From Pseudodesulfovibrio aespoeensis Aspo-2 (GTDB lineage: Bacteria > Desulfobacterota > Desulfovibrionia > Desulfovibrionales > Desulfovibrionaceae): a stretch of DNA of 64,000 bases. The translations under genes were made by a program, and so were the position numbers. The stretch covers positions 1,798,001-1,862,000 of the forward strand of contig NC_014844.1 of NCBI RefSeq assembly GCF_000176915.2, given 5' to 3'. Position 1 is the first letter of the stretch. Each line of letters starts with the position of its first letter. Of the stretch, positions 1-64,000 are shown in pieces. Under the pieces are notes generated by a model, which saw only the letters and a program-made list of their open reading frames with translations, made no database searches and was not told the DNA's origin.

Positions 1-2991
1 CTAAACGAGCAGCTCGCCGTGCTTGGTCAGCTTCAAACCACTATGCCCGGTTCCGAGGCGGGCACGCTGTACAAGGCGTTCATCATGAAGGCCGCCGAGG
101 CGGGTGATGAACTCGGCCTGTCCTTCACCGACGCCAGCGGCCGCCTCAAGGGCGTGGTTCCCATCCTGCAGGAGATCAAGCGCCAGTTTCCCGATCTTTC
201 CAACGCCGCCGCGCAGGTGAAACTGAAAAAAGCTTTCGGCTCCGACGAGGCGGTTAAATTCCTGTTGCAGATGTCGGCGGGAGTGAATTCCCTCGAAGGC
301 AATATCCAGTCGGTGGGCCGAGCCATGAAGACCGGCACGGCGGTCACCGAACAGATGGCCGACGCCATGAACCAGGACATCGGAGCCCGGTTCCTGCTCC
401 TGCGCCAGCAGATGGCCAACCTCAGCGAAATTCTGGGGCGCACCTTGCTGCCGGTGGTGACACCGGTCATCAACGGCGTCTCCCGCGTTATTCTCTTCCT
501 GCAGCGCATGGCCAAATCGATGCCGGGCGTGACCCGGGCGATCCTGGGACTATCCATGGCCCTCGGCACCATTCTGGTCGTGGCCGGAGCCGTCACCGCC
601 GCCGTGGGGATGGTGGGACTCATGCTTCCCGCTATCAAGGCCGGGTTCGTGGCCATCAGCGCCGCGCTGGCCGGGGTGGGTTCGGCGGTCGCGACCTATT
701 TTCTGCCAGTTACCGCGATTATTGCTGGCGTGATCCTCTCGGTTTATTTGCTCAAACGCGCCTGGGAAACCAACTTCGGCGGCATCCAGGACGTCATCAC
801 CGGGGCCTGGAACAAGGTCTCGCTGGTCTTCCGGGGGATCAGGGAGCTTGTGGGCTCGCTCAGCGGCGGTGTCGGACAGATGTCGGCCGAACTGGCCCAG
901 AAGCTCCAATCCGCCGGTCTGCTGGGCTTCGTGGTCACCGTCTTCAAAGCCTATTACCGCGTTCGTGAGGCACTGGCCGGATTGTGGGGCGCTTTTTCCC
1001 ATGCCTTTGGTCGCATCCGCGCCATCCTCGAACCGACCGTCCGCACCCTGATGAGCGCCTATGCGGCGCTGGCCAGCGCGGTCTTTTCGGTGGTGGAGAT
1101 CTTCGGCGTGGCCGCCAGCGCCACCGACGGCTCGTCCTGGCGCACCTTCGGCACGGTTATCGGCACCGTCGCCGGTGTGCTTCTTCAGGGGTTGGCATTC
1201 GCGCTGAAGATCGTGGCCTGGAACCTGTCGCTCATCGTCCGAGCCCTGGCGGTGGTGGTGCGCAGCGTGGTCTGGGTCGGCAAGGTCATCGTCGGGTCCC
1301 TGGTCGGAGCGGCCAAGTTTATCTACAAGTTCCTGTTGCCCGTGCGCATGATCGGCGAGGCCTTCGTGGCCGCCGGAAAGATCGTCTATGCGGTCTGGCA
1401 GGTGCTGACCGGCGACATTTCCCTGCTGGACGGTCTCAAGGCCATCGGCGGCGCGGTCTACGATTTTGTTGCCACCCCGTTCCGCTGGGCGCGGGATGTG
1501 GTGGTCGGTGTCTGGAATTTCTTTTCCGGCATTTTCACCTCCATCGGCCGCCTGGTGGCCGACGCTGCCGGACAGATCGGCCAGGCGATTCTGAACCTGC
1601 CGATCATCAGCACTCTGCGCGATCTGTTTGCCACCGTGCGCTCCTTCTTCGCCGGGGACACGACCTTTTTCGAGGCGGGCAAAAAGCTGCTGATCACCCT
1701 GGGCGAAGGGATCTGGTCGGCGGTGACCTATCCCTTCACCATGCTCAAGAACGCCCTGGGCAAGCTGCGCAATCTGCTGCCGTTCTCCGACGCCCGCGAG
1801 GGACCGCTCGCCAACCTGACCGCCTCCGGTTCCGCGCTGCTCAAGACCCTCGCCGACGGCATGAGCCTTAGTCAGTCGCTGCCCGCGAAAGTGTTCGGCT
1901 TCGCCGCTCGCGGGATTCTCTCGATCGCTGCAGGAGCCTGGCAACAGATTAAATCGGCGGGCGGCAACCTTATGGACGCCGCCTCGGTTCCCTTCCGCAT
2001 GGCTGGAAAACTCTGGGATGGGTTGACCTCCGGAGCTCAAACCGTCGCTACCAAGGCCGGTGCCATCTTGGGCGGTCTTAAACAGTCCCTGCTTGGCGGC
2101 ACGCCTGACCTGGCGCTCAAGCCGTCTCAGGTCAATGCCTGGGACGCTCTGGCCACGGGAGCCGTCAATGTCCGCGACCGGATCGTTGCCACGCTGTCGG
2201 CCGTGCCCGGCGCTGTCGGTCGAATCTTTGCCAGCGCCGGGGCCGAGGGGCAATCCCTCTGGCAGCGGCTTTCCAGCGGCGCGAGCGCGGGCATTCAGGC
2301 GATCAAGGATCGCAGCGCCGGGATCGCCAACGGTTTACTCACCTCCACTCGCGCTTTGCTGGGAGTCCAGGCCCCGGTTCCGCTGGTGGCCGAGCAACGT
2401 CAACCGCTCAAGACGACGCAGCCCACCGAATCGATTGGGCAACGCATCATCGAAAGCGTACTGAGTCTCGTGCCGCGTCTGGACGAACGCCTGGTGCCCA
2501 AGGCCCTGAGCGCCATGCTGATGCTCCAGCCGGTCATGGCCACGGTAGCGCCAACTCCGCAACCGATGAACGGCACAGTGCAAACCGTCGCAGCGGCCGT
2601 CGAGCCGGTAAGTAAGAGCTATATCCAGCCGTTCGCAGTGGAACCGGCAATGGAAAGAGGAGACGCCTCTCTGGCACCGGGCGGGATCGAGCGGCCCATG
2701 ACCGCTGCGCCGACTCCGATAACGAAGCCCCTGCAATCAGGACTAGCAGAGATGGTGCCATCCGAACGCTTGATTACTCCGGCCCGCACTGCTCCGGCGG
2801 CACCATTGCGGGGAGAGGAAGCCGGTCCGGGAGTGCGCGAACTGCTGGAATCCCTGCTCTCGCGCCTCGATGGCCTGGCCGACCGCCCGGTGGAATTGAG
2901 CGTGACCACCAACATCGATGGTCGGAAGGTGGCCGAGGCGGTCTACAAGGACCTGCGGGAGCGGAAGATCAGAAACTACGAAACCCTGTGA
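1..2991 (+). CDS. Phage tail tape measure protein (5' end outside window)
   Basis: Sets tail length and occupies the tail tube lumen in contractile and siphophage-type tails. The frame is open from base 1 (LNEQLA...), so the start lies upstream; about 996 residues are visible. The N-terminal part seen here matches the TP901-type tape measure style (PGSEAGTLYKAFIMKAAE, then DASGRLKGVV). It is followed by long hydrophobic, Gly/Ala-rich stretches with many W/F-rich repeats (residues about 170-720) and a Pro/Thr-rich linker before a short C-terminal helix. Lying first in a rightward tail operon with tube, hub and baseplate genes supports the call. The family assignment rests on composition and context more than on catalytic motifs. 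Confidence 0.88.
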   Translation, partial: LNEQLAVLGQLQTTMPGSEAGTLYKAFIMKAAEAGDELGLSFTDASGRLKGVVPILQEIKRQFPDLSNAAAQVKLKKAFGSDEAVKFLLQMSAGVNSLEGNIQSVGRAMKTGTAVTEQMADAMNQDIGARFLLLRQQMANLSEILGRTLLPVVTPVINGVSRVILFLQRMAKSMPGVTRAILGLSMALGTILVVAGAVTAAVGMVGLMLPAIKAGFVAISAALAGVGSAVATYFLPVTAIIAGVILSVYLLKRAWETNFGGIQDVITGAWNKVSLVFRGIRELVGSLSGGVGQMSAELAQKLQSAGLLGFVVTVFKAYYRVREALAGLWGAFSHAFGRIRAILEPTVRTLMSAYAALASAVFSVVEIFGVAASATDGSSWRTFGTVIGTVAGVLLQGLAFALKIVAWNLSLIVRALAVVVRSVVWVGKVIVGSLVGAAKFIYKFLLPVRMIGEAFVAAGKIVYAVWQVLTGDISLLDGLKAIGGAVYDFVATPFRWARDVVVGVWNFFSGIFTSIGRLVADAAGQIGQAILNLPIISTLRDLFATVRSFFAGDTTFFEAGKKLLITLGEGIWSAVTYPFTMLKNALGKLRNLLPFSDAREGPLANLTASGSALLKTLADGMSLSQSLPAKVFGFAARGILSIAAGAWQQIKSAGGNLMDAASVPFRMAGKLWDGLTSGAQTVATKAGAILGGLKQSLLGGTPDLALKPSQVNAWDALATGAVNVRDRIVATLSAVPGAVGRIFASAGAEGQSLWQRLSSGASAGIQAIKDRSAGIANGLLTSTRALLGVQAPVPLVAEQRQPLKTTQPTESIGQRIIESVLSLVPRLDERLVPKALSAMLMLQPVMATVAPTPQPMNGTVQTVAAAVEPVSKSYIQPFAVEPAMERGDASLAPGGIERPMTAAPTPITKPLQSGLAEMVPSERLITPARTAPAAPLRGEEAGPGVRELLESLLSRLDGLADRPVELSVTTNIDGRKVAEAVYKDLRERKIRNYETL

Positions 2992-2999
2992 GAGGACCG

Positions 3000-3311
3000 A
3001 TGAAACGCATCTTTGTCTGCAGCCCGTTCGCGGGCGACATAGCTCGAAACGTCAAGGTCGCCGAAGCGCTTTGCCGTTGGGTCATGAGAAGCGGTCACGC
3101 GCCGTTCGCGCCACACCTGCTGTATCCGACCTTCACCGACGACAGCGTTCCCGAACAACGGGAGACGGGCATCGCCTGCGGCCTGGCCTACATGGAATGC
3201 TGCGACGAGGTGTGGGCGTTCACCGGCAACGGTATTTCCAGCGGCATGCAGCGGGAACTGGACCGGGCCGGACAACTGGGCAAGCCGATCATCAAGATTG
3301 TCGAGGTGTAA
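3000..3311 (+). CDS. DUF4406-like small protein in tail cluster
   Basis: A 103-residue protein beginning MKRIFVCSPFAGD, with a Rossmann-like order: FVCSPF at the N terminus, then a helix with REtGIACGLAYM, then EVWAFTGNGISSGM and KPIIKIVEV. This resembles the DUF4406 / nucleoside 2-deoxyribosyltransferase-like fold often carried by phages. ATG 3000 was chosen over the upstream GTG at 2988 because AGAGGA sits directly before it. It overlaps nothing and is followed after 2 bases by the tube gene. Whether it acts on nucleotides is not shown; it could be a moron gene in the tail operon. Confidence 0.6.
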   Translation: MKRIFVCSPFAGDIARNVKVAEALCRWVMRSGHAPFAPHLLYPTFTDDSVPEQRETGIACGLAYMECCDEVWAFTGNGISSGMQRELDRAGQLGKPIIKIVEV

Positions 3312-3313
3312 GG

Positions 3314-3784
3314 ATGGCCTGGGATCAACAGCCCATCAAGGGATATCTGGTGGACGCCGACACGGGGGAGCGGCTCGAATTCCAGTACAACCCCAACTCC
3401 ATCAGCGACGAGAAGTCGACCGACTACGCGACGATCAAAATTCCCGGTATGAGCCATCCGCGCTACCAGTACGTCGCTGGGGAACCGCGCCGGATCGCCT
3501 TCAAGGTCGAGCTGTTCAAAGGGCCGGTGAAGCAGAAGGTCGACTGGCTCCGCTCTCTGCAATATCCGGAGCACGCCGGAACCATGCTCAAGAACGCGCC
3601 GCATCGTGTGCTGCTCATTTTCGGCGATCTCTATCCCGGCGTGACCTGTATCGTCCGGCAGGTTAAGGCGCGGTTCTTCGGCCTGTTCGACCGGGACAAC
3701 CTGCTGCCGCAGCGGGCCGAGGTGGACATCGTCCTCGAGGAATACGTGGACCGTTCCATCAACTGGTCGGAGGTGCGCTCATGA
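3314..3784 (+). CDS. Contractile injection system tube/LysM adaptor protein
   Basis: A 156-residue protein whose N-terminal half (LVDADTGERLEFQYNPNSIS) carries the FxYNPxS pattern typical of the CIS tube protein / Afp7-like N-terminal domain, which links the inner tube to the baseplate hub. The start at 3314 follows AAGG. The next gene overlaps in an ATGA arrangement and encodes the LysM-like part, so the two together resemble a split version of the two-domain adaptor seen in other contractile systems. The call is from motif and position; no catalytic role is expected. Confidence 0.75.
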   Translation: MAWDQQPIKGYLVDADTGERLEFQYNPNSISDEKSTDYATIKIPGMSHPRYQYVAGEPRRIAFKVELFKGPVKQKVDWLRSLQYPEHAGTMLKNAPHRVLLIFGDLYPGVTCIVRQVKARFFGLFDRDNLLPQRAEVDIVLEEYVDRSINWSEVRS

Positions 3785-4071
3785 TCGGTCGCGATTCCCG
3801 CTACGCCCGCTGCGTTCTCTACCGGGACAGTGACGGCACCTCCCTCGGCGTGCGCCAGCGCATCGACACTACCCCCAGACACGACGACCGCCTGCACACC
3901 TTGGTCGAAGGCGACCGTCTGGATCTGCTCGCGCACCGCTATCTGGGCGATGCCCGGCTCTGGTGGATCATCTGCGACTACAACGACATCTTCTTTCCGC
4001 TGGAACTCGAGCCGGGCCAGGCGCTGCGCATTCCCTCCCGCGAACACGTTCAGATGCGCCTGCTCGACTGA
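3781..4071 (+). CDS. LysM-like tail protein (gpX-type)
   Basis: A 96-residue protein with the compact LysM signature: HTLVEGDRLDLLAHRYLGD, then ARLWWIICDYND, then LEPGQALRIPS. Small phage LysM proteins of the P2 gpX type bind the baseplate hub. It starts inside the stop codon of the preceding gene (ATGA), indicating translational coupling. It ends at 4071, immediately before the repeated regulatory element that precedes the gpD gene. Confidence 0.75.
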   Translation: MIGRDSRYARCVLYRDSDGTSLGVRQRIDTTPRHDDRLHTLVEGDRLDLLAHRYLGDARLWWIICDYNDIFFPLELEPGQALRIPSREHVQMRLLD

Positions 4072-4075
4072 GGCG

Positions 4076-4137
4076 TCCGACACCTCGCCATGCCTTCCGG
4101 TAAGTAAGCAGGGAACTGCGAACCACCGGAGAGACGC
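4076..4137 (+). promoter_or_regulatory. Putative cis-acting RNA element, copy 1
   Basis: An intergenic element shared with 11051-11138. It holds box 1 TCCGACAC (4076-4083), nine bases, box 2 CCTTCCGGTAAGTAA (4093-4107), a small hairpin GCAG-GGAA-CTGC (4108-4119), then box 3 ACCGGAGAGAC (4125-4135) just before ATG 4138. TCCGGT of box 2 is complementary to ACCGGA of box 3, so folding would hide the GGAGAG ribosome binding site. The pairing and repetition are seen; a regulatory role is inferred. Confidence 0.45.
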
Positions 4138-5430
4138 ATGGATCTGGATACTTTCAAGCCGACATTTTTGATTCAGATCGAGGGGCAAGACCTCTCGAAG
4201 GACATCACCCAGGAGATCACCTCTTTCGTCTTCACCGACAACGAGGAGGAGCTGGATATCCTCGAACTGTCGGTGACCGACCGCAACCTGCAGTTCGTCG
4301 ATGATCCTCTGTTCCAGGAAGGCAATGAGATCGTGGCCCGCTTCGGCTACGTGGGAAACCTCTCTCCGCGTAAGAAGGCGGTCATCAAAGACATCGATTA
4401 CGATTTTCCGGAAAACGGCGACCCGACCATCCGCATCAAGGCCTACGACAAGGGCTTTAAACTCGCGGGCAAGGAAAACCAGAAGGTCTGGCAGAAACCC
4501 GCTCCCGGCATCCTCTATTCGGAAATCGCCGAGCAGATCGCCGCCGCCAACGGCCTCACGTCGGTGGTCACTGCCACCAAGGGCAAACATCTCCGCGTCA
4601 CCCAGAGCAACATCTCGGACGCCCAGTTCCTGAAGGAGCTGGCGGAAAAAGCCCGTGACCGCGATGGCGACGGCGTGAGCGGCTATGTCTTCTACGTCCA
4701 GGACGACGAACTCCACTTCCATCCCCGCGAGCTCGACCAGACGCCGCTTCTGACCCTCGAATATTTCACCGACACCAAGGGCCTGTTGCGCTCGTTTCGC
4801 CCCAGCACCCAATCCCAGGGAGCCAAGGGCGCGGGTGTCGAGACCAAAACGGTCGGCGTCGACCCGCGCAAGAAGGACGTGGTCGAGCACAAGGCTAACA
4901 ACGCCACCACGCCCGAGCGCACGGCCCTGGGCAAGCAGACCTATCTGGTCGACGGCAACACCGGCGAAGGCAGCTTCAAAGAACAGGAGACGGGGCAGAT
5001 CGTGCCCAGCTTCGACCGTTCCGAAGGCTTTCACGATGAGCCGCGACAAGAGCCCGCCCAGGACAGCGCCGAAGGTAAGTTCCGCGAGGCCGAACTGCGT
5101 CAGGTCGAGGCGGATGCGGCCACTATCGGCATTCCCCAGCTACGCGCCAAGAAGAACGTCGAGATCAAGGGCGTGGGACGGAAGTTTTCCGGCATCTATT
5201 ACTGCCACTCGGTGCGCCACAGCATCAGCGGCGCTGGCTATCTCTGCGAACTCAAACTCAAGAAGAACGCTCTCGGCAAGGGCGCGGGCGACAAGTCCGC
5301 CGAGTCCCAGGGCAAACCCAACGACAAGGAGGCCCCGCCCACACCGCAAAACGAGCCGCCAGCCATGGTGACCATCAATGCGGACACCGGCGCGGTCACA
5401 CAAGGAGGCGGCAATGGGCGATCTCAGTAA
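4138..5430 (+). CDS. Phage late control gpD / VgrG-type baseplate hub protein
   Basis: A 430-residue hub protein of the gpD/gp27-like family, which forms the trimeric base on which the spike sits. The N terminus (FKPTFLIQIEGQDLSKDIT) and SVTDRNLQFVDDPLF are typical, followed by FGYVG, KAYDKGFKLAG and an SDAQFLKELAEKA segment before a second beta domain. A low-complexity Lys/Pro-rich tail covers residues about 375-420. It sits between the LysM protein and the gpV-like spike gene, as in Mu- and P2-like tails. Its ribosome binding site lies inside the repeated RNA-like element. Confidence 0.85.
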   Translation: MDLDTFKPTFLIQIEGQDLSKDITQEITSFVFTDNEEELDILELSVTDRNLQFVDDPLFQEGNEIVARFGYVGNLSPRKKAVIKDIDYDFPENGDPTIRIKAYDKGFKLAGKENQKVWQKPAPGILYSEIAEQIAAANGLTSVVTATKGKHLRVTQSNISDAQFLKELAEKARDRDGDGVSGYVFYVQDDELHFHPRELDQTPLLTLEYFTDTKGLLRSFRPSTQSQGAKGAGVETKTVGVDPRKKDVVEHKANNATTPERTALGKQTYLVDGNTGEGSFKEQETGQIVPSFDRSEGFHDEPRQEPAQDSAEGKFREAELRQVEADAATIGIPQLRAKKNVEIKGVGRKFSGIYYCHSVRHSISGAGYLCELKLKKNALGKGAGDKSAESQGKPNDKEAPPTPQNEPPAMVTINADTGAVTQGGGNGRSQ

Positions 5431-5788
5431 GAATTTCAACCGGTCGGAATTCGCCTGCAAGGGCAAAAACTGTTGCGGCCATTCGGCTGCGGTCCATCCC
5501 GATCTGGTCGACGCCCTGCAGGCGTTGCGCGACCGCATCGGCAAACCGCTGTCCATCACCAGCGGCTTCCGCTGCAACCGGCACAACAAGGCGGTGGGTG
5601 GCGCGGCGCAGAGTTACCACACGCTGGGCATGGCGGCCGACGTGAGCTGTCCCGATGGCGTTTCGCCCGGGGACCTGGCGGTCATCGCCGAGGAGATTCC
5701 GCTCTTCCGCGAGGGCGGCATCGGCGTCTATGCCTCCTGGGTCCATCTCGATGTGCGCCAGTCGGGCAAGGCGAGGTGGCGGTCATGA
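5414..5788 (+). CDS. M15 family peptidase (endolysin-type D,D/L,D-peptidase)
   Basis: A 124-residue, zinc-dependent peptidoglycan peptidase of the M15A class. Visible metal-site motifs are SGFRCNRHNKAVGG, SYHTLGMAADVS (HxxxxxxD) and the C-terminal SWVHLDVRQ (HxD). An N-terminal Cys-rich patch, FACKGKNCCGH, is common in phage forms. ATG 5414 follows GGAGG and overlaps the end of the gpD gene in another frame. Inside a tail operon it may act as a tail-associated lysin or as the release enzyme; no holin partner is certain. Confidence 0.88.
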   Translation: MGDLSKNFNRSEFACKGKNCCGHSAAVHPDLVDALQALRDRIGKPLSITSGFRCNRHNKAVGGAAQSYHTLGMAADVSCPDGVSPGDLAVIAEEIPLFREGGIGVYASWVHLDVRQSGKARWRS

Positions 5789-6204
5789 GTTCCGAAGCCA
5801 AGACCCTATTTTCCGGTACCGCGCTGGGTCTCTCCGGGCCGCTTCGGGTGGAGATTCTTGCTAATGGAATGACCGCCAGGCTGACCCAGCCGTTCCGTGT
5901 CCGCACCGGCGCTTGCCGCATCATCGAAGTGCCCGCCGGGTTCGAGACCGACTTCGCCTCGGTGCCGCGCCTGTTCTGGCGCATGGTGCCGCCCTGGGGG
6001 CGATATTCCCCGGCGGCCGTCGTTCACGACTACCTCTACCACACCGGCAAGGTCTCGCGGCTTGCGGCCGACCGTATCTTTCTCGAACTGATGGCGGCCC
6101 TGGGCGTGTCTCTGTGGAAACGCCAGGTCATGTATTGGGCGGTTCGCCTGGGCGGCTGGCTGGCCTGGGACGCCAGTCGAAAACGGGAGGCGGAGCATGC
6201 TTGA
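5785..6204 (+). CDS. DUF1353 family phage protein
   Basis: A 139-residue protein with the DUF1353 core: FETDFASVPRLFWRMVPPWG, then AAVVHDYLYHTG, then ADRIFLELMAALGV. DUF1353 proteins are common in phage lysis and tail regions and their function is not established. It starts in the ATGA overlap with the peptidase gene, so the two are probably translated together. The C-terminal stretch, MYWAVRLGGWLAW, is hydrophobic and could touch the membrane. Confidence 0.8.
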   Translation: MSSEAKTLFSGTALGLSGPLRVEILANGMTARLTQPFRVRTGACRIIEVPAGFETDFASVPRLFWRMVPPWGRYSPAAVVHDYLYHTGKVSRLAADRIFLELMAALGVSLWKRQVMYWAVRLGGWLAWDASRKREAEHA

Positions 6205-7246
6205 AACCCGCGACCGCCATTCCGAGGAGCGCTACCGCAACCGCTGGTACGGCAAATACCGGGCCTTCGTGCGCGACAACAACGACCCCGAACGCCTCGG
6301 CCGGGTCCGGCTGGAAATCCCAGCCGTGCTCGGCAGCGGGCGGGAGAACTGGTCCGAGTGGGCCGCGCCCTGTTTCCCCTACGGCGGCAACGACGACACC
6401 GGCATGTTTCTGGTCCCCGAGGAAGGGGCGTCGGTGTGGGCCGAGTTCGAAGGCGGCGTTGTCCAGTATCCGATCTGGACCGGGGTCTGGCTGGCCAAGA
6501 GCAATCCCGGCGAACAGCCTGAGGAATCCAAGCGCACCTGCGAGAGAGCCTTCTGCCATGACTGCGAGGACAAGGTCGAACATCAGGCCAACCGGCACGA
6601 CGATCTCGAACACAAGAAGTACCACGGCCATCCGCCGTATTACTGCCCACGCCTGAAAGTCCTGCTCAAGACCGAAACCGGCCACACCATCCTGGCCGAT
6701 GACCGCGACGGCGACGAGCTGCTGCGGATCATCGACCGCGCCGGACAGATCCTCACCATGGAAGGGAAGGTGAAGCCGGAGATGCAGAGCGGCAACGCCC
6801 TGCGCCGAGGCACGAAGAACGCCGAGAAAGGCGACCAGCTCGACATCGCCTCGCAGATCGTCGGCTCCCGCGCCCGCATCCAGCTCACCGACCTCTGCCG
6901 CCAGCAGGTGATCCTCGAAGCCTGGCAGGACAAGGAGAAGGTCCACATCCTCTCGTGCGACAAGGGCCGCTCCCGCTGGCAGAAGATCCTCATCGATACC
7001 ACCAAGGGTCGGGAGAAGGTTCACATCTGGGGACTCAACGGCACCCAGGAAATCCTCGTCGATTCCACCGCCGCCGCCGAACAGATCCGGCTGACCGACA
7101 AGGCCGGTCAGGTGGTGCGCATGAACGCCGCGCCCGGCCAGGAGAGCATCAGCGCCACCGACAAGTCCGGCAGCCTCGTGTTCATGGATGGGGTGGCCGG
7201 AAACATCATCATTCGCTCGACGAACACCGTCTTGATCAACACATGA
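6197..7246 (+). CDS. Baseplate spike protein, gpV/gp5 OB-fold type
   Basis: A 349-residue spike protein. The N-terminal OB fold is recognised by RAFVRDNNDPERLGRVRLEI, WAAPCFPYGG and VPEEGASVWAEFEGG. This is the gp5/gpV/VgrG tip-lysozyme-less fold that trimerises below the hub. The C-terminal half (residues about 150-349) is built of short beta repeats such as GRSRWQKILIDTTKGREKV, consistent with a trimeric beta-prism needle. A PAAR gene that would cap the needle lies downstream at 7630. It overlaps the DUF1353 gene by 8 bases. Confidence 0.85.
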   Translation: MLETRDRHSEERYRNRWYGKYRAFVRDNNDPERLGRVRLEIPAVLGSGRENWSEWAAPCFPYGGNDDTGMFLVPEEGASVWAEFEGGVVQYPIWTGVWLAKSNPGEQPEESKRTCERAFCHDCEDKVEHQANRHDDLEHKKYHGHPPYYCPRLKVLLKTETGHTILADDRDGDELLRIIDRAGQILTMEGKVKPEMQSGNALRRGTKNAEKGDQLDIASQIVGSRARIQLTDLCRQQVILEAWQDKEKVHILSCDKGRSRWQKILIDTTKGREKVHIWGLNGTQEILVDSTAAAEQIRLTDKAGQVVRMNAAPGQESISATDKSGSLVFMDGVAGNIIIRSTNTVLINT

Positions 7247-7258
7247 AGGAAGCATTGC

Positions 7259-7633
7259 ATGGGAGAAAGAACAACAACGCCCTCCGGACTTTCGGCCAGC
7301 GAGGAATTGCTGGCCCGGACCTTCGATCATTGGCGGGAGGAATTCCGCAGCATCCTCGAAAGTCACCGCCGGGAAATCCAGGACCGACTCGAGAAGATCG
7401 AGCGTGAAATCGAGAAGAAATCGGACAAGGAAAACGTCGAGGTGCTGGTCCGCTCGATCTACTCCGATCTGCACCGGCACGCCGAGGAGATCGACCGGCT
7501 GCATGCCCGGGTCGGCTCCAAGATGGGGACCGAGACCATGTGGAAGATCGTCGGCCTGGTGTTGACCATCGGCAGCACCATCGGCGGACTTATCGGCTTT
7601 CTGATCCATCTGTTGCTGAAGGTGAACCCATGA
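7259..7633 (+). CDS. Small coiled-coil protein with C-terminal membrane segment
   Basis: A 124-residue protein with a long charged helix (residues about 18-90; ESHRREIQDRLEKIEREIEK) and one C-terminal hydrophobic segment, IVGLVLTIGSTIGGLIGFLI. This layout resembles XhlA-like haemolysin or holin accessory proteins of phages, but no family motif was recognised. It sits between the spike and PAAR genes and overlaps the latter by 4 bases. A role with the M15 lysin at 5414 is possible but unproven. Confidence 0.55.
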   Translation: MGERTTTPSGLSASEELLARTFDHWREEFRSILESHRREIQDRLEKIEREIEKKSDKENVEVLVRSIYSDLHRHAEEIDRLHARVGSKMGTETMWKIVGLVLTIGSTIGGLIGFLIHLLLKVNP

Positions 7634-7893
7634 GCTCCCAGGCGCGACTCGGCGACATCAGCAGTCACGGCGGCGTCATCATCACCGGGGCAAGCCGGAC
7701 GCTGGACAACGGCATGCCGGTCGCCCGCATGGGGGATCTGCACGTCTGTCCCATCCCGGGGCATGGCGTGACGCCCATCGTGACCGGCAGCTTCGACACC
7801 ATCACCGAAGGATTGCCCAACGCCCGCATCGGCGACATCACCGCCTGCGGAGCCATCATCGTCACCGGCAGTCCCGACACCATCGACAACTGA
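7630..7893 (+). CDS. PAAR-domain spike tip protein
   Basis: An 87-residue PAAR protein that would sharpen the tip of the gpV-type needle. Motifs are ARLGDISSHGGVIITG, ARMGDLHVCPIPGHG and ARIGDITACGAIIVTGS, with His/Cys residues (H and C in DLHVCPIPGH, C in TACG) suited to binding a metal ion. The length equals a bare PAAR domain, so there is no toxin extension. ATG 7630 overlaps the stop of the coiled-coil gene. Confidence 0.9.
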   Translation: MSSQARLGDISSHGGVIITGASRTLDNGMPVARMGDLHVCPIPGHGVTPIVTGSFDTITEGLPNARIGDITACGAIIVTGSPDTIDN

Positions 7894-7903
7894 GGGGGAC
7901 GCC

Positions 7904-8212
7904 ATGAACAATCTCGAACAACCGCAGGAACCGCACTACTGGGATGTCTTCCCGAAGCTGATCCGGGTTTCGCGATCCCCATTCGTCCAGCGCATTCCGC
8001 TCTCGATCCGTGGTCTACCCGAAGCGCCGGTGTTTGAAACGTCCAATCCCGACGTGGCCAGTGTCGATGAGGACGGCAATGTCGAGTGCGGCTTCGTTCC
8101 CGGGGCGGCCATGATCCTGGTCTGGGATTCGCCCGAGCGGCTCAGCCTGCGTCACGTCCAGGTCGAGGTCTATGGCGGCGGCGTCTCCGCACCGGTGGAG
8201 GTTCCTTCATGA
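7904..8212 (+). CDS. Ig-like single-domain tail protein, paralogue of next gene
   Basis: A 102-residue all-beta protein. Its body aligns without gaps over long stretches with residues about 5-90 of the protein at 8209. Matching pairs include RIPLSIRG/RVPLSLRG, ETSNPDVASVDEDG/ASSNPEVAEIGPDG and SLRHVQVEV/SLRHVLVEV. The SNPxVA pattern is that of bacterial Ig-like (Big2-type) domains found in phage surface decorations. It overlaps the next start in an ATGA. It probably decorates the baseplate or fibre; the exact site is unknown. Confidence 0.6.
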   Translation: MNNLEQPQEPHYWDVFPKLIRVSRSPFVQRIPLSIRGLPEAPVFETSNPDVASVDEDGNVECGFVPGAAMILVWDSPERLSLRHVQVEVYGGGVSAPVEVPS

Positions 8213-9219
8213 CGGATACCGCGCCAGACTACAGCCATTGGGAGGTTCAGCCTCGCTCCATCCGCCTTTCCGCTGGCGAGTTCGAGCAACGGGTTCCACT
8301 CTCCCTGCGCGGCGACGTGGACGCCCCGGTCTTTGCCTCCAGCAATCCGGAGGTCGCGGAGATCGGGCCGGACGGTGTCATTCGCTGCGGCTGGACCATC
8401 GGCAACGCCGTGCTCATGGTCTGGCGATCCTCGGCCCGGGACAGTCTCCGCCATGTTCTGGTGGAGGTCCGCGATCCGTCCTGGTTCGCCGACCACCCGG
8501 ACTTTGCCAGCGGAGCCACGGTCTTCCTCAGCGGCATGGTGGTCAACGCCCTCAATACCAGCGGTGTCGGCAACGCGCTGATCGAATTCCGCCGCTCGGA
8601 AACCGGCCCGGCGGCGTACCAGACCTTCGCCAACGCCTATGGCGGGTTCGAGCTGTCCGTACCCGAGGGGTTCTATTACGTGGAGGTCACCGCGCCGGGA
8701 TACATTGCCTGGCATGGCTGGGTGAACGCCGACCCCAACACCTCCGGCGACATCCAGATCGTTCTCTCGCCCGAGCTCGACGGCCAGGTCGCCCGTATCG
8801 TGTTGCAGTGGGGCCTCAACCCCCGCGATCTCGATTCCCATCTCACCGGACCGACGCCATCGAGCGGCCGTTTCCATGTGTTCTATTCCCACACCATCGA
8901 AAACGAGGCGGCGGAATTGGACGTGGACGACACCAGTTCCTACGGGCCGGAGACCATCACCATCCATCGGCTCATCCCCGGCGTCTACCGCTACGCGGTC
9001 CACGACTACACCAACCGCAACGCCAATCCGAGCACCGGACTGGCGCAGTCCGGAGCATCGGTGAAAGTGTTCCTGAGCGATGGCCGTGAGCAGACCTTCA
9101 CCGTTCCCAACGCCCCCGGCACGGTCTGGACAGTGTTCGAAATCGATGGCGCGACCGGAACAGTGACGCCGGTCAACGCCATGAGCTATCAATCCCAACC
9201 CGCCAACGTCGGCATGTAA
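8209..9219 (+). CDS. Multi-domain beta protein: Ig-like plus carboxypeptidase-regulatory-like
   Basis: A 336-residue tail-surface protein. Residues about 1-90 repeat the Ig-like domain of the previous gene. Residues about 100-190 resemble a carboxypeptidase regulatory-like fold (ANAYGGFELSVPEGFYYVEV, then APGYIAW). Residues about 200-310 contain LQWGLNPRDLDSHLTGP and YRYAVHDYTNR, close to the YfaP/DUF2135-like pattern that begins with a W..DxDLHxxxP motif. No signal peptide is seen, fitting a virion component. The adhesion role is inference. Confidence 0.6.
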   Translation: MTDTAPDYSHWEVQPRSIRLSAGEFEQRVPLSLRGDVDAPVFASSNPEVAEIGPDGVIRCGWTIGNAVLMVWRSSARDSLRHVLVEVRDPSWFADHPDFASGATVFLSGMVVNALNTSGVGNALIEFRRSETGPAAYQTFANAYGGFELSVPEGFYYVEVTAPGYIAWHGWVNADPNTSGDIQIVLSPELDGQVARIVLQWGLNPRDLDSHLTGPTPSSGRFHVFYSHTIENEAAELDVDDTSSYGPETITIHRLIPGVYRYAVHDYTNRNANPSTGLAQSGASVKVFLSDGREQTFTVPNAPGTVWTVFEIDGATGTVTPVNAMSYQSQPANVGM

Positions 9220-9231
9220 TGGAGGCTGTCC

Positions 9232-10122
9232 ATGATTTCCGAAGAACCCGCCGACTTGCAGGCCACCATCGAACAAACCGATTCCGGCGAACAGCAGTAT
9301 GTGCTACGGGCGCTCTGCGATCACCTGTCAGGAATCCGTGAAGAACTTTCCGGAATCCGCACGCTGCTGGAGGCCGGTCACGCCGCCTCGGAGGCGATGC
9401 GCGGCCAGGCCCAGGCTTATCTGGAGGCCCAGCAGGCTAGGACCCAGGAGTACCTGGAGCAGGTTCAGATCGAGCCGGAGCCCGATTTCTATCCCTTCGT
9501 CGAACTGCCTGCGGGCACCGAACCCAGGGATCTGCCGGATGGCAACCGGCTCTTCACCTTGCCCGACGGCATGATCCTGCGGACCACGGACGACCAGCGA
9601 ATCTGCGTTATCGACGCTGGGGAACAGCAGGTCATCACCCCCGGACCCGGCACGGCCATCGATGTCGCCCCGGGACGCCTTTACACCCTGATCGGGTCCT
9701 ATCTGCGTTCGACCCAGGAGGCAGCCGGTATCAGCGGACTGCCTGCCGGGATCGAGCCGACTGCCATGGGCGAGGAGCGCTTCGCGGTGGTTCTGCCCGA
9801 GGGCATCCGCCTCGATGTCGATCACCGGGAGCGGTTCATCACCCTGATCAACCCGGCCGGACCTATCGACATCATCGGCATCGGCCGCATCGAGGGCATC
9901 GGCGAAACCATCGCTGTCCGTCTGCTCTCCGGCGGAGCCAAGGGATTCCAGTGCGGCCAGTCCGGCCACGGTGGGTTGATCGAGGCGAACGGAACCATCC
10001 ACTTGGGTCTGGAAATTGGTCTGGATCTGGTGATCCGGTTCCTGGGAGAAGCCATCGACGACGGCGCACCGGAAAATGGCTGCTCGGGACAGTGCGGCCT
10101 CGACTGCGAGGAGCGTACCTGA
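9232..10122 (+). CDS. Unrecognised tail protein with N-terminal coiled coil
   Basis: A 296-residue protein of no recognised family. Residues about 20-75 form an Ala/Gln/Glu-rich coiled coil (HLSGIREELSGIRTLLEAG). The following part contains two related units, one with LPAGTEPRDLPDG and LPDGMILRTTDDQRICVI and one with LPAGIEPTAMGEE and LPEGIRLDVDHRERFITLI. This indicates an internal duplication. The C terminus is Cys-rich (CSGQCGLDC). Its stop codon overlaps the start of the gp25 gene, placing it in the baseplate operon. Confidence 0.5.
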   Translation: MISEEPADLQATIEQTDSGEQQYVLRALCDHLSGIREELSGIRTLLEAGHAASEAMRGQAQAYLEAQQARTQEYLEQVQIEPEPDFYPFVELPAGTEPRDLPDGNRLFTLPDGMILRTTDDQRICVIDAGEQQVITPGPGTAIDVAPGRLYTLIGSYLRSTQEAAGISGLPAGIEPTAMGEERFAVVLPEGIRLDVDHRERFITLINPAGPIDIIGIGRIEGIGETIAVRLLSGGAKGFQCGQSGHGGLIEANGTIHLGLEIGLDLVIRFLGEAIDDGAPENGCSGQCGLDCEERT

Positions 10123-11039
10123 TGAGCTACGACTTTCTCGGGAAGGGGCTGCGCTACCCGTTCCGGTTTCAATCGGTATCCGGCGGCACCCAGATCTCGG
10201 CCGCCACCTCGCGGGAGCACGAACATATCCGCGAAAGCATCCTGCAGATCCTCGGCACCCGGATCGGCGAACGGTTCATGAATCCGGAGTTCGGCTCGAG
10301 GCTGAAGGATCTGGTGTTCGAACAGAACGACGAGGTGCTCAAAGGCCTGCTGCGCCATTACGTGATCGACGCCATCAAGCGCTGGGAAAAGCGGGTGATC
10401 ATCACGGAGGTACACTTCGACGACCGGCCGCTGGATATCGACGGAAACCTGCTGCTGGTGCATATCGCCTACCGGGTGATCCAGAGCCAGGTTGACGGCA
10501 ACCTGGTCTATCCCTTCTACAGAGAAGACCCGAACAATCCCGCGCCCAGCTATCCCCAGCCGGAACCCGAGCCTGAGCCGCCGCCGGTGCGCAGGGTGCG
10601 CCTGTCGCCGGACGTGCGCTCGCTGTTCAATCTGCTCTGGTTCGACGCAGCCGAGATGAGCCCCGATCCAAATGATTTCTTCATCTGGCCAGCCGGGGAA
10701 TACGAAGTCGCCTACATCGAGGGAGCCTTTCAGGACCGCAACGGCAAGTGGATCGTCAGCGATCCAGGTGACAACCACGGCCATTACCTGACATTCGAGG
10801 GAGCGCCAGAAACGGAAGCGCCCCAGGCCGAGCACGCCCTCTATCTGGCCGCGAGCGGTCTGGGCTTCGACACCCAAAGCCAGGCGGAAGATAACGCCGC
10901 TGGCACCGTTCACCGGATCACCACGTTGGAGCCGGGCCGCATCGGTCTGTTCTATTTCGAGGGCAAGAAAGAATCCCACTACCTCAACAACACCTCCGGA
11001 CAGCCCAATCCCGTCTGGCAACTGCGCGGCCCGCTCTGA
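10122..11039 (+). CDS. Baseplate wedge protein gp25/gpW family with C-terminal extension
   Basis: A 305-residue protein. Residues about 1-125 are the gp25/GPW domain: LGKGLRYPFRF, HIRESILQILGTRIGERFM, NPEFGSRLKDLVFEQND. In the family this domain is about 120 residues and nucleates sheath assembly at the wedge. The rest, after a Pro-rich linker (PEPEPEPPP), is an extra beta-rich domain not usual for gp25 and possibly an attachment point for decorations. The start overlaps the previous stop. Confidence 0.82.
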   Translation: MSYDFLGKGLRYPFRFQSVSGGTQISAATSREHEHIRESILQILGTRIGERFMNPEFGSRLKDLVFEQNDEVLKGLLRHYVIDAIKRWEKRVIITEVHFDDRPLDIDGNLLLVHIAYRVIQSQVDGNLVYPFYREDPNNPAPSYPQPEPEPEPPPVRRVRLSPDVRSLFNLLWFDAAEMSPDPNDFFIWPAGEYEVAYIEGAFQDRNGKWIVSDPGDNHGHYLTFEGAPETEAPQAEHALYLAASGLGFDTQSQAEDNAAGTVHRITTLEPGRIGLFYFEGKKESHYLNNTSGQPNPVWQLRGPL

Positions 11040-11050
11040 GGCATCCCGCC

Positions 11051-11138
11051 TCCGACACATCCAGGTCCCTTCCGGTAAGTAACCGGCGTGGCGAGAGCAT
11101 CAGGCGCTCTCGCATAACCGCCGAAAACCGGAGAGACT
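11051..11138 (+). promoter_or_regulatory. Putative cis-acting RNA element, copy 2
   Basis: Second copy of the element at 4076-4137. Box 1 TCCGACAC (11051-11058) is followed by the same nine-base gap, then box 2 CCTTCCGGTAAGTAA (11068-11082), and box 3 ACCGGAGAGAC (11127-11137) before ATG 11139. The insert between boxes 2 and 3 is longer (44 bases) and folds as its own hairpin: GCGAGAGC pairs with GCTCTCGC, and CGGCG with CGCCG outside it. TCCGGT and ACCGGA can again pair and cover the ribosome binding site. Confidence 0.45.
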
Positions 11139-12548
11139 ATGGGCCGCGCAAGCATCGGATACATCAACAAGGATTATGAATCGATCCGCCAGGAGCTGCT
11201 GGCGAAGATCCCGCAGCTCACCGACCGCTGGACCGATTTCAATCACTCCGATCTCGGCGTCGTCCTGCTCGATCTGTTCTGCGGCGTGGGCGACATGCTG
11301 GCCTATTACCTGGACGCCCAGGCGGCGGAGGCCTTTCTGCCCACGGCCCGCCAGCGGCAGAACGTCATCAACCTCTGCAAGCTCATCGGCTACCGGTTGG
11401 ACTCGCCGGTGGCCTCCACCACCACGCTGCGTTTTCGGCTCTCCGCCCCGCTTGGCAAGGACCTGACCATTCCGGCGGGGACGGCCTGCCGCGCCTTGCT
11501 TAGTGACGGCGAGGCGGATTTCGAGACGGTCGAGGACGGCCTGATCCCGCGAGGCGTGCTCTCGGTGGACATCCCGGCCCGTCAAGGCGTGCGCCGCACC
11601 GAGACCTTCACATCGACGGGGCTGCCATTCCAGCGCATCCGCCTGACCGGCGACGTCATCGCCCAGGGCACCATCACCGTTACGGTGGGGGACGACGCAT
11701 GGAGCGAGGTCGATCATTTTCAGGACAGCTTGGCCGACAGCCGCCATTTCATGGCCGACCTGGATGCGCTCGACATCTCTACCCTGATTTTCGGCGACGG
11801 GCAAAGCGGCGCTGTACCCGCTCAGGGAAGCGCCATCACCGTCAGCTATCTGCAGACCATCGGTGACCAGGGCAATCTCGGTCCGAACCGGATCTCCCAA
11901 CTGCTGAGCCCGGTCTACCTCGACGGCGGCCAGGTCTCCCTGACCGTCACCAATCCTGTTCCCGCCACCGGCGGCGCTTCGCGGGAAGCCCTCGAACACG
12001 CCCGTCGACAGGCACCGGCGGAGCTGCGCAGTCTCTGGAAGGCCGTCACCCTGGAGGATTACCAGGCCCTCGCCGAGGGTTACCCCGGCGTCGCCAAGGC
12101 CAAGGTGCTCGACACCAATGCCTGTCAGAACATTCGCTATTACAACGTCCAACTGGCCATCGCCCCCAACGGCGGCGGAATGCCCTCGGCGCTGCTCAAG
12201 CGGGACCTCGCGGAGTTTCTCGAGCGCCGCAAGGTCATCACGGTTGAGATCAATCTGTTCGATCCGATCTACCGCCCCGTTTCCATCGACGCCGAGGTCT
12301 ACATCTGGCCCGGTGAACCGCTGGAAAACGTGCGCAGCCGCATCGAAGCAGCGCTCACCGATTTCTTTTCCTTCGACGAGGTCTCCTTCGGTCAGACCAT
12401 TCACTTCTCCGACCTGGTGGCCCTGATCGATGGCGTGCGTGGCGTCAGCCACATGCATCTCTACGCGCCCCAGCAGGACATCGAGCTGCGCCACGGCGAA
12501 ATCCCGGTTCTCGGCACCGTCAACCTCGATCTGCGGAGGGCCGGTTGA
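11139..12548 (+). CDS. Baseplate assembly protein J family
   Basis: A 469-residue gpJ-type wedge protein. Recognisable parts are ITKDYESIRQ-like YINKDYESIRQELLAKI at the N terminus, FNHSDLGVVLLDLFCGVGDML, then FRLSAPLGKDLTIPAGTACR. The central signature is EALEHARRQAPAELRSLWKAVT followed by EDYQALAEGYPGVAKAKV. It connects wedge subunits around the hub. It begins directly after the second RNA-like element and is followed by the gpI gene with a 1-base overlap. Confidence 0.9.
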   Translation: MGRASIGYINKDYESIRQELLAKIPQLTDRWTDFNHSDLGVVLLDLFCGVGDMLAYYLDAQAAEAFLPTARQRQNVINLCKLIGYRLDSPVASTTTLRFRLSAPLGKDLTIPAGTACRALLSDGEADFETVEDGLIPRGVLSVDIPARQGVRRTETFTSTGLPFQRIRLTGDVIAQGTITVTVGDDAWSEVDHFQDSLADSRHFMADLDALDISTLIFGDGQSGAVPAQGSAITVSYLQTIGDQGNLGPNRISQLLSPVYLDGGQVSLTVTNPVPATGGASREALEHARRQAPAELRSLWKAVTLEDYQALAEGYPGVAKAKVLDTNACQNIRYYNVQLAIAPNGGGMPSALLKRDLAEFLERRKVITVEINLFDPIYRPVSIDAEVYIWPGEPLENVRSRIEAALTDFFSFDEVSFGQTIHFSDLVALIDGVRGVSHMHLYAPQQDIELRHGEIPVLGTVNLDLRRAG

Positions 12549-14122
12549 TGTCGGATTGGTTCAAGGACAATCTGCTCGGCCTGCTGCCGCCGCTTTACGA
12601 GCACAACGACGAGGCCGGTGACCTGCGTACATTTCTGAGCCTTCCCGCCGGGACGCTGGACGAGCTCAAGCAGGCCATCGACGACTTCCCGACCATTTTC
12701 GATGTCGATCACTGCGACGAGCGCTTCCTGCCGCTGCTGGCGAGACTGGTCGGCCTCGAAGTGGACGGCACCTGTTCGCCGGACTGCCAACGCCGCCGCG
12801 TGCGGGAGGCGGTCGAAATCTATCGCCGCAAGGGCACCATTCCGGCCATCGAACGCGACTTCGACGCGCTCGGTTGGCAGGGGGAACTCCAGGAAACCTT
12901 CCGCTCGGCGCTGCGTCTCAATGCCCGCTCCCGACTCAGCAGCGCCAAACTACCCGGGCTGGTGTTCAGCCTCGGCGTGTTTCGCGTGCTGTGTCTCAAC
13001 CAGACCGAGGGGCTGCGCGACGCTCTGGTATTTCACCACCCGGCGGGCACGCGCTGTTTCTGGTTCCAGTTCCTCCTGGAATGGATCGAAGGCGGCGCAA
13101 TGCTCGACTTCGGGCACGCCAACGCCGTGCGCCGGATCGTGCTGGCGTTTCTCGACGAGACCTTCGTCCTTGGCCGCTCCTCGCTCGGTTCCTGCCGTCA
13201 CCTGACCAACAAGCAGAGGGCCTGGGAGCTGCTGCAGCTCACCAGTACCATGGAAATGCTCCCGGAAATCGACCGGGCCGCCGTGAAGGTCTCCCGTTTT
13301 CACGGCCGCCAGAACCGGATGCGCCTGAACCACAAGGCCCTCAACGACTGGCGGCTGCCGTACACCCGTGTCGGCGAGGATCGGGTTTCCTTCTGCACGC
13401 CCATCTACACCGGCCGCGACTTCGAAGGGGATGTGCTGGAAAGCGGCTTCGGGCTGGGCGAGAGCCATCTCAACCGCAAGCCGCTGACCCATGGCCAAAC
13501 CGCGCTGCGCTACTGCTTTCGGCAGAAGGACTTCTTTTTCGACACGCAAGCGGAACCGGTCGAACGGGCGGAGGCCAAGTACGACCTGCGCCTGCCGCTG
13601 GAATCTCGTCACCGCCTCTGCTTCCAGCTTGGCCGTGCCAGGCTCAACGACGGTCTCGATCTCACCGCCAACCAGGGCGGCATCAGCAATCTGCTGCTCG
13701 CCTCCACCGCTGGCTGCGACGCGGACGTCACCCTGGCCGTCGACCGGATCGACCGATGGCGGCGGAGAGGGCCTGTGTTCCGGCTCAATGCGAACACCCT
13801 GAACACCCGGTATCTGAGCAATGCGAATCTGACCGGCGAACGGGCCTCGCTTGAAGTCTATGTGGACACGGGCTCTCTCCAGCGCCATCGGGTCGAGACC
13901 ATGAAGCTGGGCGCGAGCCCGCTCAACACCACCGGCCTGCGCCTCTCCGTTGATCGGACCCGCCCGATGCGCGTCAGCCGCATGCGCCTCAACCAGGCCG
14001 GATTCCGTTGGTCGCGGCCGTCCTACCGTTGGCTGTTCCGTCAGCAGGACCTTCACGAGCCCACGCAGGCCGGGTTCGAGGCCGCCACCAATAACTATCG
14101 CGCCACCCAGTGGCCCACCTGA
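12548..14122 (+). CDS. Tail protein I (P2 gpI-like) with long C-terminal extension
   Basis: A 524-residue protein. Residues about 1-180 match phage tail protein I: LLPPLYEHNDEAGDLRTFLS, FLPLLARLVGLEVDG and VREAVEIYRRKGTIPAIERD. P2 gpI itself is near 180 residues, so about 340 residues are additional. This extension repeats RLN-type motifs (MRLNHKALND, FRLNANTLNTRY, MRLNQAGFRW) and may form a beta-repeat arm. ATG 12548 was chosen over the TTG at 12545. It overlaps gpJ at the stop codon. Confidence 0.8.
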   Translation: MSDWFKDNLLGLLPPLYEHNDEAGDLRTFLSLPAGTLDELKQAIDDFPTIFDVDHCDERFLPLLARLVGLEVDGTCSPDCQRRRVREAVEIYRRKGTIPAIERDFDALGWQGELQETFRSALRLNARSRLSSAKLPGLVFSLGVFRVLCLNQTEGLRDALVFHHPAGTRCFWFQFLLEWIEGGAMLDFGHANAVRRIVLAFLDETFVLGRSSLGSCRHLTNKQRAWELLQLTSTMEMLPEIDRAAVKVSRFHGRQNRMRLNHKALNDWRLPYTRVGEDRVSFCTPIYTGRDFEGDVLESGFGLGESHLNRKPLTHGQTALRYCFRQKDFFFDTQAEPVERAEAKYDLRLPLESRHRLCFQLGRARLNDGLDLTANQGGISNLLLASTAGCDADVTLAVDRIDRWRRRGPVFRLNANTLNTRYLSNANLTGERASLEVYVDTGSLQRHRVETMKLGASPLNTTGLRLSVDRTRPMRVSRMRLNQAGFRWSRPSYRWLFRQQDLHEPTQAGFEAATNNYRATQWPT

Positions 14123-14132
14123 AGGAGAACCC

Positions 14133-14726
14133 ATGGCGATTCACCTCTATCTTGACGAAGCGCTGACTCAGCAGATTTCCGAGGGGGATTTTAGCAGCCC
14201 CGAGGCCGAGAGCTACAACGGCACCGATGGCGACATCAAGGATCGGCAGATCTACGTCGCCAACGAGCAGACGAGCCTCCCCTCGGCCATCGACGCAGCG
14301 CAGACCTCCATCGCCCTGGCCGAACCGCGCTTTGCCGACGGCGAACTCATCATCATCGATGGCGAGCAGATGCTCATCGAAAGCGGCGGCGGCACCGCCA
14401 ATCTCACCGTGCAACGGGGCGTGGCCAACACCGCTCCGGCCGTACACGACGCCGGGACGACCGTCTATTCCGGCTACGACTACACCGGGCTGGTGCTCGA
14501 TCCCATCGACGAAACCGGCACCGACGAATCGGTCTGGTACCGCCTGGCCCTGACCCAGGCAGGACTCGACACCGCCACCCAGGGCGCACCGCTCAACCTC
14601 GGCGACAAGGCATACCAGCAGACGCTGTCTTTCTGGCGGCGCTGCACCGTGCTCCCGAGCACGCCGGTGCAAAACAAACTCGACATCAAGCTGCGCCTGA
14701 CCGGCACGGAAAACCCGATTCTCTAA
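14133..14726 (+). CDS. Phage tail-associated protein of unknown role
   Basis: A 197-residue protein. A central segment (FADGELIIIDGEQMLIE, then LTVQRGVANTAPAVHDAGT) is a recurrent phage structural pattern (DGE...V.RG...T.AA.H..G) seen in fibre- and neck-adjacent beta proteins. The start follows AAGGAGA. No enzyme motif is visible. Together with the next gene it lies between gpI and the fibre-like genes, so an adaptor or fibre-base role is plausible but not shown. Confidence 0.55.
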   Translation: MAIHLYLDEALTQQISEGDFSSPEAESYNGTDGDIKDRQIYVANEQTSLPSAIDAAQTSIALAEPRFADGELIIIDGEQMLIESGGGTANLTVQRGVANTAPAVHDAGTTVYSGYDYTGLVLDPIDETGTDESVWYRLALTQAGLDTATQGAPLNLGDKAYQQTLSFWRRCTVLPSTPVQNKLDIKLRLTGTENPIL

Positions 14727-14736
14727 GGAGGCCGCC

Positions 14737-15726
14737 ATGGCATACCACAGCATTCAAGGACTCGCCCACGGTCGGCTCGACCTGCTCAATCAACTGCGGA
14801 CCTTCCTGGTGACCACCACCGGCTGGACCCTGCATGACGACCAGTCGGCCGACCCGCAGCCGTATTTCGTCTTCAAGTCTCACGGGGAATCGGGGGCCGA
14901 GGACGTCTATCTGCAGTTCCGTATCAGCACCACCTCCGGGCGGATTCACGTCGCGGCATTCCAGTATTGGGACGCGGCCACCCACACCGGCGTCAATGAG
15001 GCTTCGCACACCAGTTACACCTACCTGCGGGTGGAGGACAGTGCCGACTTCATCTTCTGGCTGTTCGCCGACCTGAACCACGTCTTCGTGGTCACCAAGC
15101 TCGTCTCCACCTACTACGGCCATTACAGCGGATTGCTGAAACGCTTCTGGTCCGGGGCCGTCGCGCTCACGCAGGCGGCAGTCACCGCCGGAAGCGGCGT
15201 GGTGCTTCAGGTCAACGACGCCACCGTGGTCACGCCCGGGCAGGACTATGTGATCAAGGATGACGCGGGCATCGAACGCGTGCGGGTGAGCGCCACCGAC
15301 ACCGTCGCCACGCCGAACACCATCACCATCGAGACCCTCGTTCGGGATTACGCATCGGGAGCCAAGATCGGCGAGGACCCGCAGCCGGTCGTCAACAGCT
15401 ACTACAACGCGCCGGGCACCTTCTACGCCGTGAACAAGTTCGACGGCTGGACTTCCGCGTCCGGCCAGCAGGGCCGCTGCGGCGCGGCAAATGGTGGGCT
15501 CCAGGGCGAAACCGATCCGGAGATGCGCTACGGCACCACCATCCTCTTTCCCTGGCTCGCCTCGATGTCCGGCTCCGCCGCCTACCAGGAACTGCGCGGC
15601 GAACTCATCGAGATCTTCGCCGTGGGCGGCGGCAATGTCGCCTCGGAAGACACCATTCAAATCGGAACGGACAGCTACCGCGTGTTCAACCTGACCACCG
15701 GCGGCTGGTGCGCGGTGAAGGAGTAA
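14737..15726 (+). CDS. Unrecognised tail protein
   Basis: A 329-residue soluble protein opening with YHSIQGLAHGRLDLLNQLRTF. The first part resembles small phage proteins for tail-associated particles (a helix, then WTLHDD and YFVFKSHG beta strands). The middle carries VLQVNDATVVTPGQDYVI and VRVSATDTVATPNTITIETL, similar in style to the beta unit of the previous gene. No family name could be assigned with confidence. The start follows AAGGAGG. Confidence 0.5.
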   Translation: MAYHSIQGLAHGRLDLLNQLRTFLVTTTGWTLHDDQSADPQPYFVFKSHGESGAEDVYLQFRISTTSGRIHVAAFQYWDAATHTGVNEASHTSYTYLRVEDSADFIFWLFADLNHVFVVTKLVSTYYGHYSGLLKRFWSGAVALTQAAVTAGSGVVLQVNDATVVTPGQDYVIKDDAGIERVRVSATDTVATPNTITIETLVRDYASGAKIGEDPQPVVNSYYNAPGTFYAVNKFDGWTSASGQQGRCGAANGGLQGETDPEMRYGTTILFPWLASMSGSAAYQELRGELIEIFAVGGGNVASEDTIQIGTDSYRVFNLTTGGWCAVKE

Positions 15727-15730
15727 CGCC

Positions 15731-15862
15731 ATGGTAACGCATAGCGGAAAGCTCAAAGCCGTCACCAGGATCACCGGTCAGCGTCGTCCGGAAACGCTTG
15801 TGTCCATGAACCGTGGTCAGGCGCTCAAGCTCAGCGGGAGGATTCGCCGTGGCCGTGCATAA
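15731..15862 (+). CDS. Small protein, truncated paralogue of the next gene
   Basis: A 43-residue gene that follows AAGGAG and starts 5 bases after the previous stop. Its sequence aligns with the N terminus of the protein at 15849: MVTHSGKLKAVTRITGQRRP against MAVHKGQLASITTHRGIRRP. The two genes overlap by 14 bases in different frames, so they are a tandem pair and not a frameshifted single gene. It is very basic. Function is unknown; it may be a small tail component or a relic of a duplication. Confidence 0.55.
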   Translation: MVTHSGKLKAVTRITGQRRPETLVSMNRGQALKLSGRIRRGRA

Positions 15863-16310
15863 GGGACAACTGGCATCAATCACCACCCACAGAGGCATCC
15901 GGCGACCGGAACTGCTCGCCATTGGAGCGGCGCAACCCGGAGCGCTTTTCGAGCTGTTTTCCGGGGCACCGGCCAGGCGAACGGTGATGGTCCAAGCCGA
16001 CAGCGCAGTACGGGTCGCCCATCGGCTCGAACGTCGATCCGACCTCGCGCTTCGCGTGAACAACCGCCTGAACCGGAGCGCCGACCTGTGGCTCGTCGTC
16101 CATGGCCGTCTGGGCGTCGATGCCGACGCGGCGGTGCGGGTGACGCGCCCCTGGCTGCGGAGCATCGACACCAGCGTCCGGACGTCCGGCGCACACATCA
16201 GCCTATCCGACACCGTTCAGCGCATCGCGATCCCGGCCGAACTGCTGGCCGACACGCGCCAGATCCTGTTCGCGGTGCTCATCGATCAAGACCACGAAAT
16301 TCAGACCTAA
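15849..16310 (+). CDS. Tail protein with six 14-residue repeats
   Basis: A 153-residue protein from GTG 15849, chosen because GGGAGG precedes it at normal spacing. Residues 49-132 divide exactly into six 14-residue units with Asp at position 3 and a beta strand after it: QADSAVRV, RSDLALRV, SADLWLVV, DADAAVRV, SIDTSVRT, LSDTVQRI. Such regular beta-strand repeats suggest a small solenoid or fibre segment. No known family was recognised. The N terminus is shared with the small gene before it. Confidence 0.6.
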   Translation: MAVHKGQLASITTHRGIRRPELLAIGAAQPGALFELFSGAPARRTVMVQADSAVRVAHRLERRSDLALRVNNRLNRSADLWLVVHGRLGVDADAAVRVTRPWLRSIDTSVRTSGAHISLSDTVQRIAIPAELLADTRQILFAVLIDQDHEIQT

Positions 16311-16322
16311 AGGAGAACAGCA

Positions 16323-16856
16323 ATGGCACTGGGACTCATCGTCAAAACCGGCCGGATACTGACGGCCAAACTCCTCCTCGGCCAGGCCGTGGACGGCATC
16401 ACCCACTGCGCCATCGGCGACGGGGATGCCAGTTTTACCGACCCGCAGAATCCGCCCGCGCCGGACATCGGCCAGACCGGGCTCAGAAACGAACGCGCCC
16501 GCAAGCGCTACTACAAGCGAACCTTTCTCAAGGAGGACGCCGAAGGAGCGCTGCTGGTCAACGGCGTGCGCTACCTGGAAACCGGCGAGGAGACCAACAC
16601 CATCGGTGTCTTCTTCCGCTTCGACGAGGCCGAGGCCAACGGCATCACCATCCGTGAATACGGCTTCTTCGGCGGCGACGTGCAGTACGTGGAAAGCGTC
16701 ACCGGGGATCTCGCCATGGGCGGCGTGTTCCATCAGGACACCAACCCGACCGGCGAGGTGCTGCACCCGGGCTACCTGTACGAGGTGAAGAACATTCCCG
16801 ACTTCAACAAGATTTCCGACACCCGCGTGGAGCTGGTCGGGATCATCAAGATCTAA
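16323..16856 (+). CDS. Tail-collar/fibre-type protein
   Basis: A 177-residue protein with the features of the N-terminal tail-collar domain of phage fibres: ALGLIVKTGRILTAKLLLGQ, ITHCAIGDGDASF, and IREYGFFGGDV, where fibre proteins usually read E.G.fd. The last strand, ISDTRVELVGIIKI, is typical of a baseplate-facing collar domain. It precedes the very large DUF4815 protein, suggesting that the two form the fibre or its attachment. The start follows AAAGGAGA. Confidence 0.65.
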   Translation: MALGLIVKTGRILTAKLLLGQAVDGITHCAIGDGDASFTDPQNPPAPDIGQTGLRNERARKRYYKRTFLKEDAEGALLVNGVRYLETGEETNTIGVFFRFDEAEANGITIREYGFFGGDVQYVESVTGDLAMGGVFHQDTNPTGEVLHPGYLYEVKNIPDFNKISDTRVELVGIIKI

Positions 16857-16871
16857 CTGGAGGATTCAAAC

Positions 16872-19800
16872 ATGAGCATCTCACGCGAGACATTCGACCC
16901 GACCAAGAACTACAAGCGCATCCGCTACCATCAGGATCGCGACCTGCTGGATTCCGAACTCAACGAGCAGCAGGACATCATCAACCTGGAGCGGCGCAAG
17001 ATCGCCGACATCCTTTTCAAGGAAGGCTCCATCATCATGGGCCTCGAGGTCAGCGCGGCCGCCAACGTCCTGACCCTGGCCCCGGGCGTGGTCTACATCG
17101 ACGGCCATCTGGAACAGGTGAGCGGCGCGACCCTGACCTATGACCCGGCCACCACCAGCGGGGCAGATTACGTTTACGTGGAGCTGCTGAAGTACAACTA
17201 CGGCTACACCCAGGACCCGGCCTTGATCAATCCGGCCACCGGCGAGCCCACCGCCGAGCGGGAAAAATGGGTTCTCTCTCTCAAGGCGACGGATACCAGC
17301 GGCCAGACGCTGCCCAACAACGTGGCCGAGCGCCGGGTGATCCCGATTTACAAGTTCGACCGCGAGAGCGGAGACGTCACGCCCACGGTGCAGGAGAAGT
17401 CCAACCTCTACCTACGTGATCTGCTGGGCACGCTGCCGGGTAGCCGGATCACCGTCTCCTCGATCACCGAGGACCAGCTCTCATTCGCCGCCGCCGAGGG
17501 TCTCAACTCACTGATTCAGAACCTGGCCGAGCGCACCTTCGACCAGGCAGGAAGCTACCTGGTGCGGGGATTCGACACCTTTATCGGCGGGGTCGATGAC
17601 GACAGTGTGGAGGCGATCACCAACGCCGGACGCGCCTACATCCAGGGCTTCCGGCATCAGCGCGATCTACCCACCTCGACCCTGGTGCCCAAATCCATCG
17701 CCACCAAATCGGTGCGCGGCGAGCAGAAGACCTTCGACATCAACAAGCGCCGCTATCCGGTCAACTCCACGCCGCTCAAGGAGACGACCCAGGTGGAGGC
17801 CATCGTCGAGATTACCCGCAACGTCACTCGTGGCTCGGTGGGCGGCGGCGAAGACCTGCTCGACCCCAATCCGGTAGTGGACATCCTCGAGGTCAGCCAG
17901 GGAGCGACCATCTTCCAAGAGGGCGTGGACTGGCAGCAGTCGGGCAACCATGTCGACTGGCTCGGCTCCGGTAACGAACCGGCCATCGGCACCACCTACA
18001 CGGTGCGCTGGACCTACACCAAGCAGATGGTCAAGGGCACCGACTACGTGGACAGCGGCTGGTTCGGACAGGCCAACCATCCGGCGGCCGGAAACTATTT
18101 CTATCTGGTGACCGCCTACAACGCCACCGGCGAGACGGCCTTCAACGCCGCTGCGGTCGTTGCCCGGGCCACCACCGCCGGGGAGATGAACAAGCTCTCT
18201 TGGCTACCGGTCAGCGGCGCGACCGGCTATCGCGTCTACCGGGCCGCCACCAACGGCGCACGCACCGACTACAAGCGACTGATGGAACTGGGCAGCGAGG
18301 CGCTCTCCTACGTCGACGACGGCGTCGAGGAGATCGGCACCGCTTCGCCTCCGTCCACCAACACGGCCGGACTCACCATGTCGCCGGTGCAGCTCGAGCT
18401 GGGCAACCTCAATGTGATCAACTTCGGGCGCGGCAGCCTCGGCGACCAGCCGGTGAACGGTTCCAACTGCAGCCTGGACTACGACTATTACCTTGGCCGT
18501 CGCGACATCGTTTACGCCACCACCACCGAGATCAAGCGGCTGGAAGGGGCTCCGGCCGATTTCCCGAAGCTGCCCATCGTGCCAGAAAACGCCCTGGGGC
18601 TGTGCAGCATCGACTGCCCCCCCAACTCCATCGACATGGAGATCCGCAACTTCGGCCTGACCCGCATCACCATGGACCAGATCCACGACATCATTCAGGA
18701 CGTCGAGGACCTGAAGTACAACGACGCCCAGTACCAGATGAACAACGAGCTGCAGAACCGGGACGCCCAGACCAAGAAAGGCATCTACTCGGACGACTTC
18801 TCGAACACCGCCCAGTCGGACATCTACCACGCCGAATGGGACGCCCGGGTCAACGAGATCGCCCGTTTCGTCGCGCCGGACCGCATTCCGCACTCCACCG
18901 TGCTCTCGGTCGATCAGGCGGGCAGCAACGCGAGCTTCTTCGGCAGCCTGGCGCTGCTGCCGGGCAACGAGACCGTGCTGGTGGAGCAGAACGACTGGTC
19001 CGAGGAGCGCAACATCAACCCCTACGCCGTGTTCGACAAGCCCCCGGCCATGCTGCAGATCACGCCCAACCTCGGGCGGCGCGGCCAGACCGGCATTGCC
19101 GTCACCGGTATCAACTTCACCCCGAGCAAGTCCGGCATCGTGCTGCGCTGCGACGGCCAAGTGATGGCCAGCAACCTGATCAGCGACGAGGCCGGTCGGG
19201 TCAGCGCCTCCTTCACCATTCCGACCAACGCCCGCAACGGCAACCGCATCGTGGAGATGGCCGACGGCGTCTACTCGGCCCGGGCCAGCCTGCAGATCAA
19301 CGATCCGCTGGTCATCACCCGCATCGAGCGCATCATCGAAAACCGCATCATCCGCGTGCCCGTGGTGCAGGTGGTCTGGCGCACCCAGACCATCTTCGTG
19401 CCCCGCGATCCGCTGGCCCAGACCTTCAGCTTCACCCAAAACCAGGTGATCTCCAGCATCGGACTGCAGTTCACCGCCAGGGACCCGAGCATCCCGGTCA
19501 CGGTGCAAATTCGCGGCGTCACCACCGGTCTGCCCAACGGCGTGGTGTTCGCCGAGAAGGTGCTGGCCCCGAACGAAATCAGCCTGAGCGGCGAGACCCG
19601 CATTCGCTTCGACGACCCGTTCTACGCCGAGGCCAACACCAGCTATTCCGTGGTGCTGCTGACCAACAGCACTAATTACAAGGTCCGCACCGCCACCCTC
19701 GGCAAGATGGGCCGCTGGGGCATCATCACCCGGCAGACCTACATGGAAGGCGTGCTGCTGGAGAGCTCCAACGCCGAAACCTGGACGCCGCTCAACGGCT

Positions 19801-20420
19801 CCGACCTGGCGATGAAGATCTACGGCTACAACTTTCAATCCGAGGGCATGATCCGCTTCCAGCCGATCACCGGCGTGCAGTTCTCCGACATCAACCTCGA
19901 CGAGTACTCGGCCATCCCCCAGGGCACCGGCCTCGACTGGGAATACTCCACCGACGGCGGCGTGACCTGGGACGCCATGGTTCCCGCAGAGGAGGAGCGG
20001 CTGCCCAACCTCGCCACCCGGGTCCAGATCCGCGTGCGCCTGAGCAGCTCGCTTTCCAACGACACCCCGGCCATCAACTTCCGCGACGTCAACCTGGTGG
20101 GCTACCTCAACAAGACCACCGGGGCATACCTGACCCGCGAGAACGAGCTGACCCAGGGCGTGGAATCGACCAAGGCCTATGTGCAGATGCAAATCCCCAG
20201 CGGCACCACCCTGCAATGGTTCGCCAGCAACGACGGCGGCCTGACCTGGGAGGCGATGACCATCCAGGACACCCGGCCCATCGACGAGAACTGGACCGAG
20301 TACACCCTGGTGCGCACCTTCACCGACAACACCGGCAACAAGGTCCGCTACAAGGCTGAGATGACCGGCACGCCGCTGATCTACCCGCGCATCCATTCGC
20401 TGGGCGCGACCCTGAGCTAA
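16872..20420 (+). CDS. DUF4815-type large tail fibre-like protein
   Basis: A 1182-residue virion protein. The N terminus (RETFDPTKNYKRIRYHQDRD, then LLDSELNEQQDIINLERRKI) is the DUF4815 signature. Residues about 395-500 look like a fibronectin-type unit (NYFYLVTAYNATGETAFN, GATGYRVYRAA). Residues about 720-810 look like an IPT/TIG fold (PPAMLQITPNLGRRGQTGIA). The part after about 850 (DPLAQTFSFTQNQVISSIGL) recurs in phage receptor-binding proteins. The long beta-domain chain suits host-surface contact; the exact receptor is unknown. Confidence 0.78.
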   Translation: MSISRETFDPTKNYKRIRYHQDRDLLDSELNEQQDIINLERRKIADILFKEGSIIMGLEVSAAANVLTLAPGVVYIDGHLEQVSGATLTYDPATTSGADYVYVELLKYNYGYTQDPALINPATGEPTAEREKWVLSLKATDTSGQTLPNNVAERRVIPIYKFDRESGDVTPTVQEKSNLYLRDLLGTLPGSRITVSSITEDQLSFAAAEGLNSLIQNLAERTFDQAGSYLVRGFDTFIGGVDDDSVEAITNAGRAYIQGFRHQRDLPTSTLVPKSIATKSVRGEQKTFDINKRRYPVNSTPLKETTQVEAIVEITRNVTRGSVGGGEDLLDPNPVVDILEVSQGATIFQEGVDWQQSGNHVDWLGSGNEPAIGTTYTVRWTYTKQMVKGTDYVDSGWFGQANHPAAGNYFYLVTAYNATGETAFNAAAVVARATTAGEMNKLSWLPVSGATGYRVYRAATNGARTDYKRLMELGSEALSYVDDGVEEIGTASPPSTNTAGLTMSPVQLELGNLNVINFGRGSLGDQPVNGSNCSLDYDYYLGRRDIVYATTTEIKRLEGAPADFPKLPIVPENALGLCSIDCPPNSIDMEIRNFGLTRITMDQIHDIIQDVEDLKYNDAQYQMNNELQNRDAQTKKGIYSDDFSNTAQSDIYHAEWDARVNEIARFVAPDRIPHSTVLSVDQAGSNASFFGSLALLPGNETVLVEQNDWSEERNINPYAVFDKPPAMLQITPNLGRRGQTGIAVTGINFTPSKSGIVLRCDGQVMASNLISDEAGRVSASFTIPTNARNGNRIVEMADGVYSARASLQINDPLVITRIERIIENRIIRVPVVQVVWRTQTIFVPRDPLAQTFSFTQNQVISSIGLQFTARDPSIPVTVQIRGVTTGLPNGVVFAEKVLAPNEISLSGETRIRFDDPFYAEANTSYSVVLLTNSTNYKVRTATLGKMGRWGIITRQTYMEGVLLESSNAETWTPLNGSDLAMKIYGYNFQSEGMIRFQPITGVQFSDINLDEYSAIPQGTGLDWEYSTDGGVTWDAMVPAEEERLPNLATRVQIRVRLSSSLSNDTPAINFRDVNLVGYLNKTTGAYLTRENELTQGVESTKAYVQMQIPSGTTLQWFASNDGGLTWEAMTIQDTRPIDENWTEYTLVRTFTDNTGNKVRYKAEMTGTPLIYPRIHSLGATLS

Positions 20421-20432
20421 GGAGGCACGGCC

Positions 20433-20690
20433 ATGATCGTTCGACGCAAAGGCGGCCTGACCGAGTTCATCCCCACGCCGCAGGAGAAGCGCGACGGCCT
20501 GATCCGCGACCACGCCCTGGGACTGCTGGAGAATCTGCACCAGCGCCTGGCGCGGCTGGAACGGGCATCAAAGCTCCCGGCCGCAGAAGCGGAGGCCTTC
20601 ACAGCTCTGCTGGCGCGGATGCGGGCCGACGAGTCGCGCAACCTCGAGCTGCACGCCAGCCTGATCACCTCTGATACCGCCTCCGGCTGA
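20433..20690 (+). CDS. Small helical protein ending the tail operon
   Basis: An 85-residue protein, predominantly helical (LIRDHALGLLENLHQRLARL, AEAEAFTALLARM). It may be a chaperone or a fibre-assembly helper, as often found after fibre genes, but nothing in the sequence proves this. Its start follows AAGGAGG, 12 bases after the fibre gene. A hairpin terminator candidate lies just downstream. Confidence 0.6.
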   Translation: MIVRRKGGLTEFIPTPQEKRDGLIRDHALGLLENLHQRLARLERASKLPAAEAEAFTALLARMRADESRNLELHASLITSDTASG

Positions 20691-20713
20691 CCGGCTCACT
20701 GCCACCGCCAACC

Positions 20714-20752
20714 CAGAACCCCGGATATGGTCAGCCCGTTCCGGGGTTTCTG
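20714..20752 (+). terminator. Hairpin at end of tail operon
   Basis: CAGAACCCCGG (20714-20724) pairs with CCGGGGTTTCTG (20741-20752), leaving one bulged base and a 16-base loop. There is only a short T run inside the right arm, so it is a weak intrinsic terminator at best. Beyond it, 20753-20938 holds no gene; a 5-bp stem with a GAAA loop sits at 20881-20894. Confidence 0.5.
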
Positions 20753-20938
20753 CCGCCTATGCGCCGCCAAATCCGGCCAAGTTCGCAAGTCATTGAAAAT
20801 AAAGGTGTTAAATGTCGGCTTCGGCTGTTCTTCTACTTGATTTGTGTCCAGAAAGAAGCATTCATTCATGGTGTAAGCGGAGGCTGAAAAGCCTTGCCTG
20901 ACAACGACTTAGAAGCGCAATGAACGACGGAGGCACGC

Positions 20939-21898
20939 ATGAACCTGAAAGAGATCCACTACGGGATCGAGATCGAGACCGTAAAACGCACCCGGGAGCA
21001 AATCGCCTGGGCCATTCACTCGGTGGTGGGCGGCACGGTCCGCCATGTCGGCATCCCCAGCAGCTACGACCCCTGGGAGGTCGAGGACCTGCGCGGCCGC
21101 GTCTGGAAGGTGGTGGGGGACGCCTCCCTGACCAGCGTCCCGGCTCATCTGCGGGCCGAGGTGGTCAGCCCGGTGCTCGGCTACGACGACATCCCGCAAC
21201 TGCAGGAGGTGGTCCGGGGCATCCGCCGCGCCGGAGGCAAGATCAACAGCCAGTGCGGCATTCACATCCATATCGACGCCGCGCCCTTCGACGGCAGACA
21301 CCTGGGTAACCTGGCCAAGATCATCTACAAGCAGGAGCCGCTGATCCTCCACGCCCTCGGCATCAGCCGCGACCGTCTCAACCGCTACACCCGGCCGGTC
21401 AGCGATGAACTGATCCAGCGTATCGAACAGCATCGCCCGCGCACCAAGGACCAGCTCAACCGAATCTGGTACGGCTACCACAACCGCCAGCCCCAGCACT
21501 ACGACAACAGCCGCTACCACGGAGTCAACCTGCACAACGTCTGGTACCGGGGCACGGTGGAGTTCCGCTGGTTCGAGGCGACCCTCCACGCGGGGCGGAT
21601 CAAGGCATACCTGCAATTCTGCCTCGCGGTCGCCGCCAAGGCGCTCAACGGCCGGGCCGCCTCCAGCCGCAAGCGGGACTTCGACCCACAAAGCGCCAAG
21701 TACGACTTCCGGGTCTTCCTGCTCCACCTCGGCCTGATCGGCGACGAGTTCAAGACCGCCCGCAAACATCTGATGGCCAACATGCCCGGCGATGCAGCCT
21801 TCAAGAACGGACGCCCCAAACCGGAGGAGGTCCTTCCGGACGAAACAACCACCACTCTCACCAACGAGGCCGGGCAAGTTCCCGGCCTCACTGTTTAA
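20939..21898 (+). CDS. Amidoligase family protein (GCS-like fold)
   Basis: A 319-residue member of the amidoligase (PF12224-type) family, ATP-dependent enzymes of the glutamine synthetase/GCS fold that make amide bonds. Conserved features are YGIEIETV (GxExE, metal/ATP site) near the N terminus, CGIHIHID (GxHxH) near residue 103, and [16 protein letters not shown] with the substrate-binding Arg. It heads an operon with a glutamine amidotransferase and a gamma-glutamylcyclotransferase, a set described by Iyer, Aravind and colleagues and found in phages and other bacteria. Its acceptor molecule is unknown. Confidence 0.85.
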
Positions 21899-21909
21899 GG
21901 AGGTGCCCC

Positions 21910-22431
21910 ATGAAGATTCTGATCCGCTCCACCACGCTGGACGGCGAACCGATCCCCGGCAGCGGGGAAATGCTGCAGGCCGCCGACTGCCTCGAAGTTG
22001 TCGAGCTGATGCGCGGCCAGACGCCGTTTACCGCCAGCCGAGCGCCCCGGGACTACATGACCGAGGTGCTCTCCGGCATCGAAGGCGGGCCGACCCAGCC
22101 TTTGCCGGAGGACGCCGCCTCTGCGGCCGCCGAGTTTCTCACTCGTCTGGCGCGGCACGGCCTGATCGAGTTTCTGCCCGACGACAAGGCCAGCGATCCC
22201 TGGCCGGAACGATTCCTCGAAGCCTTGGAGACGGTGCGGCTATCCGGGCGCACCAACATGCTCGACCACCCGGAGGTGACCCGGCTGACCGCCGAGATGG
22301 GCTACCCGGAGGTGGCCGAGTGGCTGGCGGACCACCGGCGGGAATACGCGGCCTTCGTCCTTGAGGGGACGAGACCGCTCGGCAAGAACTTCGGCGGCAA
22401 GGAGGACACGGCTCCATGTGCGGACAAGTAG
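21910..22431 (+). CDS. Amidoligase-operon protein with C-terminal DUF5049
   Basis: A 173-residue protein. Residues about 105-155 (VRLSGRTNMLDHPEVTRLTA, then YPEVAEWLADHRREYAAFVL) match the small DUF5049 family, which usually occurs as a stand-alone protein of 50-60 residues beside amidoligase genes. Here it is fused to an N-terminal alpha/beta part (KILIRSTTLDGEPIPGSGEM) that was not recognised. It may be the peptide partner or scaffold of the amidoligase. The amidotransferase gene starts within its last codons. Confidence 0.6.
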   Translation: MKILIRSTTLDGEPIPGSGEMLQAADCLEVVELMRGQTPFTASRAPRDYMTEVLSGIEGGPTQPLPEDAASAAAEFLTRLARHGLIEFLPDDKASDPWPERFLEALETVRLSGRTNMLDHPEVTRLTAEMGYPEVAEWLADHRREYAAFVLEGTRPLGKNFGGKEDTAPCADK

Positions 22432-23213
22432 GCATCATCTTCGGTCGCAAGCGCAGACGGCCGAACGAGCGGGATTACCTGTGCGAGGTCTTCATCCGCA
22501 TGCTGCTGCACAGCGAGGAGCGCGGCCCGCACGCCTCCGGTCTGGCCTGGCTCAAGACCGACGGCAGCCACCGCATCTTCAAGCGGCCGATGCGGGCGCA
22601 CGAACTGGTCTACGAGAAGCCGTTCCAGGAGCTGCTCGGGCAGGTCGACAACGAGACCACCATCCTCATGGGGCATACCCGCTGGCGCACCCGGGGCAAC
22701 GAGTTCAACAACCGCAACAACCATCCCATCCGGGCCGGGATCGTCATCGGCACTCACAACGGCACCATCTACAACGCCGATTATCTGTTCCGCCGTCTGG
22801 GGCTGCCGCGCTACGCCGAGGTGGATAGCGAGCTGATCTTCCGTCTGGCCGACCGCTTCGCGCCAGAAGGCCCCATCGACCGGGAAGGCTTGAAGAAGGC
22901 GCTTGCCCTCTGTCGCGGCCAGATGAGCGCCGTGCTGGTCTCGCGGCTCGACCCCGGCACCATCACCGTGCTTAAGGGCAACAAGCCGCTCTGCCTGCGC
23001 ATCCACCGTCAGCACCGGGTGGTGCTCTACGCCTCGGACGACGCCTTTATCGACTTTGCCGTGGACAAAGAGAAGGGCTGGCGCGAGCTGGAGGTGCCGC
23101 CCATGACCATGCTCACCATCCGCCACGAGGATGTGCGGGCCATCGAAAACAGCGAATTCCGCTTCATACCCCAGGAGCGCAAAGGGATACTGCCCGAAGG
23201 AGTGAATGCATGA
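22416..23213 (+). CDS. Class II glutamine amidotransferase
   Basis: A 265-residue N-terminal-nucleophile (Ntn) amidotransferase. Cys2 (MCGQVGIIFG) is the expected catalytic residue after removal of the initiator Met. GHTRWRTRGNEFNNRNNHPI and GIVIGTHNGTIYNADYLF supply the Arg and Asn/Gly of the glutamine site, and SELIFRLADRF follows. There is no synthetase domain, so ammonia must be passed to another protein, most likely the amidoligase encoded upstream. It overlaps both neighbours, indicating one translated unit. Confidence 0.9.
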   Translation: MCGQVGIIFGRKRRRPNERDYLCEVFIRMLLHSEERGPHASGLAWLKTDGSHRIFKRPMRAHELVYEKPFQELLGQVDNETTILMGHTRWRTRGNEFNNRNNHPIRAGIVIGTHNGTIYNADYLFRRLGLPRYAEVDSELIFRLADRFAPEGPIDREGLKKALALCRGQMSAVLVSRLDPGTITVLKGNKPLCLRIHRQHRVVLYASDDAFIDFAVDKEKGWRELEVPPMTMLTIRHEDVRAIENSEFRFIPQERKGILPEGVNA

Positions 23214-23767
23214 ACATTGGAGACACCGCGAAGCTGAACACAAACCCGGAAGACAGTCCCGAGACCATCCTCCGACTCTTCGTCTACGGCACCCTGAAAC
23301 GGGGCTACTGGAACCATCAACGCTTCTGCGCCCAGGCCCGCAGCATCGAACCAGCCGTGGTCTGGGGCAGGCTCTACCATCTCCACGCCGGGTTCCCGGC
23401 CCTCGAGGTGCCGGAAGGGCTGATCCTGTCTCAGGGCACCGCCGATCCACTGGCCGACGCCCGCAGGCAGGAGGATATCGGCACACCACGCTTCGGCCGA
23501 CCGACCGGCGATTGGGATCTGATCCATGGGGAACTGGTGACCTTCACCGACCCGCAACGCAACCTGCCGCCTATCGACCTGCTGGAAGGCTTCCGGCCCG
23601 GCGGCCAGAGCATGTACCAGCGGGTGATGGTGCCTGCAGCCAGGGGCTCAATCGCCTGTGCTGTATGGACTTACACCATGCATGCGCCTCAGAACGGCGA
23701 ACGTATCACCAACGACAATCAGGCCGTTTTTTGGAAAAGTCGTCTCTATTCGGCACAAAACGCTTGA
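23210..23767 (+). CDS. Gamma-glutamylcyclotransferase (AIG2/GGCT-like)
   Basis: A 185-residue AIG2-like protein. LFVYGTLKRGYWNH gives the YGTL loop of the family, and PPIDLLEGFRPGGQSMYQRV gives the LDxxEGF...Y.R element. GGCT proteins cleave gamma-glutamyl amides with release of 5-oxoproline. In the amidoligase operon this suggests removal or trimming of a gamma-glutamyl group added by the ligase. It starts in the ATGA overlap with the amidotransferase and is the last gene of this operon. Confidence 0.85.
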   Translation: MNIGDTAKLNTNPEDSPETILRLFVYGTLKRGYWNHQRFCAQARSIEPAVVWGRLYHLHAGFPALEVPEGLILSQGTADPLADARRQEDIGTPRFGRPTGDWDLIHGELVTFTDPQRNLPPIDLLEGFRPGGQSMYQRVMVPAARGSIACAVWTYTMHAPQNGERITNDNQAVFWKSRLYSAQNA

Positions 23768-23792
23768 TTTTGGCAATCCATCAATGTAGTTT
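23764..23792 (+). promoter_or_regulatory. Candidate sigma-70 promoter of the BREX operon
   Basis: TTGATT (23764-23769) and TAGTTT (23787-23792) are separated by 17 bases, close to a housekeeping promoter. It overlaps the end of the cyclotransferase gene and lies about 95 bases upstream of the HTH gene. The leader between them contains a small CCGGA/TCCGG-type inverted repeat. Match quality is moderate. Confidence 0.35.
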
Positions 23793-23886
23793 ATGGAGCT
23801 TAATTTGCGGCACTGTGTCCGGATTTCGGGTTTCCCGGAGACCTTCGGGCTTTTACCGAAAACATGATGAACGAAGGACGAAGGCT

Positions 23887-24090
23887 ATGGATGAGAGATG
23901 GCTGACGGTCGATGACATTTGCAAATACCTGAATGTAAGCAACGAGACGGTCTACAAGTGGATCGAACAACGGGCTATGCCCGGTCATCGCGTCGGCCGT
24001 CGCTGGATGTTCAAACAAGACGAAGTGGACGAATGGGTCCGCTCCGGCGGTGCGGCTGACAAATCCGATAAGCCGGACACCGAGCAATAA
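23887..24090 (+). CDS. Excisionase-type helix-turn-helix protein of BREX operon
   Basis: A 67-residue protein consisting almost wholly of the HTH_17 / MerR-like excisionase-family DNA-binding domain: RWLTVDDICKYLNVSNETVY, KWIEQRAMPGHRVGRRWMF, DEVDEWVRSG. It lies 9 bases before brxF and is probably co-transcribed with it, so it could be the operon regulator. An excisionase role is less likely because no integrase or attachment site is visible nearby. It is too short for a larger regulatory domain. Confidence 0.7.
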   Translation: MDERWLTVDDICKYLNVSNETVYKWIEQRAMPGHRVGRRWMFKQDEVDEWVRSGGAADKSDKPDTEQ

Positions 24091-24099
24091 GGAGCGACC

Positions 24100-28343
<4,244 letters not shown>

Positions 28344-28350
28344 GGACAAG

Positions 28351-30189
28351 ATGACCCAAGATGAGCTCATACAGTTGCTGAGTGCGCATGAGTGGACGGA
28401 TGTCGAGTTCAAGGAAGCTCGCCAGGCCGTCCCCAAAAACGCTTATGAAACCGTGTCGGCATTTGCCAACACCGCTGGCGGTCACTTGGTATTCGGCGTC
28501 AAGAAAGATGGCGCCCGGTTTGAAGTGGTCGGTGTCCTCGATGTCGACAAGGTGCAGAACGAATTTGTGTCAACCTTACGGCAGAAAGAGAAAATCAGCC
28601 TGATAATCAATGTTGAGGAACATCTCCACAACATAGACGGGAATGACCTTCTCGTTTTTTATGTGCCAGAGGCCACACGAGCCGAAAAACCTGTTTTCCT
28701 CAATAAAGACATTCGAAAGGCTTTCATCCGCAAGGGCGGTGCCGATGTTCGCTGTAGCCAAGAGGAAATTCAGCGGCTGATTAACGATGCTTCTGCGGAT
28801 CGATACGATGGACAGATCATTGAATTTGACCTGCAGTCCTGTTTCGACCCTTCCACGATATCTTGGTATCGCAACGTTTATGAGCGAAAGCCCGGAAATC
28901 GATCTTACGCCGATAAGAATGACATCGAATTTCTTTTTGAGCTTGGCTTGATCAGAGAAACTCAGCAGGGCTGGAAAGCATCGCGTGCCTCCATTCTTTT
29001 GTTCGGCCGCGATGGATCGTTCCGAGATATCATGCCCCGGCCGGTTGCCGACTGTCAGCGGTTCGGAACTGTTTTTGGAGAATACACACCCGGATCAAGG
29101 TGGGCCGATAGGATTGTGCTCGACTTCAATCTTATCCGCTCCTGGCAGTCTCTGCTTGATTGGTACCAAAAGGTGGCGACGACCCCGTTTCATGTTGATC
29201 CGACCACAATGCAGCGCACGGATATGCCACCAGACTATATCGCCTTCCGAGAATCTGTCATCAATGTGCTCATCCATCAGGACTACGCGGATCACAGTCG
29301 AAAACCTGAAATACGACACTTCACAGACCGAACCATCTTCTGGAACCCTGGTGATGCCTTTGCCTCCTTTGCCGACCTTTTAGAGCCAGGGGAAAAAGAG
29401 GTTCGTAATCCGCGAATTGTTACGGCCTTCCGGCGGATTGGCTTGAGCGAGAATGCGGGTTGGGGCCTGCGGGATGTGTTCACCAACTGGCAGCAGTTGG
29501 GGAACGTGCCCCCAGTCATTCACAATGACAAAGCCACTAAGACGTTCGAACTTGTATTGCCCAAAGAACTTCTCCTCTCCGAAGAGCAGATTATGTTCCA
29601 AGCTCAACTTGGCGTCCATCTGGACCCTGATGCAGCCAGGCTATTCGCGTACATCTGCCGGGAGAAAGAGATCAGTGTGGCGGATGCCAAGGCGGTTCTG
29701 GCACAATCCACGGCGCAGTCGCTGGTAAAGCTACAATATTTGTTAAATCAAGCGCTTATAAAGGAAATTGAACCTGAGAGCTTTTATGGACTGGCTGAGC
29801 ATCTTCTATCCAGATTTCCGAGTGACCAACCTAGTGACCAAGTAGGCGGGAGGTTAGTCACTCCGTCGACTGACCAACCTCAAGTTTCTATTCCTGATAC
29901 GACCCCGCCGAGATTGGAGCTTTCAGAACACCATCGGGCGGTCATTCGGTTGTGCGAGATACCTCGATCCGCTGGCGATCTGATGGGCGAATTGGGCTTG
30001 AGTCATCGGACATTTTTTAGAAGCACGGTGCTGGAGCCACTGTTGGCTGGAGGTTTGATTCAGCAGACTCATCCTGAATTGCCAAATCATCCCAAGCAGG
30101 CTTATGTCCTGACCGAAGCCGGATTACGTTTGTCCGAGCTTATGAGAACTCAGGGCCAGACTCAGAATGACGATAACCAAAGGATTTAA
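28351..30189 (+). CDS. Schlafen/AlbA_2-type ATP-binding protein inserted in BREX
   Basis: A 612-residue protein. Residues about 12-130 are an AlbA_2 (Schlafen-like) domain: TDVEFKEARQAVPKNAYETV, SAFANTAGGHLVFGVKKDG. Residues about 310-400 resemble the C-terminal HATPase_c_4 part of this family (NVLIHQDYADHSRK, NPRIVTAFRRIGLSENAGWG). A winged-helix-like end (HRAVIRLCEIPRSAGDLM) follows. Relatives are called putative transcriptional regulators, and several Schlafen-type proteins act in phage defence by cutting tRNA. It is not one of the six core type 3 genes. It starts 7 bases after brxC and shares the lower G+C of pglX. Confidence 0.75.
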   Translation: MTQDELIQLLSAHEWTDVEFKEARQAVPKNAYETVSAFANTAGGHLVFGVKKDGARFEVVGVLDVDKVQNEFVSTLRQKEKISLIINVEEHLHNIDGNDLLVFYVPEATRAEKPVFLNKDIRKAFIRKGGADVRCSQEEIQRLINDASADRYDGQIIEFDLQSCFDPSTISWYRNVYERKPGNRSYADKNDIEFLFELGLIRETQQGWKASRASILLFGRDGSFRDIMPRPVADCQRFGTVFGEYTPGSRWADRIVLDFNLIRSWQSLLDWYQKVATTPFHVDPTTMQRTDMPPDYIAFRESVINVLIHQDYADHSRKPEIRHFTDRTIFWNPGDAFASFADLLEPGEKEVRNPRIVTAFRRIGLSENAGWGLRDVFTNWQQLGNVPPVIHNDKATKTFELVLPKELLLSEEQIMFQAQLGVHLDPDAARLFAYICREKEISVADAKAVLAQSTAQSLVKLQYLLNQALIKEIEPESFYGLAEHLLSRFPSDQPSDQVGGRLVTPSTDQPQVSIPDTTPPRLELSEHHRAVIRLCEIPRSAGDLMGELGLSHRTFFRSTVLEPLLAGGLIQQTHPELPNHPKQAYVLTEAGLRLSELMRTQGQTQNDDNQRI

Positions 30190-30191
30190 AT

Positions 30192-32996
30192 ATGAGCGAC
30201 AACATGCTGTTTGACCTCGATAGCGAGGAAAAGAAAAGCGGACCCGTAAAGTGTCTTGGACGTGAGTTCGAAAATGATGAGGCTCGCCGCGCCCACTTTA
30301 TAGAGGAGTTGCGCAAAAAACTCCAAGACCCGGAATTCCGCAAGATCGAAGGATTTCCCAACGGCAGCGACGAGGATATCCTGAATCTGAGCGACCCGCC
30401 TTATTACACCGCCTGCCCGAACCCTTGGATTGGGCATTTTATTGCTGAGTGGGAGGCTTTAAAGCCTAAAAAACCAGATAACTACAGTTATCATCGTGAA
30501 CCATTTGCAGCGGATGTTAGCGAAGGAAAATACGATCCAATATACAAATACCATCCATATCCAACAAAGGTTCCACACAAAGCAATAATGCGTTACATCC
30601 TCCATTATACAAAACCTGGAGATATCGTATTTGATGGCTTTTGCGGAACCGGTATGACAGGAGTCGCCGCTCAAATGTGTGGTGACCGTGATGCCGTTAT
30701 TTCCCTTGGGTACCAAGTTAAGCAAGATGGTTCAATTCTACGCGAGGAGATTGATGAAACTGGAATAAAAACGTGGGTTCCATTTTCTCAGATTGGCATT
30801 AGGAGAGTTGTTTTAAATGATTTATCCCCGGCCGGAACTTTTGTTACATATAATTATAATACGCCCATAAATATAAGTTCGTTTGAAAAGACGGCGAATC
30901 GCATCCTCAAAGAAATTGAAAATGAATGCTCATGGATGTACACAACCAAACATTCAGATGGGCGTCTTGGAACTATTAACTATACAGTTTGGTCAGACGT
31001 TTTTGTGTGCCAAGAGTGCTCAGGAGAGGTTGTTTTTTGGAATGCTGCTGTAGATAAAGAAGCTGGAAAGGTAAGGGACGAGTTTTCCTGTCCTCATTGC
31101 AGTTCAAGTCTTACCAAAAGAAGCCTTGATAGGGCTTGGATAACATTTTTCGATCCCATTATAAATCAGACACAGAAGCAGGCAAAGCAGGTACCTGTGT
31201 TGATCAATTATTCGGTTGGATCTTCACGTCATGAAAAAGTCCCGGATCAGTATGATATAGATACACTTAAAAAACTAGAGGACCTCAAGGTCCCATATTG
31301 GTTTCCATCAGAAAGAATGATTTTTGGAAAAGAAACAAGACGAAACGATCCTGCTGGTTTAACACACATTCATCATTTTTACTCTAAGAGGAATCTTTAC
31401 GCGCTGGCAAAGTTGAAGTCTTTGTCTCCGTCTGCAAAGTTTAACCTCTTGATTACGAAGGTTTCCTTTCAAATAACCAAGCTTTATAGATTTACATACC
31501 AGAGCGGTGTCTGGGGGGCAGGAGGTGGGCCACTGTCCGGAACGCTTTACGTTCCATCACTCGTAAAAGAGCTGAATATTATAAAACAAATTAAAGACGC
31601 TCTAAAACAAAGACGAGGAATTTCTCATCCCGCGACTTATGGGAGTTTTGTCGGGTCTACACAATCAAGCTCGTGGCTACCATCAATCCCTGATAACAGC
31701 CTAAGTTACATATTTATTGACCCCCCGTTTGGTGCAAATCTTTATTATTCAGAGTTGGCATTTCTCTGGGAAACTTGGTTGCGCATATTAACAAATAATA
31801 AAGAAGAAGCGATCGAAAATGATGCTCAAGGAAAGGGCCTAGATGATTATCGACTTCTGATGCAGAAATGTTTTTCTGAGGCATATCGTGCCTTAAAGCC
31901 AGGAAGATGGATGACCATAGAATTCTCTAACACGAAAGCTAGTGTTTGGAATAGCATACAAACAGCCCTGCTCGAGGCGGGTTTTCTTGTCGCCAATGTG
32001 TCTGCCTTGGACAAGAAAAAGGGAAGTTTCAAAGCGGTAACTACACCAACTGCAGTAAAACAAGATTTGGTCATCTCGGCATACAAACCTAATGGTGGCT
32101 TCGAGGAGAGATTTTCTTCTGAGGCTAACACAGAAGACGGAGTTTGGGATTTTGTTAGAACGCATCTAAAATATCTTCCAGTCATTAAGAAGCAAGCAGG
32201 AGAGCTGATCATTATTCCTGAGCGCGACCCCCGTATCCTGTTTGATCAGATGGTGGCCTATTACGTTCGCAAAGGCTACCCAGTTCCTATCTCCAGCCAG
32301 GAATTCCAGCTTGGACTGAGACAGAGATTCGCAGAACGAGATGGCATGTTTTTCCTGCCTGAGCAAGCTGCCGAGTATGACAAGAAACGTCTTACTGTTG
32401 AACGTTTGGTCCAGCGCTCCCTTTTTGTCTTTGATGAATCCTCGGCAATCGAGTGGCTGAGAAGCCTGTTGCGTGAAAAGCCGCAGACCTTCCAAGATCT
32501 TCATCCTCAATTTCTCAAAGAAATCGGAGGTTGGAGCAAAAACGAGAAAGCCCTCGAGCTTTCAACTTTGTTGGAACAAAACTTTTTGCGATTCGATGGT
32601 CGCGGCGAGGTTCCAAGTCAGATTCACAGTTACTTATCAACCAACTGGCCCGAGTTAAGGAATCGCCCAAAAGATGATCCGGCTTTAGTAATGAAGGCGC
32701 GGGATCGCTGGTATGTGCCTGACCCTAATAAGGCAGGCGACTTGGAGAAGCTTCGTGAGAAGGCCCTGCTAAAAGAATTTGAAGAGTACAAACAAGTCAA
32801 GAAAAAGCTTAAGGTCTTCCGGTTGGAGGCTGTCCGGGCAGGTTTTAAGAGCTTATGGCAGCTACGAACGCCTGAAGCATACAAAGCCATCATTGAGGTG
32901 GCGGAAAAGATTCCGTCGAATGTTCTTGAAGAAGATCCGAAGCTGCTCATGTGGTATGACCAGGCAATCACTCGAAGTGGCGGCGAGATTTCATGA
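30192..32996 (+). CDS. pglXI: BREX type 3 DNA methyltransferase PglXI
   Basis: A 934-residue adenine-specific DNA methylase of the DUF1156/zinc-ribbon style used by type 3 BREX. Motif I is FDGFCGTGMTG (D148) and motif IV is DPPFG (D510). A zinc ribbon lies between them (CQEC at 273-276, CPHC at 300-303). It marks host DNA at the BREX motif. Bases about 30460-32170 are strongly AT-rich (about 30% G+C in 31561-31620 by hand count), while its two ends are closer to its neighbours, suggesting past recombination. It begins 2 bases after the Schlafen-type gene. Confidence 0.9.
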   Translation: MSDNMLFDLDSEEKKSGPVKCLGREFENDEARRAHFIEELRKKLQDPEFRKIEGFPNGSDEDILNLSDPPYYTACPNPWIGHFIAEWEALKPKKPDNYSYHREPFAADVSEGKYDPIYKYHPYPTKVPHKAIMRYILHYTKPGDIVFDGFCGTGMTGVAAQMCGDRDAVISLGYQVKQDGSILREEIDETGIKTWVPFSQIGIRRVVLNDLSPAGTFVTYNYNTPINISSFEKTANRILKEIENECSWMYTTKHSDGRLGTINYTVWSDVFVCQECSGEVVFWNAAVDKEAGKVRDEFSCPHCSSSLTKRSLDRAWITFFDPIINQTQKQAKQVPVLINYSVGSSRHEKVPDQYDIDTLKKLEDLKVPYWFPSERMIFGKETRRNDPAGLTHIHHFYSKRNLYALAKLKSLSPSAKFNLLITKVSFQITKLYRFTYQSGVWGAGGGPLSGTLYVPSLVKELNIIKQIKDALKQRRGISHPATYGSFVGSTQSSSWLPSIPDNSLSYIFIDPPFGANLYYSELAFLWETWLRILTNNKEEAIENDAQGKGLDDYRLLMQKCFSEAYRALKPGRWMTIEFSNTKASVWNSIQTALLEAGFLVANVSALDKKKGSFKAVTTPTAVKQDLVISAYKPNGGFEERFSSEANTEDGVWDFVRTHLKYLPVIKKQAGELIIIPERDPRILFDQMVAYYVRKGYPVPISSQEFQLGLRQRFAERDGMFFLPEQAAEYDKKRLTVERLVQRSLFVFDESSAIEWLRSLLREKPQTFQDLHPQFLKEIGGWSKNEKALELSTLLEQNFLRFDGRGEVPSQIHSYLSTNWPELRNRPKDDPALVMKARDRWYVPDPNKAGDLEKLREKALLKEFEEYKQVKKKLKVFRLEAVRAGFKSLWQLRTPEAYKAIIEVAEKIPSNVLEEDPKLLMWYDQAITRSGGEIS

Positions 32997-34510
32997 TTAC
33001 GGAGGATCGCAAATTCCTGGATCTGGATCATGTGTGCGACCAGATTGTTAGCCAAGATGATCGCGCCATGTTCAATGAGGCAATTCGGTGTTATCAGATT
33101 GGGTCTCACCGGGCTGCGGTGATTTTGGCTTGGTGCGTAACGGCGGACTGCCTTTATCGTAGAATCGATGATCTGGCAAATGAAGGAGACGGCGTAGCTC
33201 AACAAGCCCGAAATGACCTTCGAAGTGTTGTGGGGCAAGCGTGCTATGAGGAAAACCTTATTGTACAGGCAAAGAAATGCGAGCTGTTTGATGATTACGA
33301 AGAAAAGTGCCTACGTTTTGCTCGAGACACTCGGTCTAAATGTGCGCATCCAACAGGAGTAATTCCCTCTGCGGAAGCGGTGCGCAACATCTTTCATATC
33401 TGTTCTCAAACCGTCTTGTGCCGAGACGGATATAGGGGCATGTCATTTGTTAGGCAGTTCGTTCAATCAAAACTCGATGATAGGCATCTGTTTACCGACA
33501 AAAATCGCGTCCAGGAAGCATGCCGTTATTACTTTGGAAAGGTGCCGGAACGAATTCGGCCACAGTTCGCAGCTTGTTCTGCCGACCATGTGCGAAGTGG
33601 CGTAAGCCTTCAGTGGAAACAGAATGCGTTTCGCTTTTTCAAAGAATTAATCAACTGCTCATCAGATGAACTTGCGCTGAAAATATCCCAAAAATTCCAG
33701 CCAATAGAATCAATTGACAGGACTCTGTTTTCAGTTTTCGTTGGAATTGATGAAAGGGATAATCTTTGGGATGGCCATTCCAGAAGTCAGGCGAAAGCAC
33801 ATCTAAGAGACGCGCTCAAAACGGGGAGAATCGATTCATTCGAATTTGATTCCTATGGAAACCTTTGCGCCTTATGCGATTTTGAGGTTGAAGACCAAGA
33901 TCTTTTTAAAGAACGCTTTTCGCTTATAGCTGAACACCTCTCTCAGCATCCGGTTTTAATCTTCCGTAGGAGGTCAGAAATATTGTCTCTTATCACAGAG
34001 GCAATGAAGGATGATCAACATCGGCAACAGATTTTCAAGGGTGTTGCATGGTTGGTATCTGGTGATCTCTTCATGCAAGAATCCGAGGAGATCACGCGAT
34101 TCGTTGATGAACTCATCGAGAGCGATTGGCGGGAGGAAAATGTAAGCGACCTCTTCTTGATGTGCTCTGATTGGTCGGACATCTTAAAGGTTCATCTACT
34201 CAAAAAATCGGAGCGGTTTTTCGAAGAGTGCTCGGAAGATTTCCCTGATGACCTAGTTCAGTTATTTGATGCGGCAAATAGTCTAATTTCTTCCAATCCT
34301 TCCATGCTCCCCTCCGAATTTGAAGTGGCCATAAAGGGGATTATTGACGGCGACCAAAATGTTGTCTGGTTTGATGACAAAGGGTCGGCATTCCGAACCT
34401 TTGTCGGTCAAATTGACTTGATCCGTACTCAGCATGGGGTCCACCTTCCAGTACTTTCTTCGTTAATCCTGCCTGAAATCGAACCTGAGGAGCTTGTTGA
34501 GAATGAATAG
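32993..34510 (+). CDS. Unknown BREX-inserted protein with HEPN-like N terminus
   Basis: A 505-residue protein of no recognised family. Residues about 25-125 are all-helical (MFNEAIRCYQIGSHRAAVIL, AWCVTADCLYRRIDD). They end in RDTRSKCAHP, giving R114-x4-H119, the RxxxxH pattern of HEPN ribonucleases and toxins. The remaining 380 residues are helical and acidic without known motifs. It overlaps pglX (ATGA) and brxHII, so it is translated with the BREX genes. It could be an abortive-infection effector or an accessory subunit; nuclease activity is inference. Confidence 0.5.
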   Translation: MITEDRKFLDLDHVCDQIVSQDDRAMFNEAIRCYQIGSHRAAVILAWCVTADCLYRRIDDLANEGDGVAQQARNDLRSVVGQACYEENLIVQAKKCELFDDYEEKCLRFARDTRSKCAHPTGVIPSAEAVRNIFHICSQTVLCRDGYRGMSFVRQFVQSKLDDRHLFTDKNRVQEACRYYFGKVPERIRPQFAACSADHVRSGVSLQWKQNAFRFFKELINCSSDELALKISQKFQPIESIDRTLFSVFVGIDERDNLWDGHSRSQAKAHLRDALKTGRIDSFEFDSYGNLCALCDFEVEDQDLFKERFSLIAEHLSQHPVLIFRRRSEILSLITEAMKDDQHRQQIFKGVAWLVSGDLFMQESEEITRFVDELIESDWREENVSDLFLMCSDWSDILKVHLLKKSERFFEECSEDFPDDLVQLFDAANSLISSNPSMLPSEFEVAIKGIIDGDQNVVWFDDKGSAFRTFVGQIDLIRTQHGVHLPVLSSLILPEIEPEELVENE

Positions 34511-37403
34511 CTCCATATGGCAATACAGCACCGTTCATAACAGCGCCTGCAAGGTCATCGAAGAACAGACCTTGTGGGGGCAAACGGTTTGCCGTGTCTG
34601 GTTGCCGAACCAGGACGCGGTGGTGCGCGTGCCCCGCTCCGCATTGCGGCCGCTGAGTGCCGACTTGCAGCCGGAGATCGAGGCTGGACGCATTGCCTAT
34701 GTGGCCGCCGCAGCCAAGGTAGCCGAGGTGCTCGAAGGTTCCACCAGCGCCACCGAGGGCCATGTGCTGCTGGCTCCCATGGAGTCCAACGTCATTCCGC
34801 TGCCGCACCAGATCCACGCCTTGTCTCGGGCCATCTCCGGTGACCGCGTGCGCTACCTGCTGGCCGACGAGGTGGGTCTCGGCAAGACTATCGAGGCCGG
34901 GCTGGTCATGCGCGAGCTCAAACTGCGCGGACTGGTGCGTCGGACATTGGTCGTCTCGCCGAAGGGAATCGCTACCCAGTGGGTGGCGGAAATGCAGACC
35001 CACTTCAACGAGCAGTTCCAGCTCGTGCTGGGCGACGACATCGGCACATTGCAACGCCTGGCTCCAGGGGCGGATCACCGGAGCTCAGCCTGGTCGATGT
35101 TTGATCAGGTCATCGTCTCCCTGGATTCGGTCAAACCCATGGACAAGCGGCGCGGCTGGACCGCCGAGCGCGTCGCCGAATACAACCGCAGCCGGTTCGA
35201 GGATCTGATTACCGCCGGTTGGGATCTGGTGATCGTGGACGAAGCGCATCGGCTGGGCGGCAGTACCGACCAGGTCGCCCGCTACAAGCTCGGCAAGGGG
35301 CTGGCGGAAGCCGCGCCCTATGTGCTGCTCCTTTCGGCTACACCCCACCAGGGGAAGACCGATGCCTTCCATCGGCTGATGAACCTGCTGGATGACGATG
35401 CCTTTCCGGATATGGACAGCGTCTCCCGCGACCGGGTGGCTCCGTATGTCATCCGTACCGAGAAGCGCAAGGCCATCGATGCCGACGGCAAGCCGCTCTT
35501 CAAACCCCGGCGGACGCAGATGGCCCCGGTGGCCTGGGAGAGCCGTCACCAACTGCAGCAGCTTCTCTACGAGGCGGTGACCGACTATGTGCGCGAGGGC
35601 TACAACCAGGCCCTGCGCGAGAAGAAGCGCCACATTGGTTTTCTGATGATCCTAATGCAGCGCCTGGTGGTCTCCAGCACCCGGGCGATTCGCACCACGC
35701 TGGAGCGTCGGCTTGCGGCACTCAAGGATGGTGAGCAACAAGCCAGCCTGCGCCTGGCGGAACTGGAAAACGGCGCGGACGGATTGGAAAGCCCAGACGA
35801 TGAAATAGCCGAGCTATATGACATGGACGGCCAGGAGCTGCTCGATGAGCTGCTGAAATCCCACGTGTCGGCTCTGCAGAGCGAAGGAAGCCATGTTGAG
35901 ACCCTGCTCGACGCGGCGGTCCGTTGTGAACAGGCTGGACCGGATGCCAAGGCCGAGGCTCTGATCGAGTGGATCTACAAGCTGCAAGCCGAGGAAAACG
36001 AACCGGATATGAAGGTGCTGATCTTCACCGAGTTCGTGCCGACCCAGCAGATGCTGAAGGAGTTTCTGGAAGCCCGGGGAATCTCGGTGGTCACCCTGAA
36101 CGGCTCCATGGCCATGGAGGAACGTGGGGCAGCCCAGGATGCCTTCCGCAAATCGCACCGCGTATTGGTCTCCACCGATGCGGGCGGTGAGGGTCTGAAC
36201 CTGCAGTTCGCCCATGTCATCATCAACTACGACATCCCCTGGAATCCCATGCGGCTGGAGCAGCGTATCGGCCGCGTGGACCGTATCGGCCAGCCCAAAA
36301 CCGTACAGGCGATCAATTTCGTATTTGAGGATTCAGTCGAGTTCCGGGTCCGCGAAGTTCTGGAGCAGAAGCTCTCGGTGATCTTCGACGAGTTCGGCAT
36401 CGACAAGACCGGCGACGTGCTCGACTCGGCCCAGGCCGGTGAGTTGTTCGAGGATGTGTTCGCCTCGGCCATCCTTAATCCTGACGGCATCGAAACCTCC
36501 GTCGATCACACGGTGGCCAGGATTCGGGATGAGATTCAGCAGGTGCGCGAGTCCTCCGCCATCTACGGCATATCCGAAGAGCCGGATGTGCAAACCGCTG
36601 AGCGTCTGCGCTCGCATCCGCTGCCCCACTGGGTGGAACGGATGACGGTGGGCTACCTCAATTCACACGGCGGCGCAGCCAGTCGCAAGCGCTCATGGTG
36701 GGATCTGAATTGGCCGGATGGCCAGGAACACCGCAAAGCCGTATTCAGCGCTCGGGAAGCGGATCGTCTAACCGACGCAACCCTGCTCAATCTCGAAAAC
36801 AGCCGTGTCCGTGGTCTTGCCCTGAACCTGCCCCAGGTCGCGGCAGGTCAGCCATTGCCGTGCGTAACCGTAAGCGGGCTGCCAGCCAGCATCTCCGGAC
36901 TCTGGGGGCTCTTTGAGATCCGCCTTCAGGCCGGAATGCACCAGAAGACACAACTCCTGCGCATCCCCATGGTGCGGCGTGGCTATGTCAGCGTGTTTTT
37001 GAGCGAGGAAGGCAAACTGTTTCTGCCCACGGCCCGGCATATCTGGGATGCGCTGCAGACAGCGGAAGCCGAGGTGCAAGCCACCCTCGGGCAGGATGAC
37101 TCTATCACCGCCCATGAGCGTTTGCAGATTGCTGCCGAACAGGCCGGACAGGAGCTATTCGATGCATTACAGCAGGCGCATCTCGCCGCTGTGGCTCGCG
37201 AGGAGGAACGTGGCATCGTTTCCTTTGCCTCGCGCCGCAAGGCCATAGAGCGGGTTGGATTGCCAGAGGTACGGCAATTCAGGTTCTCTCGTTGCGATGC
37301 GGACGAATCCGAGTGGAGGCATGAACTGCAATCGGCGAGGCAGATCGTGCCGGAAATCCGGCCGTTGTTGATGCTGCGGATCATCAAGGGAGGCGCTCAA
37401 TGA
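34503..37403 (+). CDS. brxHII: BREX helicase BrxHII
   Basis: A 966-residue SNF2/RapA-like superfamily 2 helicase. Visible motifs are LLADEVGLGKTIEAGLVM (I), LVIVDEAHRLGG (II, DEAH), LLLSATPHQGK (III), STDAGGEGLNLQ (V) and EQRIGRVDRIGQ (VI). In type 3 BREX this helicase lies between pglXI and pglZ, as here. ATG 34503 was preferred over two TTG codons upstream. High G+C returns from its start. Confidence 0.9.
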   Translation: MNSSIWQYSTVHNSACKVIEEQTLWGQTVCRVWLPNQDAVVRVPRSALRPLSADLQPEIEAGRIAYVAAAAKVAEVLEGSTSATEGHVLLAPMESNVIPLPHQIHALSRAISGDRVRYLLADEVGLGKTIEAGLVMRELKLRGLVRRTLVVSPKGIATQWVAEMQTHFNEQFQLVLGDDIGTLQRLAPGADHRSSAWSMFDQVIVSLDSVKPMDKRRGWTAERVAEYNRSRFEDLITAGWDLVIVDEAHRLGGSTDQVARYKLGKGLAEAAPYVLLLSATPHQGKTDAFHRLMNLLDDDAFPDMDSVSRDRVAPYVIRTEKRKAIDADGKPLFKPRRTQMAPVAWESRHQLQQLLYEAVTDYVREGYNQALREKKRHIGFLMILMQRLVVSSTRAIRTTLERRLAALKDGEQQASLRLAELENGADGLESPDDEIAELYDMDGQELLDELLKSHVSALQSEGSHVETLLDAAVRCEQAGPDAKAEALIEWIYKLQAEENEPDMKVLIFTEFVPTQQMLKEFLEARGISVVTLNGSMAMEERGAAQDAFRKSHRVLVSTDAGGEGLNLQFAHVIINYDIPWNPMRLEQRIGRVDRIGQPKTVQAINFVFEDSVEFRVREVLEQKLSVIFDEFGIDKTGDVLDSAQAGELFEDVFASAILNPDGIETSVDHTVARIRDEIQQVRESSAIYGISEEPDVQTAERLRSHPLPHWVERMTVGYLNSHGGAASRKRSWWDLNWPDGQEHRKAVFSAREADRLTDATLLNLENSRVRGLALNLPQVAAGQPLPCVTVSGLPASISGLWGLFEIRLQAGMHQKTQLLRIPMVRRGYVSVFLSEEGKLFLPTARHIWDALQTAEAEVQATLGQDDSITAHERLQIAAEQAGQELFDALQQAHLAAVAREEERGIVSFASRRKAIERVGLPEVRQFRFSRCDADESEWRHELQSARQIVPEIRPLLMLRIIKGGAQ

Positions 37404-39394
37404 GTAGTTGGCGAGACGCCATCCTGAACGATTTTGTACCGAACGTCAGCAAGCTGACCTTGGTCGCGGACCCGGATTGCCTGCTGACCGAGGAAAAGCT
37501 GGCCTTGGAACTTCGCGGGCGCGGCTTCGACCTGATAGAGTTCAGTGACCCGGTCGAATTCAGATACGCCTATGAGTCCAAGTACCGTTCGATCTGGGAC
37601 CGGGGTGAGCACACCGATCTGGTGGTGGTCCTCCGCTTGCAGAATGCGGAGCTGGAATCCCTGCCATACGATCTGCTCCAGGCGGGCCGGAAACTGTCAT
37701 TCAACTTGGGGGATCTCTTTCCCAATCTGAGCTATCCGGTCATCGAGAAGCTCGACCGGAGCCTGTTGGACGCGCTATTCGAGGCCCAGCGCAAGTCGCC
37801 GCCGGATCGCATGGGCGACAACGCCACCAAGGATTTCATTCTCCGTCATGTGTTCGGCATTGCGGCGGAACTGATCGCCAACGAGGTGGAGCTGCTTCGC
37901 GCCTTGCTCCGCCTGCACTACGGAAAGCTCCAGATTCCACTGATGCTGGCCGAGCGGCTCATCCAGGTTCTCAAAGGCCATGATGGGTTCAAAGCCTGGC
38001 CGCTTTCCGAGATCGTTCCGGACGATGAGGCCTTCTTCGCCTTTTTGCAGGAACGCTGGCCGCTCTTTCTTTCCCGGCTGGGTAGCGCCAATCAGGTGCG
38101 GGAAGATTCACCGGAATACGGCCTTAAGTATCCCGGCCCTGACCGCCTGCCGTTCGACCATCAGGACATTAAGGTCTACATCGACAACCTGTTCCTGGAG
38201 GGGAAACTCACCCCCGTCGAGGCCAAAGGCATTGAAGTGGATGCCGGGTCCTGGGTTCGAAGCGGCATCGCCACGTCCGGCGTGGACAATGACGCACTTC
38301 GGATTTCCCACCTGTTTGACCTTGTCGAAAAGGAACTGCCCACTGCGGAAGCGCGTTACTCTGATTGGACCGCTTTTGCATTGAAATGGGCCGAACTCTC
38401 TTCGCTGGTTCACTGCGGCAACAGCACCGAGTATCAGACCCGGCTCAGGGAAATCGGCGATGCACTGAACACGACCTTCGCCGGTTGGCTGACGGACCAC
38501 TACTCCAGTCTGATTAACTTGCCGCCGACCAATCCTGCCATGCTCCACCATGTGCCGCGCCGCCTGGCTCGGGATATCGAGGACTCCGGTAGCAGCCGTG
38601 CCGCGCTGATCGTGGTCGATGGCCTGGCCTTGGACCAGTGGGTGACCATTCGCCAGCTTCTGCAAAAGCAAGATGCCAATCTGGTCATGCGCGAATCCGC
38701 GACCTTCGCCTGGATTCCGACGCTGACCTCGGTATCGCGGCAATCGATCTTCTCGGGCAAGCCACCGCTCTATTTCCCGTCATCCATCAACTCGACCAAC
38801 AGCGAAGAGAAACTCTGGAAGCAGTTCTGGGAAGGCCATGGTCTGTCCCGGTTGGATGTCGCTTACCAACGCGGCCTCGGCGACGGCGATGCTGCGGGCG
38901 TCCTCGACTCCGCAATCCACCCCGGGAAGACCAAGGTGGTGGGGCTGGTCGTGGATAAAGTGGACAAGATCATGCACGGCATGCAACTCGGCTCGGCCGG
39001 GATGCACAACCAGATCAAGCAGTGGTGCCAGGGTGGTTTTCTGGCTGCGCTGGTCGGCCAACTGCTGGAATACGGCTATGAGGTCTGGCTGACGGCCGAT
39101 CACGGCAACATCCAATGCGAAGGTAAAGGCCGCCCGTCTGAAGGCGTGATTGCAGAAACTCGCGGCGAGCGGGTTCGTGTCTATCCAACGCCGGAACTCC
39201 GCGCTCAGGTGGCTGGGGCGCTCCCGTTTGCCCACGAGTGGCAGCCGGTCGGGTTGCCCGCAGATTATTTCCCCCTGGTGGCCGGTGGCCGCGACGCATT
39301 CGTGAATCCGGGAGATGCCATCGTAGGTCACGGCGGTGTAGCCATCGAAGAAGTCATCGTGCCCCTTGTGAAGTTTGAAAGGAGGACACGGTGA
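37400..39394 (+). CDS. pglZ: BREX phosphatase-fold protein PglZ
   Basis: A 664-residue PglZ-domain protein, the hallmark BREX component. The alkaline-phosphatase-superfamily metal sites appear as ALIVVDGLALDQW, SRQSIFSGKPP (nucleophile region), LTADHGNIQCEG and VGHGGVAIEEVIVPLVKF. It overlaps brxHII in an ATGA and brxA at its stop. Some family members act as nucleases or metal-dependent hydrolases within the BREX complex. No truncation is seen. Confidence 0.92.
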   Translation: MSSWRDAILNDFVPNVSKLTLVADPDCLLTEEKLALELRGRGFDLIEFSDPVEFRYAYESKYRSIWDRGEHTDLVVVLRLQNAELESLPYDLLQAGRKLSFNLGDLFPNLSYPVIEKLDRSLLDALFEAQRKSPPDRMGDNATKDFILRHVFGIAAELIANEVELLRALLRLHYGKLQIPLMLAERLIQVLKGHDGFKAWPLSEIVPDDEAFFAFLQERWPLFLSRLGSANQVREDSPEYGLKYPGPDRLPFDHQDIKVYIDNLFLEGKLTPVEAKGIEVDAGSWVRSGIATSGVDNDALRISHLFDLVEKELPTAEARYSDWTAFALKWAELSSLVHCGNSTEYQTRLREIGDALNTTFAGWLTDHYSSLINLPPTNPAMLHHVPRRLARDIEDSGSSRAALIVVDGLALDQWVTIRQLLQKQDANLVMRESATFAWIPTLTSVSRQSIFSGKPPLYFPSSINSTNSEEKLWKQFWEGHGLSRLDVAYQRGLGDGDAAGVLDSAIHPGKTKVVGLVVDKVDKIMHGMQLGSAGMHNQIKQWCQGGFLAALVGQLLEYGYEVWLTADHGNIQCEGKGRPSEGVIAETRGERVRVYPTPELRAQVAGALPFAHEWQPVGLPADYFPLVAGGRDAFVNPGDAIVGHGGVAIEEVIVPLVKFERRTR

Positions 39395-40149
39395 TGGGCA
39401 AAAGACACGAAGCCATCGGCATCAAGCAGGCGATTCGTTTTGAGTGGATGCAGAAAGCAGCCAATCTGCTGCTGGCGGGACTCGACGCCAAAACCATCCG
39501 CCAGGAGCTGCATGAGTTCCTCGCGGATCGAAAAGGCAACGGCTCCGAAGGCGAACGAAGCGATCAGACCCGGACCTTTGTCGTCAACAATCTGATGAAG
39601 ATCTGGGTCTCTCCTGACCCCGAGTTGATTCCATTCCGGGATGCCTCGCTGGCGTTCCTGAGGGAAACCCCGTCAATGGCCCTGGCGATCCACTGGGGGA
39701 TGATTTCGGCGGTCTATCCGTTCTGGTTCAATGTGGCCCGGCAGACCGGCCGTCTGCTGGCCTTGCAGGATCAGGTGACCCAGACGCAGATCATCAACCG
39801 CCTGAAGGAACAGTACGGCGACCGGCAAACCGTAAGCCGCTATGCCCGGTTCGTCATCCGCTCCTTTGTCGCCTGGGGAGCCCTGAAGGATTCCGAGGCC
39901 AAAGGCTGCTATGAGAAAGCCGCTCCGGTGAGCATTGCCGAACCAAACCTGGCCATCTTGATGTTCGAATCCGCACTCCTGGCCACCCCGGAGGCCAAGG
40001 GCGCATTGGGGCTGCTCCTGAACAACCCGGCATTCTTCCCATTCCAGCTCCCCGTGATGACCGGTGATTTTGTATCCCAGCGCAGCGCCCGGATCGATGT
40101 GGTTCGCTATGGACTGGACGATGAGCTGTTGAAATTGAAGGGCAACTAA
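39394..40149 (+). CDS. brxA: BREX protein BrxA (DUF1819)
   Basis: A 251-residue BrxA-type protein, last gene of the type 3 core. Recognisable stretches are WMQKAANLLLAGLDAKTIRQ and ETPSMALAIHWGMISAVYPF, with a basic DNA-binding helical character (RLKEQYGDRQTVSRYARFVI). BrxA of other BREX types binds DNA. ATG 39394 shares its first base with the pglZ stop. Downstream, 40150-40368 carries no gene; an AGCTCCA/TGGAGCT hairpin at 40277-40304 is the only structure seen. Confidence 0.87.
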   Translation: MGKRHEAIGIKQAIRFEWMQKAANLLLAGLDAKTIRQELHEFLADRKGNGSEGERSDQTRTFVVNNLMKIWVSPDPELIPFRDASLAFLRETPSMALAIHWGMISAVYPFWFNVARQTGRLLALQDQVTQTQIINRLKEQYGDRQTVSRYARFVIRSFVAWGALKDSEAKGCYEKAAPVSIAEPNLAILMFESALLATPEAKGALGLLLNNPAFFPFQLPVMTGDFVSQRSARIDVVRYGLDDELLKLKGN

Positions 40150-40368
40150 ATCAGGGATGGGACGTGAATGCCTTGGGATTCAGAACAAAATAGATATGAG
40201 AGAATCATGCGCATGACGTTGTTGGCAACATATCGATATTACGGCGAATGGTCGTCAATTTTCAGATGGGATCTTCAGCTCCATTTTTTCTGGGGATTGG
40301 AGCTCAATAGCAGTACTGGCTCCCGCCCGTCGGACAGTGCTGTATGAAAGGAAAGAGGAGGAGTGTAA

Positions 40369-41220
40369 ATGAAAATGATAGTTGAGTTTTGGAATTCCCA
40401 TTCGGAAAGCATTATCGGTATTGGCTATAAGGCCCTGTTGTGCGTCGCGATTCTTTTTGCCAGTACCCTTGTCGCCAAAGGTGTAAGGCGTTCGATTAAT
40501 AAGGCAAATGACCGCTTTGAGAAGCTTGATGCCACTCTGGTGCCTATCCTGTGCGCTACGGCTACCTATGTGGTCTATATCATTGGCGGCGTGTTCATTC
40601 TTGATATTTTCGGGGTGAACACGACGAGCATCATCGCTTTACTGGGTGCTGCCGGCATTGCTGTCGGCCTGGCGCTCAAGGACACCTTAAGCAATATCGC
40701 GGCTGGAGTTATGTTGTTGTTTCTGCGACCATTCCGATCCGGTGATTTTGTCGAGATCGGTTCTGTCATGGGGTCCGTCAGAGAGATCAATCTTTTCACC
40801 ACCATCCTGGAGACATTCGACGGCCTTTACATCTCCTCGCCGAACAGCGTGATCTGGGGGAACAGCGTCAAGAACTATACCCGTAATGGCAAGCGCCGCA
40901 TGGATATCGTCATCGGCATCGCCTATTCCGATTCTATAGATACCGGCCTTGATGTGTTGAAAAGAATAGCGGTGGAAGAGCCGCGTTTTTTGCAGGACCC
41001 GGCTCCAGAGACGATGGTTGTCTCCTTGGCCGAAAGTTCCGTGAACCTCCAGCTCAGGGGATGGACAACCATTGGAGACTATTGGCAAACCTGCTGGGAT
41101 TTGAACAAACGAGTCAAAGAGGAAATCGAGAAGGCGGGGCTGACCATTCCATTTCCGCAACGGAGCGTCCATGTCGTGGCAAATCCGGGGACAGCCGAGG
41201 CGGCGGAGGCTGGTGCATGA
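40369..41220 (+). CDS. Small-conductance mechanosensitive channel, MscS family
   Basis: A 283-residue inner-membrane channel that opens under tension and releases solutes. There are three membrane segments: residues about 15-35, 60-85, and the pore-lining helix LLGAAGIAVGLALKDTLSNI. These are followed by the MscS beta domain (FRSGDFVEIGSVMGSVREIN) and a C-terminal alpha/beta part. A strong ribosome binding site (AGAGGAGGAG) precedes it. It leads a six-gene operon with 4-8-base overlaps devoted to the envelope. Confidence 0.9.
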   Translation: MKMIVEFWNSHSESIIGIGYKALLCVAILFASTLVAKGVRRSINKANDRFEKLDATLVPILCATATYVVYIIGGVFILDIFGVNTTSIIALLGAAGIAVGLALKDTLSNIAAGVMLLFLRPFRSGDFVEIGSVMGSVREINLFTTILETFDGLYISSPNSVIWGNSVKNYTRNGKRRMDIVIGIAYSDSIDTGLDVLKRIAVEEPRFLQDPAPETMVVSLAESSVNLQLRGWTTIGDYWQTCWDLNKRVKEEIEKAGLTIPFPQRSVHVVANPGTAEAAEAGA

Positions 41221-42155
41221 TGCTCGCCTTTGCCAGTGATGCATGCAGCCTTGTCCAGCGGGTTTGGTACGAACGCCTTTTTTCTCTCCTGCTGATGGCC
41301 GGGTTGGCCACACTTCTCACAGGCTGCGAGAACACCGATATGCAGATGGCCACCGAGGCTGGAATTGATGCCTATAAAGCCATCACCCTTTCTGGGGAGC
41401 AGGTAGCGGAACTGGCTGGGAAGTCATCGGCCTTCATGGACAGCGAGCAGGCGATTGCTCCGGCCGACAATCACTATGCCAAACGGTTGCGGTCGTTGGT
41501 TGGCGATCTGCATGAGCAGGATGGCTACACCTTCAATTACAAGGTCTATTTGCGCGACGAGGTGAATGCCTTTGCGGTGGCGGACGGATCTATCCGGATC
41601 TTCAGCGGCCTGATGGATATGCTTGATGATGGCGAACTTCAATTTGTGATCGGCCACGAAATGGGGCACATCGTGAAACAGCACACCGCCAACCAATTGC
41701 GCCTTGCCTATGCCGCCAGCGCCCTGCGCAAGGGCCTGGCGGCGCAGGAGGGAGTGGTGGCGGATATTGCCCGCTCGCAATTGGGAGGCTTGGTCCAACG
41801 TTTGACGGCGGCGCAATTCTCGCAGCTTGAAGAGAAAGTGGCGGATGACTATGGCCTTTCCTTCCTCAATGCGCAAGGTTATCCACCCGAGGATGTGGTT
41901 TCGGCCTTGAACAAACTTGCCGGTCTGGGTAGTGGCCATTCCTTTCTTTCCAGCCATCCCGATCCGGCCTTGCGGGCCGAACGAATAAGCCTGCAGATTC
42001 AAGGCAAGGCCCTATCCATTGAAGAGACACAAAAAAACCTGCTGATAACCATTAAACAGAAGATGAACGAGTGGTACAACCATTTGCGGAAGATCGTCGC
42101 GGGGCTGATCAAGAGCCTTGCTGGACAGTCTGATATAAAAAGGGGGGCGGTATGA
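41217..42155 (+). CDS. M48 family metalloprotease lipoprotein
   Basis: A 312-residue predicted outer-membrane or periplasmic lipoprotein. The signal peptide ends in LLTGC (lipobox Cys), and the zinc motif HEMGH lies in FVIGHEMGHIVKQHT. The third ligand is probably in EEKVADDYGL (ExxxAD). It resembles BepA/LoiP-type proteases that control outer-membrane protein quality. The start is in the ATGA overlap with the channel gene, with a second ATG immediately after it. The C-terminal tail beyond residue 270 is an extra helix. Confidence 0.87.
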   Translation: MMLAFASDACSLVQRVWYERLFSLLLMAGLATLLTGCENTDMQMATEAGIDAYKAITLSGEQVAELAGKSSAFMDSEQAIAPADNHYAKRLRSLVGDLHEQDGYTFNYKVYLRDEVNAFAVADGSIRIFSGLMDMLDDGELQFVIGHEMGHIVKQHTANQLRLAYAASALRKGLAAQEGVVADIARSQLGGLVQRLTAAQFSQLEEKVADDYGLSFLNAQGYPPEDVVSALNKLAGLGSGHSFLSSHPDPALRAERISLQIQGKALSIEETQKNLLITIKQKMNEWYNHLRKIVAGLIKSLAGQSDIKRGAV

Positions 42156-43120
42156 CACTGCCCTTTTTCGCTGTTGTTTTTGGTTTGGCGCTTCTCGTCT
42201 GGAGCGCCGACCGTTTTGTGGAGGGATCGGCCTCCACCGCCCGCCATTTCGGGATGCCGCCGCTGTTGATCGGCATGGTGATCGTCGGGTTCGGCACCTC
42301 CGCGCCGGAGATGGTGGTGTCGGCGCTGGCCGCCTCGCAGGGTAACCCGGGCATCGCGCTGGGGAACGCCTACGGCTCGAACATCACCAACATCGCCCTG
42401 ATCCTGGGGGTGACGGCCTTGATCAGTCCCATCGCCGTACATTCGCAGGTGCTGCGCAAGGAACTGCCAATCCTCACCGGCGTGACTGCCCTGGCGGCAT
42501 GGCAACTCTGGGATGGCGAGATCACCCGGTTCGATGCTGTGGTATTGCTCTGTGTATTCGGCGGGTTGATGGCCTGGACCATCTGGCAGGGTATGCAGAA
42601 AAAAGCCGATGCGCTTGGGAGCGAGATGGAGCAGGAACTCGACGTCCGCGCCATGCCGATCCGCCGTGCGGTCTTCTGGCTGGTGGTGGGTCTGGTGTCG
42701 CTTATCGTGAGCTCCCGCATCCTGGTCTGGGGCGCGGTGGAGATCGCCCATGGATTCGGGGTCAGCGACCTGATTATCGGCCTGACCATCGTCGCGGTCG
42801 GCACCTCGCTGCCGGAGCTCGCCTCGTCGATTATCGCCACCCGCAAGGGGGAGCATGACATCGCCCTCGGTAATATCCTCGGCTCCAACCTGTTCAACAC
42901 CCTGGCGGTGGTGGGTATCGCTGGCGCAATTCATCCCATGGCGGTCGGGCCGGAGGTCTTCAACCGCGACATACTGGTGATGGCCGTCCTGACCCTATCG
43001 CTGTTCGTTTTCGGCTACGGTTTTCGTGGGCCGGGACGTATCAATCGCATCGAGGGCGCGGTGCTGCTGGCCTGTTACATTGGTTACACAGCCTACCTGG
43101 TTACAACGGTACTGGCATGA
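42152..43120 (+). CDS. Calcium/sodium antiporter (CaCA family, YrbG-like)
   Basis: A 322-residue membrane antiporter. The two inverted alpha-repeat motifs are GFGTSAPEMVVSALAASQGN and AVGTSLPELASSIIATRKGE, each with the ion-binding Glu. They are followed by GNAYGSNITNIALILGV and GNILGSNLFNTLAVVGI. This is a complete ten-helix exchanger. It likely exports Ca2+ using Na+ or H+. It overlaps both neighbouring genes by 4 bases. Confidence 0.92.
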   Translation: MTLPFFAVVFGLALLVWSADRFVEGSASTARHFGMPPLLIGMVIVGFGTSAPEMVVSALAASQGNPGIALGNAYGSNITNIALILGVTALISPIAVHSQVLRKELPILTGVTALAAWQLWDGEITRFDAVVLLCVFGGLMAWTIWQGMQKKADALGSEMEQELDVRAMPIRRAVFWLVVGLVSLIVSSRILVWGAVEIAHGFGVSDLIIGLTIVAVGTSLPELASSIIATRKGEHDIALGNILGSNLFNTLAVVGIAGAIHPMAVGPEVFNRDILVMAVLTLSLFVFGYGFRGPGRINRIEGAVLLACYIGYTAYLVTTVLA

Positions 43121-44199
43121 AGCGTAGGTCGGTGAGCGTAAAAGGCCTGGAAACCTCGCGGCAGGATACAAAAAAGGCAGTTTCGGCTCGCTGGACTGCT
43201 TACGCCTTACTGTTTCTTGGGTTGAGCTGTGGCGTGCCTTTTTTTATTTATCGGCAGGTCGGCGCACAGTCATTTTCTATCAATCAGCACCTGTGGTCCT
43301 GGCCGGTTATTTCCGCACTCGTCCTGCTTCTGACGATTTATTTTGTCAGTGATGCACTGCGCCTGCACTTCATTCTCAAGGCGTCGGGGCACAACCTCGC
43401 CGCAGGAAACCTCGGCAAACTGACGTTCATCAATATTCTTTTTTCCAATATTACCCCCATGGCGACTGGCGGAGGTTTTGCCCAGGTTTGGTTTCTTTAT
43501 CGACGTGGCGTTTCGATTGGCACGGCCACGGCGGCGACAACCATTCGAACGTTTATTGCGATGTTTCTGATTTTTCTCCCCATACCGTTCCTTGTCGCGG
43601 GAATGCCGTATTTCCGGGATGGCGGCATGATGACCAGTGTCGGCTGGATTTTGGCCAGTGTCGCCATCGGCTACCTCGCCTGTTTTCTCGTGTTGTTGTT
43701 TCGTCTACGCTGGCTGCTGCGGCTCTTCGACCTGGCCGCCAAAGGGCTGGTCTGGTTGCGCCTCACCAGCCATGAAAGAACGCGGCGTATCAAAGCTAAA
43801 TTTCTCAGGGAAGCGGTACGATTCTCGCGCTGTTTGAAAATTTACGTTCGGGGGGACATGAAATACGTATTCCTCTCCGTTTTCTTTACCTTTATCTTCC
43901 TCCTTTCTTTGTTTTCGTTCCCCTCTGTACTGTTCTGGGGCGCGGGCTATCAGACGAATTACTTTACAACCACCGGCCTACTGGTGGTGTCGACCTGTAT
44001 CATGTATTTCGCGCCGTCGCCTGGAGGTGCTGGATTTGCCGAGGGTGTTTTCGGATTGTTTTTCGCCTCGCTCATTCATGCGTCCGAACTGGTCGGCATC
44101 ATACTGGTTTGGCGGTTTTTGACCATCTACCTCGGCATGCTTATTGGAATCCCCGTAACCTTGCATGAGCTGACCCGTTGGAGGATTGGCAATGGCTAG
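43117..44199 (+). CDS. LPG-synthase-type transmembrane protein (UPF0104)
   Basis: A 360-residue polytopic protein matching the flippase-like membrane domain of lysylphosphatidylglycerol synthases. Typical features are FINILFSNITPMATGGGFAQ (the NxxxPxxxGG-type motif), GVSIGTATAATTIRTF and YFAPSPGGAGFAEGVFGLFF. The soluble aminoacyl transferase domain is absent, so it probably moves or remodels lipids without adding amino acids. The fused glycosyltransferase gene follows with an 8-base overlap. Confidence 0.82.
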   Translation: MKRRSVSVKGLETSRQDTKKAVSARWTAYALLFLGLSCGVPFFIYRQVGAQSFSINQHLWSWPVISALVLLLTIYFVSDALRLHFILKASGHNLAAGNLGKLTFINILFSNITPMATGGGFAQVWFLYRRGVSIGTATAATTIRTFIAMFLIFLPIPFLVAGMPYFRDGGMMTSVGWILASVAIGYLACFLVLLFRLRWLLRLFDLAAKGLVWLRLTSHERTRRIKAKFLREAVRFSRCLKIYVRGDMKYVFLSVFFTFIFLLSLFSFPSVLFWGAGYQTNYFTTTGLLVVSTCIMYFAPSPGGAGFAEGVFGLFFASLIHASELVGIILVWRFLTIYLGMLIGIPVTLHELTRWRIGNG

Positions 44200-46474
44200 A
44201 TTGTCATGGTGGCGGGCGCTCTTCTATCTGAACATGCTTATTCTGTTCCTGGTTATTTTCTATAAGATCTACCTCAATTTCTTTGAACAGGACTACGGTG
44301 CCGTCCATGCTGAACAGGTTGAGAGCGTCGAATCGATTCTGCATGGAGAAGAGACGTTCAGTTTCGCCGTTGTTGGAAACATCAATAACTCTGTGGGCAT
44401 TTTTGAGCGAAAGATCATTCCCGAACTCAACCAGAGCGATGTAGCGTTTGTCGTTTCCGCCGGAAACGCGGTCAGCGGTGCGGGCGAAGATAAATACCGC
44501 GCACTGCACCGGACCATGGGTCATCTTGAAAAACCCTATCTCCTGACTTTTGGCGATAACGAGCACGGCACTTTTGGTGGGTTCCGATACTATGACCACT
44601 ACGGGCCATATGTTTTCGCATTTTCAGCGGGGAACAGCAGATTTATCTTTCTCGACAGCTCCGGAAAAACCTCCTTTAAGTGGCAGGCCCGCTGGCTGGA
44701 GGAAGAGCTTGAAGTCGGTCCGAATCAGAATGTTTTCCTTTTCGTCGGGCATCCTCTTCTGCCGGTTGACAAAAAAGGCACATTCGATTTCGAAGATGAT
44801 TATCTGTCAGATGAGGAATTCCGTAGTCTTCTCATGCCCATGTTTCGGGATTCCAGAATAAAAGCGGTCTTCTCGTCGAATTTGCCGCTCTTTTCAGTCC
44901 AGGAATACAACGGTACACCTTATGTTGTGACGGGTGGCGCAGGTGGATTTGTTCTCAACAATGATCGCAGTTTTTATCATTACGTGAAGGTCCAGGTCAG
45001 CCGGAGCCAGGTGGATATCGAACCTGTCAGGCTGAATATCGGACAGCACACGGTCTTTCGTACAGTTGAAAGCATCTGGTTTTTTATTCATTCGCTGTTC
45101 TATGTCGGTTATCTCAATTACCTGCTTATTGTTTGCTTTCTCATTGTCAGCGCTTACTGGCTATATTCACTCCTGTTGAAAGAACGGGATTACTATCCTG
45201 ATTTCAATCAGCCATCCGAACCGAATCTTGATCGAGAGATCAAGATCGCCATGTTCACCAATAGCTATCTGCCCTTTATTGGCGGCGTTCCGATTTCGAT
45301 CCATCGACTCTCTACAGTTCTCAAAAAACTGGGGCATAACGTCCTGATTCTGGCACCACAATACGAACAAAGCGTAGAGCCGCCGGTAGAACGTGATGTC
45401 TTCAGGCTTCCTTGTCTTTTTAGGCAAGCGGCCGACAAGGGGATCGTGGTGCCAAACATTTTCTCCTTGGCGGCAATCAGAAAAGTGCGCGAATTCGCGC
45501 CTGACGTGATTCATATCCATCATCCCTACTGGATGGGAACAGTAGGACTCTGGATGGCAAGGCGATTAATGATACCGGCGGTCTACACCTACCATACACG
45601 GCTGGAACATTTTTCTTACGCAGTCCCTTTGCCCAAAGCCCTGTTTCGTAATTTTCTTTCCCACGCGCTGGTGCGGCGGCTCGGCAACCGATGCAACGCC
45701 ATCGTCGTTCCTACGGAAGCTTCTGAGCATTATCTTCGCATGATTGGCGTGAAGACTCCCGTGTTCGTCGTGCCTACAGGTATCGAAACCGACAAGTTTG
45801 CCAAACTGTCTGAACTGGAAGGAGCCCGATTGCGCGCTGAGCTTGGCATAGCAAACGATGAACTGGTGCTGTTGAGTGTTTCCAGATTGAGCGCCGAGAA
45901 AAACATAGACTTCATGCTCGAAGCGGTTTCCCGTCTGACAAAGCATTGTTCGCGGAAATTCAAGCTTGTTCTTATTGGTGAAGGCCCTGAGCGGGAACGT
46001 CTTTATAAGATGGCCGAGACTTTAGGTTTACAGGATACCGTGCTCTTTCCAGGCGCGGTTCCTCCCGAAACCATGCCAGCCTACTACAGCCTGGGCGATA
46101 TCTTTGTTTTCGCGTCCACCTCGGAAACACAAGGGATGGTTATCCTTGAAGCGATGGCAAGCGCAATGCCCGTTGTGTCGATCAGGGCCAGCGGCATCGA
46201 TGATTTTGTTGTTGACGGCATGACCGGATTTAAAACGATGCAGAATATCTCCGCCTGGACAGAAAAAGTACAGCTCCTGCTGGAAAATGACACGTTGCGA
46301 CACGAGTTGTCCGGCCATGCGGCATCAATGGCAAGCAGGTTTGGAATAGACGAGTTTGGCAAAAAAATGATACGAGTTTATGCTCATGTTTTATTTAACA
46401 GAAAGGAGACGTGCAATGAAATGCCCGGTGTGCAAAGAAACCAATCTGGTAATGACGGAAAGACAGTCCATTGA
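44192..46474 (+). CDS. Degenerate phosphoesterase-glycosyltransferase (GT4) fusion
   Basis: A 760-residue membrane protein. One N-terminal membrane segment is followed by a calcineurin-like fold (residues about 50-265) whose metal sites are altered: VVGNINN for the DxH site, SAGNAVSGAG for GDxxD, FGDNEHG for GNHD. It is therefore probably inactive. A second membrane segment (IHSLFYVGYLNYLLIVCFLI) precedes a GT4 glycosyltransferase (AMFTNSYLPFIGGVPISIHR, then SETQGMVILEAMA with the E-x7-E pair). The GT half resembles diacylglycerol glucosyltransferases. ATG 44192 follows GAGG. A glycolipid product is inference. Confidence 0.8.
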   Translation: MARLSWWRALFYLNMLILFLVIFYKIYLNFFEQDYGAVHAEQVESVESILHGEETFSFAVVGNINNSVGIFERKIIPELNQSDVAFVVSAGNAVSGAGEDKYRALHRTMGHLEKPYLLTFGDNEHGTFGGFRYYDHYGPYVFAFSAGNSRFIFLDSSGKTSFKWQARWLEEELEVGPNQNVFLFVGHPLLPVDKKGTFDFEDDYLSDEEFRSLLMPMFRDSRIKAVFSSNLPLFSVQEYNGTPYVVTGGAGGFVLNNDRSFYHYVKVQVSRSQVDIEPVRLNIGQHTVFRTVESIWFFIHSLFYVGYLNYLLIVCFLIVSAYWLYSLLLKERDYYPDFNQPSEPNLDREIKIAMFTNSYLPFIGGVPISIHRLSTVLKKLGHNVLILAPQYEQSVEPPVERDVFRLPCLFRQAADKGIVVPNIFSLAAIRKVREFAPDVIHIHHPYWMGTVGLWMARRLMIPAVYTYHTRLEHFSYAVPLPKALFRNFLSHALVRRLGNRCNAIVVPTEASEHYLRMIGVKTPVFVVPTGIETDKFAKLSELEGARLRAELGIANDELVLLSVSRLSAEKNIDFMLEAVSRLTKHCSRKFKLVLIGEGPERERLYKMAETLGLQDTVLFPGAVPPETMPAYYSLGDIFVFASTSETQGMVILEAMASAMPVVSIRASGIDDFVVDGMTGFKTMQNISAWTEKVQLLLENDTLRHELSGHAASMASRFGIDEFGKKMIRVYAHVLFNRKETCNEMPGVQRNQSGNDGKTVH

Positions 46475-46694
46475 AATCGATTATTGCCCTGAATGTCGCG
46501 GGGTATGGCTGGATCGTGGCGAGCTGGACAAGATCATCGAACGGTCGACGCAGGAGGCTGCACCGGTCCGGAAAGAACCCTATCAGGATCTTGGGCGCGA
46601 CCAGCAGCGTTATGCCCAGGGGGACCGCCATCACGATTACAAACACAAGCACCACAAACGAAAGAATCTGCTCGGCGAACTGTTCGATTTCTGA
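46416..46694 (+). CDS. Zinc-ribbon (zf-TFIIB) protein
   Basis: A 92-residue protein with the zf-TFIIB domain: MKCPVCKETNLVM, then DYCPECRGVWLDRGELDKII, giving CxxC...CxxC and the WLDRGEL signature. The tail is rich in His and Lys (RHHDYKHKHHKRKNLL) and may bind metal or nucleic acid. AAAGGAGA precedes the start. It overlaps the end of the glycosyltransferase gene by 59 bases and is the last gene of the envelope operon. Function is unknown in this family. Confidence 0.85.
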   Translation: MKCPVCKETNLVMTERQSIEIDYCPECRGVWLDRGELDKIIERSTQEAAPVRKEPYQDLGRDQQRYAQGDRHHDYKHKHHKRKNLLGELFDF

Positions 46695-47151
46695 TTTGGG
46701 AACCGAACCGGCGTCCGAAAACCAGATTCGAAGTTGTTGCGGCTCAACGCCAGGTATCCGTTTTTACTGCAAACCCGTCACCCTCGTCCGGTGCCGGGAA
46801 ATCAGGGGAGAAAATCGTTTCTCTGGTCGGGTTGGCGGGAAGTGGTTGTGCGAGATGATTTCGGCGTTTATTATCAAGTAGTTACGAGGAGCGTGGGCTT
46901 TGAGACTGTTTTGCGGTAGGTCGGCGTTCCCTCCACCACCCCCCATTCGCGCCGCGAAGCCCTGATCGACACCGTCGATCAGGGCTTTCTGCCTTGGGGG
47001 CGGGAAATCCTGCAATTGCCAATTCTCGCCCATGATTCCTCCTTCGTCTCTGCATTCCCCTCTAGTCAATCCATGCGGCTTTCTGTAGAGTTCAGGCCGT
47101 TGCCCGGCCTGGCCGGGCGGCCAATCCCCGCACTCAGGACCAAGGAAGCAC
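46695..47151. other. Intergenic region before the restriction module
   Basis: 457 bases without a convincing gene. It holds repeat A (46939-47005) and then an AT-richer leader to the mod start at 47152, where AAGGA precedes the ATG. An open frame on the minus strand across the repeat (46764-47192) reads through the hairpin. It has no recognisable domain or good start, so it is not called. Confidence 0.6.
46939..47005 (+). repeat. 67-bp direct repeat A with perfect hairpin
   Basis: Matches 52108-52174 at 65 of 67 bases. The core AAGCCCTGATCGAC pairs perfectly with GTCGATCAGGGCTT around a three-base loop, followed by T-rich and G-rich tails. The two copies bound the type III restriction module. 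It could be a terminator used at both ends, a dispersed repeat, or the border of a mobile block. Confidence 0.75.
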
Positions 47152-47719
47152 ATGCCCACCCTGCACTGGCTCACCCGCGAAACAGACCTCAAGCTCTCCG
47201 GCCTCGCGCCCTATCGGCTGCTGGAAGCTGTTGACGAACACTCCCACGGCGACCCAGCCACGGGCAACATACTCATTCAGGGCGACAATCTGGACGCCCT
47301 CAAAGCCCTGCTCCCCTATTATGCGGGCGCAGTGAAATGCATCTACATCGACCCGCCCTACAACACAAAGAGCGCTTTTGAGCATTATGACGACAACATG
47401 GAGCACACCAAGTGGTTGTCCGTCTTATATCCGCGCCTTGAGATTTTGCGAGAACTACTGACTGAGGACGGGGCTATTTGGGCATCTATTGACGATCATG
47501 AGGTGCACTATCTTAAGGTCATTATGGATGAGGTATTCGGTCGTGGCAACTTCCTTGCCAACTTTGTTTGGCAAAAGAGCTATGGAGGAGGTGCCAAGGC
47601 CCGTTGGTTTGTCGGTCTACACGAACATATACTCTGCTACGCAAAGTCTCTTGATAGATTACCAGACCTGTGGCTACCTCCAGATCCTGAAGCAGCGAAA
47701 AAATATTACAAATATAAAG

Positions 47720-48428
47720 GGGGCTGTACCAGATAACTCCTCTGGGTTATCAGTATGGCAATGCGAAAAAGTCGTTTGAGCAAGGACAAGCAGCTTCGTT
47801 TAATCGAACATTTTGTTGCCGGCACGACAGCTCGTTGTGCTGCTGATCTGGTTGGTGTGAACGTCAAAACAGCCGCCTATTACTTTCACCGGCTCCGGGA
47901 AATCATAGCGGAAGAAGAGTCCTGTGAAGGGATGGATTTTGGCGAATTTGAGGTCGATGAAAGCTACTTCGGTGGCAAGCGAAAGGGCAAAAGAGGACGT
48001 GGGGCGGCTGGTAAGGTTCCTGTTTTTGGAATCCTTAAAAGGGGTGGGAAGGTATATACACAGGTGATTCCTGATGCAAAAGGTAAAACCTTGCTTCCCA
48101 TTATTCAGGAAAGAATCCAGCCAGACAGTGTGGTTTACTCGGACTGCTGGTATGGCTACAATGTCCTCGATGTGTCAGCATTCAAACACTTCCGAATCAA
48201 CCACTCGAAGCTGTTTGCAGATAGCCACAACCACATCAATGGAATCGAGAATTTTTGGAACCAGGCCAAACGCCATATGAGGAAATTCAACGGCATTCCA
48301 ACCAAGCATTTTTCTCTGTTTTTAAAGGAATGCGAGTGGCGTTTTAATAACAGCAATCCGCGAAGTCAGTTTAAACAGCTGAAACAGTGGGTTAGAAGGT
48401 ATATGGGCTAGTTATCTGGCACAGCCCC
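47720..48428 (+). mobile_element. IS1595-family insertion sequence
   Basis: A 709-bp element with terminal inverted repeats GGGGCTGTACCAGATAAC (left, 47720-47737) and the complement of GGGGCTGTGCCAGATAAC (right, 48411-48428), one mismatch in 18. It is flanked by the 8-base duplication ATATAAAG (47712-47719 and 48429-48436), the length typical of this family. The single transposase gene is intact and the ends are nearly perfect, so the insertion is probably recent. Confidence 0.93.
47755..48411 (+). CDS. IS1595-family transposase
   Basis: A 218-residue transposase with an N-terminal zinc/HTH-like part (FVAGTTARCAADLVGVNVKT) and an ISL2-type DDE domain. The catalytic candidates are in FEVDESYFGGKRKGK, VVYSDCWYGY and NHINGIENFWNQAKR. 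The full length and absence of stops indicate an active gene. It ends at the first base of the right inverted repeat. Confidence 0.92.
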   Translation: MAMRKSRLSKDKQLRLIEHFVAGTTARCAADLVGVNVKTAAYYFHRLREIIAEEESCEGMDFGEFEVDESYFGGKRKGKRGRGAAGKVPVFGILKRGGKVYTQVIPDAKGKTLLPIIQERIQPDSVVYSDCWYGYNVLDVSAFKHFRINHSKLFADSHNHINGIENFWNQAKRHMRKFNGIPTKHFSLFLKECEWRFNNSNPRSQFKQLKQWVRRYMG

Positions 48429-49407
48429 ATATAAAGATAGCAAGTTTGTTGCGAGGGGGTCATTTAGATTACAAGCACTTGCCACTACCAGCATGGATGA
48501 ACGACAAAACCTACGTTATCCATTAATACTGGCAGATGGCCGCGAAATATGGCCAGAAAAGCAATGGCAATGGTCGCGAGAACGTGCAGAACGCGCATTG
48601 GCAAATGATGAACTTGTTATATCAGAAAAGAACGGTAAAGTGACAGTTTCCTACAAGCAATACTTGAGAGATGAAACGGGCGAAGAACGGCGCAGAAAGC
48701 CTACATCGATTATCAATGGGTTTTATACCCAACAGGGAACATCCGAAAGTGTAAAGCTTTTTGGGCAAGCATCAAAATTTCAGTTCCCAAAGCCTGAAGG
48801 ATTGATTCATTCAATATTTGAATGTTGCACCAACCCAGGCGACCTCGTCCTAGACTCCTTCCTCGGCTCCGGCACAACCGCTGCCGTGGCCCATAAAATG
48901 GGCCGCCGCTACATCGGCATTGAAATGGGCGAACACGCGGTGACGCACTGCGCGCCGCGCCTGCGCAAGGTCATTGACGGCGAACAGGGCGGCATCTCCA
49001 AGGCCGTGAACTGGCAGGGCGGCGGCGGATTCCGCTTCTATCGCCTGGGCGAGCCCATTTTCAATGATGACGGCAGCATCCGCCAGGGCATCACTTTCGC
49101 CCAGCTTGGGGCGCACGTCTGGTTCTCCGAGACCAAGACCCCGTTGACCAACGCCCCGGATTCCCCGCTCCTGGGCATCCGCGAGGGCACGGCCTATTAC
49201 CTGCTCTACAACGGCATTCTGAAAGACAAGAGCGTGGGCGGCGGCAACGTGCTTACGGCCAGAATCCTGGAAGGCCTGCCCGCGCACGACGGCCCCAAGG
49301 TCATCTATGGGGAACGCTGCCTTTTCGGCGAAAGCCGCCTCAAGGAAAAGCGGATCACGTTCAAGCACACCCCCTATGACATCAAGGGCCGCTAAAGGAG
49401 CTCACGC

Positions 49408-52059
49408 ATGTTCACCCTGAAGGAATACCAGAAGCGCACCCTTGCGGCTTTGGAGACATACCTCGCCTCTGCCCGCGTCATCGGCCCCAAGGAAGCCTTT
49501 GAACGCTTCGTGAAGACCAGCCCGACAGACACGCGCCCGCAGAGCTACGCGCACCGCTGGGGGCTCACGGATGTGCCCTATGTGTGCCTGCGCCTGCCCA
49601 CGGGCGGCGGCAAGACGCTCCTGGCCTCCCATTGCGTGGAAATAGCGGGCCGCACCTTCATGGAGCGGGACTTCCCGCTGGTGCTTTGGCTGGTGCCCAC
49701 CAACATGATACGCCAGCAGACAGTCGAGGCCCTGAAAAAACGCTCGCACCCCTACCGCGAAGCCCTGGATTCCATCTACGGCCAGGATCGCGTGGAAGTG
49801 TTCGACATTGGCGACATCGTCAATATCCGGCCCAAGGATTTTTCCGACAAGGTCTGCGTCATCATCGCCACCATGCAAACCCTGCGCGTTGCCGAGAGCA
49901 ACAAGGAGGTCCGCAAGGTCTACGGCCACAATGAGAATTTCGAGCCGCACTTTGCGGGCCTGCCCAATGTCGCGCCCGGCCTGGACCGGGACGAACACGG
50001 CCAGGTGCTTTACTCCTTCGTAAACATACTGCATCAACTCAGACCCCTGGTCATCGTTGACGAGGCGCACAAGGCCGTGTCCGGCCTCACGGGTGAAATG
50101 ATGCAGCGCATCAACCCTGCCTGCGTCATTGAGCTGACCGCCACACCCGTGGAAAGCAACGTGCTCTTCCGCGTGTACGCCTCGGAACTCAAGGCCGAAG
50201 AAATGGTCAAGCTGCCCTTCATGCTCACGGAGCATGACAATTGGGAACAGGCGATCAACGGCGCGGTGCAGACCCGGCGCAAGCTGGCTGAACTGGCCCC
50301 AGGCGATAGGGAGAACTACATCCGGCCCATTGTCCTTATCCAGGCCGAAAAGATCAACCAGCCCCACACCGTTGACGCGGTCAGGAAACACCTCATGGAG
50401 AATGAGGGCGTGGCGGAATCGGAAATCGCCGTTGCCACGGGCGAACAGCGCGAACTGGACGGCATCAACCTGTTCGACAAGACGTGTCCGGTCAATTTCG
50501 TCATCACCATCGAAGCCCTGAAAGAGGGCTGGGATTGCTCCTTTGCCTATGTATTTTGTTCCGTGGCCAATATCCGGTCGGCAACGGACGTGGAACAGCT
50601 CCTGGGGCGCGTCATGCGGATGCCCTATGCCAAGCGGCGGGCCATACCGGAGCTGAACAACGCCTATGCCCACGTCATTTCCTCTTCCTTTGCCGAAGCG
50701 GCCCAAGGCATGCACGCACGGCTCATGAACATGGGCTTCCACGAGGACGAGGCCGCAGCCAACCTGCAACAGGTGCAGCTCGTCTTGCCAGAGGTGGACC
50801 TTTCCGCCATGCCCCTTTTCAAGACCACCGGGGCAACGCCATCCGAGCCGCCGCCAATGACCATCACGCTGCCCAAGGCCCCGAACCTGGAAACCCTCCA
50901 TGAGGATGTCCGGGAGTATGTGTCCGTGACCCCCAATGCCGATGGCACGGTGCAGGTGGCGTGCACGGGCATGGTCCCGACCGAACTGGAGACGGCGCTC
51001 ATTGCCGCCAACCCGAAGAAGGAAGACGACATCCGCAGCACCGTGGCCTTGCACCGGGCGCGGGTGCGCGCCGCGCAGCCCCCCACGGCGTCGCAACAGG
51101 GCAAACGGTTTGACGTGCCCCGGCTCATGGTGGAGGTATGGGGCTCCCTGGAACTCCCCGAACAGGAGACCATTCTCCTTGCCACGGAGTGGACCCCGCT
51201 CAAGCACACCGTGCGCATGGAGCCGGGCGAATTCGACTATGACGAAACTGCCCGCACCTTCCGCTTTGACCTGGACGGGGAGCAGATGCGCTACGAACTG
51301 GAGAATGCCCAGGTGCAATTCTCCCTGCTGGCCTCGGCCTCGGAGTGGAACAACCTGGAGCTTGTTCGCTGGCTGGACCGTCAGTGCCGCCGCCCGGATG
51401 TGCGGCAGGCCGACATGCTGGAGTTCTGCCGTCGTTGCGTTGCTTCGCTCCTGGAACGCAGCGCTGTTGCGCTGCCCACGCTCTGCCGTGCGAAGTATGC
51501 CCTAGCGGCAGCCTTGAAGGACAAGCTTTCACGCCTGCGTGAACAAGGGCTGAAGGACGGCTATCAGCTTCTGCTCTTTGCGCCCCAGGCCAAGGTGGAG
51601 ACGAGCTTCAGCAATGCCCTGGCCTTCCCCGCTTCCGGTTATGCGGAAAGCATCCAAGCCTATACGGGAGTCTACCGCTTCAAAAATCACTTTTACCCGC
51701 TGGTCCGCGACCTGAAATCAAAGGGCGAGGAATTCGAATGCGCCTTGGCCCTGGACGCAAACCCGCAAGTGGAATGGTGGGTGCGCAATGTGGACCGGCA
51801 GCAGGGTTCTTTCTGGCTGCCGCTCTCGAACGCTAGGTTCTACCCGGATTTTGTGGCCAAACTGTCGGACGGACGCACGCTGGCGGTGGAGTACAAGGGC
51901 CAGCACCTCGTCAGTGGCGATGACTCCAAGGAAAAGGAGAACATCGGCGCGTTGTGGGAAGCTAAAGGCAACGGCAAGGCCCTTTTCCTCATGGCCGTGA
52001 AGGTCGATGACCAGGGGCGGGATGTGCAGCGGCAGATTCAGGGGAAGATTACTGGATAG
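49408..52059 (+). CDS. res: Type III restriction endonuclease subunit Res
   Basis: An 883-residue restriction subunit with an SF2 helicase core and a C-terminal nuclease. Walker A is LPTGGGKTLLA (residues 63-70), the DEAH box is VDEAHK (D218-H221), and motif VI-like EQLLGRVMRMPYAKRR follows. The PD-ExK nuclease site is YPDF...VEYKG (D814, E828, K830). Res needs Mod to recognise DNA, so with mod broken it should be silent unless a Mod is supplied in trans. It starts 12 bases after mod and is intact. Confidence 0.9.
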   Translation: MFTLKEYQKRTLAALETYLASARVIGPKEAFERFVKTSPTDTRPQSYAHRWGLTDVPYVCLRLPTGGGKTLLASHCVEIAGRTFMERDFPLVLWLVPTNMIRQQTVEALKKRSHPYREALDSIYGQDRVEVFDIGDIVNIRPKDFSDKVCVIIATMQTLRVAESNKEVRKVYGHNENFEPHFAGLPNVAPGLDRDEHGQVLYSFVNILHQLRPLVIVDEAHKAVSGLTGEMMQRINPACVIELTATPVESNVLFRVYASELKAEEMVKLPFMLTEHDNWEQAINGAVQTRRKLAELAPGDRENYIRPIVLIQAEKINQPHTVDAVRKHLMENEGVAESEIAVATGEQRELDGINLFDKTCPVNFVITIEALKEGWDCSFAYVFCSVANIRSATDVEQLLGRVMRMPYAKRRAIPELNNAYAHVISSSFAEAAQGMHARLMNMGFHEDEAAANLQQVQLVLPEVDLSAMPLFKTTGATPSEPPPMTITLPKAPNLETLHEDVREYVSVTPNADGTVQVACTGMVPTELETALIAANPKKEDDIRSTVALHRARVRAAQPPTASQQGKRFDVPRLMVEVWGSLELPEQETILLATEWTPLKHTVRMEPGEFDYDETARTFRFDLDGEQMRYELENAQVQFSLLASASEWNNLELVRWLDRQCRRPDVRQADMLEFCRRCVASLLERSAVALPTLCRAKYALAAALKDKLSRLREQGLKDGYQLLLFAPQAKVETSFSNALAFPASGYAESIQAYTGVYRFKNHFYPLVRDLKSKGEEFECALALDANPQVEWWVRNVDRQQGSFWLPLSNARFYPDFVAKLSDGRTLAVEYKGQHLVSGDDSKEKENIGALWEAKGNGKALFLMAVKVDDQGRDVQRQIQGKITG

Positions 52060-52107
52060 CGAATTGCTGGTGGGAACCTATTGGGGGCAAACGATATTTT
52101 TTGCATC

Positions 52108-52174
52108 CCCCCCATTCGCGTCACGAAGCCCTGATCGACACCGTCGATCAGGGCTTTCTGCCTTGGGGGCGGGA
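52108..52174 (+). repeat. 67-bp direct repeat B with perfect hairpin
   Basis: Second copy of repeat A (46939-47005), in the same orientation, two mismatches (GTCACG for GCCGCG). It begins 48 bases after the res stop, where a transcription terminator would be expected, and chromosomal genes resume downstream. The 14-bp stem is unchanged in both copies. Confidence 0.75.
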
Positions 52175-52285
52175 GAACGCCAGCTTTGTTCACACGGAGG
52201 ATCTCCGTCCGAAGCCTTCTGCTGACCTTGATATTTTCTTCTCGTTATAATTGCCCTCTTTTCCATATTGAACTAGATTCGTTGC

Positions 52286-53461
52286 ATGATCACACTCAGC
52301 CGTCATGTGTGGAAAGCGTTGCCGGAAGCCATGGTCAGAGGCTCTGTTCCTGGTGCCCTGCTCACAGCCCTGTGCCTCATCCTGTTCGCCTTGCCGGGCT
52401 GTGGCGACAGTTCGCCCATCCTGGTGGGGTTTTCGGGACAGCTCACAGGCAAGGTGTCGGACATGGGCGTGGGGGGCAGAAACGGCGCCCTGCTGGCCGT
52501 GGAGCACATCAACAAGGCCGGGGGCGTCAATGGCCGCCCGCTCAAGCTCGTTGCCGAAGACGACGGCAACACGGCAGAGGGCGCCCTGGCCGCTGACACG
52601 GCGCTGATCGACGCGGGCGTGGTCGCCATCATCGGCCACATGACCAGCTCGCAATCCATGGCCGCCCTGCCCTATGTCAACGAAAGCGGGATCATCCTCA
52701 TCTCGCCGACCACCTCCACCCCGCTGCTGACAGGAATCAAGGACAACTTCACCCGCGTCATGGTCGAGAATCCTGTCCAGAGCCGGGCGCTGGCCACATA
52801 CGCCCGGACCATCCTGGACATCAGAACAATTGCCAGTATCATGGAAACAGACAACCTGAGCTACTCCATGACCTTTGAGGAGACCTTCACCTCGGTCTTC
52901 GAGCAGTTGGGTGGCACCTTCCTGTCGAGCTTTGCCTATTCCGCCTCCGGGGCCACCAACTGGACCGCGATCATGGCAGAGTTGCAGCGGTTGAATCCCG
53001 ACGCCATCCTGCTGACCTGCCCGGCCCAGGATTTCGTCACCCTCGCCCAGAATATCCGCTCTTCCGGGATCACGGCACGCCTGTTTTCCGGGGCCTGGGC
53101 CTATACGGACAAGCTCCTGCTCTGGGGCGGCAGGGACATCGAGGGGAGCATCTTTGTCATCGACTTTGCCTCGGACAATCCAAGCCCGGCCTTCACAAGC
53201 TTCATAAAGGCATACGAGACGCGTTTCGGCAGCAGCCCGAATTTCGCTTCCGCCTTTGCCTACGAGAGCGTCCTGGCCCTGGCCAACGGGCTGAAAAAAA
53301 CAGATGGTTCGTCCGAAGGACTCCTCGCTGCCATGACTTCGGGCGAGAGAATCCAGGGGGTCACAGGCTCCTTCAGCCTTGATGAGTATGGCGATGTGAC
53401 CCGCGAAGTGTTCATCGTGACTGTGCGCGACGGCAGCTTCAGAACAGTCGGGATCAGGTAG
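52286..53461 (+). CDS. ABC-type substrate-binding lipoprotein (branched-chain amino acid type)
   Basis: A 391-residue periplasmic binding protein of the type I (LivJ-like) class. FALPGC gives the lipobox (Cys39). ILVGFSGQLTGKVSDMGVGG, GALLAVEHINKAGGVNGRPL and AIIGHMTSSQSMAALPYVNE are family hallmarks. No permease genes follow; instead a histidine kinase starts 10 bases on, so it probably serves as a ligand sensor for that kinase. ATG 52331 would give a more usual signal length and cannot be excluded as the start. Confidence 0.85.
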   Translation: MITLSRHVWKALPEAMVRGSVPGALLTALCLILFALPGCGDSSPILVGFSGQLTGKVSDMGVGGRNGALLAVEHINKAGGVNGRPLKLVAEDDGNTAEGALAADTALIDAGVVAIIGHMTSSQSMAALPYVNESGIILISPTTSTPLLTGIKDNFTRVMVENPVQSRALATYARTILDIRTIASIMETDNLSYSMTFEETFTSVFEQLGGTFLSSFAYSASGATNWTAIMAELQRLNPDAILLTCPAQDFVTLAQNIRSSGITARLFSGAWAYTDKLLLWGGRDIEGSIFVIDFASDNPSPAFTSFIKAYETRFGSSPNFASAFAYESVLALANGLKKTDGSSEGLLAAMTSGERIQGVTGSFSLDEYGDVTREVFIVTVRDGSFRTVGIR

Positions 53462-53471
53462 GGCCGGCTCC

Positions 53472-56075
53472 ATGCGACCAGATGCGACACCCACCATGCC
53501 GACACTCTCCCTGAACAATCTGCTCCAGCGGAACCTGATGCGGTGGGTGCTTGTTCCAAGCCTCTTTTTCATCCTGCTGCTGGGCGGATATATCGCCTAT
53601 GAGAAAACCCGTGATTTCGAACTGCGAAACACGATCCTGGCCCAGTCCTTGAGCAAGCAGATCACCACCCACGTCACGGACGCCGAGGCCGCCATTGGCA
53701 ACCTCGCAACGGCCCTGGAGCGCTACGACCCCTTCTGGTATACGACGGCGCTTGCCAATTTCCTCAGGTCCTATCCGCATGTGGAGGGGCTTGCCTATCT
53801 TGATCCCCAGGGCCGCGTTCTCAGCTCCTCGCCAGCCGGGAGCGACTTGCTGACCATGCAGCTGTTCCTTGAACGGGTCACTGAAATCCCGGCGATCATC
53901 TCCAACCCCATCAGATCCCCGACCAGTCACAATGTCGTGGTCTACATAGGCTTGCGGACGCCAAGCGGCAATGTGCTGGTCGGCGAACTGAGCATGAGCG
54001 CGTTCCAGCGCCACATCGAGGAGTTGCTTCCGCCCAGCGGGGGCCGCGTCATTCTCAGCGACAGATACGGCAACCTCGTCTCCCACCCCGATCTCCACAG
54101 GGTCGCCATCCAGGACAACATCGGAAACCTCGACATCCTGCACAGCGTGGGCAACAGCGGAAGCAACACGGCCCTCTTTGGCGACGACGGCACATACTAC
54201 ATCGGCACGGTCTCGCGCATCCCCCGGCTCGACTGGATCATCCTCATAGCCAAACCGGCCAGCGAGGTGTTCCTGCCCATCATCACCCCGATCATCATTC
54301 TCCTGAGCCTGATTCTGCTCGCCTTCTTCCTGTTCGTGAACATGCTCAAATACCGGTTGCGCGAGACCATCATCAGCCCCTTTGCCGCTTTCACGGAATT
54401 CATCGAACAGACTGCGCGAGGAAATTACCACCATCAACGGTCAAACAAGCAGACTTTCGCCGAACTGGCCATCATCGAGCACAAATTCGACGAAATGGTC
54501 ATGCAGATGACCCAGCGCGAGAGCCAGATCAAGGAGAGCGAGGAGCGGTTTAGACAACTCGTCGAGAGCATTCACGAATTCTACTGGATCAGCGAACTGG
54601 CGAACGGCAGGATCATCTACGCCAGCCCCTCCTACGAAGCCATCTGGGGCCGCTCACGCCAGTCGCTCCACGACAACCCGGAGACATTCTTCCTGGCCAT
54701 CAAGCCCGAAGACCGGCTGTCTGTCATCGAGGCATTCTCGGCACTCAGGGTCGAAGGAATCGAGGTCGACGAGGAATTCCGGATCACCCTGCCCGACGGC
54801 GGCGAGCGCTGGATCCGCGCCCAGGCATTTCCGGTCCGCGACGAACGCGGCGGCAGTGTCCGCCAGGCCGGAGTGGCCGAAGACATCACCGAGCGCAAGG
54901 CCACCCAGCAGGCGCTCATGGAGGCCAAGCATTCCGCAGAGGCGGCCAACCAGAGCAAGACGGAATTTCTCACCAACATCAGCCACGAGCTGCGTACGCC
55001 GCTCAACGGCATCCTGGGCATGCTCCAACTGACCCGCGAGACGCGGCTCAAGCCCGAACAGGCGGAATACATCGACACGGCCATCAGTTCGAGCAAGGTG
55101 CTGCTCAACGTCATCAACGACATCCTCAACATCGCCCAGATCGAGGCGGGCAGGCTCACTCTCCTCGACGCCCCTTTTTCGACAAACGAAGTGCTGGAGA
55201 CCATCTACCGTTTCTTCAGGCACTCGACAGAGGCCAAGGGGGTCGAATTGACCATGGATATGGAGCCCGGGTTTCCGAAAACCCTTGTCGGCGACGAGGT
55301 GCGCATTCGCCAGATCCTGTTCAACCTGTTGGGAAACTCAGTCAAATTCACCGACCAGGGGCATATCAGCGTGCATGCAAGCATCCTCCCTGTCACCCCC
55401 CGGCCCGGCAGGGTCACGGTCCTGCTTGTCATCAAAGATACGGGAATTGGCATCCCGTCGGATAAAATAGACTACGTCTTCGAATCGTTCACCCAGGTGG
55501 ACGGCACTTACACCCGCCAGTACCAAGGCACCGGCCTGGGCCTTGGCATCGTCCGCAGCCTTGTGTGGTCCATGAACGGCACCATAGCCGTGGACAGCGA
55601 GACGGGCATGGGCACAACCATCTACGTGACCCTCCAGCTCAGCCTGCCCAAGGGCGACGACCAGGTCGACGAGCCGCCCCGGCCCGTGCTCCGCGAGCGC
55701 ACCGGGCTGGCCATCCTGGTGGTCGAGGACGACCGGGTCAATCAGCTGGCCATCAGCCGCATGCTGGAGAAGATGGGCCACTTCCCCACCTGCACACCCA
55801 ATGGCGAAAAGGCCCTTGAAATGCTCAAGGGAAGCATCTTCGACTGTGTTTTCATGGATATACAGATGCCAGTGATGGACGGAATGGAAGCCACCAGGAT
55901 GATCCGCACCGCGCCGTCCCTGGCCGGGGTCGCGTCCATCCCCATCATCGCCCTGACGGCCCATGCCATGCCTGCCGACAGGGAGGCCTTCCTCAAGGCG
56001 GGCATGAACGACTACGTGGCCAAACCCGTGTCCTTCGAGCAGCTTGCCGAGGTCTTGTCCCGCATCATCGCCTGA
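53472..56075 (+). CDS. Hybrid sensor histidine kinase
   Basis: An 867-residue membrane kinase. TM1 (VLVPSLFFILLLGGYIAY) and TM2 (IITPIIILLSLILLAFFLFV) bracket a Cache-like sensor of about 225 residues. HAMP-like and PAS regions (about 300-480) follow. The phosphorylated His is H505 in NISHELRTPLNG. ATP-binding motifs are FNLLGNSVKFTDQG, IKDTGIGIPSD and QGTGLGLGIVRSL. The C-terminal receiver has D796 in FMDIQMPVMDG. It is probably paired with the upstream binding protein; the output regulator is not encoded here. Confidence 0.92.
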   Translation: MRPDATPTMPTLSLNNLLQRNLMRWVLVPSLFFILLLGGYIAYEKTRDFELRNTILAQSLSKQITTHVTDAEAAIGNLATALERYDPFWYTTALANFLRSYPHVEGLAYLDPQGRVLSSSPAGSDLLTMQLFLERVTEIPAIISNPIRSPTSHNVVVYIGLRTPSGNVLVGELSMSAFQRHIEELLPPSGGRVILSDRYGNLVSHPDLHRVAIQDNIGNLDILHSVGNSGSNTALFGDDGTYYIGTVSRIPRLDWIILIAKPASEVFLPIITPIIILLSLILLAFFLFVNMLKYRLRETIISPFAAFTEFIEQTARGNYHHQRSNKQTFAELAIIEHKFDEMVMQMTQRESQIKESEERFRQLVESIHEFYWISELANGRIIYASPSYEAIWGRSRQSLHDNPETFFLAIKPEDRLSVIEAFSALRVEGIEVDEEFRITLPDGGERWIRAQAFPVRDERGGSVRQAGVAEDITERKATQQALMEAKHSAEAANQSKTEFLTNISHELRTPLNGILGMLQLTRETRLKPEQAEYIDTAISSSKVLLNVINDILNIAQIEAGRLTLLDAPFSTNEVLETIYRFFRHSTEAKGVELTMDMEPGFPKTLVGDEVRIRQILFNLLGNSVKFTDQGHISVHASILPVTPRPGRVTVLLVIKDTGIGIPSDKIDYVFESFTQVDGTYTRQYQGTGLGLGIVRSLVWSMNGTIAVDSETGMGTTIYVTLQLSLPKGDDQVDEPPRPVLRERTGLAILVVEDDRVNQLAISRMLEKMGHFPTCTPNGEKALEMLKGSIFDCVFMDIQMPVMDGMEATRMIRTAPSLAGVASIPIIALTAHAMPADREAFLKAGMNDYVAKPVSFEQLAEVLSRIIA

Positions 56076-56090
56076 CCGGCGACCGGCACA

Positions 56091-56855
56091 CTACCATTTG
56101 GAGCGGCCCACGGGCATGTAGAAGAATTCGACCCGCCTGTTGATCTGCCTGTTTTCCTCGGATGTGCTCGGCACGATGGGTTTTGCCCCGGCATAGCCCA
56201 CGGCCTTCATGCGGTTGGCCGAGATGTCCGAGTGGGTCAGGATGTAGCGCAGACAGGTGGCCGCACGGGCCGCTGAAAGCTCCCAGTTGGATGTGTAGAG
56301 GTCCGACTCCGGGGTTTCACTGTCCGTGTGTCCGTTGATGACCAGGTTGAAATTCTTGTTTTCCATCCCGGCAATGACCACCTCAAGCGCCGGTTTCGCC
56401 TGGGGCGACAGTTCGGCTGATCCCCTCTGGAACATGGCGCTGTTGTTGAAGCGGAGCATCACGCCCGACTTGTCGCTGCTCACGCGGGCCATGCTGGTCA
56501 GATCCCTGGCCCGGATGAAATCCTTGAGGCGCGCGCCGACCTCGACGATCTCGCGGTTCTCGCGCACGCTCTGCCGCTCCTTGAAGGACGAATCGGCAAA
56601 GGGGTTGGAGAGGGCTCCACTGTCCTCGTACTGGACGCCCAGAGCCTCCTGGATGGACCCCATCAGCAGCCGGAAGTTGGTGATGTCGGTATTGGTGAAC
56701 GACAGGAGCAGCACGAAAAAGCACAGCAGGAGTGTCACCATGTCGGCGAAGGTCGCCATCCACGCCGGGATGCCCGGGTCCGGCTTCGGCTGCGAGGGCT
56801 TGACACCGGCCTGAAGCTCGGGCTGCGGCTTGGATTCGGATTTCTTGTCGGCCAT
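56091..56855 (-). CDS. motB: MotB/OmpA-family flagellar stator-like protein (second copy)
   Basis: A 254-residue protein. The single TM, PAWMATFADMVTLLLCFFVL, carries the proton-binding Asp of MotB stators. The OmpA-like peptidoglycan-binding part has VINGHTDSETPESDLYTSNW, LSAARAATCLRYIL and NRQINRRVEFFYM. It is the last gene of a leftward operon and a tandem paralogue of the gene beside it. One of the two may be an accessory, non-rotating partner. Confidence 0.85.
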   Translation of the reverse strand: MADKKSESKPQPELQAGVKPSQPKPDPGIPAWMATFADMVTLLLCFFVLLLSFTNTDITNFRLLMGSIQEALGVQYEDSGALSNPFADSSFKERQSVRENREIVEVGARLKDFIRARDLTSMARVSSDKSGVMLRFNNSAMFQRGSAELSPQAKPALEVVIAGMENKNFNLVINGHTDSETPESDLYTSNWELSAARAATCLRYILTHSDISANRMKAVGYAGAKPIVPSTSEENRQINRRVEFFYMPVGRSKW

Positions 56856-56867
56856 GGTTTCTACCGG

Positions 56868-57632
56868 CTACCACGCATCGCGCTGGGGCATGTGCAGGTA
56901 GAATTCGACGCGCTGGTTTTTGAGGCGGTTTTCGTCTGAATCATTGGGCGCAGCTGGCCGGGTGTCGGCATAGCCCACGGCCTTGGCCCGGCTGATCCCG
57001 ATGCCGCTCTCGCGCAGGATGTAATCGAGGGCCACGGCGGCCCTGGCCGACGACAATTCCCAGTTGGACGGAAACTTGAGCGTGGATATGGGCCGGTCAT
57101 CAGTATGGCCGCGCACCACCAGGCTGAGATTGTAGTCCTTGAGCACCGTGACGACCTTGTCCAGCACCGTGTCCGCATCGGCGGCCAGATCAGCCGTGCC
57201 GGGCGCGAACAGCATGGCGGAATCGGCGCTGAAGATCACGCCGTCCCGATCCGCCGCAACGCCGGTTCCTTCCTTGAGCTTGATATCCTCGTCTTCCATC
57301 AGCGACTTGATGCGCATGACCACTCCGAGCAGCAGCCGCTCGTCCGTGGAAATCTTCGCCATGAGCTCCTTGGAAGACTGACTGGTGTTGAACGGGGCCA
57401 TGTCGTCAGACACGGTCCGCAGCTCTCTAACGCCAAAGGCCCCCTTGAGCGAGCCCAGGGCATCGCGGTACTTCTCCTCGCTCTGCTCGGCAAAGGACAG
57501 GAGCAGCACGAAAAAGCACAGCAAAAGCGTCATCATGTCGGCAAATGTCGCCATCCAAGGCGGGAGTCCCTCGTCGCGGGGCGGCTCCCGCAGGGGTTTT
57601 CTCTGGACGACTTCTTCCGCTTTCCTGGCCAT
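56868..57632 (-). CDS. motB: MotB/OmpA-family flagellar stator protein (first copy)
   Basis: A 254-residue MotB-type stator. PPWMATFADMMTLLLCFFVL carries the conserved Asp. The OmpA-like part has VVRGHTDDRPISTLKFPSNW, LSSARAAVALDYIL and NRLKNQRVEFYLHM. It follows motA by 20 bases and is separated from the second copy by 12 bases, so all are one transcript. It anchors MotA to the peptidoglycan and couples ion flow to flagellar rotation. Confidence 0.87.
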   Translation of the reverse strand: MARKAEEVVQRKPLREPPRDEGLPPWMATFADMMTLLLCFFVLLLSFAEQSEEKYRDALGSLKGAFGVRELRTVSDDMAPFNTSQSSKELMAKISTDERLLLGVVMRIKSLMEDEDIKLKEGTGVAADRDGVIFSADSAMLFAPGTADLAADADTVLDKVVTVLKDYNLSLVVRGHTDDRPISTLKFPSNWELSSARAAVALDYILRESGIGISRAKAVGYADTRPAAPNDSDENRLKNQRVEFYLHMPQRDAW

Positions 57633-57652
57633 GATTCACCGGACCAAAAACC

Positions 57653-58405
57653 CTAGGCCTGCTCGCGCATGGCTGGCGCAAGGAACGCCTGGAGCTTTTC
57701 CTTGACCACTGTGGGGTGGTCGCCGCGTTGCAGCGAAGCCACACCCTCGATCATGATCTGCATGAACAGGGCGTCCTCGGCCGAGCGCTCCTCCAGCTTC
57801 GTGGCCATGGGGAGAAAGACGCAGTTGGCCAGGACCGCCCCGTAGAACGTGGTCAGCAGGGCAACGGCCATGGCCGGGCCGATGGAGGACGGGTCCGAGA
57901 GATTGGAGAGCATGTTCACCAGACCGATCAGGGTGCCGATCATGCCAAAGGCGGGAGCCATCGTCCCCATGCCCTTGAAGACCGACTGCCCCTGCCTGTG
58001 CCGCTGCCGCATGAAATCAAGCTCGATCTCCATGACCGACCGGACCAGGGTCTCGCTCGACCCATCCACCACCAGCATGACCCCTTTCTTGAGAAACGGA
58101 TCATCAATGGCGACCTTCTCCAGGGAGACGAGGCTCTGCTTGCGGGCTGTGTCGGCCAGCGAGGTGATGAGTCGGATGATGTTCTGGGGATCGTTGGATT
58201 TGATCATCAATGTCTTGAGCCCCACCTTGATGGTCCCGATGACCACGCCCAGCGGAAACATGACAAAGGTGACGGCAAAAGTGCCGCCGACGACGATGGC
58301 AATGGAGGGGATGTCCACAAAGCCTGCGGCGTTTCCGCCCATGAAGATGGCCGCAAAAACCAGTCCAAAGGCCCCGACAAGCCCGATTAAAGTTGCTATA
58401 TCCAT
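57653..58405 (-). CDS. motA: Flagellar motor stator protein MotA
   Basis: A 250-residue four-helix stator subunit. Visible parts are MDIATLIGLVGAFGLVFAAI, SIAIVVGGTFAVTFVMFPLG, the cytoplasmic loop FMRQRHRQGQSVFKGMGTMA and the last helices FGMIGTLIGLVNML and AVALLTTFYGAVLANCVFLP. With MotB it forms the ion channel that powers rotation. It begins 3 bases after the FapA-type gene. Confidence 0.92.
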   Translation of the reverse strand: MDIATLIGLVGAFGLVFAAIFMGGNAAGFVDIPSIAIVVGGTFAVTFVMFPLGVVIGTIKVGLKTLMIKSNDPQNIIRLITSLADTARKQSLVSLEKVAIDDPFLKKGVMLVVDGSSETLVRSVMEIELDFMRQRHRQGQSVFKGMGTMAPAFGMIGTLIGLVNMLSNLSDPSSIGPAMAVALLTTFYGAVLANCVFLPMATKLEERSAEDALFMQIMIEGVASLQRGDHPTVVKEKLQAFLAPAMREQA

Positions 58406-58408
58406 ATT

Positions 58409-59530
58409 TTATCTTCTAAGCTTATGGACCGATGTGCCGATTTTGACTTCATCGTTCTCATGGTAAAAATAGACGTCCTCAAGATAATCATCCACCTTCA
58501 AAAATGCGGAACCGATACTTATCTCCACACCGGGTTTGACCAGGCCGGGCACCAGCACCTTGCATTGGTCCACCTGCTCGGTGCCCCGGATGCCTTCCCA
58601 CAGCTTGACCTTGAGCAGCTTGAGCAGGTCTAGCTCGCGCCGGGCGGACTCAAGCTTTTCGGCATATTCGCGCTTATGGTCCCGGCCCTTGCCCAGCGCC
58701 TTCTCAAGGATCGTGATGTCGGTGTGCAGTCTGTCGATCCGGGTCTCGTACTCGACATCGGTGAAAAGCAGGGCCGGATCATACCCCACCACCAGCGCGG
58801 TGTCCGTGTCCAGGCCGCCGCCGAGCTGCTCGCCGACATAGATATACTCGTGACAATAAATGGTGCCGCCGGTCAGCCTGCCGCCAACAGCCAGCTTGCG
58901 TCCGGCGTACACGTTGCTGTGCATCAGCGCCCCCTTGATCAGGATGTCCTCCCTGGCTTTGAGGGTGCCGTATTCGCAAAAGGCGAGTTTCATGCTCCTG
59001 CCAGCTTCGAGAAACGCGGTCTTGGCTCCCTTGACGCCGCCCCGGCAGTTCAGATCGCGCAGGGCCTCGATGCGCGTCCCCTCGATCTGCCCCTGGATGG
59101 TGATATCGCGCCCCCGGATGGCGAACCCCCCTCGCGCGGAGCCGCCGATGATCACGTTGCCGACGAAATTGATGTTGCCGGTATGGAAATCCACCTCAGA
59201 CGGCAGGGTCAGGGTGTCGTTGACCACGATCCGACCATCCTGATAGCAGACATAGCCGCTCACCGCAGCGTAGAGATTGTCGGGGTCCCTGCGCTTGATG
59301 CCGGTCCCTTTCCCGGCTGGGAACATCTTGTCCTGGTGGAGGAACCGGGGATCGGCGCTGCGGGCCGCCTCGTCGCTCAGCTCCTCCCACTGGGCGATCA
59401 CGGCCCCGGCCTCGACATTATGAACAAAATTCAATTCATAATGATCGACGCTCCCGTCTTCCTGGTGCTCGGGCCGAAGGCTTTGCTGATCCACGTCGGG
59501 GTCAAAATGGTGTTTGAGGAAAAAAGGCAT
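58409..59530 (-). CDS. FapA-type (DUF342) protein at head of motor operon
   Basis: A 373-residue member of the FapA/DUF342 family. The beta-helix is visible as regular repeats (DFHTGNINFVGNVIIGG, IRGRDITIQGQIEGTRIEAL, NCRGGVKGAKTAF), followed by a coiled coil (RLHTDITILEKALGKGRDHK). The start ATG at 59530 has AGGG upstream, better than the TTG five codons earlier. Being co-transcribed with motA and motB suggests a link to motility, but the family is not fully understood. Confidence 0.78.
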   Translation of the reverse strand: MPFFLKHHFDPDVDQQSLRPEHQEDGSVDHYELNFVHNVEAGAVIAQWEELSDEAARSADPRFLHQDKMFPAGKGTGIKRRDPDNLYAAVSGYVCYQDGRIVVNDTLTLPSEVDFHTGNINFVGNVIIGGSARGGFAIRGRDITIQGQIEGTRIEALRDLNCRGGVKGAKTAFLEAGRSMKLAFCEYGTLKAREDILIKGALMHSNVYAGRKLAVGGRLTGGTIYCHEYIYVGEQLGGGLDTDTALVVGYDPALLFTDVEYETRIDRLHTDITILEKALGKGRDHKREYAEKLESARRELDLLKLLKVKLWEGIRGTEQVDQCKVLVPGLVKPGVEISIGSAFLKVDDYLEDVYFYHENDEVKIGTSVHKLRR

Positions 59531-59591
59531 TTCAACCCTGCGCAATAATGGTGAGTGATGCGGACATGACGCGGACGAACTGCGCTCGGCA

Positions 59592-59644
59592 AATTGAATT
59601 TGATACTTATTTTGCAGTCATATAATCATATTCAAGTTTCAATT
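59592..59644. promoter_or_regulatory. AT-rich dyad between motility operons
   Basis: AATTGAA (59592-59598) and TTCAATT (59638-59644) form an imperfect dyad in an AT-rich stretch that is probably the promoter region of the leftward fapA-motAB operon. No clean -35/-10 pair was picked. Low confidence. Confidence 0.25.
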
Positions 59645-59701
59645 CGGCGTCAATTGATTTGCCGAAACCGCCCGGGCCGGAGCCGCCCGCACCCCGGAGT
59701 C

Positions 59702-59728
59702 TAAAGATTGTGTCTCAATTGCCGATAA
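59702..59728 (+). promoter_or_regulatory. Sigma-28 (FliA) promoter of flaG
   Basis: TAAA (59702-59705), 15 bases, then GCCGATAA (59721-59728): an exact match to the flagellar sigma-28 consensus. It lies 59 bases before the flaG start, so flaG should be a late, FliA-dependent flagellar gene. Confidence 0.85.
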
Positions 59729-59787
59729 TACAGACGTGAAAGGCGAATCAGGTGGGGAGTATTCGTGTAACACCAGGGAGGGAGACC

Positions 59788-60180
59788 ATGAATTTCTCCG
59801 AAATATCCAATGATATCAGGCAGAGTTTGCGCTCGGAGAGCGTTGCTCCGGCCCAGGCAAAGGTCCGGGCTCCTGCTCGTGACGCAGAATCCGAAACGGC
59901 TCCATTGGCTGTGAACAGGAGTGGTGAGAATGCGCTTGCCAACAGGCCGCACACGCTCTCCAAGGACGAGGCAACAGCCCTGGCCGCCGATATCGAAAAG
60001 GTTCTCGAAGCGAACAACGTCAAGTTGAAGTTCAACATTATCGAAGAGAATGACACCGTGCAGGTGGAGATCGTGAACAACGAAGGGAAGACCATCCGCA
60101 AGATTCCCAGCGACGACATGATCAAGCTCTCCAAGTCGCTCGAAAGCCTCGACCGCGGATTCATCGACGCGCGATCCTGA
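59788..60180 (+). CDS. flaG: FlaG family flagellar protein
   Basis: A 130-residue protein whose C-terminal half is the FlaG domain: VKLKFNIIEENDTVQVEIVN, GKTIRKIPSDDMIKLSKSLE. The N-terminal half is a low-complexity Ala/Glu linker. FlaG proteins modulate flagellar filament length or assembly. GGGAGG precedes the start. A consensus sigma-28 promoter lies upstream and a strong terminator downstream, so it is a single-gene unit. Confidence 0.88.
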   Translation: MNFSEISNDIRQSLRSESVAPAQAKVRAPARDAESETAPLAVNRSGENALANRPHTLSKDEATALAADIEKVLEANNVKLKFNIIEENDTVQVEIVNNEGKTIRKIPSDDMIKLSKSLESLDRGFIDARS

Positions 60181-60206
60181 CCGACCGCGCAACGCTGATC
60201 GCCGAT

Positions 60207-60238
60207 GCCCCCGTCTCCCGACGGGCGGGGGCGTTTTT
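60207..60238 (+). terminator. Rho-independent terminator of flaG
   Basis: GCCCC and CGTC on the left pair with GACG and GGGGC on the right around a TCCC loop with a small bulge, followed by TTTTT at 60234-60238. It sits 26 bases after the flaG stop. Confidence 0.85.
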
Positions 60239-60318
60239 GCGTTCTCCCCTCCCCCTTGCCAGGCGTTCATTCGTGGTGCATATTGTCCATGAGACTCACA
60301 CCCACCACGGAGGCAGCC

Positions 60319-60609
60319 ATGTCCGGCATGAGCATATCGACAGAATCCGTATCCGCGCTGACCGAAAACCTGATGCGCGGGGCTGAAACCGTCTCGGATA
60401 CCACCAGCACCATCTTCTCGTCGGTGAACCGGGGCGGCGTGGATTCCATGGAACAGACCGTGGCCGGTGCCGAGGTGGCGTCGAGAACCAGCGAGTTCTT
60501 CGGCTCCGGGACAGACTTCAGCTCCACCGGCACCGACTACGACACCCAGCAGGCGGTCAACAACACCGTCATGAGCGGCAACGGTTCCATCGCCGACATC
60601 GTCGTCTAG
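60319..60609 (+). CDS. Small Ser/Thr/Gly-rich protein of unknown function
   Basis: A 96-residue protein with GGAGG before its start. It is rich in Ser, Thr and Gly, without a signal peptide, TM segment or Cys (SVSALTENLMRGAETVSDTT, VASRTSEFFGSGTDF). No family was recognised. It could be secreted through the flagellar system given the neighbouring flaG, but this is only a guess from composition and place. Confidence 0.5.
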   Translation: MSGMSISTESVSALTENLMRGAETVSDTTSTIFSSVNRGGVDSMEQTVAGAEVASRTSEFFGSGTDFSSTGTDYDTQQAVNNTVMSGNGSIADIVV

Positions 60610-60667
60610 CCCTGCCGGGCGCACCGACGCCTTTCCTTTCGCATTCACCCCCAGCCAGGAGATCCCC

Positions 60668-61282
60668 ATGACCAAAATCATGTTCATCAAGGCGTCGCCC
60701 CGCGGCCAGCGCTCCCATTCCATCGCCGTGGCCGAGCGGTTCATCGCGGCCTGCCGGGCCGCCGACCCCAAGGCAGTTATTCTGGAGCGCGACCTCTTTG
60801 CCATGGACCTTCCCACCCTTGACGGGCCGACCCTGGCTGGCAAGTACAACATCATGCATGGCCGCCCCTTTTCCGAGGCCGACAGGAAGGCGTGGAGCGC
60901 GGTGGAAGCGGTGATCACGGACTTCAAGAGCGCAGACAAGTATGTCTTCGCCATTCCCATGTGGAACTTCTCCCTGCCCTACCGGCTCAAGCACTACATG
61001 GACATCGTGGCCCAGCCCACCTACACCTTCGAATCCACGGACCAGGGCTACAAGGGACTGGTCAAGGCCAGGGCGTTCATCGCCTATGCCCGCGGCGGCG
61101 ACTACCCCGATGGCTCGCCCTACAACTTTCAGCAGGACTACATGGCCTTCTATCTCGGCTTCATCGGCATCACCGACGTGCAGAGCGTGGCCGTGCAACC
61201 CACCCTGGCTGGCGACGGCCCGCGCGACGCCTCCAAGGCCACGGCCATTGAAAAGGCCCTGGAGATCGCCAGAACCTTCTGA
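60668..61282 (+). CDS. azoR: FMN-dependent NADH-azoreductase
   Basis: A 204-residue flavodoxin-like quinone/azo reductase. The FMN phosphate loop is IKASPRGQRSHSIAVAERFI. PMWNFSLPYRLKHYMDIV is the family signature around the isoalloxazine ring, and FIAYARGGDYPDGSPYNFQQ shapes the active site. It reduces quinones and azo compounds with NADH in the cytoplasm. The start follows AGGAGA, and a terminator lies downstream. Confidence 0.9.
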   Translation: MTKIMFIKASPRGQRSHSIAVAERFIAACRAADPKAVILERDLFAMDLPTLDGPTLAGKYNIMHGRPFSEADRKAWSAVEAVITDFKSADKYVFAIPMWNFSLPYRLKHYMDIVAQPTYTFESTDQGYKGLVKARAFIAYARGGDYPDGSPYNFQQDYMAFYLGFIGITDVQSVAVQPTLAGDGPRDASKATAIEKALEIARTF

Positions 61283-61303
61283 CCTCTGCCCGAAACGACG
61301 CGA

Positions 61304-61337
61304 AAAGGCCCCGCCATGTCTCACATGGGGGGCCTTT
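61304..61337. terminator. Bidirectional terminator between azoR and pps-like gene
   Basis: AAAGGCCCCGCCATGT pairs with ACATGGGGGGCCTTT around CTC with one bulged G. A-rich and T-rich sides allow it to stop transcripts of both convergent genes. Confidence 0.8.
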
Positions 61338-61362
61338 GTTGATTCAGGGTGAGCGGGCCGGA

Positions 61363-64000
61363 CTACCAGGACTTGGCGCGCTGCGCCTCAAGCGCCTGCT
61401 CCTGCTCCTCGAAGGTGGCAAAACCGGCATGGTGCATGGCATCCTCCACGGTGTTGTGCCACTCCCAGCTGGCGTAGATGACCGGCTTGTGGAACATGCT
61501 GCGGAACTGCTGCATTTCCTGGCGGTAGAACTCCTCCTTGGGCGTCTCCATGTGCTCGCGAAGCTGCTCGCTGAAGCGGTCCAGCTCGCCTTCGTACCAC
61601 TCCATGAAGTCCTCAGGGGACTTGTATTTCTTGAGAATATGCCCGTAGCTGTTGGTTTCCAGCAGCTCGCACAAGCGCTTCATGTGCTGCTTCTTGAGCC
61701 AGCCACCCAGGTCGCTGGGCCTGATGTTCTCGGCCTCCACGGCGGCCATGTCGAACTTGGTCTGCTGGTAGGTGTCGGGCACCACCGAGGCGGACACGAT
61801 GCCGGCAATGGCCACCAGCCCGCGCAGGATGAGGCTGTTACTGACGCCCTGGCCGCAGAAGCCGACCTTCTTGCCCGCCTTCTGTCCGGCGAAGATGGCC
61901 GAGAGAATGGCCCAGACCACCGCCGGGTCCTCTTCGTCGTAGATGTGCTGGAGGCTCGCGTTGTCGCGGTCCGTGGCCAGCACCATCTGGGTCATGTCGT
62001 TGGAACCGATGGAGAAGCCGTCCACCTCCTGGAGGAACTCCTTGCACAAAATGGCGTTGCTCGGAATCTCGGCCATGAGGATGACCTTGAGGTTGTCCCG
62101 GCCCGATTCCAGGTTGTGGACCTGCTTGAGGTAGCGCTTCATGCTCCGGGCCTCTTCCAGGGTGCGCACAAACGGGAACATGATGCTCAGGTTCTTGCCG
62201 CCGTAAATGCCCCGGGCCAGCTTGAAGGCCTCGAGCTCCCAGTCGTGGATGTTGCGCGACACGCCCCGGTAGCCGATCATGGGGTTGTCTTCGTGGGCCT
62301 CAAAAAGCAGACCGCCCAGCAGGTTCCGGTACTCGTTGGACTTGAAGTCCGTGGTCCGGTAGACGATGTTGCTGCCGTAGAAGGCCATGGCAAAGAGGGC
62401 CAGCCCCTGGGCCAGGGTCTGGATGTAGTTCTCCTTGCCCGAGGTGTAGCCGCGCGCCTCCAGAAGATGCCGGATGCGGTCGGGCAGCGTGGCCACCTCG
62501 TCCATCTCGGACTTCAGGCCCATCTTGAGGGCCACTTCCTCGCGCAGGGCGGTCACCTGATCGAGATAGGCCACTATCTCCGGGTTGTTCTTGAGCCGCT
62601 TGACGTAATCGGCCACGATCTGCTCGTGTTCCTGCCGGACCTTCCACGCCTCGCTGCGCGGCTCGGGCATGGATTCGAGCACGTCGTGGTGGCCGAGGAT
62701 GACGGCCACGTGCGCCTCAAGGTCGATGGAGGTCTTGAGCACGTCCAGTCGATCGGTGGCAAAGGAAAGGTGCTCGTCGAGCTTGTGGTCCATCTCGCGC
62801 AGCTTGCGGTGCATGGCCAGCACCTGATCGGTGCTGCGCGATCCTTCCTGCTCGGCCAGGGAATCCATCTGGCCCGACAGACCGGTGATCAGGCCGACGT
62901 ATTCGCGCAGCTTGAGCGGCATCCGGATCAGGCCGTCCGCCAGCTGCTCCTTCATGACCTTGGTCAGGCGGTTGTCCATCTGCTGGATCTTTTCCTCCAC
63001 CAGATCATTGAGGGTGTCCTTGTCATAGGCCTCAAGGGCCATGGGATGGACGCCGATGTTGCCGAGCATGAACTCAGCGCGCAACAGGCCTATCTCAAAA
63101 TCGGGCACGGTGCGCAGCCGGGAGAGGAACAGGGCCTGCCCCACGTCGGCCAGGATGAGGCCAACCTTGGTCTTGGTGGCGGGCAGTTCGGCGAGGTCGA
63201 TCTCGCCGCCCACCTGCACCAGAGGCAGTTCGCCGCGATAGACCTTGCCGCGCGAACCGTCCACGGTGATCTGCTGGCCGTCGAGGGCGCGCAGGGCTTC
63301 GAGACGCTGGATGCCGATGATGGCCGGGATGCCCAGCTCGCGCGAGGTGATGGCCGCATGGCTGGTGTCGCCGCCCACGTCGGCCAGGATGGCCGAGGCG
63401 ATGCGCATGCCCGGCACCATGTCCGGATCGGTGCGCTCGGCGGCCAGGATGTCGCCCTTGTTGATCTTGTTCAGCTCCAGTGCGGAGCGCAGGTACTTGA
63501 CCGTGCCCTGCCCGGCTCCGCGCGAGGCGCCGTTGCCTTCGAGGATGACCTCGGCGGATTCGATGGCCTTCTTGTCCACTTCGAGACGGCGCATGAAGAT
63601 GGTGTCAGGATGGAGCTCGAAATCCTCGTTCCAGCGGGTTTCTGGCCGCGCCTGGACGAACCAGAGCCGGTCAGTCTTGTCGATGCAGAACTCGGTGTCC
63701 ATGATCATGTGGCCGTAAGCATTGGAAATGGCGCGCACGCCCTGGGCCACCATCTCGGCCTGGGCAATGGAGAGCGCCCAGCGGGAGACCTCGTTGTCAG
63801 GCACCTTCACCACATGGGTGCCGCTGCCGTCCTCTTTGTAGACGATCTTCTTTTCCTTGCAGCCCATGTAGCGAATGACGACCTCGCGGCCCCCGTCGCG
63901 CTGGAACACGTAGAACTTGTCTGGGGTGACCATGCCGCCCACCACCGCCTCGCCCAGGCCGTAGCTGGCGTCGATGGACACCAGGTCGTTGCGGTCGGTG
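61363..64000 (-). CDS. PEP-synthase-like PEP/pyruvate-binding protein (5' end outside window)
   Basis: At least 879 residues of a phosphotransfer enzyme; the N-terminal ATP-grasp region starts beyond the window. ASYGLGEAVVGG is the end of the nucleotide-binding domain. ILADVGGDTSHAAITSRELG holds the phospho-His loop (TSH where PpsA usually has TCH). The PEP-binding barrel shows GLLRAEFML, SIGSNDMTQMVLATDRDN and FCGQGVSN with the catalytic Cys. Unlike E. coli PpsA, a helical insert of about 180 residues (LNDLVEEKIQQMDNRLTKVM onwards) splits the barrel. The substrate could be pyruvate or a related keto acid. Confidence 0.82.
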   Translation of the reverse strand, partial: TDRNDLVSIDASYGLGEAVVGGMVTPDKFYVFQRDGGREVVIRYMGCKEKKIVYKEDGSGTHVVKVPDNEVSRWALSIAQAEMVAQGVRAISNAYGHMIMDTEFCIDKTDRLWFVQARPETRWNEDFELHPDTIFMRRLEVDKKAIESAEVILEGNGASRGAGQGTVKYLRSALELNKINKGDILAAERTDPDMVPGMRIASAILADVGGDTSHAAITSRELGIPAIIGIQRLEALRALDGQQITVDGSRGKVYRGELPLVQVGGEIDLAELPATKTKVGLILADVGQALFLSRLRTVPDFEIGLLRAEFMLGNIGVHPMALEAYDKDTLNDLVEEKIQQMDNRLTKVMKEQLADGLIRMPLKLREYVGLITGLSGQMDSLAEQEGSRSTDQVLAMHRKLREMDHKLDEHLSFATDRLDVLKTSIDLEAHVAVILGHHDVLESMPEPRSEAWKVRQEHEQIVADYVKRLKNNPEIVAYLDQVTALREEVALKMGLKSEMDEVATLPDRIRHLLEARGYTSGKENYIQTLAQGLALFAMAFYGSNIVYRTTDFKSNEYRNLLGGLLFEAHEDNPMIGYRGVSRNIHDWELEAFKLARGIYGGKNLSIMFPFVRTLEEARSMKRYLKQVHNLESGRDNLKVILMAEIPSNAILCKEFLQEVDGFSIGSNDMTQMVLATDRDNASLQHIYDEEDPAVVWAILSAIFAGQKAGKKVGFCGQGVSNSLILRGLVAIAGIVSASVVPDTYQQTKFDMAAVEAENIRPSDLGGWLKKQHMKRLCELLETNSYGHILKKYKSPEDFMEWYEGELDRFSEQLREHMETPKEEFYRQEMQQFRSMFHKPVIYASWEWHNTVEDAMHHAGFATFEEQEQALEAQRAKSW

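Follow-up and report, generated by a model that had tools for sequence, protein, structure and literature searches.

Phage-encoded sigma factors that serve several late promoters have been described for Salmonella phage 7-11 (SaPh711_gp47) and for phiEco32 (gp36). Eight promoters in 7-11 and six in phiEco32 were identified before late or middle/late genes. In 7-11 the consensus has two parts separated by 16 bases (GTAAtg-16-aCTA), in phiEco32 it is a single box, tAATGTAtA, and transcripts of both phages start 6–9 nt behind the -10 box (all from excerpts of PMC8948821). Longer transcripts of T4 gene e form a stem over the ribosome site, and the DNA that encodes the 5' strand of this stem contains late promoters. 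RNA initiated at these promoters is free, and other such leaders are those of soc, 49 and I-TevI (excerpts of PMC3014915). As far as these excerpts reach, the 7-11 and phiEco32 promoters are the closest known counterparts to the sigma part of the locus analysed here, and T4 gene e to its RNA part.

The locus belongs to the genome of Pseudodesulfovibrio aespoeensis Aspo-2, which is one contig of 3.63 Mb. The window, i.e. the whole stretch of 64,000 nucleotides that was analysed, corresponds to chromosome positions 1798001-1862000. It overlaps a prophage whose approximate extent on the host chromosome, in our estimate, is 1758-1822 kb. Among 30 proteins upstream of the window, PHROGs recognised a sigma factor, exonucleases, a Sak4-like protein, SSB, primase and integrase pieces as well as terminase, portal, minor and major head proteins and a DNA methyltransferase. 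Near the terminase genes, a minus-strand integrase-like sequence is split over two separate ORFs (chromosome 1775492-1776761). Pfam found a contractile-injection tube protein, an OB spike domain and Baseplate_J among ten proteins of the window.

Throughout this prophage, a 31-bp block is repeated that is probably the promoter of the phage's own ECF-type sigma factor, set before successive operons. Sigma binding, start sites and timing at the blocks are what we infer from the sequence. Like 7-11 and phiEco32, the prophage would combine a phage sigma with promoters before several late operons, and 7-11 shares the bipartite design. The two phages differ in that they are lytic, have enterobacterial hosts and use other promoter letters, and a ribosome-site lock is not among the features given in the excerpts of PMC8948821. 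No description of the present promoter set was found among open-licence PMC papers.

The 31-bp block and its copies

The first-pass annotation had reported three boxes before two genes of the window, and both copies were located where it had placed them. The first gene, named gpD in that annotation, lies directly behind the block (4138..5430, plus strand, ATG at 4138) and its protein has no Pfam match at E 0.001. The second is a gpJ-like Baseplate_J gene (11139..12548, plus strand, ATG at 11139; PF04865, E 3.5e-16). Box 1, TCCGACAC, occupies 4076-4083 and 11051-11058 and is followed after nine bases by box 2, CCTTCCGGTAAGTAA, at 4093-4107 and 11068-11082. Behind box 2 come hairpins at 4108-4119 and about 11084-11123, and then box 3, ACCGGAGAGAC, at 4125-4135 and 11127-11137, with a gap to the ATG of two bases for gpD and one base for gpJ. 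That this is not a chance repeat was borne out by box 2, which gave four matches in the window with up to three mismatches against 0.63 expected, a number reached by none of 100 shuffles. Box 3 alone, with up to two mismatches, was not above chance (23 matches vs 19.85, reached by 28 of 100 shuffles). Neither the description as a pair nor box 3 as a fixed part of the repeat held, as there are nine exact copies of the block in the genome and several copies have no box 3.

The repeated unit is CCGAC-N15-CCGGTAAGTAA, of fixed length. All nine exact copies are on one strand and in the prophage, at chromosome positions 1764234, 1773353, 1774446, 1779210, 1781696, 1788242, 1793638, 1802077 (window 4077) and 1809052 (window 11052). 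The copy before gpD (4077..4107, plus strand, matrix score 43.6) is a putative promoter with a -35-like CCGAC at 4077-4081, an 18-base spacer and a -10-like GTAAGTAA at 4100-4107. The exact copy before the Baseplate_J gene (11052..11082, plus strand) has the same elements at 11052-11056 and 11075-11082. The nine exact blocks scored 36.6–49.1 with the position weight matrix and two weaker copies 14.9 and 25.8, while the best score in each of five shuffles was only 5.5–9.1. These inexact copies, also in the prophage, lie at 1800585 (one mismatch; window 2585) and on the minus strand at 1759660 (two mismatches). As a control for the spacing, the pattern with a spacer one base shorter had no prophage sites in six genomes, compared with nine sites for the right spacer in the Aspo-2 genome alone.

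The weaker copy in the window, CCGTC..CCGGTAAGTAA (2585..2615, plus strand, one mismatch, score 14.9), is inside the tape-measure ORF 19-2991, about 1.5 kb ahead of the gpD block. The corresponding copy in type-2 phages is stronger and similarly far away (34101-34131 and 35642 in viral record G087). The copy inside the tape-measure ORF is possibly an internal promoter.

A called gene on the same strand comes next after eight of the nine exact blocks; the block at 1781696 instead precedes an insert. Across 42 representatives from many phages, the distance from the block to the chosen start was 15–111 nt (starts closer than 14 nt were excluded). The first-pass annotation had thought of an RNA switch for baseplate genes, which received no support, since the block also precedes portal, methyltransferase, Mor-like-adjacent and other genes. 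The same two-box word with a fixed gap thus stands on the same strand before several operons, as in a phage late promoter set.

Among 60 relatives in the host genus, four had one loose match each (two mismatches) and 56 had none. In 30 phage records that were picked for holding the block or the sigma, all 30 contained matches, 131 in total vs 21 for the reversed pattern. They were confined to a single strand in 26 records (exceptions G061, G071, G073 and G082), and one 54-kb contig had ten on one strand and zero on the other. The letters of the block differ between phages and agree within one phage: both copies in L094 read CCGTC...CCGGGTAGTTAA, and L097 and L180 have CGGAC...CGGCGTAGGTAA. Over 19 positions, copies before different genes differed on average by 0–3.2 letters within a phage type and by 4.4 between types, a separation matched by none of 5,000 label shuffles, with some within-type rows being orthologous. 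Desulfosarcina alkanivorans has two prophages, of which the diverged one encodes a sigma of its own and contains eight sites. These scored 28.7–41.8 with a matrix built from the same sites, and the next-best score was 8.2.

The phage sigma factor and its link to the block

The sigma factor of the prophage (194 aa, chromosome 1763646-1764230) is encoded about 34 kb upstream of the window. It matched phrog_1740 (E 7.6e-25) and the sigma70-ECF model TIGR02937 with 54.6 bits, above the cut-off of 42.9. The Pfam sigma regions were just below their cut-offs (r2 22.8, cut-off 24; r4_2 20.3, cut-off 25.7). Its structure model was modest (pLDDT 75.7, pTM 0.41), with two helical parts and a poorly modelled linker. 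A Foldseek search of the PDB was led by ECF sigmas such as SigH, AlgU and RpoE (E down to 2.5e-4, probability 1.00), with a TM score of about 0.3, as expected when two domains are loosely linked. Before the sigma gene, no sigma-70 promoter was found by a simple consensus scan (L050 4850-6400).

FliA/sigma-28 promoters have the layout TAAA-N15-GCCGATAA, which is the same as that of the block when written as CCGA-N15-TCCGGTAA, but the FliA -35 letters are different. The sigma itself also sides with the ECF group, as TIGR02937 was matched by all 19 sigma relatives (E 0.01) and FliA_WhiG by only five of them. In 50,697 phage records, tblastn (E 0.01) matched this sigma only in seven records of Wolbachia phage WO, with 25–27% identity over 85–95% of its length; the sigmas of 7-11 and phiEco32 were absent from the matches. 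Three WO stretches that were looked at contained no repeated block. In two WO records, GGACGAATTRCMTAGGTCA is conserved behind the sigma gene (L190 about 9522, L191 about 18535), with one copy per stretch and a spacing unlike that of the block.

Relatives of the sigma were collected from viral contigs (two overlapping sets of 17 and 36 loci) and from species genomes (six loci, namely Desulfofustis, Desulforhopalus, Desulfosarcina, two Deltaproteobacteria bins and one distant Bacillota bin). A block of the same 31-bp layout started 1–23 nt behind the matched sigma sequence at 42 of 45 loci tested (relatives 30–100% identical), compared with 68 of 16,318 random 120-nt windows from the same loci; the degenerate pattern used here had been widened after viewing these sequences, and many of the loci are near-identical. 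The misses were L078, where the contig ends, L079 in the Bacillota bin (28% identity) and L186, the second sigma of one contig. The linkage could reflect shared synteny. The letters of the block shift along with the phage and its sigma family.

We consider it unlikely that the block is an operator for another phage DNA-binding protein that acts with the host sigma. The candidate is a 92-aa Mor-like protein (chromosome 1774198-1774476) with weak matches to the late transcriptional activator phrog_836 (E 2.7e-5) and to Pfam Mor (E 0.043), and its gene ends within one of the blocks. Of 35 genomes or records, 18 had the protein; it was seen in none of nine diverged block-bearing ones, all nine of which have the sigma; its absence is weak evidence because the nine are fragments and the protein is short.

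The insert mentioned above covers chromosome 1781694-1788240, about 6.5 kb with minus-strand genes, between two blocks before the methyltransferase gene. Its left block (1781694) has the spacer of the other phage type, so the region looks mosaic. Such an arrangement would fit a repeat that marks recombination or module boundaries. As an account of the block this is hardly credible, because its strand follows the downstream gene even where that gene is inverted relative to the sigma, its spacing is fixed around a free spacer and it is linked to the sigma.

On the promoter reading, host RNA polymerase with the ECF-type sigma of the prophage would read a bipartite promoter made of the -35-like CCGAC, 18 bases and the -10-like GTAAGTAA. 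Once the sigma is made, the copies before successive operons would switch their genes on together. The universal part, i.e. the block and its tie to the sigma, is what a promoter set looks like. Block and sigma would then give a readable regulon for a mostly metagenomic phage family, whose operons could be mapped from the letters alone and whose named hosts found here are Desulfofustis glycolicus, a Desulforhopalus and Desulfosarcina alkanivorans. Sigma relatives from 30% identity upwards, whose genes are each followed by a different version of the putative promoter, may serve as material for studying ECF promoter choice.

Predicted pairing between the block and the ribosome site

The leader of gpD was predicted to fold onto the block. 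In the predicted stem over the ribosome site, TCCGGT (4096..4101, plus strand) is the 5' strand, and box 3 ACCGGAGAGAC (4125..4135, plus strand) contains the Shine-Dalgarno GGAG and the 3' strand; the predicted outer pairs join 4089-4093 with 4136-4140. The variable hairpin GCAG-GGAA-CTGC lies in between (4108..4119, plus strand). Of five offsets compared, only the position directly behind the block had a folding z that was clearly low (mean -0.96, n=49). For gpJ, a stem-loop was predicted at 11072..11131 (plus strand) with the pairs 11072-11076/11127-11131, 11084-11088/11119-11123 and 11091-11098/11106-11113. In most phage types seen, the spacer plus TCCGG was predicted to pair with the Shine-Dalgarno and sometimes the start codon, namely for gpD, gpJ, the methyltransferase gene, the MSLL gene and a 182-aa tail gene, and the predicted inner helices differ in letters between types. 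Examples are GGTTTCAGG with CCTGAAACC just ahead of the ATG at 1773353 and CGTCTCCGGGT with ACCCGGAGACG in L091. Exceptions include L132, and gpD and the tail gene of the second Desulfosarcina prophage fold otherwise.

The TCCGGT/ACCGGA stem, in which compensatory changes would have supported a structured RNA, showed no general covariation where box 2 changes. The strict test comprised 27 representative TCCGGT sites, 12 of them with ACCGGA downstream, and 22 sites with another box 2. At these 22, the exact complement occurred in three vs 18 of 410 swapped pairs, and five of six bases matched in seven vs 126 of 410. Without covariation in diverged phages the stem is not a universal function, and the six-base stem as the sole function was ruled out. 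In the classical covariation alignments, only gpJ was counted and the other two were left out because their registers slide between phage types. Over six gpJ sequences and 14 pairs, one pair changes from C-G to G-C and 92.9% of cells pair vs 26–54% when slid; the covariation score was weak, being reached by 34 of 500 shuffles.

Within the clade that carries TCCGGT, the predicted pairing extends beyond the six bases. In three such phages, CCGGA precedes seven of 13 block-led genes vs four of 65 others (one-sided Fisher p=1.6e-4), with genes partly homologous between the phages and called by a simple caller. A two-phage version gave 5/12 vs 5/59, two of the five being reverse-strand artefacts, and the Aspo-2 prophage alone 3/8 vs 3/59. 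The 14 variable spacer bases were then exchanged between sites and folded, in one of several related tests on one data set whose p-values are uncorrected. Own spacers folded 1.3 kcal/mol better on average than swapped ones at 24 TCCGGT sites (p=0.0019; p=0.0044 for the 17 that have a core match and p=0.053 for the remaining seven). The 18 diverged sites were unaffected by the exchange (p=0.47), all 42 sites gave p=0.039, and exchanging the 14 bases upstream of the block gave p=0.27. Duplex energies alone, likewise uncorrected, gave p=0.0017 for 13 core sites, 0.012 for 41 sites and 0.35 for 28 non-core sites. With spacer plus box 2 the values were p=0.011 (24 sites) and 0.0009 (42 sites), and for the spacer without box 2 they were not significant (0.21 and 0.73). 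An ungapped extension score reached p=0.06 at the 13 core sites.

The predicted accessibility of the Shine-Dalgarno pointed in the same direction. In read-through RNA, its median unpaired probability was 0.03 for 13 block-led genes vs 0.32 for 69 others (p=0.001), with folded stretches that differ in length between the two groups, and it was 0.48 for the block-led genes when the folded RNA started 4 nt behind the block. The gpD gene of the window is not among the 13, as the caller missed it; its values were 0.22 in read-through RNA, 0.55 from the promoter and 0.48 with shuffled blocks. Over 26 TCCGGT sites, the mean was 0.20 as observed vs 0.35 with shuffled blocks (p=0.0004), and 17 other sites were unaffected by the shuffling (p=0.70). 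The earlier claim that the element can hide the ribosome binding site therefore finds computed support in the TCCGGT clade, through the CCGGA counts, the swap test and the burial predicted in read-through RNA. Against it stand two sites located behind the sigma gene that retain the block and have no predicted lock (L058 0.51, L061 0.38 unpaired).

A block that, together with hairpin and box 3, acts purely in cis as a translational switch in the mRNA, and is no promoter, would account for the folding directly behind it and for the extended pairing in the TCCGGT clade. The stem, however, leaves the most constant letters, CCGAC and GTAAGTAA, unexplained. The blocks also persist where no lock is predicted and are linked to a sigma gene, and Rfam has no match at the site, which makes this very unlikely. 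The empty Rfam result agrees with the annotation, which had recognised no known riboswitch class. Its reading as a structured RNA can be kept in part: the constant 31 bp with fixed spacing behave like a sigma-tied promoter, and the variable spacer fits its own leader in the clade.

Besides the promoter, a ribosome-site lock formed by the spacer and TCCGG is tentatively proposed, as a second layer in the TCCGGT clade. RNA read through from upstream would have its Shine-Dalgarno and sometimes its start codon covered, while RNA begun at the block promoter would lack the 5' strand of the stem and be translated. As far as the excerpts of PMC3014915 go, the proposed layout resembles that of T4 gene e, where promoter DNA codes for the 5' strand of a ribosome-site stem. 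T4 differs in that few genes are concerned, with experimental proof for e, whereas here a predicted stem would serve several operons of one regulon at an unrelated promoter. A lock of this type was predicted in the TCCGGT clade and not at the 18 diverged sites. One clade of temperate phages may thus have built many sigma-dependent promoters into the 5' strand of such a lock, so that one 31-bp word gates transcription and silences read-through messages, in a regulon-wide version of what T4 does at a few genes; on the folding predictions, we hold this to be possible, somewhat short of probable. Should the lock prove real, it would show how a temperate phage can repress its lytic genes at two levels, transcription and translation.

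The hairpin as the 5' end of the transcript was considered and disfavoured. If transcripts begin 6–9 nt downstream of the -10 box, as reported for 7-11 and phiEco32 in the excerpts, their first base would lie within the gpD hairpin, and a role of the hairpin in closing the lock fits better.

Further RNA-like elements

Behind the minus-strand block copy, a strongly conserved and apparently non-coding leader of about 170 nt was observed (L050 about 1475-1690, minus strand, corresponding to chromosome about 1759475-1759690). It reads AGGCGGTTGTGGGTGC ... GCGCATCCCAACCGCC ... TGGCATCCAC and is followed by an ORF of about 80 aa. Orthologues are present in L059, L063, L067, L068, L070, L074, L075 and L147. 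The leader had no Rfam match above the gathering score. Two stretches further downstream are alternative predicted pairing partners of its GTGGGTGCC, and the leader may therefore be a structured RNA.

In the window, the Rfam family of Pseudomonas sRNA P10 (RF01668) matched 7728-7799 just above the cut-off (37.7 vs 37). The match sits inside the called ORF 7630-7893, the product of which we take by eye to be of PAAR type. RF01668 may be a protein-coding sequence.
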